38,760 nucleotides of DNA from Chitinophagaceae bacterium (lineage in GTDB: Bacteria; Bacteroidota; Bacteroidia; Chitinophagales; Chitinophagaceae). Each line of letters begins with the position of its first letter. Position 1 is the first letter of the stretch. A model generated the notes under the pieces. It did no database searches. It saw nothing but the letters and a program-made list of their open reading frames with translations, and was not told the origin of the DNA. Location: contig CANGQQ010000005.1 of the NCBI GenBank assembly GCA_947456025.1, positions 1 through 38,760 on the forward strand, written 5' to 3'. This document shows, piece after piece, positions 1 to 38,760 of this stretch. The position numbers and the translations under genes were made by a program.

Positions 1-1308
1 GAATACGAAGACCTGAAACCCTGGATCGATAGTATGTTGAACGGTGAGGAGAATATTCTTTGGCCCACGCCCGTTAAATGGTTTGCTAAAAGCAGTGGAA
101 CAACCAGTGAAAAAAGCAAATTCATCCCCGTAAGTGAAGAAAGTCTTCAGGATGGACATTACAAAGCGGCTAAAGATGTCCTGACACTTTATTACAACAA
201 TTTCCCTTCTTCCAATCTTTTAACGGGAAAAGGACTGGTCATTGGCGGTAGCCATACCATCCACCAATTGCATGAAGAAATCCATTTTGGCGACCTAAGT
301 GCTGTACTGATGCAGAATGCACCCTTTTGGGCCAACTGGATCCGAACTCCTGAATTAAGCATTGCGCTGATGGACGAATGGGAAGCTAAAATAGAAAAGC
401 TTGCATCCAATACCATACATGAAAATGTGACCTCGATATCCGGAGTGCCTACCTGGACCTTGGTCCTTTTCAGACGGATTCTTGAGTTAACCGGATGTAA
501 AACCATTGGTGAAGTGTGGCCCGGTCTGGAACTCTATATGCATGGAGGTGTTTCGTTTATACCGTACCGCGAACAATTTGAACAACTGATCGGAAAGTCC
601 ATCAATTATCTTGAGATGTACAATGCAAGTGAAGGATTTTTTGCCGCACAGGATCAACCCAACGAAGAAGGCATGCTGCTTTTTGCAGACCATGGTATTT
701 TTTATGAATTCATGCCCATTGAAGAATACGGGAAAAAGTTCCCGGAAACTGTTGGACTGAATAAAGTGCAAACGGGCAAAAACTATGCGATCATCATCAG
801 CACCAACGGGGGATTGTGGCGTTACATTGTTGGCGACACCGTTCAATTTACCACCTTACAACCCTACCGGATCAAAGTAAGCGGACGACTGAAACATTTC
901 ATCAATGCGTTTGGAGAAGAACTGATCGTAGACAATTCGGACAAAGCAATTGCTATCGCCTGTGAACAAACAGGATCCGTTGTGAACGAATATACCGCTG
1001 CTCCGGTTTATTTTAACGAAGCGCAAAATGGCGCACATGAATGGCTGATCGAATTTGAACAAGAACCTTCCTCAACGGAGGATTTTGTTTATGAACTGGA
1101 CCTCGCTTTAAAAAACCTGAACAGCGACTACGAAGCAAAAAGATATAAAAACATCGCACTGCGTATGCCGGTAGTCCGTGTAGTACCCAAAGGAACATTT
1201 CATCAATGGTTGCAGCAAAAAGGAAAATTGGGCGGACAACACAAGGTACCCCGACTCAGCAACGATCGAACCATCCTGAATGAAATTGTATCCATTTGCA
1301 CTTCTTAA
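1..1308 (+). CDS. GH3 family acyl-adenylating protein, 5'-truncated by the window edge
   Basis: The frame is open from base 1, and the residues before the first internal Met (base 34) already fit the family (YEDLKPWIDSMLNGE), so the true start lies outside the window; 435 residues are visible. GH3 proteins belong to the ANL adenylating superfamily and, in plants, conjugate hormones such as auxin to amino acids; bacterial substrates are mostly unknown. Visible signatures are the phosphate loop SSGTTSEKSK near base 91, the YNASEG motif near base 615, and IVGDTV near base 826, which corresponds to the family's YxxGD nucleotide-binding motif. The protein is probably cytoplasmic. Family proteins are about 500 residues, so roughly 65-80 are missing. 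The gene stands 127 bases before fabG on the same strand, but a promoter-like element lies between them. The family call is firm; the substrate cannot be read from sequence. Confidence 0.9.
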   Translation, partial: EYEDLKPWIDSMLNGEENILWPTPVKWFAKSSGTTSEKSKFIPVSEESLQDGHYKAAKDVLTLYYNNFPSSNLLTGKGLVIGGSHTIHQLHEEIHFGDLSAVLMQNAPFWANWIRTPELSIALMDEWEAKIEKLASNTIHENVTSISGVPTWTLVLFRRILELTGCKTIGEVWPGLELYMHGGVSFIPYREQFEQLIGKSINYLEMYNASEGFFAAQDQPNEEGMLLFADHGIFYEFMPIEEYGKKFPETVGLNKVQTGKNYAIIISTNGGLWRYIVGDTVQFTTLQPYRIKVSGRLKHFINAFGEELIVDNSDKAIAIACEQTGSVVNEYTAAPVYFNEAQNGAHEWLIEFEQEPSSTEDFVYELDLALKNLNSDYEAKRYKNIALRMPVVRVVPKGTFHQWLQQKGKLGGQHKVPRLSNDRTILNEIVSICTS

Positions 1309-1404
1309 AAGCGAAAGATCGATGGATCTCTGCCGGATTGCCAATTCAAAAATTTAAGGTGCTCCAGCGATAAACAGACCCTTTTCAATCAAACATAAAA
1401 AACG

Positions 1405-1412
1405 TTACTTTG
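1405..1412 (+). promoter_or_regulatory. Candidate promoter -7 element for fabG
   Basis: TTACTTTG, followed by C, differs at one position from the Bacteroidota -7 consensus TAnnTTTG and lies 23 bases before the fabG ATG. No clear TTTG -33 element sits at the expected distance. An AAAAGGA stretch at 1424-1430 could help ribosome binding. Confidence 0.4.
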
Positions 1413-1435
1413 CACATCACTCTAAAAGGATTGTT

Positions 1436-2191
1436 ATGAAATTATTAGACGGTAAAGTTGCTATTGTTACAGGTGCCGCCAGAGGAATTGGTGAAGCCAT
1501 CGCATTAAAATTTGCAGAACACGGGGCACATGTGGCTTTTACATATATCAGTGACAGCAGCGCCGATCGAGCAAAAAATCTGGAATCCCGTTTACAGGGA
1601 ATGGGCGTTCGTGCGAAAGCCTATCAAAGCAATGCAGGCGATTTTTCTGCCTGCGAATCCTTTGTAACGGATGTTTTAAAAGAATTTGGAACCGTCGATA
1701 TTTGCGTCAACAATGCAGGTATTTCAAAAGATAATTTACTGTTACGTATGACACCCGAGCAATTTGAAGAAGTGATACGGGTGAACCTGAATTCGGTTTT
1801 TTACATGACCAAGCAGGTGATACGTCCCATGATGAAAGCCAAAAGCGGCAGCATCATCAACATGAGCAGCGTCATCGGAGAAATGGGTAATGCCGGACAA
1901 AGCAGTTATGCTGCCAGCAAAGCAGGGGTGATAGGTTTTACAAAAAGTGTTGCCAAGGAATTGGGAAGCAGAAACATCCGTTGCAATGCGATTGCGCCCG
2001 GATTTGTAGAAACCGATATGACCAGCTACCTGAAAGACGGCGACGGAGCCGAAAAATACAAAGCCGGGATTCCGCTGGGACGTTTTGCAAGTGCCGAAGA
2101 CATTGCCAATGTGACGTTGTTTCTGGCTTCTGATTTGAGCAGCTATGTAACCGGACAAACAATCAGTGCCTGTGGCGGGTTGAATATCTAA
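1436..2191 (+). CDS. fabG: 3-oxoacyl-[acyl-carrier-protein] reductase FabG
   Basis: A 251-residue classical short-chain dehydrogenase that would reduce beta-ketoacyl-ACP to beta-hydroxyacyl-ACP with NADPH in type II fatty acid synthesis, in the cytoplasm. The sequence shows the nucleotide-binding TGAARGIG (residues 12-19), the structural NNAG (92-95), and the catalytic residues Asn117, Ser144/145, Tyr158 and Lys162 (YAASK). The stretch GISKDNLLLRM after NNAG is the variant typical of FabG rather than of other short-chain dehydrogenases, as is the GG near the C-terminus. Length is normal for the family. The ATG at 1436 is supported by AAAAGGA upstream and by the usual N-terminus. Whether it acts in bulk fatty acid synthesis or on a special substrate with the GH3 neighbour is not decided by sequence. 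Confidence 0.92.
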   Translation: MKLLDGKVAIVTGAARGIGEAIALKFAEHGAHVAFTYISDSSADRAKNLESRLQGMGVRAKAYQSNAGDFSACESFVTDVLKEFGTVDICVNNAGISKDNLLLRMTPEQFEEVIRVNLNSVFYMTKQVIRPMMKAKSGSIINMSSVIGEMGNAGQSSYAASKAGVIGFTKSVAKELGSRNIRCNAIAPGFVETDMTSYLKDGDGAEKYKAGIPLGRFASAEDIANVTLFLASDLSSYVTGQTISACGGLNI

Positions 2192-2537
2192 CAGGCTTTT
2201 TGAAGCCCCTCTTAGAATAACTAATCGCTGTTTTGTGTTTTAGATGCTGTTATCAACCGGCTATCTCTATCACTTTTTGCGCATGTCCTAAAAAGGCAAA
2301 AGTGTCATTTTTTACATTCAAAGTATTGTTGAAAATTTCACCTAAGAATCAAATTAGGTGCGCTCAATAGGAAAAAATGAATGATTGAATTTCAAAAAAG
2401 TTCATTTTCCGTTATGATGAGAAAAATGGATGGAATAGGTCTTTAAACGGAGCCTGATAACATCGTTTTATGTTTAGGGGTCTGTTTTTGAGAAGGAATA
2501 TTCATTTTTCTTGTTATCTTTTCAACAATGTCCCCAG
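2192..2537. other. Intergenic region between fabG and the SulP gene
   Basis: About 346 bases without a credible gene. Just after the fabG stop a weak hairpin (GGCTT/AAGCC, 2194-2207) could act as a terminator, but no T-run follows. A clean inverted repeat lies at 2339-2360 and an imperfect one at 2370-2410 (GGAAAAAATGAA against TTCATTTTCC). TTATCTTTTC at 2515-2524 only loosely resembles a -7 element. The rest is AT-rich and featureless to the eye. Confidence 0.5.
2339..2360. repeat. Perfect inverted repeat upstream of the SulP gene
   Basis: CACCTAA at 2339-2345 and TTAGGTG at 2354-2360 are exact reverse complements separated by 8 bases. There is no T-run, so it is not a classical terminator. 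Its place about 180 bases before the SulP start fits an operator or an untranslated-leader hairpin, but that is inference. Confidence 0.45.
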
Positions 2538-4103
2538 ATGAACAAAATTTTTAAGAACGCCGCGGCCGATATTCCTGCTTCGATCGTAGTATTTCTGGTT
2601 GCTTTGCCACTCTGCTTAGGTGTAGCTGTAGCATCGGATGCTATGCCACTTAGTGGACTGATTGCAGGAATTGCGGGAGGTATTGTAACCGGCCTTTTCA
2701 GCAAGTCAAATCTCAGTGTAAGTGGTCCTGCTGCCGGCTTGACTGCAATTGTGGCAACATCCTTACAACAACTTCCCTCTTATGAAATTTTCCTTCTAAG
2801 TGTAATACTGGCGGGTATCTTACAAATAGTGCTCGGTTACCTCAAAGCGGGCATTATTGGAGATTTTATACCCAATGCAGTTATCAAAGGAATGCTGGCT
2901 GCTATTGGTATCATTTTGATCTTAAAACAGATCCCCCATTTCCTGGGGTACGACAAAGATCCTGAAGGCGACGAATCCTTTCTTCAGCCAGACAAAAAAA
3001 ACACATTCACCGAAATCATTGATGCGTTTCAACATCTTTCCGGCGGAGCAATCATCATTGGCATGATCGCACTAGCAATCCTTTTTATTTATGAAACACA
3101 ATGGTTGAAAAAGCGAATGATTTCAAAAATTTTACCCGGTCCGTTAAGCGTAGTTGTACTGGGAATCTTTCTGAATGAATTTTTCAAAATATACGCTCCG
3201 TCCTTAGGGGTCAAAAATGACCAGTTGGTAACCATTCCGATTTTTCACTCATCAAACGAATTTATACACCACCTGCCATTCCCGGACTGGAAAGGTCTTC
3301 TGAATACTAAGATGTGGACCATTGCATTGACAATTGCCGTTGTTGCAAGTTTAGAATCTTTATTGAGTATCGAAGCAGTAGACAAACTGGATCCTGAAAA
3401 AAGACTGACACCTACGAATCATGAGTTAAAGGCTCAGGGTCTGGGCAATATAGTTTCGGGTTTATTCGGAGGATTACCTGTAACCAGTGTCATTGTTCGT
3501 AGCTCTGCGAACGTCCATGCAGGAGCAAAATCAAAAATGAGCACCGTCATTCATGGAATTCTTTTGTTGGTCAGTATGCTCTTTTTCCCTGAGGTATTAA
3601 ACCAGATTCCTTTATCTGCTTTAGCAGCAATTCTAATATATACCGGCTATAAGTTAGCCAAAGTTGCATTGTTCCGTGAAATGTATCATAAAGGCTGGGA
3701 TCAATTTTTACCCTTCGCCATAACTATTGTTGCAATCATCATGTCTGATTTGTTAAAAGGGATTGCTGTTGGTTTACTAACCGGGTTATTCTATGTAACA
3801 AGAAGCAACTTTAAATCGGCTGTCTTTATTTTAAAAGACGAGCACCGTTACCTGATTCGTTTTCGAAAAGAAGTTTCGTTCCTAAACAAATCATACGTAA
3901 AAACAAATATTGAAAAAATACCGGATCATGCAGCGGTACTGATTGATGCAACAAAATCAGACTTCATTGATAAAGACATTATTGAAGAAATCGATGCTTT
4001 TATTGTTAATGCCTCTTTGCGAGGAATCAGAGTCTACATCAAAAAATCACAGGGAAGAGGAAAAACATTTTTCAACGATATCACGAACAACGTCATTCAA
4101 TAA
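2538..4103 (+). CDS. SulP family anion transporter (SLC26-like) with C-terminal STAS domain
   Basis: A 521-residue inner-membrane protein of the SulP/SLC26 family, whose members carry sulfate, bicarbonate (cyanobacterial BicA) or other anions. The N-terminus has the family signature (DIPASIVVFLVALPLCLGVA, then SGPAAGL), followed by many hydrophobic segments up to about residue 425 and a soluble STAS domain at about 430-515. The start at 2538 (MNKIFKN) is preferred over an upstream in-frame TTG at 2511 because family proteins begin just before the DIPAS helix. The next gene, 25 bases downstream on the same strand, is a beta-carbonic anhydrase, so the two probably form one transcript. That pairing and the SbtA-like genes opposite make bicarbonate the likeliest substrate, though sulfate cannot be excluded from sequence. 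Confidence 0.9.
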   Translation: MNKIFKNAAADIPASIVVFLVALPLCLGVAVASDAMPLSGLIAGIAGGIVTGLFSKSNLSVSGPAAGLTAIVATSLQQLPSYEIFLLSVILAGILQIVLGYLKAGIIGDFIPNAVIKGMLAAIGIILILKQIPHFLGYDKDPEGDESFLQPDKKNTFTEIIDAFQHLSGGAIIIGMIALAILFIYETQWLKKRMISKILPGPLSVVVLGIFLNEFFKIYAPSLGVKNDQLVTIPIFHSSNEFIHHLPFPDWKGLLNTKMWTIALTIAVVASLESLLSIEAVDKLDPEKRLTPTNHELKAQGLGNIVSGLFGGLPVTSVIVRSSANVHAGAKSKMSTVIHGILLLVSMLFFPEVLNQIPLSALAAILIYTGYKLAKVALFREMYHKGWDQFLPFAITIVAIIMSDLLKGIAVGLLTGLFYVTRSNFKSAVFILKDEHRYLIRFRKEVSFLNKSYVKTNIEKIPDHAAVLIDATKSDFIDKDIIEEIDAFIVNASLRGIRVYIKKSQGRGKTFFNDITNNVIQ

Positions 4104-4128
4104 CATCATTTAAACGAATCATCATAAC

Positions 4129-4761
4129 ATGAAACCCTTCGAGAAATTATTGTTGGAAAACAAAGCATGGGCTCGTGAAAAAATTCAGAATGATCCTGAA
4201 TATTTTAATCGTCTTGCCAATTTACAAACTCCTGAATTTTTATGGATCGGCTGCAGTGACAGTCGTGTGCCGGCTAATGAAATCACCGGTACTGAACCGG
4301 GTGAGATTTTTGTTCATCGAAACATCGCCAATATGGTGGTGCATACAGATCTCAACTTGCTGAGTGTTTTAGACTATGCAGTACATCATTTGAAAGTTAA
4401 ACACGTCATCGTTTGCGGACACTACGGTTGTGGAGGCGTAAAAGCCGCCTTAACACATCACAATTTGGGAATAATCAATAAATGGCTGCGTAATATAAAA
4501 GATGTTTTCAGGTATCATGAAAGCGAACTGAATCAAATCGATGACGAAGCCCAAAAACTGAACAGGCTCGTAGAGCTGAACGTTGAAGAACAAGTCATGA
4601 ATCTGGCAAAAACTTCGATCATTCAAAAAGCATGGAAATACGAAAACCGACCTTACCTCCATGGCTGGGTTTATGGGTTGGCGAACGGGATCATCAAGCC
4701 GGTGTACGAAATGAAACCGGGATCACATCTGGATCCTATTTATGAGTATGACGACTTATGA
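4129..4761 (+). CDS. Beta-class carbonic anhydrase
   Basis: A 210-residue cytoplasmic zinc enzyme interconverting CO2 and bicarbonate. The zinc ligands and catalytic dyad of beta-class enzymes are visible: Cys42 and Asp44-Arg46 in [11 protein letters not shown], then His98 and Cys101 in CGHYGCGG. It has the usual length and the usual HRNIAN stretch (63-68). It follows the SulP transporter by 25 bases on the same strand and ends 18 bases before the convergent SbtA-like gene. Paired with an anion transporter, its probable job is to equilibrate imported bicarbonate with CO2 for carboxylating enzymes or pH control. No signal peptide is present. The class assignment is very secure. Confidence 0.95.
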
Positions 4762-4779
4762 TTGAGAATTCGATATCAA

Positions 4780-5742
4780 TCAAAATTGGGTGATCAACCA
4801 CCAGTACAAAGGAATACCGATTGTAATATTAAACGGAAACGTAACTCCCAACGCCATGGGTATGTACAACCCGGGATCGGCTTTAGGCGCAGCCAATCGC
4901 ATGGCAGCAGGAACAGCAATATAAGAAGCGCTGGCTGCAAGAATGGCCAATAAAAAACGGTTGCCGGTTTCCATTTCAAAGAAAGAAGTTATAAAAACAG
5001 TAAGGGTTCCATTTAAAGGCGGCAACAAAATCCCGAACAATGTTACAAACCATCCATAACTTCTAAAGGCTTTAAAACGTTTAGCTGCGACCATTCCCAT
5101 TTCCAAAAGAAAGACCGCAAGGAAACCCTTGAATATGTCGGATGTAAAAGGTTTAATTCCTTCTGCCTGTTTTGTGTCAGCAACAATCCCAATGATCAAA
5201 CTGCCCATAATCATCAAAACACTTCCATTCGTTAATGCATCATGTACAATATACCTTAATCGCTGTCGCTCCGTTTGTTGAATATCGAATTTACGAATCA
5301 TCATTACCCCAATAATAATAGCCGGCGCTTCCATTAAAGCCATTGCGGCCACCATATGTCCCCCGTAATGAATCTGCTCTGCTTCAAGAAATGCAGATGC
5401 CGCCACAAATGTTACAGCACTTACACTGCCATAAGCTGCTGCAACAGCTCCTGCATCATACACATTCAGCCTTTGTTTGAGTATAAAAAAAGAATAAAGC
5501 GGAACGAGTGCTGCCAGGCATAATGCTAAAAGCAATGTAATAAAAACCTCCTTTGTCAATCCGCTATGTGCTAATTCCTGCCCCCCCTTGAAACCAATAG
5601 AGAATAATAAGTATAAGGATATAAACTTTACCGAACCTGAAGGAATTTCCAGATCACTTTTTACGATTGCAGCAATAACACCCAGTAAAAAAAACAGCAA
5701 AGTGGGATTGGTAATATTGCTGATAAGAATATCTGTATTCAT
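4780..5742 (-). CDS. SbtA-like sodium-dependent bicarbonate permease (first of two paralogues)
   Basis: A 320-residue, strongly hydrophobic membrane protein of the family that includes cyanobacterial SbtA, a sodium/bicarbonate symporter. The diagnostic AYGSVSAVTF sequence is present near residue 105, with GGHMVAAMALMEAPAI near 128 and a second conserved membrane half ending in YIAVPAAMRLA. The N-terminus MNTDILISNITNPTLLFF matches that of the neighbouring paralogue, which fixes the start. It is convergent with the carbonic anhydrase gene, 18 bases apart, and 102 bases downstream of the second copy on the same strand. No gene for the PII-like regulator SbtB is nearby. Transport of bicarbonate is inferred from family and context; substrates of non-cyanobacterial homologues are little tested. 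Confidence 0.85.
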   Translation of the reverse strand: MNTDILISNITNPTLLFFLLGVIAAIVKSDLEIPSGSVKFISLYLLFSIGFKGGQELAHSGLTKEVFITLLLALCLAALVPLYSFFILKQRLNVYDAGAVAAAYGSVSAVTFVAASAFLEAEQIHYGGHMVAAMALMEAPAIIIGVMMIRKFDIQQTERQRLRYIVHDALTNGSVLMIMGSLIIGIVADTKQAEGIKPFTSDIFKGFLAVFLLEMGMVAAKRFKAFRSYGWFVTLFGILLPPLNGTLTVFITSFFEMETGNRFLLAILAASASYIAVPAAMRLAAPKADPGLYIPMALGVTFPFNITIGIPLYWWLITQF

Positions 5743-5844
5743 TCACAAAATTTATTATTCAAATACGACACAAGAGATTATAGAAGTTCTTAAGCATCAT
5801 GTTAGATTCATAAGAAAAAGTCACTTGCCCGAATAAATGATAAC

Positions 5845-6807
5845 TTAAAGGTACTGAATCATCAACCGAAAGAGCGGAATACCGACAATTATGACAAAAG
5901 GGAACGTAATCACTAAAGCCATAGACACATAAATACCCGGATCGGCCTTGGGAACCACAATTCGCATGGCAGCCGGTACAGCAATATGTGATGCAGAAGC
6001 GGTTAATAGTACCAATAAAAAGCGATTACCATAACTCAAATCAGTAAGACCTGTAACGAATACCGCCACAACACCATTGATCAATGGCATAATCAGTGCA
6101 AAGAGCGTAACAAACCAGCCATTCTTAACAAACGATCGAAATCCCTGTGCAGCCATGATTCCCATCTCTAACATAAACATGGCAAGAAACCCCTTAAACA
6201 AATCGTTCGTAAATGGTTTAATACTTTCGGCCTGTTGCGGGTTTGTAAGTAAACCCACTGCTAAACTTCCAAGCAAGACAAAAACGGAAGGATTCGTTAT
6301 CGACTCATGTGTTATGTAAAGAAAACCTTTGTTCCGGCTCCCTTCTTGATCAAATTTTCGAATAAGCATGACGCCAACAATAATTGCAGGAATTTCCATA
6401 AGTGCCATACAGGCAACCATATGTCCGCCAAAAGCTATGTTTTCACTAACAAGGTACGATGCCCCTACTATAAATGTAACGGCACTTACGCTGCCGTAAC
6501 AGGCAGCCACAGCACCAGCATCACTTACCGATAACTTTCTTTTTAAGATAAAAAATGAATAAAAAGCAACTAAAACTGACAAGCCAATTGAAACAAGAAC
6601 CGTACTGAATATTTCTGATGTTATCCCGCTATGACGGAGTTCAACGCCACCCTTGAAACCAATTGCAAATAAAAGATACAGCGATAAAAATTTTGAAATG
6701 GCTTCCGGAATCTTTACATCACTTTTCACCACAACAGCTAAAAGACCCAACGCAAAAAACAACAATGTGGGATTGGTAAGATTACTTACCAGAATTTCCG
6801 TATTCAT
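5845..6807 (-). CDS. SbtA-like sodium-dependent bicarbonate permease (second of two paralogues)
   Basis: A 320-residue membrane protein, the same length as its downstream neighbour and similar along its whole length (shared GFKGG, DAGAVAA, YGSVSAVTF, GGHMVA, IPAII and AVPAAMR). The start at 6807 (MNTEILVSN) is preferred to an in-frame ATG at 6843: it aligns with the paralogue's start, and a perfect -7 promoter element at 6825-6832 lies between the two, so a transcript from it would not include the upstream ATG. The second half carries LSYGNRFLL and HIAVPAAMR. The pair looks like a tandem duplication that has diverged, perhaps giving two affinities or regulation states. No adjacent SbtB-like gene was seen. 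Confidence 0.85.
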   Translation of the reverse strand: MNTEILVSNLTNPTLLFFALGLLAVVVKSDVKIPEAISKFLSLYLLFAIGFKGGVELRHSGITSEIFSTVLVSIGLSVLVAFYSFFILKRKLSVSDAGAVAACYGSVSAVTFIVGASYLVSENIAFGGHMVACMALMEIPAIIVGVMLIRKFDQEGSRNKGFLYITHESITNPSVFVLLGSLAVGLLTNPQQAESIKPFTNDLFKGFLAMFMLEMGIMAAQGFRSFVKNGWFVTLFALIMPLINGVVAVFVTGLTDLSYGNRFLLVLLTASASHIAVPAAMRIVVPKADPGIYVSMALVITFPFVIIVGIPLFRLMIQYL

Positions 6808-6824
6808 AAAGAAAGTTATGGCTG

Positions 6825-6832
6825 CAAAAGTA
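6825..6832 (-). promoter_or_regulatory. Promoter -7 element for the upstream SbtA-like gene
   Basis: Read on the minus strand this is TACTTTTG followed by C, a perfect match to the Bacteroidota TAnnTTTG element, 17 bases before the chosen ATG. A TTTC, one change from the -33 TTTG, lies 22 bases further upstream (6855-6858). Confidence 0.6.
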
Positions 6833-6956
6833 AACGAATTCATTCAATCATGCTGAAACATTCATGATTTGAACGATTACCGTTAATGAACCATTCTTTA
6901 CAGCACCAATAACGAACGTTCAATCGATGACGTTGTCTGTTGCTATAACAAAAAGA

Positions 6957-7742
6957 TTAAGATACTTTAGAGGACTTTGACTTAAAGGACTCAATCGCTT
7001 TTCTGGTAAATGAACTCAGTACCAATCTGCCACTGATTTTTGCACGCTCTGCCAGCAATTCGTCCCAATGTTCTGTTCCTTTCCATAACATTTTTTTGAT
7101 TTCTGCCATTGCTTCGGGAGAAGAATGTGCCAATGAATCGGCCAGTTTATTTAAAAATTCATCCATGCTTTCAACAGAGGGATGAAGTTCGGCATACAAA
7201 CCTTTTCGACGGGCCCAGTCGGAGTTACGCCAACTTGCGGCATCGATAGAGAGTTGCGCAAAAGCAGATGTTCCGATTTTTCGTTCAACCGCAGGACCAA
7301 TTACAAACGGACCAATACCGATGGATAGTTCACTCAATTTGACATCAGCCCCTTCCAGCGCAATGGCGTAATCGGCAGCTGCAGCTAAGCCCACTCCACC
7401 ACCAATGCATTTACTATGAACACGTGCGATGATGAACTTGGGACATTTGCGCATGGCATTGATCACTTTTGCAAAACCATTGAAGAACTTGTGTCCATCC
7501 TGTTCCGTTTGTATGGCGACCAGTTCGTCAAAACTGGCACCTGCACAAAAAGCTTTTTCACCCGAACTGCGCAGGATGATGACTTTGGTCTCGGCATGAT
7601 TGCCTGCAAAATGAATTTCTTTCGCTAATTCCTCCAGCAATTTGCCGGGGAGTGAATTGCCTTGCGCGTGATGAAATTCGATAGTGGTAATTCCCTGATG
7701 GGTTTCGCTCGTTACAAATCCGGCGCTATGATCTTTTGACAT
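6957..7742 (-). CDS. Enoyl-CoA hydratase/isomerase (crotonase) family protein
   Basis: A 261-residue crotonase-fold protein, probably cytoplasmic, acting on an acyl-CoA in beta-oxidation or amino-acid breakdown. Oxyanion-hole regions are visible as FCAGASFDEL (residues 65-74) and IGGGVGLAAAAD (113-124). In standard enoyl-CoA hydratases the second region reads GGGxEL and supplies a catalytic Glu (Glu144 in the rat enzyme); here that position is Gly118, while a Glu at 138 (KLSEL) corresponds to the second catalytic Glu. The exact reaction is therefore uncertain: hydratase with one Glu, isomerase or another crotonase activity. The gene stands alone between the SbtA-like genes and a small secreted protein gene; a near-consensus -7 element (TACGTTTTG) lies at 7765-7773. 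Confidence 0.82.
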   Translation of the reverse strand: MSKDHSAGFVTSETHQGITTIEFHHAQGNSLPGKLLEELAKEIHFAGNHAETKVIILRSSGEKAFCAGASFDELVAIQTEQDGHKFFNGFAKVINAMRKCPKFIIARVHSKCIGGGVGLAAAADYAIALEGADVKLSELSIGIGPFVIGPAVERKIGTSAFAQLSIDAASWRNSDWARRKGLYAELHPSVESMDEFLNKLADSLAHSSPEAMAEIKKMLWKGTEHWDELLAERAKISGRLVLSSFTRKAIESFKSKSSKVS

Positions 7743-7848
7743 GCAATCGTGTTTAAGTATTTTACAAAACGTATTTAAAAATAAAAATACCGTGTCGTTT
7801 ATCCAAATTTAAACTTACAGACAAACGGTTTTACTAGGCAGCACATGT

Positions 7849-8283
7849 TTATTCTAGTTGCGCCGATTTCATCGCCTTCAAAAGATCGGTCAGGACCTGC
7901 TGCCGCTCACTTGAAACAGCATAGGTTTTTTCTTTGAACCGAACCTTTGAGTTCGTCCTGCTTCGATCGTTGACAATACGGTCAAAAAAAGAATCGTTGT
8001 AAGTGTTCAACGCTCCCTCTAGAAGTTTTGATTTTGTTTCAAACCTTGCTGCATCCAACTTGTTGGAAATTGAATGCTTGCTTAACAGGTCATACATTGA
8101 CTTTGTTGACTTCAACAATGTCATTCCCTGATGATAAAAACGGGCCTCTTTAGTAAGAGTGAAAAAGGCCATCTGTTCCAGCGCTTGTTCGTGTTGATTT
8201 CGAGCATTTTTTTCAGTAACCTGAGCCTTTAACGTTACAGCACTCAATAAAAGACAAACAACAGTCAATATTCTTTTCATCAT
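7849..8283 (-). CDS. Small secreted protein of unknown function
   Basis: A 144-residue protein that I do not recognise. It begins with a typical signal peptide (MMKRILTVVCLLLSAVTLKAQ, cleavage probably near residue 20) and is then helical and charged, with a strongly basic patch around RFETKSK. There are no cysteines after the signal peptide and no obvious catalytic motif. The two consecutive ATGs at 8283 and 8280 are both possible starts. It is probably exported to the periplasm. It lies 106 bases upstream of the crotonase gene on the same strand and just downstream of the tsf remnant. Signal peptide and codon pattern make it a likely real gene, but no role can be assigned. Confidence 0.65.
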   Translation of the reverse strand: MMKRILTVVCLLLSAVTLKAQVTEKNARNQHEQALEQMAFFTLTKEARFYHQGMTLLKSTKSMYDLLSKHSISNKLDAARFETKSKLLEGALNTYNDSFFDRIVNDRSRTNSKVRFKEKTYAVSSERQQVLTDLLKAMKSAQLE

Positions 8284-8406
8284 TGGATTGTGATTTAGTC
8301 CGGAGCTTTATTGAAACAACTCCCATTTTGAAATAAAATTAGTCCTTTTTCAAATAAAAATTCCGGATCTGGTTTGATGCGGGATCTGTTCTATTGTAAT
8401 GTAACC
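8284..8406. other. Short gene-free stretch between the secreted-protein gene and the tsf remnant
   Basis: No gene or strong structure seen. Two 7-base direct repeats (TTAGTCC and GGATCTG) occur, each twice, but are too short to interpret. Confidence 0.4.
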
Positions 8407-8623
8407 TTAACCTAATGACACACGCTTGAATACAACCACCTTAACAACTCCGGCACTTTCAAATTAAGTTTCAACACTTTTTTAAACCATCACTCACGAA
8501 AGCTTGTGCCAAAAGAGTTTGTTCTTTAAAGAACGCATTGAGGTTACCTTCTGCAATGTTTGAAACCATTTCTTCGGACTCTTCTGCCATTTTGGGATCA
8601 TTTTTAACAATACCCGCTCCCAT
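8407..8623 (-). pseudogene. Decayed fragment of the 3' end of tsf (elongation factor Ts)
   Basis: This stretch aligns with the last 200 or so bases of the intact tsf gene (15118 to about 15320), including its stop codon. By hand it is roughly 80-85% identical, with only two mismatches across the 48 bases from CACGAAAGCTTGTG to GCATTGAG. Read on the minus strand it gives NDPKMA, EEMVSNIAEGNLNAFFKEQT and LLAQAFV, close to the EF-Ts C-terminus. One extra base in an A/T run (near 8481) then shifts the frame: translation stops at 8471, and the old frame continues with another in-frame stop to FKRVSLG and the original stop at 8407. The N-terminal four fifths of the gene are absent. A 50-codon frame (8471-8623) remains open but has no sign of being expressed. 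Origin by partial duplication or acquisition from a relative cannot be separated here. Confidence 0.88.
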
Positions 8624-8709
8624 TTAAACAATACTGCCAATACACTGTTGTATGGGCTGGTTCAATCGAAAATGGGGAATATTTAAGAAATCTGCCCCGG
8701 ATTTCCATT

Positions 8710-8717
8710 TACCTTTG
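8710..8717 (+). promoter_or_regulatory. Promoter -7 element ahead of the RND efflux region
   Basis: TACCTTTG followed by C is a perfect TAnnTTTG element. It ends only 9 bases before the ATG at 8727, so the transcript would have a very short leader. It lies downstream of an in-frame ATG at 8652 and argues against that longer start. No clear -33 TTTG is seen. Confidence 0.6.
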
Positions 8718-8726
8718 CGTCTCATT

Positions 8727-9110
8727 ATGAAACGGATTATTGCCTTTAGTCTTTTATGTCTGTTCATCAACTCCTCCATGCTGCTGCCGCAGGTGGGTGG
8801 GGCGTGTCTGCATGACAACGGAGGTAAGCAGCCTGATCATGTGAATTCATTGTTGGGATGGATAAATGAAATCGTTTTAGAACATACCGATACAACACCA
8901 ATAGGCGAGGATTCCGATAATTCATTTTTCAACAGTAACATTGACGAAACCTTTTGTCATCGCTCACAACACAAACACGACCTGCAGCCACAGGATATTT
9001 TGTTGCCTGATGGATGCAAGTTTGCAGAATATGCTGAAGGAAAACTTCCCTGTCTCATCATGGATGTTACTGCTCCCCCTCCCGACATAACTTTCGCCTC
9101 CTTCATTTAA
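8727..9110 (+). CDS. Small secreted Cys/His-containing protein preceding the RND operon
   Basis: A 127-residue protein beginning with a basic, hydrophobic signal-like segment (MKRIIAFSLLCLFINSSML). I do not recognise its family. The mature part holds three or four cysteines (27, 77, 97, 109), a CHRSQHKHD cluster, and a Pro-rich tail (TAPPPDITFASFI). It may be periplasmic or surface-exposed, and the Cys/His content would suit metal binding, though that is only a guess. The start at 8727 is chosen because a perfect -7 promoter element ends 9 bases upstream and the hydrophobic export segment starts there. It is 94 bases upstream of the efflux adaptor gene with no further promoter visible, so co-transcription with the pump is plausible. 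Confidence 0.6.
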   Translation: MKRIIAFSLLCLFINSSMLLPQVGGACLHDNGGKQPDHVNSLLGWINEIVLEHTDTTPIGEDSDNSFFNSNIDETFCHRSQHKHDLQPQDILLPDGCKFAEYAEGKLPCLIMDVTAPPPDITFASFI

Positions 9111-9121
9111 TACGCTTCACT

Positions 9122-9140
9122 CACTGCTGTCTTGGCAGTG
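9122..9140 (+). repeat. Inverted repeat between the small secreted gene and the efflux adaptor
   Basis: CACTGC and GCAGTG form a perfect 6-base-pair stem around a 7-base loop. No T-run follows, so it is more likely an mRNA hairpin or operator than a terminator. Confidence 0.35.
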
Positions 9141-9204
9141 GTGTGCTTATGTTCCAAATCGGAGAAATCCGGCCTGAACCAATTTTTACAAAAATTTCAT
9201 TTAT

Positions 9205-10347
9205 ATGAACTATCGTCATAGTGCATTCTATGCTTTGTGTGCTGCAATCTGTAGCGCCGCTGTCATTACAATAACATCCTGCAACAATAAAGTAGAAAAA
9301 ATCAATACCACTTCCGAAGTATTCCAGGTCCTTAAACCGGTAATCGTAGATACGGTTTACCAAGAAGAATATGTGGCCGAAATACATGCCTTACAAAACG
9401 TCGAAATCCGCACTCGTATTAAAGGGATTATTGAACAGATTCATGTAGATGAAGGCAACCCTGTAGCAGCAGGCCAGTTGCTATTTACCCTTAGCAGTCG
9501 TATCTATAAAGAAGATTTGTTAAAGGCCAATGCACAACTTAAAAGCGCTGCTGCAGAATTAAAATCTGTTGAAGTGGAAGTGAAAAACATAAAACTGCTG
9601 GTGGAAAAAAACATTGTTTCGAAAACGGAACTGGAAATGGTGCTTGCAAAAAAGGAAGCTATACAGGCAAAAATTGAAGAAGCCAATTCGGCGATTTCAC
9701 TTGCAAAACTGAATCTGTCATTTGCCCAAATAAGGGCTCCATTCAGCGGCACCATCAATCGCATACCCAATAAACGGGGTAGTCTTGTGGAAGAAGGAGC
9801 TTTGCTCACCACTATATCCAATAACCGTGAAGTGTTTGCATACTTCAATTTGTCCGAAAGCGACTATCTTAATTTTGTTACATCTGATAAAAAAACCGAA
9901 TTCAAAAGTGCCCATCTTTTATTGGCCAATAACACGCTTTACGAATACAAAGGAAGCATTGAAATTTCTGAAAGTGAATTTGATGCCTCTTCCGGCAATA
10001 TTGCTTTCAGAGCACGCTTTCCTAATCCGGAAGCATTACTAAAACATGGTGGAAATGGTAAGATCATCATTACCAAACCACTACATAATGCCATGCTGGT
10101 TCCTCTTCGATCCACATTTGAAATACAGGACAAAGTTTTTGTTTTTACTGTTGACACCAAGAACAAAGTGCGACAAAAAGCGATTGTTCCAAAATTACGT
10201 ATTCCGCATTTCTACGTAGTGGAAGCCGGTCTTACAAAAGATGAAATCATTCTTTTTGAAGGCGTAGAAAATGTAAAAGAAGGAGATCAGATTAAACCTG
10301 AAATTATTTCTCACGAGCAAACTCTTATCGGAAGCAGCAAACAGTAA
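9205..10347 (+). CDS. RND efflux periplasmic adaptor (membrane fusion protein, AcrA-like)
   Basis: A 380-residue adaptor that would link the inner-membrane pump to the outer-membrane channel of a tripartite efflux system. The N-terminal segment ends in a lipobox-like TITSC (Cys26), so it is probably a lipoprotein. Then follow a lipoyl half-domain (ALQNVEIRTRIKG near 63-75, with HVDEGNPVAAGQLL), an alpha-helical hairpin rich in Lys/Glu/Ala at about 97-170, the second lipoyl half (IRAPFSGTINR near 176) and beta-barrel/membrane-proximal domains to the end. It is 12 bases upstream of the pump gene, in the standard adaptor-pump-channel order. Length is normal for the AcrA/MexA group. Substrates cannot be told from sequence. 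Confidence 0.92.
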   Translation: MNYRHSAFYALCAAICSAAVITITSCNNKVEKINTTSEVFQVLKPVIVDTVYQEEYVAEIHALQNVEIRTRIKGIIEQIHVDEGNPVAAGQLLFTLSSRIYKEDLLKANAQLKSAAAELKSVEVEVKNIKLLVEKNIVSKTELEMVLAKKEAIQAKIEEANSAISLAKLNLSFAQIRAPFSGTINRIPNKRGSLVEEGALLTTISNNREVFAYFNLSESDYLNFVTSDKKTEFKSAHLLLANNTLYEYKGSIEISESEFDASSGNIAFRARFPNPEALLKHGGNGKIIITKPLHNAMLVPLRSTFEIQDKVFVFTVDTKNKVRQKAIVPKLRIPHFYVVEAGLTKDEIILFEGVENVKEGDQIKPEIISHEQTLIGSSKQ

Positions 10348-10359
10348 AGCGATCGACAC

Positions 10360-13300
10360 ATGACATCAAAATTTATTCATCGCCCGGTATTATCCATTGT
10401 AATATCGGTGATCATTACTTTATTGGGGTTACTTTCATTAACCCAACTTCCCGTTACACAGTTTCCGGATATTGCCCCGCCGGAAGTAACGGTTACCAGC
10501 AAATACACCGGCGCCAATGCTGAAACCGTTGTAAAAGCAGTTGTTACACCTCTTGAACGTGCTATTAACGGTGTGCCGGGTATGGCTTATATGTCTTCCG
10601 TTTCCGGAAACGACGGCACCAGTGTTATTCAAATTGTTTTTAAAGCCGGAACAGATCCTGATGTAGCAGCCGTTAACGTACAAAACCGCGTATCATCAAC
10701 ATTGGATGAGCTACCGGAAGAAGCCATTAAAGCAGGGGTAATCGTTGAAAAGGTACAGAACAGCATGCTCATGTATCTGAATATCCTCAGCTCAGACTCA
10801 GCATTGGATGAAAAGTTTCTCTTCAATTTTACTGACATCAATATCCTGCCTGAGTTAAAACGTATAGAAGGGGTAGGCTTTGCCGATATTATGGGCTCAC
10901 GGGAATATGCTATGCGCATTTGGCTGAAGCCAGATAAAATGGTGATGTATAATTTATCAGCTCCGGAGGTCATCAGCATGCTCAAGGCTCAAAACGTGGA
11001 AGCGGCTCCCGGTAAGATTGGTGAAAGTTCCGGTAAACTGGCACAGTCATTACAATATGTTTTAAAATACACCGGCAAGTACAACACAAAAGAAGCTTAT
11101 GAAAACATTGTGCTGCGCAACGAAGAAAACGGAGAATTGCTTCGTTTAAAAGATATCGCTGATATTGAATTTGATTCACAGGAATACGATGTGCTTTCAA
11201 AAGAAAACGGCAAACCGTCCGCTGCGATCATGATCAAGCAGCGTCCCGGAACGAACGCCAAAGAGGTGATTCAAAAAATTAAAGACCGGATGAAGGAAAT
11301 CAAAACCGTTTCTTTTGCACCCGGCATGGATTACACTGTGAGTTACGATGTATCATCGTTCCTCGATGCTTCAATCAATGAAGTAATCAAAACATTGATT
11401 GAAGCCTTTATACTGGTAGCATTGGTTGTATTCATTTTCTTACAGGATGGCCGATCCACCATCATTCCCATCCTGGCCGTTCCGGTTTCACTCATTGGCA
11501 CCTTTTTCTTTATGCAGTGGATGGGATTTTCACTCAACCTTATCACTTTGTTTGCCCTGGTACTGGCCATTGGAATTGTAGTTGATAATGCCATTGTAGT
11601 GGTAGAAGCTGTGCATGCAAAAATGGAACAGTCGGGTATGGGTGTACGTCGTGCAACAGAACAGGCCATGCACGAAATCAGCGGCGCCATCATTGCCATC
11701 ACACTCGTTATGTCGGCGGTGTTTGTACCGGTCGCATTTATGGAAGGGCCCACAGGTATTTTCTATCGCCAGTTTTCATTAACGATGGCGGTTTCGATTG
11801 TTCTTTCCGGTGTTACGGCCCTTACACTCACCCCGGCTTTGTGTATGCTGTTTCTGAAAAACACACATGCTGCACACAATCATTCCACCAAAAAGAAAAA
11901 CAGATTAACCCGATTTTTTGATGGATTTAATAAATGGTACAACGGTTTATCTAATCACTACCGGAATCTGATAGGTTTCATTGCCAATAGAAGAGTCATC
12001 ACATTTGGCGCCCTTTTACTCTTCAGTTTAAGTGCCGGCATCATTGGAAAAATCGTCCCTTCCGGATTTATTCCTAATGAAGATCAGGGAGCTATCTATG
12101 CGAACATTACAACACCATCGGGCGCCACTCTGGAACGTACTGATAAAGTAGTGGACGAAGTGCAACAAATTGCTCAGAACATGCAGGCGGTAAGTTCTGT
12201 TTCCAGCCTTTCCGGTTATAGTGTGTTATCAGAAGGTGTAGGTGCTGTTTATGGCATGAACCTGATCAATCTGAAAAACTGGAAAGATCGTTCACAATCT
12301 GATGCAGCCATCATCCGTGAACTGGAAGAAAAAACAAAACACATTAAAGATGCCAACATTGAATTCTTTACTCCACCACCGGTACCCGGCTATGGCAACT
12401 CGAGTGGTTTTGAATTGAGATTACTTGATAAAACCGGAAGTGGTGATCTGCAAAAACTGCAGCAAACGGCAAGGGCCTTTGTAGAAGCATTGAACAAGCG
12501 GCCCGAGATCATGAATTCCTTTACCACCTTCAATGCCAGTTTTCCGCAATTCCTGCTCCATATTGACGGTGATAAAGCAGCACAAAAGGGAATTACTGCA
12601 GATAATGCCATGAGTACGCTGCAAACTTTGATTGGCAGTGAGTATGCTACCAACTTCATCCGTTTTGGTCAGTTGTACCGTGTGATGGTGCAGGCACTGC
12701 CACAATACCGTGCGCAGCCCGATGATTTGCTGAAACTTTACATCAAAAACGACAAAGGCGAAATGGTTCCGTTCTCATCCTTCCTTCGGGTTGAGAAAGT
12801 CTATGGGCCGGAACAGGTAACCCGTTACAACATGTACGCTTCTGCCATGATTAACGGTCAGCCGGCCACAGGCTACAGCAGCGGTCAGGCCATCGCTGCC
12901 ATTAAAGAAGTTGCGGCATCCCAACTTCCTAAAGGTTATAGTTACGACTGGGCAGGATCCAGCAGAGACCAGGCAAATACAGGCAACCAGGCCATTTACA
13001 TTTTCATCATTTGTTTGCTGTTTGTTTACCTGTTACTGGCAGCACAGTATGAAAGTTTTCTCTTGCCATTCCCGGTCATTCTTTCATTACCAATTGGTGT
13101 TTTTGGCGCTTTGTTTCTTTTGATGCTGATGGGACTTGAAAATAACATTTACGCACAAATTGCAATGATCATGCTTATTGGTATCCTTGGAAAAAACGCC
13201 ATTCTTATTATTGAATTTGCAGCAATGAAACACCGTGAAGGAATGAAACCATTCCCTGCAGCTGTTGAAGCAGCTACGCTTCGTTTACGTCCCATTCTGA

Positions 13301-13527
13301 TGACCTCTTTTGCGTTTATCGCTGGTCTCATTCCGTTGATGCTGGCTTCAGGCGCCGGAGAAATCGGAAACAAAACCATTGGGTCTGCAGCGGCAGGCGG
13401 GATGCTCTTTGGTACTGTCTTCGGTGTTCTTGTCATCCCGGGTCTTTATGTGGTATTTGCTTCTGTTGCCGAAAAATTTAATACGAAAGGGGAAAAAGAA
13501 GAAAAGCCTTACACAGAAACCATTTAA
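10360..13527 (+). CDS. RND multidrug efflux pump, HAE1 family (AcrB/MexB-like)
   Basis: A 1055-residue inner-membrane proton antiporter, the engine of the tripartite pump. The N-terminus (FIHRPVLSIVISVIITLLG) and length are those of hydrophobe/amphiphile RND pumps: twelve membrane segments with two large periplasmic loops, about residues 30-340 and 560-870. In membrane segment 4 the relay reads GIVVDNAIVVVEA, with Asp409 kept but Asn410 where E. coli AcrB has a second Asp (Asp408). Lys945 in GKNAILIIEF matches AcrB Lys940. The gene starts 12 bases after the adaptor and is followed by the channel gene 95 bases on. No regulator gene is adjacent. Family call is firm; drug spectrum unknown. Confidence 0.95.
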   Translation: MTSKFIHRPVLSIVISVIITLLGLLSLTQLPVTQFPDIAPPEVTVTSKYTGANAETVVKAVVTPLERAINGVPGMAYMSSVSGNDGTSVIQIVFKAGTDPDVAAVNVQNRVSSTLDELPEEAIKAGVIVEKVQNSMLMYLNILSSDSALDEKFLFNFTDINILPELKRIEGVGFADIMGSREYAMRIWLKPDKMVMYNLSAPEVISMLKAQNVEAAPGKIGESSGKLAQSLQYVLKYTGKYNTKEAYENIVLRNEENGELLRLKDIADIEFDSQEYDVLSKENGKPSAAIMIKQRPGTNAKEVIQKIKDRMKEIKTVSFAPGMDYTVSYDVSSFLDASINEVIKTLIEAFILVALVVFIFLQDGRSTIIPILAVPVSLIGTFFFMQWMGFSLNLITLFALVLAIGIVVDNAIVVVEAVHAKMEQSGMGVRRATEQAMHEISGAIIAITLVMSAVFVPVAFMEGPTGIFYRQFSLTMAVSIVLSGVTALTLTPALCMLFLKNTHAAHNHSTKKKNRLTRFFDGFNKWYNGLSNHYRNLIGFIANRRVITFGALLLFSLSAGIIGKIVPSGFIPNEDQGAIYANITTPSGATLERTDKVVDEVQQIAQNMQAVSSVSSLSGYSVLSEGVGAVYGMNLINLKNWKDRSQSDAAIIRELEEKTKHIKDANIEFFTPPPVPGYGNSSGFELRLLDKTGSGDLQKLQQTARAFVEALNKRPEIMNSFTTFNASFPQFLLHIDGDKAAQKGITADNAMSTLQTLIGSEYATNFIRFGQLYRVMVQALPQYRAQPDDLLKLYIKNDKGEMVPFSSFLRVEKVYGPEQVTRYNMYASAMINGQPATGYSSGQAIAAIKEVAASQLPKGYSYDWAGSSRDQANTGNQAIYIFIICLLFVYLLLAAQYESFLLPFPVILSLPIGVFGALFLLMLMGLENNIYAQIAMIMLIGILGKNAILIIEFAAMKHREGMKPFPAAVEAATLRLRPILMTSFAFIAGLIPLMLASGAGEIGNKTIGSAAAGGMLFGTVFGVLVIPGLYVVFASVAEKFNTKGEKEEKPYTETI

Positions 13528-13622
13528 AACCGGAATGATGCAAGAGTATAAAACATTAAGTGTAAGTACAAATGTTTTGAAGGCGCATCCCACAGAACAC
13601 AACCATTCAATAAAATACATAT

Positions 13623-15047
13623 ATGAAAACAAAATACATATTGCTGTTGCTGCTTGTTTCCGGTGCCCTGTTGTACAGCTGCACACCTTTGAAAACGGGA
13701 CAAGTCATTAAAAAACAAGAGTTGCCTGTACAGTATGCTCAATCAAAAGATACCGCTAGCATTCCCGTTGCCGGTTGGAAAGATTTTTTTAAAGACACGC
13801 ATCTGATTCAGCTCATAGACTCTGCTTTAAAGCATAATTGGGATCTTCTGATTGCGTTTCAGCGGATGCAGGTTGCACAATCAGATGTGCTGCTGAGTAA
13901 CAGTGTACTGAAACCGAGAGTTGATGCCACTGTTACAAATGCCCTGCGACGATATGGACTTTACACTATGGATGGGGCAGGTAACAGCAGCACCTTTATG
14001 CTGCCGGGAAAAATAGTGCCAACCAATCTGCCGGATTATTTCATCGGCTTTCAGTCAAGCTGGGAAGCAGACATCTGGGGCAAATTAAGGAATCGTAAAC
14101 GAGCGGCCATATCACGCTATCTTGCTACAACTGAAGGACGCAACCTCGTTATCACAAACTTGGTTAGTGAAATTGCACTGGCTTACTTTGAATTGCAGGC
14201 GGCTGATCAAACGATACGTATTATTGAAGAAACCATTGCCATACAGCAAAGGGCCTTTGATATTGTAAAAGTAAAAAAAGAAGCAGCGGTATTAAATCAA
14301 CTCGCAGTAAAACAATTTGAAGCCCAGCTCATTAACCTGAAAGCATTACATACAGAAGTATTACAACAGATTGTTGAAACTGAAAACAGAATCAATTTTC
14401 TTTTGGGACGCTATCCGCAAAAAGTCAACCGAGATACCTTGTATTACAAAAATGATTTGCCTTTAACATTGCATACAGGCATCCCTTCCGCATTACTTGA
14501 AAACCGACCGGATATACGACAGGCCGGATTACAATTGATTGCGGCCAAAGCAGATCTCGCCGCAGCGAAAGCGGCATTTTATCCATCGCTCAACATCACT
14601 GCCGGCTTCGGGTACCAGGCATTTCGACCCAACCTTCTTTTCACTCCTGAATCAATCGCATTCACACTGGTCGGAAATATGGTGGCCCCCTTAGTTAATA
14701 GAGCTGCTATAAAGGCTGTGTTTTATACAGCCAACGCACAGCAACGGGAAGCCATGTACCAATTCAACAAAACAGTTGTAAATGCTTTTCATGAAGTGCA
14801 GACTGAAATAAGCCGAACAAAAAATCTGCAACAGATGTATGATTTAAAAATCAACGAAACCAACAGCCTTTCAGAATCGGTTGGAATTGCAGAAGAATTA
14901 TTCAGAACCGGCAGAGCCACCTACCTTGAAGTACTGTATGCGCAACAACAAACACTCAAGGCAAAACTGGAATTGATGGAAACAAAGAAGCGTCAATTGT
15001 TATGTGGTGTACATCTATACAAAGCACTGGGAGGCGGATGGAGATGA
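13623..15047 (+). CDS. Outer membrane efflux channel lipoprotein (TolC/OprM family)
   Basis: A 474-residue outer-membrane factor completing the tripartite pump. The signal peptide ends in a lipobox (LLYSC, Cys20), so it is probably lipid-anchored, as in OprM/NodT-type channels. Two repeats of the OEP fold are visible: a first half with FQSSWEADIWGKLRN near residue 142, and a second half opening with the family signature LLENRPDIRQA and continuing AKADLAAAKAAFYPSLNI. The end (GRATYLEVLYAQQQTLKAKLEL) is also canonical. It lies 95 bases after the pump gene, a gap with no recognisable promoter, and a strong terminator follows 18 bases after the stop, closing the operon. Confidence 0.93.
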   Translation: MKTKYILLLLLVSGALLYSCTPLKTGQVIKKQELPVQYAQSKDTASIPVAGWKDFFKDTHLIQLIDSALKHNWDLLIAFQRMQVAQSDVLLSNSVLKPRVDATVTNALRRYGLYTMDGAGNSSTFMLPGKIVPTNLPDYFIGFQSSWEADIWGKLRNRKRAAISRYLATTEGRNLVITNLVSEIALAYFELQAADQTIRIIEETIAIQQRAFDIVKVKKEAAVLNQLAVKQFEAQLINLKALHTEVLQQIVETENRINFLLGRYPQKVNRDTLYYKNDLPLTLHTGIPSALLENRPDIRQAGLQLIAAKADLAAAKAAFYPSLNITAGFGYQAFRPNLLFTPESIAFTLVGNMVAPLVNRAAIKAVFYTANAQQREAMYQFNKTVVNAFHEVQTEISRTKNLQQMYDLKINETNSLSESVGIAEELFRTGRATYLEVLYAQQQTLKAKLELMETKKRQLLCGVHLYKALGGGWR

Positions 15048-15064
15048 GGCAACCTGATGAAAAT

Positions 15065-15099
15065 AAAAATCCCCTGCAGTAAAACTCAGGGGATTTTTT
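15065..15099. terminator. Bidirectional rho-independent terminator
   Basis: AAAAATCCCCTG (15065-15076) pairs perfectly over 12 bases with CAGGGGATTTTT (15087-15098) around a 10-base loop, with T-runs in both directions. It sits between the convergent efflux channel gene and tsf and can end both transcripts. Confidence 0.92.
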
Positions 15100-15117
15100 A
15101 TTTTTCGATTCAGCGGA

Positions 15118-15954
15118 TTAACCTAATGCAACACGCTTAAATACAGTCACTTTCACATCACCTGCACTTTTCAAATAATCACCAACACTTTTTGAACCAT
15201 CTTTCACGAAAGCTTGTGCCAAAAGGGTTTGCTCTTTAAAGAACGCATTGAGTTTGCCTTCTGCAATTTTTGAAACCATTTCTTCAGGCTTTCCTGCCAT
15301 TTTAGGATCTTGTTTCATTAATTCCAGAATGATATCTTTTTCACGGGCAACAACATCGGCCGGAACACTATCCGCATCAACAGCAACAGGATTCATGGCT
15401 GCAATTTGCATTGCAAGGTCTTTTCCTACTTCTGGTGCTTCTTTGTCCAATCCTACCAAAACGCCCATACGGTTTGCACCGTGAATGTAGGAAGAAACAT
15501 ATGGAGCTTCCACTCGCTCAAACTTACTGATACCGATTTTTTCACCAATGGAAGCCAGCTTATCATTGATAAGATCTGCAATTTTAACACCGCCTATCAG
15601 CACTTCATTCAATTCTTCGGCAGATTTCACATTGTTGGCAACTGCCGCATCTGCAATTGACTTTGCAAATGCAACAAAGTCGGAGTTCTTACTCACAAAA
15701 TCAGTTTCACAACTGATGCATACAACAAAACCTGTTTTGTTATCAGCTGTTGTTTGAGCAATCACAACTCCTTCTTTTGCTTCACGGTCGCTACGCTTTG
15801 CAGCCACTTTTTGACCTTGTTTACGAAGCCAGTCAATAGCAGCTTCAAAATCGCCGTTTGTTTCAGTTAATGCTTTACGGCAATCCATCATCCCTGCGCC
15901 TGTAGCCTGACGCAACTTATTAATATCCTGTGCACTTATTGTTACAGTAGACAT
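15118..15954 (-). CDS. tsf: Translation elongation factor Ts
   Basis: A 278-residue guanine-nucleotide exchange factor that releases GDP from EF-Tu in the cytoplasm. The N-terminal UBA-like domain carries the signature KLRQATGAGMMDCRKAL, followed by the core with CETDFV near residue 79, the stretch that enters the EF-Tu nucleotide site. The C-terminal module ends LNAFFKEQTLLAQAFV and FKRVALG. It is last in the order rplM-rpsI-rpsB-tsf, 121 bases after rpsB, and a strong terminator follows 18 bases beyond its stop. Length suits the longer bacterial form. The last fifth of this gene has a decayed copy at 8407-8623. Confidence 0.97.
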   Translation of the reverse strand: MSTVTISAQDINKLRQATGAGMMDCRKALTETNGDFEAAIDWLRKQGQKVAAKRSDREAKEGVVIAQTTADNKTGFVVCISCETDFVSKNSDFVAFAKSIADAAVANNVKSAEELNEVLIGGVKIADLINDKLASIGEKIGISKFERVEAPYVSSYIHGANRMGVLVGLDKEAPEVGKDLAMQIAAMNPVAVDADSVPADVVAREKDIILELMKQDPKMAGKPEEMVSKIAEGKLNAFFKEQTLLAQAFVKDGSKSVGDYLKSAGDVKVTVFKRVALG

Positions 15955-16075
15955 ACAATGAAATTTTAAACTATTTTAAAATCAACAAATCGATTGAACC
16001 AATCATGCGGGTTCACTTGTTATTGAATACAAGTTCGGCCGGGAAAGTCAGGCAATCCCACCCAACCGGGATTCA

Positions 16076-16963
16076 TTAACGAGTTGTCGTACGCTTTTGC
16101 GGACCGGGCACCCGACGTTTAACACCGCCGGCAGCTCCTCCGGGTGCATTACCGCCACGTCCACCGCGACCAGCGCCACGTCCACCTCTTTCTTTCGAAC
16201 CTTCTTCACCTTCATCAAACTTGAGGCCTTTCTCTTCAACTTCTTCAGTTTCGTCTTCTTCTTTTTCAACCTGACGCTCAGCCAAACCTTCGGCAATAGC
16301 AGCAGTGATGTATTGTGTTAAGATTGCAATTGATTTGGTTGCATCATCATTTCCTGGGATGAAATAATCCACTTTATTAGGATCACAATTGGTATCCACC
16401 AGTCCAAAAGTTGTAATGCCCAAACGCTTTGCTTCAGCCAATGCAATGTGCTCATGACCAATATCAACCAGGAAAAGCGCAGCAGGGATACGGCTCATGT
16501 TGGCGATACCACCCAATACTTTTTCCATTTTATCTTTATCGCGGCTCAACTGCAAACGTTCTTTTTTCGTGATGTTGTCGAAGGAGCCATCGTTCAGCAT
16601 TTTTTCAATGCTCTGCATTTTCTTCACGCTTTTGCGAACGGTATTGAAATTGGTAAGCATACCTCCAAGCCAACGATCAGTAACATAAGGCATGTTTACT
16701 TTTTGTGCACACTCAGTAACAATTTCTTTCGCTTGTTTCTTAGTGGCAACAAACATGATCTTTTTACCGCTGCGGGCAATTTGTTTCAAGGCAGCAGCCG
16801 TTTCCTGTAAGCCTTCGACCGTTTTATTCAGATCGATGATATGAATACCTTTCTTTTCAGCAAAGATGTAAGGCAACATCTTGGGATTCCACTTCTTTTT
16901 CAGATGACCAAAATGCACACCTGCTTCGAGTAATTGCTGTTGTAATGAAGTGTTATTTTCCAT
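16076..16963 (-). CDS. rpsB: Small ribosomal subunit protein uS2 with RGG-rich C-terminal tail
   Basis: A 295-residue S2 protein of the 30S subunit. The core (about 1-230) is standard: LLEAGVHFGHLKKKWNPKM, FVATKKQAKE, RWLGGMLTNF, then GIVDTNCDP-like GLVDTNCDPNKVDY. After residue 230 comes an extension of about 60 residues: first acidic (KEEDETEEVEEKG), then glycine/arginine-rich (ERGGRGAGRGGRGG), ending basic (VKRRVPGPQKRTTTR). S2 commonly ends before such a tail, so this one may bind RNA or a partner. It is upstream of tsf, the classic pair, and downstream of rpsI. An AT-rich leader with a repeated AAATTTTCAAAT and a GC-rich hairpin precede it. Confidence 0.95.
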   Translation of the reverse strand: MENNTSLQQQLLEAGVHFGHLKKKWNPKMLPYIFAEKKGIHIIDLNKTVEGLQETAAALKQIARSGKKIMFVATKKQAKEIVTECAQKVNMPYVTDRWLGGMLTNFNTVRKSVKKMQSIEKMLNDGSFDNITKKERLQLSRDKDKMEKVLGGIANMSRIPAALFLVDIGHEHIALAEAKRLGITTFGLVDTNCDPNKVDYFIPGNDDATKSIAILTQYITAAIAEGLAERQVEKEEDETEEVEEKGLKFDEGEEGSKERGGRGAGRGGRGGNAPGGAAGGVKRRVPGPQKRTTTR

Positions 16964-16970
16964 TGTAATA

Positions 16971-16999
16971 ATTTGAAAATTTGACGATTTGAAAATTTG
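16971..16999 (-). repeat. Tandem AT-rich motif in the rpsB leader
   Basis: The plus-strand 13-mer ATTTGAAAATTTG occurs at 16971-16983 and again at 16987-16999, directly upstream of the rpsB start. The same core 12-mer ATTTGAAAATTT (AAATTTTCAAAT in the sense of the genes) recurs at 17453-17464, just upstream of rpsI. It may be an A/U-rich translation enhancer replacing a Shine-Dalgarno sequence; this is inference. Confidence 0.55.
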
Positions 17000-17019
17000 T
17001 AATTGACCATCCGGAGCCC

Positions 17020-17036
17020 TCTCCGCAGTGCGGAGA
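17020..17036 (-). promoter_or_regulatory. Stable hairpin in the rpsI-rpsB spacer
   Basis: TCTCCGC and GCGGAGA pair perfectly over 7 bases around a 3-base loop. No T-run follows on the transcribed strand, which makes termination unlikely. It stands 57 bases upstream of the rpsB start and could be an mRNA processing site or part of an S2-responsive leader. Confidence 0.45.
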
Positions 17037-17053
17037 AGACCGGGTGCATGTCA

Positions 17054-17443
17054 TTAACGTTTCGAGAACTGGTAGCTGCGACGAGCTTTTTTCTTACCAA
17101 ATTTCTTACGTTCAACACCACGCGGATCACGCTTCAATAAGCCGGCTGCTTTTAATACAGGACGGTATTCAGGATTCACTTCCAGCAAAGCACGGGCGAT
17201 TCCAAGTTTTACCGCTTCGGCCTGGCCTTTAATACCACCACCGTTTGCATTGATTTTTACATCGTATTTATCCAATGATTCGATCGTTTTCAAAGGAGCT
17301 TCCACTTGATTTTGTAAATAAACCAGACTGAAATACTCTTTGTAGTTCTTGTCGTTTACAGTAATGGTACCGTTACCCTTGCTGATAAAAACACGGGTAA
17401 TGGCTTCTTTACGACGACCCACTGCGTTTTTTTGCTTTTCCAT
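17054..17443 (-). CDS. rpsI: Small ribosomal subunit protein uS9
   Basis: A 129-residue S9 protein of the 30S subunit, whose C-terminal tail reaches the P-site tRNA. The sequence shows AVGRRKEAITRVFI near the start, GGGIKGQAEAVKLGIARAL in the middle, and the invariant ending KKARRSYQFSKR. Length is normal. It follows rplM by 43 bases in the usual rplM-rpsI pairing. No Shine-Dalgarno is present; the upstream region carries AAATTTTCAAATT instead, as does rpsB. Confidence 0.98.
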   Translation of the reverse strand: MEKQKNAVGRRKEAITRVFISKGNGTITVNDKNYKEYFSLVYLQNQVEAPLKTIESLDKYDVKINANGGGIKGQAEAVKLGIARALLEVNPEYRPVLKAAGLLKRDPRGVERKKFGKKKARRSYQFSKR

Positions 17444-17486
17444 TTATGAGGAATTTGAAAATTTAAAAGTTAATGTTTTGAGCCAA

Positions 17487-17930
17487 TCAGAATTTCAATT
17501 CTTTTGGTTGTTGCGCACTGTGACTGTGCTTGTCACCTGCATAGACGAACAATTTTTTGTACATCTTGCGACCCAGACGGTTTTTAGGTAACATCCCCTT
17601 TACCGCACGTTCGATAACCACTTCGGGACGACGACGCAACAAATCTTTTGCGATTTCAATACGTTGTCCGCCGGGGTATCCGCTAAAGTCATGATATTCT
17701 TTGTAGTTCACTTTGTTTCCGGTGAAAACGACTTTATCGGCGTTAATGACAATTACATAATCTCCACAATCTACGTGAGGAGTGTAATAAGCTTTGTTTT
17801 TGCCGCGCAAAATAGCAGCAATCTTTGAAGACATGCGGCCCACGGTTTGATTGGTGCCGTCAACAACGTACCAGTTACGCTGTACGGTAGCCTCGTTCGC
17901 ATGTTTGGTAGTGAAATGCAGTTTACTCAT
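17487..17930 (-). CDS. rplM: Large ribosomal subunit protein uL13
   Basis: A 147-residue L13 protein, an early-assembly 50S component. Hallmarks are NWYVVDGTNQTVGRMSSKIA near the start, KNKAYYTPHVDCGDYVIVINA, and the HDFSGYPGG-to-MLPKNRLGR region. It is first in the operon rplM-rpsI-rpsB-tsf on the minus strand. A complete promoter (TTTG, 21 bases, TACCTTTG) lies upstream and gives a leader of about 60 bases containing a hairpin right before the start codon. In some bacteria L13 represses its own message through a leader structure; the hairpin here would fit, but that is inference. Confidence 0.98.
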   Translation of the reverse strand: MSKLHFTTKHANEATVQRNWYVVDGTNQTVGRMSSKIAAILRGKNKAYYTPHVDCGDYVIVINADKVVFTGNKVNYKEYHDFSGYPGGQRIEIAKDLLRRRPEVVIERAVKGMLPKNRLGRKMYKKLFVYAGDKHSHSAQQPKELKF

Positions 17931-17944
17931 TGTTTTTGTTTTTT

Positions 17945-17962
17945 ACCACGCCATCCCGTGGT
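17945..17962 (-). promoter_or_regulatory. Leader hairpin upstream of rplM
   Basis: ACCACG and CGTGGT form a perfect 6-base-pair stem with loop GGATGG (minus-strand sense), 14 bases before the rplM ATG and inside the predicted leader. The position suits an autoregulatory site of the ribosomal operon. Confidence 0.45.
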
Positions 17963-17997
17963 GATGTTGAAAAATGACCGTTTATAGAAACGGGACG

Positions 17998-18030
17998 CAA
18001 AGGTAGGTTCATCCAAGGCAGATAACCAAA
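17998..18030 (-). promoter_or_regulatory. Promoter of the rplM-rpsI-rpsB-tsf operon
   Basis: On the minus strand, TTTG (18027-18030) is followed after 21 bases by TACCTTTG (17998-18005) and then C. Both elements match the Bacteroidota housekeeping sigma consensus at proper spacing. The start of transcription would be near 17991. Confidence 0.78.
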
Positions 18031-18065
18031 GAAAAAGAGGAGTATTTTGAAAGGCGCTTTTGCAA

Positions 18066-18084
18066 TTGATTGATTTTCAATCAA
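18066..18084. repeat. Inverted repeat between the PorG-like gene and rplM
   Basis: TTGATTGA and TCAATCAA pair perfectly over 8 bases around TTT. It lies 72 bases past the end of the PorG-like gene and upstream of the rplM promoter. With no U-rich tail on the minus strand, a terminator role is possible but weak. Confidence 0.4.
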
Positions 18085-18155
18085 ATTTTTGCACCATTTT
18101 TTTTGTGGTCAGTCCGGAAACTATAAATTGACTCCCCTAAAACGTAAGAAATGAT

Positions 18156-18992
18156 TTACCAGGTGGCCGAAGGGCATTTGTAACGGGTGAGATTAAAGGT
18201 GATTCCCATAACCGCGAGAACGTATTGATCTTTTTTTCCGCTGAATCCGCGTTGCATTCCGGCTACACCAATGGGAGTGCCGGTTTCATAACTTCGGTCT
18301 TGCAGGTAGGCTGCCGGCGAACCGGGAGCAAAAGCAGCAGGACCGGCATAGGTTGTGGAAACATCATCCACATAATCGGTAGTTGTAAACCGATGGGTTA
18401 CTTCGAAATTAAGATTGACCCTTCCGGAAAGCGAGAATTTAACGCCCAATCCAACCGGAACCGCCAAGGCAGTTGTTCCATACAATTTCCGGTTCGGATA
18501 AACAGCGGAACCCTGACCTTCGGTTCCAATGGTACGGAGAAAATACTTTTCACCTTCGAAATAGGCATATGGATCGTAACTGAACAAACCCAGTCCAAAT
18601 GTGAGATAAGGAGTCAATCGCTCGCCGGGCACACCCGGATTGTAACGAAAGAAATTAAAATCGCCCTGTACGATAAACTCCCAGATATTGGTTCCAAAAC
18701 TCAAATTGCGACGACGCTGATACGCATTGTTTCCTGAAATCCGGTCGTTGTATTCCAAGTGGGCATAATTTCCACCTACACGAAGTGCTACATAATTATT
18801 GAATTGCTTCCTGAAAAAAATACCGGCAGTAACCCCCGGGCGATTCAGCTTGGATTTGGTGTTCAGGTCCCCAAAATAATGGGCGCCCCCCAACTGAAAC
18901 CCAAATTCACCCAATTGATCGTAGCCGTCACTTTGTGCCCATCCAATAAGAGGCAAAAACAATCCGACAATTAACCAAGTTCTAATGCTCAT
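18156..18992 (-). CDS. PorG-like outer membrane beta-barrel protein (DUF6089 family)
   Basis: A 278-residue outer-membrane protein resembling the DUF6089/PorG family; PorG is a type IX secretion component in Porphyromonas. It has a signal peptide (MSIRTWLIVGLFLPLIGWAQ), then the family opening GEFGFQLGGAHYFGDLN, RRRNLSFGTNIWEF, and alternating hydrophobic strands ending in YVLAVMGITFNL. An in-frame GTG at 19004 would add four residues; the ATG at 18992 is preferred. It is downstream of nadK in an order common in the phylum, where an OM protein of this kind sits by nadK and a CBS protein. The link to T9SS is strengthened by a T9SS-sorted protease elsewhere in the window. Confidence 0.8.
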   Translation of the reverse strand: MSIRTWLIVGLFLPLIGWAQSDGYDQLGEFGFQLGGAHYFGDLNTKSKLNRPGVTAGIFFRKQFNNYVALRVGGNYAHLEYNDRISGNNAYQRRRNLSFGTNIWEFIVQGDFNFFRYNPGVPGERLTPYLTFGLGLFSYDPYAYFEGEKYFLRTIGTEGQGSAVYPNRKLYGTTALAVPVGLGVKFSLSGRVNLNFEVTHRFTTTDYVDDVSTTYAGPAAFAPGSPAAYLQDRSYETGTPIGVAGMQRGFSGKKDQYVLAVMGITFNLTRYKCPSATW

Positions 18993-19102
18993 CCTGTAGT
19001 TCACGGCTGCGAAGTAATATTATTTTTTCAAATAACGCAAAAAAGAGGATTTTAATCTGTAAGACAGATTTTTTCTTGTCTTTTTGGGTGATCGGGCACT
19101 TA

Positions 19103-19981
19103 TTAATTTCTGCGATCCAAACCCCAGGAAAGCTTATTGCGCAGTGTTTGGAGAAAATTATTCTCATTCAAACGAACCAAATTGACCCCAAAGGCTTCCT
19201 TTTTTACGGCTAGCTGAATGTCTTTTTTCACGATTTCCTTCCGTGCGTCCAATGTACACATAAATGAATCCGTTCTTCCTTCCACCTCAAAGGAAATGAT
19301 GTTGTTGTCCGGTACAACAATGGGACGAACGTTCAGGTTGTGTGGTGCAACCGGTGTGATCACAAAACTTCCGGAATCCGGAAAAACTACCGGTCCGTTA
19401 CAACTTAGCGAATAGCCGGTAGAACCGGTGGGAGTAGCAACAATCAAACCATCTGCCCAATAACTGTTCAAGAATTCACCATTCAGATATGTATGAATTT
19501 TGATCATGGATGAAGTATCCAGCTTATGGATGGCAAATTCGTTCAACCCGTAAGGCGTTTCTCCAAAGAGCGGGATGTTACTGTCGAGGTGGATCAATGT
19601 GCGCTCATCTTTAACATATGTATGCTTGACCAAAGACGCAACGACGGTTTCCAGCTCCTCTCTGCCGATACTGGCCAAAAACCCCAGTCGGCCGAAATTG
19701 ATGCCCAACAAGGGAATCTTTTTATTGCGGGTTAACGTAACAGTATCTAAAAGCGTTCCATCTCCTCCCAGACTGATCATGCATTCAAACGATTCATCCA
19801 GATCTGAAGAACTATGAAACAATTTGGGCACAACCGAAAATTGAATCAAGTCCCTGATTTGCTCATAAAATCCATAATACAAGGTGATCGAAATCTGATT
19901 GAGTTCCAGTTGTGAAAACAGCCGTTGGATATCATCTCGCTGGTCGTACTCAAACACCCTGCAGTAAATTGCTACTTTCAT
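19103..19981 (-). CDS. nadK: NAD kinase
   Basis: A 292-residue cytoplasmic enzyme phosphorylating NAD to NADP with ATP or polyphosphate. The family motifs are clear: GGDGT at 72-76, NEFAI near 147, and ADGLIVATPTGSTGYSLS at 177-193. Length is typical. The start ATG at 19981 follows a 100-base spacer after the Omp85 gene, and the PorG-like gene follows 110 bases downstream. The gene order CBS protein, nadK, OM beta-barrel is common in Bacteroidota, here with an Omp85-type gene inserted. Confidence 0.96.
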   Translation of the reverse strand: MKVAIYCRVFEYDQRDDIQRLFSQLELNQISITLYYGFYEQIRDLIQFSVVPKLFHSSSDLDESFECMISLGGDGTLLDTVTLTRNKKIPLLGINFGRLGFLASIGREELETVVASLVKHTYVKDERTLIHLDSNIPLFGETPYGLNEFAIHKLDTSSMIKIHTYLNGEFLNSYWADGLIVATPTGSTGYSLSCNGPVVFPDSGSFVITPVAPHNLNVRPIVVPDNNIISFEVEGRTDSFMCTLDARKEIVKKDIQLAVKKEAFGVNLVRLNENNFLQTLRNKLSWGLDRRN

Positions 19982-20081
19982 TTGTTCATTAATATGGTTG
20001 TAAAGATCACATCGAAAGCCTCAGGCCCTTCCTCACGAACATTGAAATGCCGTTTGGTTTTTGGAGTTGCTGTTGATGGCT

Positions 20082-21572
20082 TTAAAAGTCTTTTGACATG
20101 TGTAAAAATAAACCCTTTCCTCCCAATTGGTTGAAGGAATATTCAAATCTTGCAATAAAATCATAATACGAAAGCACATCTATGCCGGCTCCGTAACTGT
20201 ATAAAAGACGGTTGTTCAACACACTGTTGGAAGGGTGGGATGCATGAGCACCGCCCAGATCACCAAACACTTTTACCACGAATTTGAACGGAATCTTCCT
20301 GTATTTTTCATTCTTGATGATATAGGTTGGCAGCACCAGTTGAAACAGTTCGCGACGCAGCGTTGTCTTCAACATCCCGGCCGCCACTCCATCAATGATA
20401 TAATACTCCAATCCCCGGAGATACATATCGCCGTAACCCATCAGGGATAAATTGTACATAGGCTGACGGAAAGGCAATTTCAAAACAGCATGATGCAAGA
20501 CAGATAATGAAGTTTTTGGATTGAACCGGACATAATTACCCATTTTAACGTTCAGTTGCCAGAGGTTGAGAACCGAATTCCCCAAACCGCGCTTCAAAAA
20601 ACCGAGTGATAAGCCTATCCCTTCCAATGGATAAGCCAGGTTGTCGAGTTTTAAAAACTGATAACCGTAAGACAGTTCTCCAAATTTTACACGGGTAGCT
20701 CGGCCTGTAAAGAACGGAACAAATCCCTTTGATTGATTCGCATCGGCAATCTGATACAAGGTGTCCGGCACCGTTTCGTAGCTGTAACTTAAACGAACAG
20801 CATGACGATGGAACGCTCCTTTTCGTAAGCTGAAACCCGCTTCGGCCCTGAAAGAAGAACGTACAAAACCGGATTCAATTCGTACGGATGACGGATAGAA
20901 CACCTGCCTGTTCTCATCTGTAGCGAACGAAAGCTGCCGCGATTCGGCATAACGTACTCCAAATAAAAATCCTTTTTCGAGTTTTTGATCTGCAAAAGGT
21001 TGTTCATAGTAAAGGGACACTTGCTTGGCATAGCCATTGAAATAATTAAATGACAGTTTATCGCGTCGGCCCGAAACATTTTCCCAATTCAATTTAACAC
21101 CATACGTAGTTCGTCTAAAGTCATGCTTTTGCTCTACCCACCATTGATTGAAATTGCGGTCAATGAGTTTAAAATGAGGGAGTGGAAACAAATACCAACG
21201 TTCCCTCACGGTAAATACAATATCAAGTGACTGCTGTTCCCAACCCGAAATACCCGGAATAACCTCCAGAAACAACTGGGTATTAAACATATTCTGACGC
21301 GCCTGCTCCAGCAGAATAGCCAATTCATTTTTTTCCACCCGTGAGCCTTTCTTAAAAGGTATTTCACGATACAAAATGTACGCTTTGGTTATACGATTTC
21401 CTTTGACAGTGATGGTACGAATGGTAAAAGCGGCCGAATCGGGCAACTGCTCAATGATGCGTTGCAAGGCCTGCTTGGCAGAATCAATCGCAACTGAAGG
21501 CTGTGTTTTTGCTGATGACCTGATGATCAAAAGGAAAAGCAGTAGCAGCATTGTTTGAACAACAACTTTCAT
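20082..21572 (-). CDS. Omp85-superfamily outer membrane protein with one POTRA domain
   Basis: A 496-residue protein with a signal peptide (MKVVVQTMLLLLFLLII...), a single POTRA-like domain at about 48-115 (FTIRTITVKGNRITKAYILYRE is the typical opening, ending LFLEVIP), and a C-terminal beta-barrel of about 350 residues. The final residue is Phe (MSKDF), as in substrates of the outer-membrane insertion machinery. It is far too short for BamA, which has several POTRA domains, and resembles smaller Omp85 proteins of unknown cargo. It lies between the CBS-pair gene (30 bases upstream) and nadK. A role in exporting or inserting some surface molecule is likely but undefined. Confidence 0.78.
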   Translation of the reverse strand: MKVVVQTMLLLLFLLIIRSSAKTQPSVAIDSAKQALQRIIEQLPDSAAFTIRTITVKGNRITKAYILYREIPFKKGSRVEKNELAILLEQARQNMFNTQLFLEVIPGISGWEQQSLDIVFTVRERWYLFPLPHFKLIDRNFNQWWVEQKHDFRRTTYGVKLNWENVSGRRDKLSFNYFNGYAKQVSLYYEQPFADQKLEKGFLFGVRYAESRQLSFATDENRQVFYPSSVRIESGFVRSSFRAEAGFSLRKGAFHRHAVRLSYSYETVPDTLYQIADANQSKGFVPFFTGRATRVKFGELSYGYQFLKLDNLAYPLEGIGLSLGFLKRGLGNSVLNLWQLNVKMGNYVRFNPKTSLSVLHHAVLKLPFRQPMYNLSLMGYGDMYLRGLEYYIIDGVAAGMLKTTLRRELFQLVLPTYIIKNEKYRKIPFKFVVKVFGDLGGAHASHPSNSVLNNRLLYSYGAGIDVLSYYDFIARFEYSFNQLGGKGLFLHMSKDF

Positions 21573-21602
21573 TTGCAGGAGAGTGGTTAAACGAAAAAGA
21601 GA

Positions 21603-22262
21603 TCAGAATTTGAGATAATGCATCAAATGGTCGTAATTCAATTTCAGTTCGTCTTCAGACAGGTTTTCTCCAAAATATTGGACCACATGGTATTCATAAC
21701 GCTCCAGTGAAGCAAGAATGTCTTGAATGTCCGATTTATTGACCTTAATTGCTACCATAAGCTGTCCCGAAGACGTATCGGTCCAGGTATTCAAGTGAAT
21801 GATTTTCGCGTCATTGGACTCTACGATCCGACCAATTTCCGAAATGGAGAAATTGTAAGGAAGCATTTGCAAAATGATTACGCCTCCCGGTTCTGTTGCA
21901 GCATTATAATGTGAAGCCGCCTGCAGCAAATCCTCTGCTGTGATTACTCCTAAATATTCATTTCCCTCTTTAATGACAGGTAAAAGACTCAGTTTTCGCT
22001 GATGCATGATTTTCAAAGGATGCAGAAAAAATTCAAAGGGCGCCACCTGTGAACGGTCTTCTAGCGGCAAAAAAGTGGAAAGTTTTGTTTGCGTATCAGC
22101 ATCCTGTAAATCATCTTCATGCAACAAACCAATGTACTTGTCATCCTGAACAACAGGAAGCACGGTGGTATGTTGCTCCTGCATAAGTTCCAGTGCCGTT
22201 TGAACGGAATCATCGGGTTTTAAAACCGGGAAATGACTCGATAAAAGTTCAGCTGCAGTCAT
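21603..22262 (-). CDS. CBS-domain pair protein with C-terminal ACT-like region
   Basis: A 219-residue soluble protein. Two CBS motifs are visible, at about 1-60 (FPVLKPDDSVQTALELMQEQ, then TVLPVVQDDKYIGLLHEDDL) and about 65-122 (LSLLPVIKEGNEYLGVITAEDL). Such pairs bind adenine nucleotides. After them comes an ACT-like region (GGVIILQMLPYNFSISEIGRI, residues about 135-190). The start at 22262 is preferred over a GTG at 22322 because the latter would overlap the hydrolase gene by 41 bases. It follows the hydrolase by 19 bases and precedes the Omp85 gene by 30, suggesting one operon. It probably senses energy charge or a small ligand. Confidence 0.85.
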   Translation of the reverse strand: MTAAELLSSHFPVLKPDDSVQTALELMQEQHTTVLPVVQDDKYIGLLHEDDLQDADTQTKLSTFLPLEDRSQVAPFEFFLHPLKIMHQRKLSLLPVIKEGNEYLGVITAEDLLQAASHYNAATEPGGVIILQMLPYNFSISEIGRIVESNDAKIIHLNTWTDTSSGQLMVAIKVNKSDIQDILASLERYEYHVVQYFGENLSEDELKLNYDHLMHYLKF

Positions 22263-22281
22263 GATGAAATGTTTATTCAAT

Positions 22282-23055
22282 TCAGACACCCGAATCCACT
22301 TTTTGTTTAGCAAGGAATGCACTTAAAAGTTCGTTAAATTGTTGCGGTTGTTCCATCATCGGTGCATGTCCGCATTCATCAATAAAATGCAGTTCCGAGC
22401 CCGGAATCAATCGGTTGAATTCCCGTGCAACAAACGGAGGCGTAATGGTATCATTATTCCCCCAAATCAACAACGTGGGTTGTTGGATCCTGTTCAATTC
22501 CTCTCCCAGATTGTTGCGAATGGCACTTTTAGCTAAAGCAATGATTTTGATGACTTTCGCACGTTGGTTCACAATATCATAAACCTCATCAACCAACTCT
22601 TTGGTTGCCGTGGCCGGATTGTAAAATGTAAGTTCGGTCTTGCGTTTTATGTATTCGTAATCGCCGCGTTTGGGATATGTATCGCCCATTCCGTTTTCAA
22701 ACAAGCCTGAACTTCCGGTCAGGATGACCGATTTGATACGTTCCGGATGCTTCAAAACATGTACCAGTGCCACATGACCACCCAACGAATTACCCAGCAG
22801 ATGAACCCCTGTTAAATTCTTGGCTTCCAAAAACTTATTTACAAATTTTTGAAGTCCGCCTACCGAAGTGTGCAATAAATCAAGCTCAAAAAGCGGCAGC
22901 ATAGGCACTAAAACACGGTTTTGTTTCTTGAAATGTTCAATCAAGTCCATGAAATTGCTCAATGCTCCAAACAAACCATGCAACAATACCAATGGCTCGC
23001 CTGATCCTTCTTCTATATATCGGAATTTCCCTTCTTGTTTAATTTCGTACTTCAT
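22282..23055 (-). CDS. Alpha/beta hydrolase
   Basis: A 257-residue serine hydrolase of the alpha/beta fold, probably cytoplasmic. The oxyanion loop HGLFG (26-30) and a complete catalytic triad are visible: Ser90 in the GNSLGG elbow, Asp202 in GNNDTITP, and His230 in DECGHAPMMEQP. The substrate cannot be told; esters or C-C bonds are both possible. It heads the block hydrolase-CBS-Omp85-nadK-PorG on the minus strand, an arrangement often seen in this phylum. A weak -7-like TACTTTAG lies upstream at 23082-23089. Confidence 0.88.
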   Translation of the reverse strand: MKYEIKQEGKFRYIEEGSGEPLVLLHGLFGALSNFMDLIEHFKKQNRVLVPMLPLFELDLLHTSVGGLQKFVNKFLEAKNLTGVHLLGNSLGGHVALVHVLKHPERIKSVILTGSSGLFENGMGDTYPKRGDYEYIKRKTELTFYNPATATKELVDEVYDIVNQRAKVIKIIALAKSAIRNNLGEELNRIQQPTLLIWGNNDTITPPFVAREFNRLIPGSELHFIDECGHAPMMEQPQQFNELLSAFLAKQKVDSGV

Positions 23056-23155
23056 TAGTAATAATACACGATTGCTGTTTGCTAAAGTAATTGATTTGAA
23101 CGAAATACCGAACTCCGCAGGGAGAATACGACTACAGGAACCCTTTTAACCGCTC

Positions 23156-23671
23156 TCATTTGAAGTATTGCTGCAACTCGGCAAAGCTATTTTTAAACAC
23201 CGGAATCAGTAACCCCAGTGTATCGACAGCAAATGAACCAACCGGCAAAACCCACGAATACACCTTCGATTCCTGTATTTGATTTTCTGAAAACAAGTGC
23301 ATCCCTTTCGCAAAAAATAAGAGACTGCTAAACAGAAACAGGTACAGTAAGCTGAAAAAAAAGACGCCGCCCAATTTATTGACCCAACCCAGAAAGACCA
23401 ATTCTACACTTTTTTCGAGCAGATGCGCACCCAACTTAACCAGCAGATGAACCAATAAAAAAACGAGAATAAAGCCAATAGCAGGCAGCCATCTGGGATC
23501 AATTGATACCAGATTTCCTAAATAGGAGGCTGCAACCATACTGAACTTGAGGGCAACGGCAATGCCAATGAGAAAGGCTACCAATGAAAAAAAGCCTACA
23601 ATCAATCCTTTGCGGAAGCCTTTTATCAAGGCCATTAACATGGTGGCGCAAAAAAGGAGGTCTAACAACAT
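23156..23671 (-). CDS. CvpA family membrane protein
   Basis: A 171-residue inner-membrane protein with four hydrophobic segments (about 1-20, 24-48, 61-82, 98-120). The opening LDLLFCATMLMALIKGFRKGLI, with an Arg-Lys-Gly turn between two helices, is that of the CvpA family, whose founding member is linked to colicin V production and membrane stress. The exact function is unknown. It follows yqeY by 8 bases, so gldC, yqeY and cvpA probably form one transcript. Confidence 0.82.
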   Translation of the reverse strand: MLLDLLFCATMLMALIKGFRKGLIVGFFSLVAFLIGIAVALKFSMVAASYLGNLVSIDPRWLPAIGFILVFLLVHLLVKLGAHLLEKSVELVFLGWVNKLGGVFFFSLLYLFLFSSLLFFAKGMHLFSENQIQESKVYSWVLPVGSFAVDTLGLLIPVFKNSFAELQQYFK

Positions 23672-23679
23672 GTTTGTTC

Positions 23680-24126
23680 TTAATTAGCCAACAGCTCCTT
23701 TACGACTGCGCTGATTGTTTTTCCATCAGCCTTTCCGGCCAGTTGTTTGCTGGCAACACCCATCACTTTCCCCATATCGGAGGGAGATGCAGCGCCTGTT
23801 TCGGTAATAATTTGCTGAATAATTGCTTTTAGTTCGTCGGCCTCCAGTTGCTTGGGTAAAAAGGTTTCAATAACCTGAATTTCTTCTTCTTCTTTCTGAG
23901 CCAGGTCGGTACGGTTTTGCTGACGGTAAATTTCAAGCGAATCCTTCCGCTGTTTGACCAGCTTTTGCAACAACTTGATTTCATCATCGGTTGTTAAATC
24001 GCCAGAACCGGATGTTTTTGCAAGCAAAAGGGCGGCTTTTATGGCCCGGAGCCCGCGAAGCAATGCTTCATTTTTAGCCTTCATGGCCTCCTTCATTTGG
24101 GCCATTACCTGTAATTCAAGACTCAT
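23680..24126 (-). CDS. GatB/YqeY domain-containing protein
   Basis: A 148-residue protein of the YqeY family, which is related to the tail domain of GatB and is thought to touch tRNA or amidotransferase functions. The sequence matches along its full length: MKEAMKAKNEALLRGLRAIKAAL at the N-terminus, EVIETFLPKQL-like VIETFLPKQLEADE in the middle, and MGKVMGVASKQLAGKADG near the end. It is 6 bases after gldC and 8 before cvpA. The biochemical role is not established. Confidence 0.9.
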   Translation of the reverse strand: MSLELQVMAQMKEAMKAKNEALLRGLRAIKAALLLAKTSGSGDLTTDDEIKLLQKLVKQRKDSLEIYRQQNRTDLAQKEEEEIQVIETFLPKQLEADELKAIIQQIITETGAASPSDMGKVMGVASKQLAGKADGKTISAVVKELLAN

Positions 24127-24132
24127 ATGCTG

Positions 24133-24483
24133 TTATTGATTTTGTTTTAATTGCAATTCCTTAAACCGCTTCAGAAATGTTTTTGCGTACGCTTTCATTT
24201 CATCGGTGATTTCCGGGTGGTTGGTTGCACGCAAAAACGTGTCGGCCATGGTCATCAAAACCTGATAATAAAAATCGGCCATTTCATCGACCATCATTTC
24301 TTTGGTCCAAAGATCGATCCGCAAGGCGCTTTTATCAGATCCGTCCCAAAATGCCAGCAACATCGCTTTCGCTTTTTGCTGCATATCAGCGGTACTATCG
24401 GTTGCAGACCAGGTTATTTGTTCCGGCACACGATCGGTGTCGAGTAAAACATCAATGGATATATTGCTTTTATGTGTCATCAT
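24133..24483 (-). CDS. gldC: Gliding motility protein GldC
   Basis: A 116-residue protein strongly resembling GldC of gliding Bacteroidota: ISIDVLLDTDRVPEQITWSA, then LRIDLWTKEMMVDEMADFYY and MADTFLRATNHPE are the conserved parts. GldC is soluble, lacks a signal peptide, and is needed for full gliding in Flavobacterium, though its exact role is unknown; it also occurs in non-gliding members. Two consecutive ATGs (24483, 24480) are possible starts. A good promoter lies upstream, inside the 3' end of the glycosyltransferase gene. It heads the set gldC-yqeY-cvpA. Confidence 0.88.
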   Translation of the reverse strand: MMTHKSNISIDVLLDTDRVPEQITWSATDSTADMQQKAKAMLLAFWDGSDKSALRIDLWTKEMMVDEMADFYYQVLMTMADTFLRATNHPEITDEMKAYAKTFLKRFKELQLKQNQ

Positions 24484-24499
24484 TTAATTAATTAAAAAA

Positions 24500-24534
24500 C
24501 AAAAATACATCATCCCTGTTGAGTTGTTTGCAAA
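24500..24534 (-). promoter_or_regulatory. Promoter for gldC-yqeY-cvpA
   Basis: On the minus strand, TTTG (24531-24534) is followed after 23 bases by TATTTTTG (24500-24507), both matching the Bacteroidota consensus. The -33 part overlaps the end of the glycosyltransferase gene. Transcription would start near 24493. Confidence 0.68.
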
Positions 24535-25640
24535 ATCGCATCCCACAACAAATCAGCCGTTCGTTGCCAGGAATACAATTGGAGTTGCCGTTTGCCGTTA
24601 GAAATCAATTTTTCACGCAGTGATTCATCTTTATACAACCGCATCATTTTTTCGGCAATATCATTGACTTGATTGGGATTAATGTAGAGATAGGCATCGC
24701 CGCCAATTTCAGGCAATGCACTCACCTCAGAAACAATAGCCGGCACATGGCACTGTAAGGCCTCAAGAGGCGGCACACCAAAGCCTTCAAAAAACGAAGG
24801 ATAAATCAATGCATAGGCCGCGGCTGTAATTTCGGCCAGTTTTTCTTTGGAAACATATCCTGTCAATAGCACATCATCCTTAAAACGAAACGTTTGAAGC
24901 AACTGTTTAAAGGTTTCATTTTTCCAGGTCATCCGGCCAACTACAACCAACTTCATATTGCTTTTCTGCATTTTCTTAAACTTTGAGAATGCTTTGAGCA
25001 ACCCAATCAAATTCTTGCGGGGATGTACGGTTCCGGTGTACAAAAAATATTCTGTCCCGTTGGTTAATTCCAATTTAATAGCCTCTCTTTTCTCCCAGTC
25101 AACCGGTTGAAAAATGGGATTGGTCGCACTGTAAATGACCCGGATCTTTGCCGGATCCACGCTATAGTGTTTGCGAAGATCCTCCTTGGAATACTCCGAA
25201 ACCGTTGCAATCACTTTGGCCTTTTTTACAAACAAAGGTGTATAACGTTTGTAAAACCAAAGATGGCTTTTGGTAATAAAATCGGGATAGTGCGCAAAGG
25301 CGATATCGTGGATAACAACACACTGAGGAACAGCCGTTGTGAGGGAACAAAATCCATCCGGACTTACAAATACATCGGCCTTGATCTTTCTGAGTATCCT
25401 GGGAACTTGCAGATTGTACCACATCAACCATAGTAAAGGATGACGTGCCTGAGGACCGGTTACAATGCATTTGACATTGGGAGGAAATAAAAAAGAAGTA
25501 GCAGCCGGACGGTCAAACAGAAAATAGAATTCATGTTCGGGATGTTGAGAAGCCATACGAAGAAAAACTTCCTCAATGAAATAGCCATAGCCTTCCATCT
25601 TTCCCGGAATTAAAAATCGTGTATTGACAGCTATCCGCAT
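24510..25640 (-). CDS. Glycosyltransferase family 4 protein
   Basis: A 376-residue GT-B fold glycosyltransferase that would move a sugar from a nucleotide donor to an acceptor in a cell-surface polysaccharide. The start MRIAVNTRFLIPGKMEG at 25640 is supported by the promoter at 25657-25690 and by the usual N-terminus; an in-frame extension to 25757 crosses that promoter. The donor-binding C-terminal half shows YTGTVHPRKNL, LTGYVSKEKLAEITAAA, and the E-x7-E motif in EGFGVPPLEA, followed by VPAIVSEVSALPE. No sugar or acceptor can be named. It stands alone on the left side of a long gene-free stretch. Confidence 0.9.
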   Translation of the reverse strand: MRIAVNTRFLIPGKMEGYGYFIEEVFLRMASQHPEHEFYFLFDRPAATSFLFPPNVKCIVTGPQARHPLLWLMWYNLQVPRILRKIKADVFVSPDGFCSLTTAVPQCVVIHDIAFAHYPDFITKSHLWFYKRYTPLFVKKAKVIATVSEYSKEDLRKHYSVDPAKIRVIYSATNPIFQPVDWEKREAIKLELTNGTEYFLYTGTVHPRKNLIGLLKAFSKFKKMQKSNMKLVVVGRMTWKNETFKQLLQTFRFKDDVLLTGYVSKEKLAEITAAAYALIYPSFFEGFGVPPLEALQCHVPAIVSEVSALPEIGGDAYLYINPNQVNDIAEKMMRLYKDESLREKLISNGKRQLQLYSWQRTADLLWDAILQTTQQG

Positions 25641-25656
25641 GTTTCTTATTGGTCGG

Positions 25657-25690
25657 CAAAAGTACTTGGTATCAGGGAAAGACGACCAAA
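25657..25690 (-). promoter_or_regulatory. Promoter for the glycosyltransferase gene
   Basis: On the minus strand, TTTG (25687-25690) is followed after 22 bases by TACTTTTG (25657-25664) and C. Both elements are perfect. The leader would be about 10 bases. Confidence 0.72.
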
Positions 25691-26100
25691 TGCCGGATAA
25701 ATCATGAAAACAGCAAAAAAATGAGTTCAAAAAGAGCAGCCAATCCCTACTTTTCAAGCTTTTCTCAAAGAAATTGCATGGATGTTTGATAAGGAGTTTC
25801 CCTTAAAAAACGAAAAAGAGATGGCCGTTTTTTTTGAATCAAAACAAGCAGAAAAACAGCCCCTTTTTATACCACGATCGGCCCTTCAAAACAATCAAAA
25901 AACAGGTGGTTAGATATGCTACATATTGCTGCTAATCAATTATTTATACCCTTACAGCTTGTTTGTTCAATTTAACGTTTAACAGGTTGTTTTGCTTGTT
26001 TCCAGATAATGAAAATGGAACCCGAATCGACTCGTTTTTGAGAAAATATTTTTGTGTTTGCAATTGGTGCTGTTTTCATTTTAAAAAATTGTGATATAGA
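25691..26100. other. Gene-free divergent spacer
   Basis: No credible gene. AT-rich, with AAACAAGC (25842-25849) and its reverse complement GCTTGTTT twice (25957-25964, 25994-26001). A perfect -7 element TATTTTTG at 26047-26054 lacks a -33 partner and would give a leader of about 85 bases. It probably holds regulatory sites for the secreted protease pair to the right. Confidence 0.45.
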
Positions 26101-26132
26101 TTTGTTGTGTCAACATTGATCCGATACCTTTT
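26101..26132 (+). promoter_or_regulatory. Candidate promoter for the small secreted protein gene
   Basis: TTTG (26101-26104), 20 bases, then TACCTTTT (26125-26132), one mismatch from TAnnTTTG. The -7 part lies within ATCCGATACCTTTT (26119-26132), which recurs before the next gene at 26644-26657. Confidence 0.5.
26119..26132 (+). repeat. 14-base motif, copy 1 of 2
   Basis: ATCCGATACCTTTT, ending 14 bases before the ATG at 26147. An exact second copy is at 26644-26657 before the protease gene. Confidence 0.75.
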
Positions 26133-26146
26133 TAAAACTAAACGTC

Positions 26147-26632
26147 ATGAAAACTCTTTCCCTAGCAGTTGTATTCTGCTTTGCCTTCCTTGGCACCAAG
26201 GCACAACTTTCAACCGAACTCAAGCACGATCATGTTCATTTTTCAAATGGTAAAGAAAAGCACGATTCAAAGCCTCAACTCTTTAAGTCGTTTACCAAAA
26301 AAACCGTAACAAACGAATTTTTAAATACGGTGATGTCATATCGTCTGCAGCAGCAGGTTACAGTACGTATATCTGACAACACAACCTTTAAAGGAAAAGT
26401 AACAGCCATTACCAACGATGCTCCCGGATTGCAAACCGTTATTATGCAGTCAACGGAAGTGAAAGGATTGATTTTGTCTGTATCCAGACTCGTCCAATCT
26501 AACAATAATCCGGTATTCAGAGGAATCATGACAAGTCAGCTGCACAATGATCTTCTGATTATGGAAAGAGACCCCATAACCGGCTCATATGCCTGGAACA
26601 AGAAAAATGTTTCCCACATGATAGCAGACTAA
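26147..26632 (+). CDS. Small secreted protein, possibly a free-standing protease propeptide
   Basis: A 161-residue protein with a signal peptide (MKTLSLAVVFCFAFLGTKAQ). The mature part begins with a His/Lys-rich stretch (KHDHVHFSNGKEKHDSK) and continues with two beta-rich sections, RISDNTTFKGKVTAITN and GIMTSQLHNDLLIMERDPITGSYAW. The last section recalls the N-terminal propeptide of some Bacteroidota metalloproteases, where a GxV.S..h.d.l.l...G.Y.l pattern comes before the catalytic domain, but I cannot name a family. The next gene, 60 bases on, is a secreted metzincin lacking a long propeptide, and both genes share an exact 14-base upstream motif, so a chaperone or inhibitor role is plausible. 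It is a secure gene; function is inferred. Confidence 0.7.
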   Translation: MKTLSLAVVFCFAFLGTKAQLSTELKHDHVHFSNGKEKHDSKPQLFKSFTKKTVTNEFLNTVMSYRLQQQVTVRISDNTTFKGKVTAITNDAPGLQTVIMQSTEVKGLILSVSRLVQSNNNPVFRGIMTSQLHNDLLIMERDPITGSYAWNKKNVSHMIAD

Positions 26633-26643
26633 GCCCGTTTTTA

Positions 26644-26657
26644 ATCCGATACCTTTT
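26644..26657 (+). repeat. 14-base motif, copy 2 of 2
   Basis: Exact second copy of ATCCGATACCTTTT, here 35 bases before the ATG of the protease gene. It contains TACCTTTT, a near -7 element, but no TTTG lies at the usual distance upstream. Confidence 0.75.
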
Positions 26658-26692
26658 AGAAAACCGTAATCCTGAAAACCAAATCCATTCCC

Positions 26693-28300
26693 ATGAAACG
26701 TAAGTATTTTAATGCCGTGTGCATTATCCTCAGCCTGATTCTGAGCTTACAAGTAACCGCTCAGATCCCCAAATTAAACAGTCTTCCCACAGCCAGTGCA
26801 ACCATCTTTTTGGATTTTGACGGACAAACCGTTGTTTCTCCTTATTGGTATGGTGGAAATCCCATTTACTGTACACCGGCAGCGATGTCACTTGATCAAC
26901 TCAGAATGGTTTTTGAACAAGTGAGTGAAGATTTCAGACCGTTTAATATTAATATCACTACCGACTCAACCGTCTATTTTGCTGCTCCTGCACAAAAAAG
27001 ACAACGAGTAATTGTAACTGCATTCAGTTCCTGGTATGGAAGTGCGGGAGGAGTAGCTTATGTAGAGTCTTTCCGCTGGGGAATGGAAGTTCCCGCTTTT
27101 GTCTTCAGCACCCTTCTTGGAAATCGTGTAAAAAGGGTGGCCGATGCCTCTTCACACGAAGTAGGTCATACACTGGGTCTTTACCACCAGGCACTTTACG
27201 ATGCAAGCTGCAATGTTGTTACCGATTACAATCCCGGAACAGGAACCGGTGAAACCAGCTGGGCGCCTTTAATGGGTAATTCATACAGCAAAAACTTATC
27301 CTTGTGGCACAATGGCCCCAACAGTTTTGGTTGTGCCAGCATGCAGGATGATGCAGCGATCATTGCCGGACCGGCCAACGGATTTGGTTATCGCTCCGAT
27401 GATGTTGCAAACACAAGCAGCAGTGCCCCATCCATCAATATCAGCAGCACAACGTTTAATCTTTCCGGTTTGGTGAATACAACCAATGATGTGGACTTTT
27501 ACAATGTAACCTTACCAAGCAAAGGACAACTTACCATTAACGGACTGCCAACCAGTTTAGACCCTAACACCAACCTCTATGCGAATATCGATTTGCAACT
27601 GCAATTGATTAACAGCACCGGCACAATTATTGGCGTATACAATCCTACTACTTCAGTAAAAGCAATTGTTGATACCCTGTTGAACGCCGGTACGTATTAC
27701 ATCAAAGTTGCGAATGTAAGCAACTCCAATGCTACCAACTATGGCATGATTGGAAGTTACCGGGTATCCGGAAGTTATGTTGCCTCCGCGGCCTTACCCA
27801 TCTACAGCCTGGTATTAAACGGACAAATTGCCAATAACAAACACGAACTCAACTGGAATATAGTAGCGGATGAACCCATTGAATCGATCAGCATTGAGTC
27901 TTCTTTTGATGGACGTAACTTCAGCAAGCTGGAGGCCATCAATGGCACTGCACGTAAATTTCAATACCAACCCGCCGAAAAAGCAGTTGTTTACTATCGT
28001 TTACATGTTGTAACCGCCTCTCAACTTACCTATTACTCCAACATCATTTCACTGAATGAAGTGACTGCGGAAAGCCGTTACAATTTGCTTACCAATGTCA
28101 TCCATAACAACACCGTGGTTGTTAACAGCCAAGGAAACATGAACTGGAGAATGGTGGATTTGAATGGTCGTACGCTGATGACCGGAAAAATGACAACCGG
28201 CGTGAACCGTATCGATGCAGCCCGTCTGCCACAAGGTATGCTCCTCCTGCAAATACTGGATGGAGCGACCGTAAAAACCGAAAAATTGATCAAACAATAA
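26693..28300 (+). CDS. Secreted zinc metalloprotease (metzincin) with T9SS C-terminal sorting domain
   Basis: A 535-residue exported protease. A signal peptide (residues 1-24, ending VTAQ) is followed by a catalytic domain with the metzincin zinc motif HEVGHTLGLYH (155-165), whose three His ligands and Glu156 are intact. A beta-rich section (about 240-360, DVDFYNVTLPSKGQLTI then AGTYYIKVANV) resembles the bacterial pre-peptidase C-terminal domain. The last 75 residues (VVVNSQGNMNWRMVDLNGR to KTEKLIKQ) fit the type IX secretion sorting domain. The propeptide before the catalytic domain is very short, unlike many secreted metzincins. A strong terminator follows 33 bases after the stop. The substrate is unknown. 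Confidence 0.88.
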   Translation: MKRKYFNAVCIILSLILSLQVTAQIPKLNSLPTASATIFLDFDGQTVVSPYWYGGNPIYCTPAAMSLDQLRMVFEQVSEDFRPFNINITTDSTVYFAAPAQKRQRVIVTAFSSWYGSAGGVAYVESFRWGMEVPAFVFSTLLGNRVKRVADASSHEVGHTLGLYHQALYDASCNVVTDYNPGTGTGETSWAPLMGNSYSKNLSLWHNGPNSFGCASMQDDAAIIAGPANGFGYRSDDVANTSSSAPSINISSTTFNLSGLVNTTNDVDFYNVTLPSKGQLTINGLPTSLDPNTNLYANIDLQLQLINSTGTIIGVYNPTTSVKAIVDTLLNAGTYYIKVANVSNSNATNYGMIGSYRVSGSYVASAALPIYSLVLNGQIANNKHELNWNIVADEPIESISIESSFDGRNFSKLEAINGTARKFQYQPAEKAVVYYRLHVVTASQLTYYSNIISLNEVTAESRYNLLTNVIHNNTVVVNSQGNMNWRMVDLNGRTLMTGKMTTGVNRIDAARLPQGMLLLQILDGATVKTEKLIKQ

Positions 28301-28332
28301 ACTGATTCTTTTTGCTTACGTTTAGTTACCAC

Positions 28333-28363
28333 GCCGCCCCGTTCCCGGGGCGGCTTCTTTTTT
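28333..28363 (+). terminator. Rho-independent terminator after the metalloprotease gene
   Basis: GCCGCCCCG (28333-28341) pairs perfectly over 9 bases with CGGGGCGGC (28346-28354) around TTCC and is followed by TTCTTTTTT. Confidence 0.93.
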
Positions 28364-28377
28364 AACTGTGAGATGCT

Positions 28378-28385
28378 TACTTTTG
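28378..28385 (+). promoter_or_regulatory. Promoter -7 element for the DUF4290 gene
   Basis: TACTTTTG is a perfect -7 element ending 9 bases before the ATG at 28395, so the leader would be only a few bases. No -33 TTTG is visible because the terminator occupies that position. Confidence 0.55.
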
Positions 28386-28394
28386 TTACTTATT

Positions 28395-29081
28395 ATGGAA
28401 TACAATACTACGCGGGAGCATTTGATCATACGAGAATATGGACGCAGCATCCAAAATATGGTCAGCTACATTTTGACCATTGAAGATCGCAAGAAAAGAC
28501 AAGAACAGGCGAATGTTGTCATTGAGTTGATGGGATTTCTCAATCCGCATTTGAGAAATGTAGAAGATTTTCGTCACAAACTTTGGGATCACTTGTTTTT
28601 GATTGCAGATTTCAAACTGGATGTAGACAGCCCTTATCCAATCCCTACACGTGAATCACTGAAAGCAAAGCCACAACGCTTGCCTTACCCCAAACGCTAT
28701 CCCCGCTACAACCATCTGGGCAAAAACATCGAGATCGTTATTGATAAAGCGTTGAAAGAAGAAAATCCTGACAAGAAACAAGGCTTTGCCAACGCAATTG
28801 CCTATTACATGAAGCTTTCTTACAACAACTGGCACAAAGAAAACATCCACGATGATGCGATACAATCCGAATTAACGACCATTACTAAAGGAGAACTGGA
28901 ATTTACCAATAAACCCTTTGTTCGTCAATACAGACCCAGTGATGATTTCAGAGAAGCAAGAAGTGGAGGCGGACAAAAACGACATGGCGGAAAACACTTC
29001 CAGCAACGCAATCGCAACAACAGTGGCGGACGCGACAACCGCAACAACGGTGGAGGTGGAAAATTCAAAAAACGTTATTAA
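28395..29081 (+). CDS. DUF4290 domain-containing protein with Arg/Gly/Asn-rich tail
   Basis: A 228-residue cytoplasmic protein of the Bacteroidota-specific DUF4290 family, typically encoded next to murA as here. The folded part (about 1-180) opens with MEYNTTREHLIIREYGRSIQ and contains LRNVEDFRHKLWDHLFLI. From about residue 185 it becomes a low-complexity basic tail (GGGQKRHGG, QQRNRNNSGGRDNRNNGGGG, KFKKRY) of the kind that binds RNA. The start at 28395 is chosen over a GTG at 28368 because the perfect -7 element and a terminator lie upstream of it. A terminator follows the gene. Function is unknown. Confidence 0.87.
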   Translation: MEYNTTREHLIIREYGRSIQNMVSYILTIEDRKKRQEQANVVIELMGFLNPHLRNVEDFRHKLWDHLFLIADFKLDVDSPYPIPTRESLKAKPQRLPYPKRYPRYNHLGKNIEIVIDKALKEENPDKKQGFANAIAYYMKLSYNNWHKENIHDDAIQSELTTITKGELEFTNKPFVRQYRPSDDFREARSGGGQKRHGGKHFQQRNRNNSGGRDNRNNGGGGKFKKRY

Positions 29082-29092
29082 TCACCAAAGAG

Positions 29093-29122
29093 ACCCTCTA
29101 CCAAACAAGGAGAGGGTTTTTT
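29093..29122 (+). terminator. Rho-independent terminator between the DUF4290 gene and murA
   Basis: ACCCTCT (29093-29099) pairs with AGAGGGT (29111-29117) over 7 bases around an 11-base loop, followed by a run of six T. Confidence 0.82.
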
Positions 29123-29156
29123 GTTTTACAAACAATCGTTCACAAATATTTCTTTT

Positions 29157-30467
29157 ATGCATTCGTTCGAAGTTCGAGGTGGCAAAAAATTAAACGGCAC
29201 CATCATTCCGCAAGGTGCAAAAAACGAAGCACTCCAGATCATCAGTGCCGTTTTGCTCACATCTGAAGAAGTCACCATTTCCAATATTCCGGACATCCTG
29301 GATGTGAATCTTTTGATCGAGTTGCTTGGCGAGATGAATGTTTCTATCAACCGTAAATCCGCGGATGTTTGCACGTTCAGAGCCGATCAGGTGAATATTG
29401 ATTACCTCCACAGCGAAGCATTCAAAAAGAAAAGCGGACGACTGCGCGGATCGGTTATGCTGGCCGGACCTATGCTGGCGCGATTCAGAAAAGCATTTAT
29501 CCCCAAACCCGGAGGAGACAAAATTGGCCGACGACGTTTGGATACGCATATCATCGGATTTGAAAAACTGGGTGCTCGTTTTGAATATCACCCCGAAGAT
29601 GGTTTTTTCCACCTTACGGCACCGCAACTGAAAGGCACCGCACTCATGCTGGATGAACCCTCCGTTACCGGTACAGCCAACATCCTCATGGCTGCTTCGA
29701 TGGCAGAAGGAACAACGACCATTTACAATGCCGCCTGTGAGCCCTATATCCAGCAACTGTGTAATATGCTGAACCGAATGGGAGCTAATATTTCGGGGAT
29801 TGGAAGCAATCTGCTCACGATTCAAGGTGTTGCGCAACTGGGAGGTACTACACACAGTATGCTGCCCGATATGATTGAAGTTGGATCCTTCATTGGATTA
29901 GCAGCCATGACCCAAAGTAATCTGATCATCAAAGGTGCCGGCGTAGCTCATTTAGGAATCATCCCGGATAAATTCAGACAGTTGGGTATCGAGCTTTCCA
30001 TTGAGGGTGATGACATCCATGTGCCGGAGCAAGATATCTACGAAGTACAACGCTACTTCGACGGAGGCGTTTTAACCATTTACGATCATCCCTGGCCGGG
30101 CTTTACGCCGGATCTGATCAGTATCATTTTAGTTACCGCCATTCAGGCAAAAGGAAGTGTTCTGATTCATCAGAAAATGTTTGAAAGCCGTTTATTCTTC
30201 GTAGACAAGCTGATTGATATGGGGGCGCAAATCATTTTGTGCGACCCGCACAGAGCGGTCGTAATCGGACTTGAACGGGAACAGAAACTGAGAGGCATCA
30301 CCATGAGCAGTCCGGATATCCGTGCCGGCGTTGCGCTCCTGATTGCAGCACTCAGTGCAGAAGGGAAAAGCATCATTCAAAACATCGAACAAATTGACCG
30401 CGGCTACCAATACATTGACAAACGTTTACAATTACTGGGAGCCGATATCCGAAGAATTGAAGGATGA
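29157..30467 (+). CDS. murA: UDP-N-acetylglucosamine 1-carboxyvinyltransferase with Asp in place of the active-site Cys
   Basis: A 436-residue enzyme that transfers enolpyruvate from PEP to UDP-GlcNAc, the first committed step of peptidoglycan synthesis, in the cytoplasm. Lys22 and Asn23 in GAKNEAL, RLRGSVMLAGPMLARF, and the late DIRAGVALLIAAL region match MurA. In E. coli the loop reads GGCTIGARPVDLHI with catalytic Cys115; here it is GGDKIGRRRLDTHI, so Asp121 stands where the Cys would be (bases 29517-29519). This natural variant, known from mycobacteria and chlamydiae, stays active but cannot be alkylated by fosfomycin. The ATG at 29157 is preferred over an in-frame TTG at 29121, which overlaps the terminator. 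Confidence 0.95.
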   Translation: MHSFEVRGGKKLNGTIIPQGAKNEALQIISAVLLTSEEVTISNIPDILDVNLLIELLGEMNVSINRKSADVCTFRADQVNIDYLHSEAFKKKSGRLRGSVMLAGPMLARFRKAFIPKPGGDKIGRRRLDTHIIGFEKLGARFEYHPEDGFFHLTAPQLKGTALMLDEPSVTGTANILMAASMAEGTTTIYNAACEPYIQQLCNMLNRMGANISGIGSNLLTIQGVAQLGGTTHSMLPDMIEVGSFIGLAAMTQSNLIIKGAGVAHLGIIPDKFRQLGIELSIEGDDIHVPEQDIYEVQRYFDGGVLTIYDHPWPGFTPDLISIILVTAIQAKGSVLIHQKMFESRLFFVDKLIDMGAQIILCDPHRAVVIGLEREQKLRGITMSSPDIRAGVALLIAALSAEGKSIIQNIEQIDRGYQYIDKRLQLLGADIRRIEG

Positions 30468-30562
30468 TTGTTGTCTTCATGATCCGTTTTTCGCATGGTT
30501 GCGACTGATTATTTCCCTTTGATCGGGTGACGGATATCATACCTTCATTATGGAATGCGTTT

Positions 30563-30570
30563 TACTTTCG
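30563..30570 (+). promoter_or_regulatory. Candidate -7 element for the membrane protein gene
   Basis: TACTTTCG followed by C, one mismatch from TAnnTTTG, 30 bases before the ATG at 30601. No -33 element at the right distance. Confidence 0.35.
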
Positions 30571-30600
30571 CTTCATAATTTTTAATTAAAACTGCTTGTA

Positions 30601-31008
30601 ATGAACAAAATTCTTACATCGGGTCTGGTAGCCGCGCTGTTGTTACTGGCCTTCGCTTATTTAAGTTTGATGTTGATGCCGATCCTATTACCTTATTTGG
30701 CCGAAGAATATTATAAACCTGTTTTCGTCAATGATGAAACACGCAACCTGCTCTATTTTGTGCATCCGGTTGTGTTGGCATTTGCACTAGCCTGGTTCTG
30801 GAACCGGTTTAAAGATCTTTTCGTTGGAAATCTGTTTTTCCGTGGTCTGGAATTTGGTTTTGTTTATGCAATCATTGCCACCATTCCCATCATGGTACTC
30901 ATTTTTAGCGCAATTGATGTATCCCTGGCAGTAATCGGAAGTTGGGTTCTGTATGGCTTTTTACAAGGAACCATTGCAGGCCTCATATTTGCCCGCTTGC
31001 ATGTTTAA
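30601..31008 (+). CDS. Four-helix integral membrane protein of unknown function
   Basis: A 135-residue protein with about four hydrophobic segments (7-33, 55-67, 84-105, 109-130) joined by short loops. Between segments 1 and 2 lies a soluble loop with AEEYYKPVFVNDETR. Charged residues (WFWNRFKD) sit after the second segment. I do not recognise a family and no catalytic motif is seen. It follows murA by 133 bases, with only a weak promoter-like element between, and is followed by a long hairpin. Confident as a gene on length, start context and amphipathic layout. Confidence 0.7.
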   Translation: MNKILTSGLVAALLLLAFAYLSLMLMPILLPYLAEEYYKPVFVNDETRNLLYFVHPVVLAFALAWFWNRFKDLFVGNLFFRGLEFGFVYAIIATIPIMVLIFSAIDVSLAVIGSWVLYGFLQGTIAGLIFARLHV

Positions 31009-31050
31009 TGAACTAGAAAATCAATCGCTTCGTAAGCAAAATCCAATCTT

Positions 31051-31079
31051 ATAAATCCCTTGCGTTACAAGGGATTTAT
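31051..31079. terminator. Probable terminator after the membrane protein gene
   Basis: ATAAATCCCTTG (31051-31062) pairs perfectly over 12 bases with CAAGGGATTTAT (31068-31079) around CGTTA. The T-run beyond is poor (TGTTTATA), so strength is uncertain. Confidence 0.65.
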
Positions 31080-31160
31080 TGTTTATACAGATATTTTGAT
31101 CCCCTTATTTTGAAGCGATCGCCAACTGCTTCATCAATGAAAGTTGCTGAAACGTGCACA

Positions 31161-31195
31161 AAAAAACGGAGCAATCTGTAACTGCTCCGTTTTTT
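31161..31195. terminator. Bidirectional terminator after the DUF4197 gene
   Basis: AAAAAACGGAGCA (31161-31173) pairs perfectly over 13 bases with TGCTCCGTTTTTT (31183-31195) around a 9-base loop, with T-runs on both strands. It lies 15 bases past the stop of the minus-strand gene. Confidence 0.92.
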
Positions 31196-31209
31196 GTTTG
31201 TCTTCCCAA

Positions 31210-31917
31210 TCAATTCCAGGTGGCGCCAAACACCTTCTTAAGGAGCTCGGTTGTCCGCTTGACGGGATTTTCACGTATTTCCAGTTCTTCCTTCGCGATT
31301 TGATCAAACAAGGCATCCACAGCCTTACCTACTACATAGGAAGTCAGGTCGGGATTCATCTTATTGCGTGTAGTCGGAAAATTATTATAGGTTGTGATCA
31401 AATCGCCATACAAGCGTGTAGCATCCACTTTATCCAGTGAGCTTTTAACAACAGGTGTAAACGCATTGATTAAAGCAGCAGTAGTTTTCTGTTTGAAATA
31501 GTTGGTTGCACCGTCCTTGGGGCCGCGAATGATATTGATGGCATCGGTGATGGTCATTTGCTTGATGGCATTGGTAAAGATGGGTGCTGCGTACCCAACG
31601 GCATCTTCAGCGCCCCGATTGATCTGCAAAATAGCCTTGTCAACTGTTTTTCCCAATCCAATCGTACGCATGGTGTTTTCTACTTTTTGAACATCGGGGG
31701 GCAGCAACACTTTGTAAAAAGAGTTCCCGAAAAAACCATCCGTTTTATTGAGCTGCAATACAGCACGGGTGAGTCCTTGTCCTAATGCTTCTTTAATACC
31801 CATACCCGCCTCCTGTTCGGTAATTCCATTACCGGTTGCCGCCGGCAGGTGTTGCATCAGTTCACAACCCGAGATAAAAAACGGAAGTGCCAATAATAAC
31901 CATAACTTTTTAATCAT
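31210..31917 (-). CDS. DUF4197 domain-containing lipoprotein
   Basis: A 235-residue exported lipoprotein: MIKKLWLLLALPFFISGC gives a lipobox with Cys18. The mature part fits the DUF4197 family across its length: GMGIKEALGQGLTRAVLQLN, then YKVLLPPDVQKVENTMRTIGLG, AINIIRGPKDGATNYFKQKT and LTSYVVGKAVDALFDQIAKEE. Function is unknown; such proteins are periplasmic or membrane-attached. It is divergent from lysS, with a -7 element at 31937-31944 upstream and a strong terminator downstream, so it is probably transcribed alone. Confidence 0.9.
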   Translation of the reverse strand: MIKKLWLLLALPFFISGCELMQHLPAATGNGITEQEAGMGIKEALGQGLTRAVLQLNKTDGFFGNSFYKVLLPPDVQKVENTMRTIGLGKTVDKAILQINRGAEDAVGYAAPIFTNAIKQMTITDAINIIRGPKDGATNYFKQKTTAALINAFTPVVKSSLDKVDATRLYGDLITTYNNFPTTRNKMNPDLTSYVVGKAVDALFDQIAKEELEIRENPVKRTTELLKKVFGATWN

Positions 31918-31936
31918 ACATGTGTTTTTATGTCAA

Positions 31937-31944
31937 CAAAATTA
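31937..31944 (-). promoter_or_regulatory. Promoter -7 element for the DUF4197 gene
   Basis: On the minus strand this reads TAATTTTG, a perfect -7 element 19 bases before the start. A TTTG lies 25 bases further upstream (31970-31973), slightly too far for a typical -33. Confidence 0.5.
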
Positions 31945-31983
31945 GAACGAAACCTTGCATATAGTATGCCAAAGAAAAGGCAC

Positions 31984-32015
31984 TTTGCTGAAATGGGCTA
32001 CAAACGGTAATTTCG
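31984..32015 (+). promoter_or_regulatory. Candidate lysS promoter
   Basis: TTTG (31984-31987), 20 bases, then TAATTTCG (32008-32015) followed by C, one mismatch from TAnnTTTG. The leader would be about 18-20 bases. Confidence 0.5.
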
Positions 32016-32039
32016 CAGCGCATTAATCTACTTTTAACA

Positions 32040-33575
32040 ATGAGTACACATTTGTCCGAACAGGAAATCATACGCAGAGAAAAGTTGAGTGAATTGACAA
32101 AACTGGGAATTGATGCTTATCCTGCGCCTTTGTACCCGGTATCGCATTATTCAACGGCGATCAAAGCGGGATTTAAGGATGATACGAAAGAGCAGTACCA
32201 GGATGTGTGTGTTGCGGGAAGAATCATGAGCATCCGTGATATGGGTAAAGCCTGCTTTGCCGTGCTTCAGGATAGTCATGGCCGTATTCAGATTTATGTT
32301 AAACGGGATGATATATGTACAGAAGAAGATAAATCGCTCTACGATACGGTATTCAAAAAGTTGCTGGATATCGGAGATTTCATTGGCGTAAAAGGTTATG
32401 TGTTTACTACAAAAACCGGTGAAACATCGATCCATGTAAAAGAGTTCACGATTTTAACCAAATCACTCAAACCCTTACCCATTGTAAAAGAAGCCGAAGG
32501 TCAAACCTTTGATGCCGTAACCGATCCGGAATTCAAATACCGTCAACGTTATGCCGACCTGATCATCAACCCGCAGGTGAAAGAGGTCTTTGTTAAACGT
32601 ACACAATTGATCAACACCATCCGAGAATACCTCAACGAGCATGGCGCGCTGGAAGTAGATACTCCGGTTTTACAAACGATTCCCGGTGGTGCTACAGCCC
32701 GTCCTTTTTCTACACACCACAATGCATTGGATGTGCCCATGTACATGCGCATTGCCAATGAGCTGTACCTGAAACGGTTGGTTGTTGGCGGATTCGACTG
32801 GGTGTATGAATTCAGTCGCAATTTCCGTAACGAGGGTATGGATCGCACACACAATCCCGAATTCACCATTCTGGAATGGTACACTGCCTATAAAGATTAC
32901 TATTGGATGATGAATGTTACGGAAAACCTGCTGGAACGTGTAGCCATCACGTTGCACGGCAGTACCGATGTCCCCTCCGGCGATGGGCATATCAGTTTCA
33001 AAACTCCTTTCAAACGGATATCTATTTTTGAAGCCATCAAAGAACATACAGGTATTGATGTTAGCAGTTATGATGAAGAATCGCTCCGCGAGGTTTGCAG
33101 AAAATTCAATATTCAGGTTGATCAAACAATGGGTAAAGGCAAATTGATAGATGAACTTTTCAGTGCAACATCTGAATCGAAATACATTCAACCCACCTTT
33201 ATTACAGACTATCCTGTAGAAATGAGTCCGTTAACGAAAAAGCACCGCAGCAAACCCGGACTGGTTGAACGTTTTGAACTGATGATCAACGGGAAAGAAA
33301 TTGCCAATGCCTATTCGGAATTGAACGACCCGATTGATCAGCGCCATCGTTTTGAAGAACAAACGAAATTAAAGGAACGGGGCGATGATGAAGCCATGTT
33401 TATTGATTACGATTTCTTACGCTCACTGGAATACGGAATGCCGCCCACTGCAGGAATTGGAATTGGAATTGATCGTTTGGTAATGCTTATGACCAACCAA
33501 CACAGCATCCAGGACGTGTTGTTGTTCCCGATGATGCGACCCGAAAAATTGAACGATTCGCCTCAGGAACAATAA
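32040..33575 (+). CDS. lysS: Lysyl-tRNA synthetase, class II
   Basis: A 511-residue enzyme charging tRNA-Lys in the cytoplasm. An anticodon-binding OB domain at about 55-150 (VCVAGRIMSIRDMGKACFAV) precedes the class II catalytic core with motif 1 (LEVDTPVLQTIPGGATARPF near 205), motif 2 (FRNEGMDRTHNPEFT near 262) and motif 3 (GIGIGIDRLVMLMT near 475). The late NGKEIANAYSELNDP stretch is typical of LysS. Length matches the common bacterial form without extra domain. Start fixed by MSTHLSEQEIIRREKL. No downstream gene on this strand; the next gene is convergent. Confidence 0.97.
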   Translation: MSTHLSEQEIIRREKLSELTKLGIDAYPAPLYPVSHYSTAIKAGFKDDTKEQYQDVCVAGRIMSIRDMGKACFAVLQDSHGRIQIYVKRDDICTEEDKSLYDTVFKKLLDIGDFIGVKGYVFTTKTGETSIHVKEFTILTKSLKPLPIVKEAEGQTFDAVTDPEFKYRQRYADLIINPQVKEVFVKRTQLINTIREYLNEHGALEVDTPVLQTIPGGATARPFSTHHNALDVPMYMRIANELYLKRLVVGGFDWVYEFSRNFRNEGMDRTHNPEFTILEWYTAYKDYYWMMNVTENLLERVAITLHGSTDVPSGDGHISFKTPFKRISIFEAIKEHTGIDVSSYDEESLREVCRKFNIQVDQTMGKGKLIDELFSATSESKYIQPTFITDYPVEMSPLTKKHRSKPGLVERFELMINGKEIANAYSELNDPIDQRHRFEEQTKLKERGDDEAMFIDYDFLRSLEYGMPPTAGIGIGIDRLVMLMTNQHSIQDVLLFPMMRPEKLNDSPQEQ

Positions 33576-33675
33576 AGGCCATCCCATTCGTATCCCTGCT
33601 ACCCGAGCATCGGCAACATGAAACAACAATTCATGACGAAATCCCCTTGGGCATTCAAGGATGATTGCTGCAAAA

Positions 33676-34503
33676 TCATGCAGGATCCACAAACAAATCC
33701 GTAAAGAGTTTTGCACCGGGAACCACGCTGTATTTTGTGAGATCGGTAATTCCTTCGGCAGCAAACAAGGTCTCATCAAGAAATAAATTTCCTGTACAGG
33801 AGGCGGCTTCTTTACCAAAAATGATTGCTGCAGCATCGGCTAATATTTCGGGTGTCCGACTCATTTTTGCCAAGGCCTCGCCTCCCAACAAGTTTCTGAC
33901 AGCCGCCGTATCTATGGTTGTACGGGGCCACAATGCGTTTGCTGCAATTCCATCTTTTTTCAGTTCTTCTGCCCAGGCCAAAGTCATCATGCTCATATTG
34001 AACTTACTCAATGTATAAGCTATGTGGGGCGCAAGCCATTTGGGGTGGAGATTCAAAGGCGGCGACAAGGTGAGAATATGCGGATTGTTTCCTTTCCGCA
34101 AATACGGAATACAAGCTTGCGTCATCAAAAAAGTGCCTCTGACATTGATATCATGCATGAGGTCAAATTTCCGGACATCTGTTTGCTCCGTTGACGTAAG
34201 TGCAATGGCCGATGCGTTGTTGACCAAAATATCGATTCCTCCAAAAACAGAAACGGTTTTTTCAACCGCCGCCTTGATCTGATCTTCAAAACGAATATCC
34301 AGTTGGATGGGCAACCCTTTACCTCCGGCAGCATCCATTTCGGCGGCAGCGGTAAAAATGGTTCCTCCCAATCGTGGATGCTCTTCAACACTTTTTGCAG
34401 CTACAACAACCTGCGCTCCTTCACGGGCCAATCGCAACCCTATCGCCTTTCCGATACCGCGACTGGCACCGGTAATGAATACCGTTTTGTTTTTAAATTT
34501 CAT
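33676..34503 (-). CDS. HSDL2-like short-chain dehydrogenase
   Basis: A 275-residue NAD(P)-dependent oxidoreductase. TGASRGIG (11-18), NNAS (95-98) and the catalytic Ser147, Tyr163 and Lys167 are all present. The sequence between, with EEHPRLGGTIFTAAAEMDAAGG and LTLSPPLNLHPKW, closely resembles the SDR half of hydroxysteroid dehydrogenase-like protein 2 (HSDL2). Its substrate is unknown, probably an acyl or lipid alcohol; the SCP2 lipid-binding domain of the animal protein is absent. It is 78 bases downstream of an aldo/keto reductase gene on the same strand and convergent with lysS. Confidence 0.88.
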   Translation of the reverse strand: MKFKNKTVFITGASRGIGKAIGLRLAREGAQVVVAAKSVEEHPRLGGTIFTAAAEMDAAGGKGLPIQLDIRFEDQIKAAVEKTVSVFGGIDILVNNASAIALTSTEQTDVRKFDLMHDINVRGTFLMTQACIPYLRKGNNPHILTLSPPLNLHPKWLAPHIAYTLSKFNMSMMTLAWAEELKKDGIAANALWPRTTIDTAAVRNLLGGEALAKMSRTPEILADAAAIIFGKEAASCTGNLFLDETLFAAEGITDLTKYSVVPGAKLFTDLFVDPA

Positions 34504-34581
34504 ATGCAGTTGTATATACCGTAAGATACAACAAGCATCCGATCAGGAGAAATATGAAATAAGCGGCAAACAGTCCTTGTA

Positions 34582-35571
34582 TCAGTACTCCGGCAAACGG
34601 GGCTGTGTTCCAAAAATCGTTTCAATGGCTGCCATCACCTCTGTGGTGAGCTTTGGCAACACCTCTAACGCTTCCAGATTTTCCAGCAACTGCTCTTTTT
34701 TGGTTGCGCCCAGAATGGCCGTAGTAACATGAGGATTTTTAATGCACCAGGCTATGGACAAGGAAGCCGTACGAGCACCCAGTTCCGATGCGAGCTGCTC
34801 GAGTTGCTTTACTTTCTCGATTTTCGCTTCTACATAGGTCCGGTCTCTGAGCCATTCAAATCCCTGAATCGACAAACGGCTTCCTTCGGAAATACCCTGA
34901 TTGTATTTCCCGGTAAGCAACCCACTTGCCAACGGACTCCAGATGGTTGTTCCCAAACCTACATTTTTGAAAATTTCCAGATACTCGTTTTCCATTTTGT
35001 TTCGGTTGAACAAATTGTATTCGGGCTGCTCCATGGTAGGTCCTATCAAACGATATGCTTGCGCCACCCGATGTGCTTCCATGATTTCCACCCCGCTCCA
35101 TTCACTGGTTCCCCAATACAATATTTTCCCTTGTTGAATGAGGGTATTCATGGTCCAGACAACTTCTTCAATAGGCGTCTGCTTATCGGGACGATGGCAA
35201 TAATATAAATCAAGATATTCTACCTGCAAACGTTTCAGTGCCTCATGACAAGCTTCGGTGAGATGCTTCCGGCTCAGGCCGGTTTGGTTGGGCTTGTTTT
35301 CTTTACCACGCCATCCAAAATAGGCTTTACTGCTAACCGTGTAAGAGGTACGGTCCCAGCTTTTGTTTTTCAATACGCGACCCATCATTTCTTCGCTTTT
35401 GCCTAATGAATAAATCTCGGCATTATCGAAGAAATTGATTCCGTTATCATAGGCGATCCCCATCAGCTCATCCGCCACTTTGTCTTCAATTTGTTTGTGA
35501 AACGTTACCCAACTTCCAAAAGAAAGTACACTGAGTTGCAATCCGGATTTGCCTAATCTTCTATATTCCAT
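34582..35571 (-). CDS. Aldo/keto reductase (K+ channel beta-subunit type)
   Basis: A 329-residue NADPH-dependent aldehyde/ketone reductase. The catalytic tetrad is intact: Asp49 and Tyr54 in FDNAEIYSLGKSE, Lys82 in SSKAYFGW, His126 in YYCHRPD. The start pattern MEYRRLGKSGLQLSVLSFGSWVTF and the late WSPLASGLLTGKYN place it with the potassium-channel beta-subunit-like group, common in bacteria without such channels. The ATG at 35571 is preferred over a TTG at 35607. It lies 81 bases after lptC and 78 before the SDR. Physiological substrate unknown, probably a reactive carbonyl. Confidence 0.93.
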   Translation of the reverse strand: MEYRRLGKSGLQLSVLSFGSWVTFHKQIEDKVADELMGIAYDNGINFFDNAEIYSLGKSEEMMGRVLKNKSWDRTSYTVSSKAYFGWRGKENKPNQTGLSRKHLTEACHEALKRLQVEYLDLYYCHRPDKQTPIEEVVWTMNTLIQQGKILYWGTSEWSGVEIMEAHRVAQAYRLIGPTMEQPEYNLFNRNKMENEYLEIFKNVGLGTTIWSPLASGLLTGKYNQGISEGSRLSIQGFEWLRDRTYVEAKIEKVKQLEQLASELGARTASLSIAWCIKNPHVTTAILGATKKEQLLENLEALEVLPKLTTEVMAAIETIFGTQPRLPEY

Positions 35572-35652
35572 AACTAAATTTATTTCTGTTGAAACAATGA
35601 ATGTCAAAAAACGTTCAATAAAACAGCAAGTTGAGGTTCAATTCCTGCTTTT

Positions 35653-36231
35653 TCAATTCCCTGAGAATTTCGATTCACCAACTAAAAGAATACCGGTAAT
35701 GGTATCGATCCTGAAATTACGAAGCGCTTCATCACTTTCAAACCCTTTACCAAAAATGGTTTTGGTTTTTTGACGTATCTCCACATCACTGTTCGTAAAG
35801 AGTTTATGTTGGTTTTGTTCCCAAAAAAGTTCTTTGGTTTTTAATGTGTCGCCGTTCACACGAATCACAATGACACTGTCGGTGAGGATCACACGATTCA
35901 GTTGTTCGTAATAATTCCCCTTGCGGGCATCCAGATAACTTTCGATGTTCAAACTATCATCATAAAAATCAACATGCAGCGACCGGGGAAATTCAACGCG
36001 GGGCATACTGTCGTAATAACGCAACATATAAGGGGCCGTGAGACGGGCCTGTACCTTACCGGATTGACTGTAATAGCTTTCAACTTTTGTAACGGCATCC
36101 ACACTCAGCAGGTCTTTTTGCAAATCACGGATCCGGTTGAGGTCGTTTTCACAAGCAACCCATAACAGACTGCAAAAAAGGAACACTGCAACAGTGAGCC
36201 ATTTGTTACGGAGTGAAACTACATTAATCAT
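35653..36231 (-). CDS. lptC: LPS export ABC transporter periplasmic protein LptC
   Basis: A 192-residue protein that would carry lipopolysaccharide from the LptBFG transporter towards LptA. The N-terminus (WLTVAVFLFCSLLWVAC) is a lipobox with Cys27, as is common for LptC of this phylum. The periplasmic part has beta strands typical of the jellyroll (SGKVQARLTAPYMLRYYD, then FPRSLHVDFYDDSLNIESYLDA, and IRQKTKTIFGKGFESDEAL). The ATG at 36231 gives an 8-base overlap (ATGATTAA) with the end of the preceding OM protein gene, which suggests translational coupling. An upstream extension to 36330 would overlap more and is rejected. Confidence 0.88.
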   Translation of the reverse strand: MINVVSLRNKWLTVAVFLFCSLLWVACENDLNRIRDLQKDLLSVDAVTKVESYYSQSGKVQARLTAPYMLRYYDSMPRVEFPRSLHVDFYDDSLNIESYLDARKGNYYEQLNRVILTDSVIVIRVNGDTLKTKELFWEQNQHKLFTNSDVEIRQKTKTIFGKGFESDEALRNFRIDTITGILLVGESKFSGN

Positions 36232-37561
36232 ATTTGCGCTTGATAAACCAAATATCGGAGAGTGAGAAGCCAACCGTAAAACGGAAATAGTTTTCGCGAA
36301 GCAGCGAAGTCCGATCGCTCCGTTGTCCAATTTCCAATGCTGTATTCACTACATTGCTCCGGTTCATTTCGGCATAGGAATATTTACGGATCGGCAAACC
36401 GGCACCAATTGTAAAACCATAACTTTTCAGGTTCCCCATGACGGTGAAAGGCTCACGTTGCAAATGAACGCCCGCACGGAACAAGACCTGACTCCAGTAG
36501 TTTCTTGAAACGCCTTTTACATCGGGAAGGTATTGTGTTCCTACATGAACCTGCCACGAGTTTTGCATGAGATCCTTTTCATTAAAATACCGGTAGTCGG
36601 CCCAATTGTATCTTACATAATCGGCGCCGATGTTCAATCTTCCTTTCCCTTCGGTATCAAACAAAAAGCCGACACCAAAATAAGACGGATATTGGATGTT
36701 CCCTTTGATGGCTCCTGATTCATAAACAGAATCGAGACGCAGTTCTGTCAACAGATCGTTGGAGAGCGTATAGCTTTGATAGTTCTCGCTTCTGTTGGTA
36801 CGCAAAGAAGAACGAAGACTTCCGTAAGCACCCAGATTCAGGTTGCTTTTTTTACTGAGTGGTATCACATATTGCATCCCCAACTCCACAAACATGCTTC
36901 CGAAATTATTCCGGATTTCTTTTTTTCCGGATGTATAACGGTCGAATGCAGTATCATTATAAATTTCAACACGGGTTGTATAGTCTTTCGTTCCAAAACG
37001 ATATCCTCCGTTGATACCGATGCTGAAATTTTTTCTGCCGATTGCGGTTCCCAAAAAAGCCTGATAAGAGCCCCCGTTTCCTTCATAGTAACTCATAAGA
37101 CTGTCACCGGAAGCCATCTTCCCACCGCTTTGAATGTTGTAGTTCACTTTTGTAAGTGGTCGAAGACCAAAAGCCATTCCCCAGCTTGTTTTTGACTTCT
37201 CGGGTTTGATTTGAAATCCACCGGCCAAATAGGGGATGTACGCATTTTTGGAATTAAAACTGGCACCCCGGTTGTTGCGCAGGGTTCGGCTATTGATGTC
37301 TAAGCCGATATCAAGAACGGCTCTTTTGGAACCGATTTGAGCATAGGAGGCGGGATTGACGAAGTTGATGGTCTGGAAATCGCTGTATGCCGCGGCAACA
37401 TGACCCATACCGCGATTGGTTACGGCTGCAGAAGGCACCATGTCACCCAACCCATACCGACTCCAGGGAGAATTATCCTGTCCTTTTGTTTCAATAACAA
37501 AAGAAAGCAGGGATAAAAAAGCAACGATTAACCTTTTACCTATTGAGCTCACTGATTGCAT
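36224..37561 (-). CDS. Outer membrane beta-barrel protein of unknown function
   Basis: A 445-residue protein with a signal peptide (KRLIVAFLSLLSFVIETKGQ, cleavage near residue 28) and a beta-barrel pattern: many aromatic-edged strands of about ten residues and an early SPWSRYGLGD and NRGMGHVAAAYSD that recall FadL/OmpP1-type transporters. Such genes are usual between coaX and lptC in Bacteroidota. Its start overlaps the coaX 3' end by 26 bases, and its own stop overlaps lptC by 8, so the three genes are tightly coupled. A role in LPS or hydrophobic substrate transport is possible but not shown. Confidence 0.8.
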   Translation of the reverse strand: MQSVSSIGKRLIVAFLSLLSFVIETKGQDNSPWSRYGLGDMVPSAAVTNRGMGHVAAAYSDFQTINFVNPASYAQIGSKRAVLDIGLDINSRTLRNNRGASFNSKNAYIPYLAGGFQIKPEKSKTSWGMAFGLRPLTKVNYNIQSGGKMASGDSLMSYYEGNGGSYQAFLGTAIGRKNFSIGINGGYRFGTKDYTTRVEIYNDTAFDRYTSGKKEIRNNFGSMFVELGMQYVIPLSKKSNLNLGAYGSLRSSLRTNRSENYQSYTLSNDLLTELRLDSVYESGAIKGNIQYPSYFGVGFLFDTEGKGRLNIGADYVRYNWADYRYFNEKDLMQNSWQVHVGTQYLPDVKGVSRNYWSQVLFRAGVHLQREPFTVMGNLKSYGFTIGAGLPIRKYSYAEMNRSNVVNTALEIGQRSDRTSLLRENYFRFTVGFSLSDIWFIKRKYD

Positions 37562-38261
37562 ACAGACCTTTAAAGATTAGATGAGGGTCTGCAAATATCA
37601 TGTTTTTGAGCAGAGGAGCAAAATGGAGGGTATTACCCCCGGTTAACAGCACGTTAAAGTTCCCGAACTTCTCCTGATAAGCGTCGATGATTCCGTCGAT
37701 CTCCTTTGCCATACCCCATGCCACACCACTCAGCAAATTAGTCTTGGTATCATATCCGATGAGCGGAAAGTTCCATTCCATACCAATCAACGGGAGCTTG
37801 GCGGTAAGTCCGTGCATGGATTGAAAGCGCATATCCAACCCCGGAGCAATGCTCCCACCCAAAAACTCGCTGTTTTGGTTGATAAAATTGTAGGTGATGC
37901 AGGTTCCCAATCCAATAGCCAGATTGTTTTTACCCGGAAACAGATGAACCGCAGCGGCACATAAAGCCAGTCGGTCCGCACCTACCGTTTCGGGTTTGCC
38001 AACAGGAATCGTGAATGGCAACCGGGTTTGATGCGTGAGCTTATGGAAACCGGTATGGTGCTCCAGCATCTTTTCTGTGAGCGGGGAATGGTTGATGACC
38101 GATGACAAAATGGAGTAGCGGGGCTTGGTTTTGTGAAGCAAGTCCTCGATAGTTTCTTTGCTGTCATCATTTAAAATCAGAACCTCTTTCAGGTTGTTGG
38201 ATTCAAAAACAGCACATTTCAAACGGGTGTTTCCAAAATCCAGGCAAATCGTTACAGACAT
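37536..38261 (-). CDS. coaX: Type III pantothenate kinase
   Basis: A 241-residue cytoplasmic ASKHA-fold kinase that phosphorylates pantothenate at the start of coenzyme A synthesis. The motifs are clear: DFGNTRLK (8-15), the GADRL motif (94-98, Asp96), and GTCITYN (119-125) with GGSIAPGLDMRF following. Length is normal. Unlike type I enzymes it needs a monovalent cation and is not inhibited by CoA, by family knowledge. It heads the coupled set coaX-OMP-lptC on the minus strand and follows the LON-domain gene by 41 bases. Confidence 0.95.
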   Translation of the reverse strand: MSVTICLDFGNTRLKCAVFESNNLKEVLILNDDSKETIEDLLHKTKPRYSILSSVINHSPLTEKMLEHHTGFHKLTHQTRLPFTIPVGKPETVGADRLALCAAAVHLFPGKNNLAIGLGTCITYNFINQNSEFLGGSIAPGLDMRFQSMHGLTAKLPLIGMEWNFPLIGYDTKTNLLSGVAWGMAKEIDGIIDAYQEKFGNFNVLLTGGNTLHFAPLLKNMIFADPHLIFKGLYAISELNR

Positions 38262-38280
38262 AGTATAAAATTAATACGAA

Positions 38281-38297
38281 CTTGACGTTGAGTCAAG
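38281..38297. repeat. Inverted repeat between the LON-domain gene and coaX
   Basis: CTTGAC and GTCAAG pair perfectly over 6 bases around GTTGA, 19 bases before the coaX start. No T-run on the minus strand, so it is not a clear terminator; an operator or leader hairpin is possible. Confidence 0.4.
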
Positions 38298-38302
38298 AGC
38301 GC

Positions 38303-38760
38303 TTAAAAATCAAACTCAAAAGGTTTTAAATTTCTGAAGTGGCCATTCAGTTTTACCCGTTCTTTCAAATGCTCCATTTCGGACAATACCGGCACGACTT
38401 TCCCTAAATGACGCTTCAAATATTCCTGACGCTGCAGTTCCCGGCTTATTCCCAGCAATTCGTACTCTTCCTCCTGGTTTAATCCGGCATGATGTGCCAC
38501 ATCAAAACTGTTGAGGGCCTCATCCGGTTTTTTAAACTCTTTACTGATTTGCAAAAGCCGGTGCATTTCTTTTACACCCGCTACAATTTTTTGCATCAGC
38601 AAACGATTGCCGTCATTTACGACATCGGGATAGGTTACGATGGCGCCTCCATACAATTTTTCAGGAATCGCACGGATCTGTTCCAGCACACGAAATACTT
38701 TCAGGCCTTGTACCGTGACATCCATTTTACCGTCGTCGTACACTTTTTTGATGCCTACAA
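38303..38760 (-). CDS. LON peptidase substrate-binding domain protein, 5'-truncated by the window edge
   Basis: Open in frame to the right edge, so the N-terminus lies outside the window; 151 residues are visible. The upstream part reads GIKKVYDDGKMDVTVQGLKVFRVLE, the central strand pattern of the LON N-terminal domain, followed by a helical C-terminus (GISRELQRQEYLKRHL) and no ATPase or protease domain before the stop. Small stand-alone LON-domain proteins are common in the phylum and may bind substrates for the Lon protease. An internal GTG at 38743 is not the likely start because the domain continues upstream of it. Confidence 0.85.
   Translation of the reverse strand, partial: VGIKKVYDDGKMDVTVQGLKVFRVLEQIRAIPEKLYGGAIVTYPDVVNDGNRLLMQKIVAGVKEMHRLLQISKEFKKPDEALNSFDVAHHAGLNQEEEYELLGISRELQRQEYLKRHLGKVVPVLSEMEHLKERVKLNGHFRNLKPFEFDF

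Follow-up and report, generated by a model that had tools for sequence, protein, structure and literature searches.

Pseudogenes that arise by partial duplication are found in bacterial genomes as truncated, frameshifted and drifting paralogues, and the 3' end of a gene can be the integration site of an island that restores the gene. Incoming DNA may also be captured through homology at a single end. In homology-facilitated illegitimate recombination, as outlined in PMC3240628, one end of the incoming DNA is anchored by homology and the other is joined without it. Displaced 3' ends are proposed for the effector-immunity arrays of the Vibrio cholerae T6SS, and for the orphaned 3' regions of Rhs loci as cited within the same source; in these systems a new block arriving behind a conserved 5' part shifts the old 3' part downstream (PMC5361080). 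Here we describe a broken copy of the 3' end of tsf, the gene for elongation factor Ts (EF-Ts), which lies 6.7 kb from the intact gene and in the same orientation, and we compare it with these systems.

The window, by which we mean the whole stretch of DNA analyzed (38,760 nucleotides), is one entire contig (C5) of a 208-contig assembly of 2.37 Mb that is 97% complete. The genus of the source genome is Lacibacter. The resident tsf is intact and encodes 278 aa on the minus strand (15118..15954). A blastn search of 8300-8750 against the window returned one strong off-diagonal match, which starts at the tsf stop codon: 8407-8605 aligns with 15118-15315 at 166 of 199 positions (83%), with one gap and an E value of 9e-56. 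This value falls within the range of roughly 80-85% that had been estimated by hand in an earlier, sequence-only reading of the locus. When the alignment was set against shuffled sequence, the local score of the remnant with tsf was 234, and no more than 38 was reached in 500 shuffles of the stretch. At the protein level, EF-Ts residues 212-259 match 8468-8611 at 71% with one TGA inside, and the final 24 or so codons of the remnant are readable in another frame that itself holds one stop. The remnant therefore covers 8407..8611 on the minus strand (to 8605 by blastn, to 8611 by protein match) and corresponds to EF-Ts from about residue 212 to the stop. A whole-genome search of the 97%-complete assembly placed the tsf tail at these two positions only, with no third copy. 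Thus the sequence-only reading was right that a partial and disrupted copy of the tsf 3' end, stop codon included, lies 6.7 kb from the gene. Its boundary at 8623 has to be moved, as clear homology stops at 8605-8611, and a 50-aa open frame has its ATG at 8623.

Because of the frameshift and stops, and because the changes on its own side are mostly nonsynonymous, we regard the remnant as a pseudogene of tsf; it is a real, old and drifting gene fragment. It combines significant homology to a functional gene, a truncated and disrupted frame, and drift without coding constraint on its own branch, as judged with 13 of the 32 differences unplaced. In an alignment with 12 congeners, 11 sites carry a state that is common to the remnant and the resident tsf and is held by at most one of the 12 relatives, and a single site is of the opposite kind. 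These rare shared states indicate that the remnant is the sister of the resident tsf, and that the two copies parted after the sampled species did. The in-frame differences between them number 32, with 18 on the remnant branch, one on the tsf branch and 13 that are unplaceable. Those on the remnant branch comprise 16 nonsynonymous and two synonymous changes.

The codon positions of these differences hint at an earlier history. Counted over 66 codons, they fall 7/7/18 on first, second and third positions. In a simulation with an identical start followed by free drift, at least 18 third-position differences appeared in 0.6-16% of the runs that matched the other positions, depending on rate. A constrained divergence of 0.2-0.3 (simulation units) before decay fits about four times better than none (0.28-0.30 versus 0.07), a factor that rests on 32 differences in 66 codons; between the closest species pairs, the fraction of third positions that differ over the same stretch is 0.12-0.24. 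Since the simulation assumes uniform rates, we take it as a hint only that the copies diverged under coding constraint before decay set in. Over the whole remnant pS is 0.29 and pN is 0.13, and over the 50-aa open frame they are 0.22 and 0.10. The lower pN can stem from synonymous changes of the resident gene itself together with constraint that preceded the decay.

It had been proposed that the part of the remnant matching 15189-15236 is almost unchanged, with two mismatches in 48 bases, and that gene conversion or selection might be the cause. We count five mismatches in that interval; the best 48-base run, which does have two, begins at 15204 or 15205. Under random placement of mismatches such a run has a p value of 0.12 and is not significant. 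An 80-base window, one of the four sizes tried, gave p 0.025, uncorrected. Gene conversion with the resident tsf as donor could explain why columns 76-150 of the 200-column alignment contain 7 of the 32 differing columns, but remnant-specific changes are present in this middle part too. As the 48-base clustering is not significant, neither conversion nor selection is needed, and the 16:2 excess of nonsynonymous changes on the remnant side is as expected under drift. We consider it very improbable that conversion keeps the middle of the remnant alike.

Between the two tails lies an RND efflux operon that runs towards tsf. Four genes were assigned here, all on the plus strand: an ORF without family match (8727..9110), a periplasmic adaptor or membrane fusion protein (9205..10347), an AcrB-type RND permease (10360..13527) and a TolC/NodT-like outer-membrane efflux protein (13623..15047) that is convergent with tsf. 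The longest form of the first ORF starts at 8652. We prefer the start at 8727 because a TACCTTTG box stands before it, at 8710; we take this to be the Bacteroidetes promoter box and the promoter of the operon, and its pattern is not above chance in the window. The permease is 77-81% identical to genes at eight loci on contigs labelled Methylococcales or their genera, Ignavibacteria and Flavobacteriales, a likeness in sequence that suggests transfer between phyla. On the far side of the remnant is a 144-aa ORF on the minus strand (7849..8283), which has no match among 116 further genomes of the family, one congener included, nor in Pfam or NCBIfam; by eye, its start is signal-peptide-like. Beyond it stands an enoyl-CoA hydratase gene (6957..7742, minus strand), the next gene to keep its place in several relatives. 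Farther out, 2511-6843 holds a SulP-like permease (read from the ORF), a carbonic anhydrase and two adjacent Sbt_1 bicarbonate-transporter genes. The latter are paralogues at the DNA level (66% over 670 bases), and a Sbt gene is also found near tsf in two relatives (G007 and G011).

We compared what follows tsf in related genomes. A tsf match was found in 36 relatives, and tsf surroundings were taken from 19 genomes, including 12 congeners, and from contig G002:C22. The sample includes 13 congeners, and G008 was set aside because no tsf was found in it, which leaves 12 with a located tsf. Contig G002:C22, of 4.3 kb and inside a congener assembly, carries pieces of tsf and rpsB at 52-63% identity; it is probably a contaminant and was left out of the Lacibacter tsf count. 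In 5 of the 12 congeners (G001, G003, G006, G011 and G012) the genes after tsf are a DinB-like gene, paaZ and the hydratase gene, with one extra ORF among these in G012; the PaaZ and DinB-like family calls were made on the G006 proteins. In G007, paaZ and then the hydratase gene come directly after tsf. Different genes stand ahead of the hydratase gene in G013, and different genes follow tsf in G010, G002 and G005. The RND operon is behind tsf in the other two (G009, which is L. cauensis, and G004), a patchy distribution on the core tree. In both it sits between tsf and the DinB-like gene, and the same genes continue beyond it. The joint between tsf and the TolC-like gene is alike in the three RND-bearing genomes, at 70, 76 and 73 bases from stop to stop. 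Overall, the site behind tsf carries differing genes across Lacibacter genomes (at four of the loci compared), and it may be an insertion hot spot.

In the present genome, the operon is followed by the remnant, the 144-aa ORF and then the hydratase gene. Among the three genomes with the operon behind tsf, only this one has another tsf tail past the operon, on the side of the hydratase gene. In the tsf surroundings fetched from relatives, the remnant matched nothing but the intact tsf and no second tail was seen. A search of the genus matched the remnant in 10 of 13 congeners, once each, at the intact tsf, and none has a second tail; G010 and G013 gave no remnant match (their intact tsf was matched in the comparison of tsf surroundings), and G008 is the genome in which no tsf was found. 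In a search of the family, mostly scored on five or fewer candidates per genome, the tsf tail was matched in 116 of 147 genomes and at two places in the source genome only. The same remnant, which the earlier reading had suggested might be sought in related genomes, is thus absent from those searched. A sister genome with an unrearranged joint was not found among the 13 congeners. Elsewhere in the source genome the best PaaZ match is 26% identical and none exceeds 27%; the gap at 7743-8730 holds no significant DinB-like or PaaZ trace. In several relatives, genes from the two sides of the remnant are found close to one another in the vicinity of tsf. It is therefore unlikely that the contig was mis-joined and, as far as synteny can show, the remnant is not an artefact.

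With about as much belief as doubt, we read the remnant as the original 3' end of tsf, displaced by a recombined RND operon together with a fresh tsf tail from a close Lacibacter relative. A block carrying the operon and a fresh tsf 3' end would have entered from such a relative, one end of the incoming DNA pairing with tsf through homology and the other joining without homology inside the old tail, at about 8606-8623. The resident gene would have kept its full frame by adopting the incoming tail. The old tail and old terminator would have been left beyond the operon, 6.7 kb away, to drift ever since, and the DinB-like gene and paaZ, which stand beyond in several relatives, would have been lost. 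We infer the donor, the direction of the event and the one-sided use of homology, and a close relative outside the sample has to be assumed as the donor. The tail lies on the hydratase side of the operon, which is the place of the ancestral tsf end if the operon entered from the tsf side. The arrangement found, a block flanked by homology on one side with a truncated second copy of the anchor, is also what a tandem duplication would give.

In such a duplication, a segment from inside the tsf tail to beyond a native operon would have been copied in tandem, and one deletion would then have removed the second operon, the DinB-like gene and paaZ while sparing the second tail. No outside donor is required in this case, and the operon may be old at the site. 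Indeed, two other species at similar divergence have an RND operon behind tsf. When the present genome is compared with L. cauensis, the divergence at fourfold sites amounts to 0.63 in the RND gene and 0.62 in tsf, with both values near saturation. As the two values are equal, the operon may already have been in place at the species split, and its arrival need not be part of the event, a possibility that weighs against displacement of the original tail by an incoming block. A duplication is also compatible with the sister relation of the tails, and the single deletion would account for the lost DinB-like gene and paaZ as well. Trees fit both readings. The core tree places the source genome beside ten congeners with a weak branch support of 62%, and the RND tree groups it with G009 and G004 with a support of 79. 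However, a duplication needs two events, and no significant second TolC, RND, adaptor, DinB-like or PaaZ trace is left in 7743-8730. The first ORF of the operon has a weak match there, at the start of the 144-aa ORF (E 3e-4), but it is on the strand opposite to that of a tandem copy and the noncoding parts lend it no support.

That match had raised the candidate of an inverted repeat upstream of ORFs 8727-9110 and 7849-8283. With the coding starts included, 0-2 of 500 shuffles are as good as the two upstream regions (tblastn E 3e-4). The noncoding parts do no better than shuffles (68-501 of 1000) or other pieces of the window (45 of 596). We attribute the likeness to similarity of signal-peptide starts and have dropped it as a repeat.

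The 3' flanks of the two tails also bear on how the copies arose. An intact terminator hairpin stands between the convergent tsf and TolC-like genes (15050..15117, minus strand; -24.6 kcal/mol, z -5.1). The flank of the remnant does not stand out from shuffled sequence in its folding (z -0.8). The 70 bases past the remnant stop were compared with the tsf flank of each congener against 500 shuffles. They resemble the flanks of G006 (no shuffle as good), G001 (1), G012 and G002 (3 each), and G004 and G007 (8 each). With the six remaining congeners 36 to 201 shuffles do as well, and with the resident flank 140 of 1000, which is not significant. A local alignment of longer flanks with simpler shuffles gave a 13-base match to the resident flank (10 of 300 as good), with which a duplication is compatible; in the same alignment 3, 11 and 14 of 300 shuffles were as good for G004, G012 and G001, respectively. 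The resident flank resembles several relatives' flanks as well (0 of 500 shuffles for three), and between species the scores seem to depend on what follows tsf. On this weak and mixed likeness, 8345..8406 (minus strand), behind the remnant stop, is probably a decayed tsf terminator. Unlike flanks would be expected if the tails derive from two chromosomes, one with the operon and one without, although the evidence for this is thin. The unlike flanks and the excess of third-position differences are unexpected of an initially identical copy, and neither is strong. Displacement of the original tail needs fewer events, and we lean towards it on the hints from codon positions and flanks. Tandem duplication is possible, though we doubt it.

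Other routes to a second tail fare less well. If the tsf transcript had been retrocopied from its 3' end, the copy might be cut on its 5' side, as the remnant is, with homology that fades around the terminator. However, no reverse-transcriptase domain (PF00078) was found in the 97%-complete genome by a search that was positive in 3 of 14 control genomes, and recombination explains the same orientation and the closeness to tsf more simply; we find a retrocopy scarcely credible. We also considered a mobile cassette carrying a tsf tail, and dropped it after a survey of 70 RND loci, some of which end at contig edges: tsf is present, as the intact gene only, in just two Lacibacter loci, those with the operon behind it. 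One could envision a broader role for the tsf end, which is the outer edge of the conserved rplM-rpsI-rpsB-tsf block. It might recurrently anchor one-sided homologous capture of accessory operons in Lacibacter, the remnant being a displaced tail caught before its deletion. We consider this generalization unlikely, if worth stating.

The remnant is situated in the divergent intergenic region between ORFs 7849-8283 and 8727-9110, and it could have been exapted there as a spacer, promoter region, leader, small RNA or 50-aa peptide. In 7743-8800, a scan for the sigma-70-type consensus found six promoter-like sites where 2.1 were expected (sd 1.4), some of them at the edges of the remnant; this consensus is not known as the main promoter consensus in this phylum, and the presumed box of the operon, at 8710, lies outside the remnant. 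The 50-aa open frame persists with pN below pS, but it evolves like the rest of the remnant. Similarly, the mismatches are fewer in the middle by the uncorrected 80-base window, but their clustering over 48 bases is not significant. No Rfam match was obtained at gathering scores, and the flank, as noted above, folds no better than shuffled sequence. Exaptation is therefore very improbable in our estimate. As far as its sequence can tell, the remnant is most likely a non-functional scar; nothing tested points clearly to a function, and a minor role is possible.

Judged by title or abstract, none of the papers listed on tsf pseudogenes or duplications and on Lacibacter pseudogenes treats the present case. 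Among the works listed, those on partial duplications and gene remnants are general and the one on islands is unrelated. We regard the remnant as the fossil of a recombination beside an essential translation gene. It is relevant to how a few Lacibacter genomes, unlike their sisters, came to have an efflux operon behind tsf. Its interest is local, and little new is learned from it beyond Lacibacter.

Like an island inserted in a gene's 3' end, the locus has an intact gene on one side and a displaced gene end on the other. Unlike such an island, it has no integrase among the four genes assigned between the copies, no tRNA gene was found, and no short att-like repeat is seen apart from the 200-base repeat (83%) as such. 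Homology-facilitated illegitimate recombination (PMC3240628) would result in a second, truncated anchor gene, as is seen here. The present case is inferred from one genome, and its donor and any microhomology at the junction are hypothetical. In comparison with the V. cholerae T6SS arrays and Rhs loci, as these are presented in PMC5361080, the anchor is here provided by a housekeeping gene, an efflux operon makes up the block, and the displaced tail is dead. Whatever the mechanism, the remnant belongs, without any difference, to the class of partial-duplication pseudogenes. It is thus not a new kind of element; among such remnants it is ordinary, but a tidy fossil.
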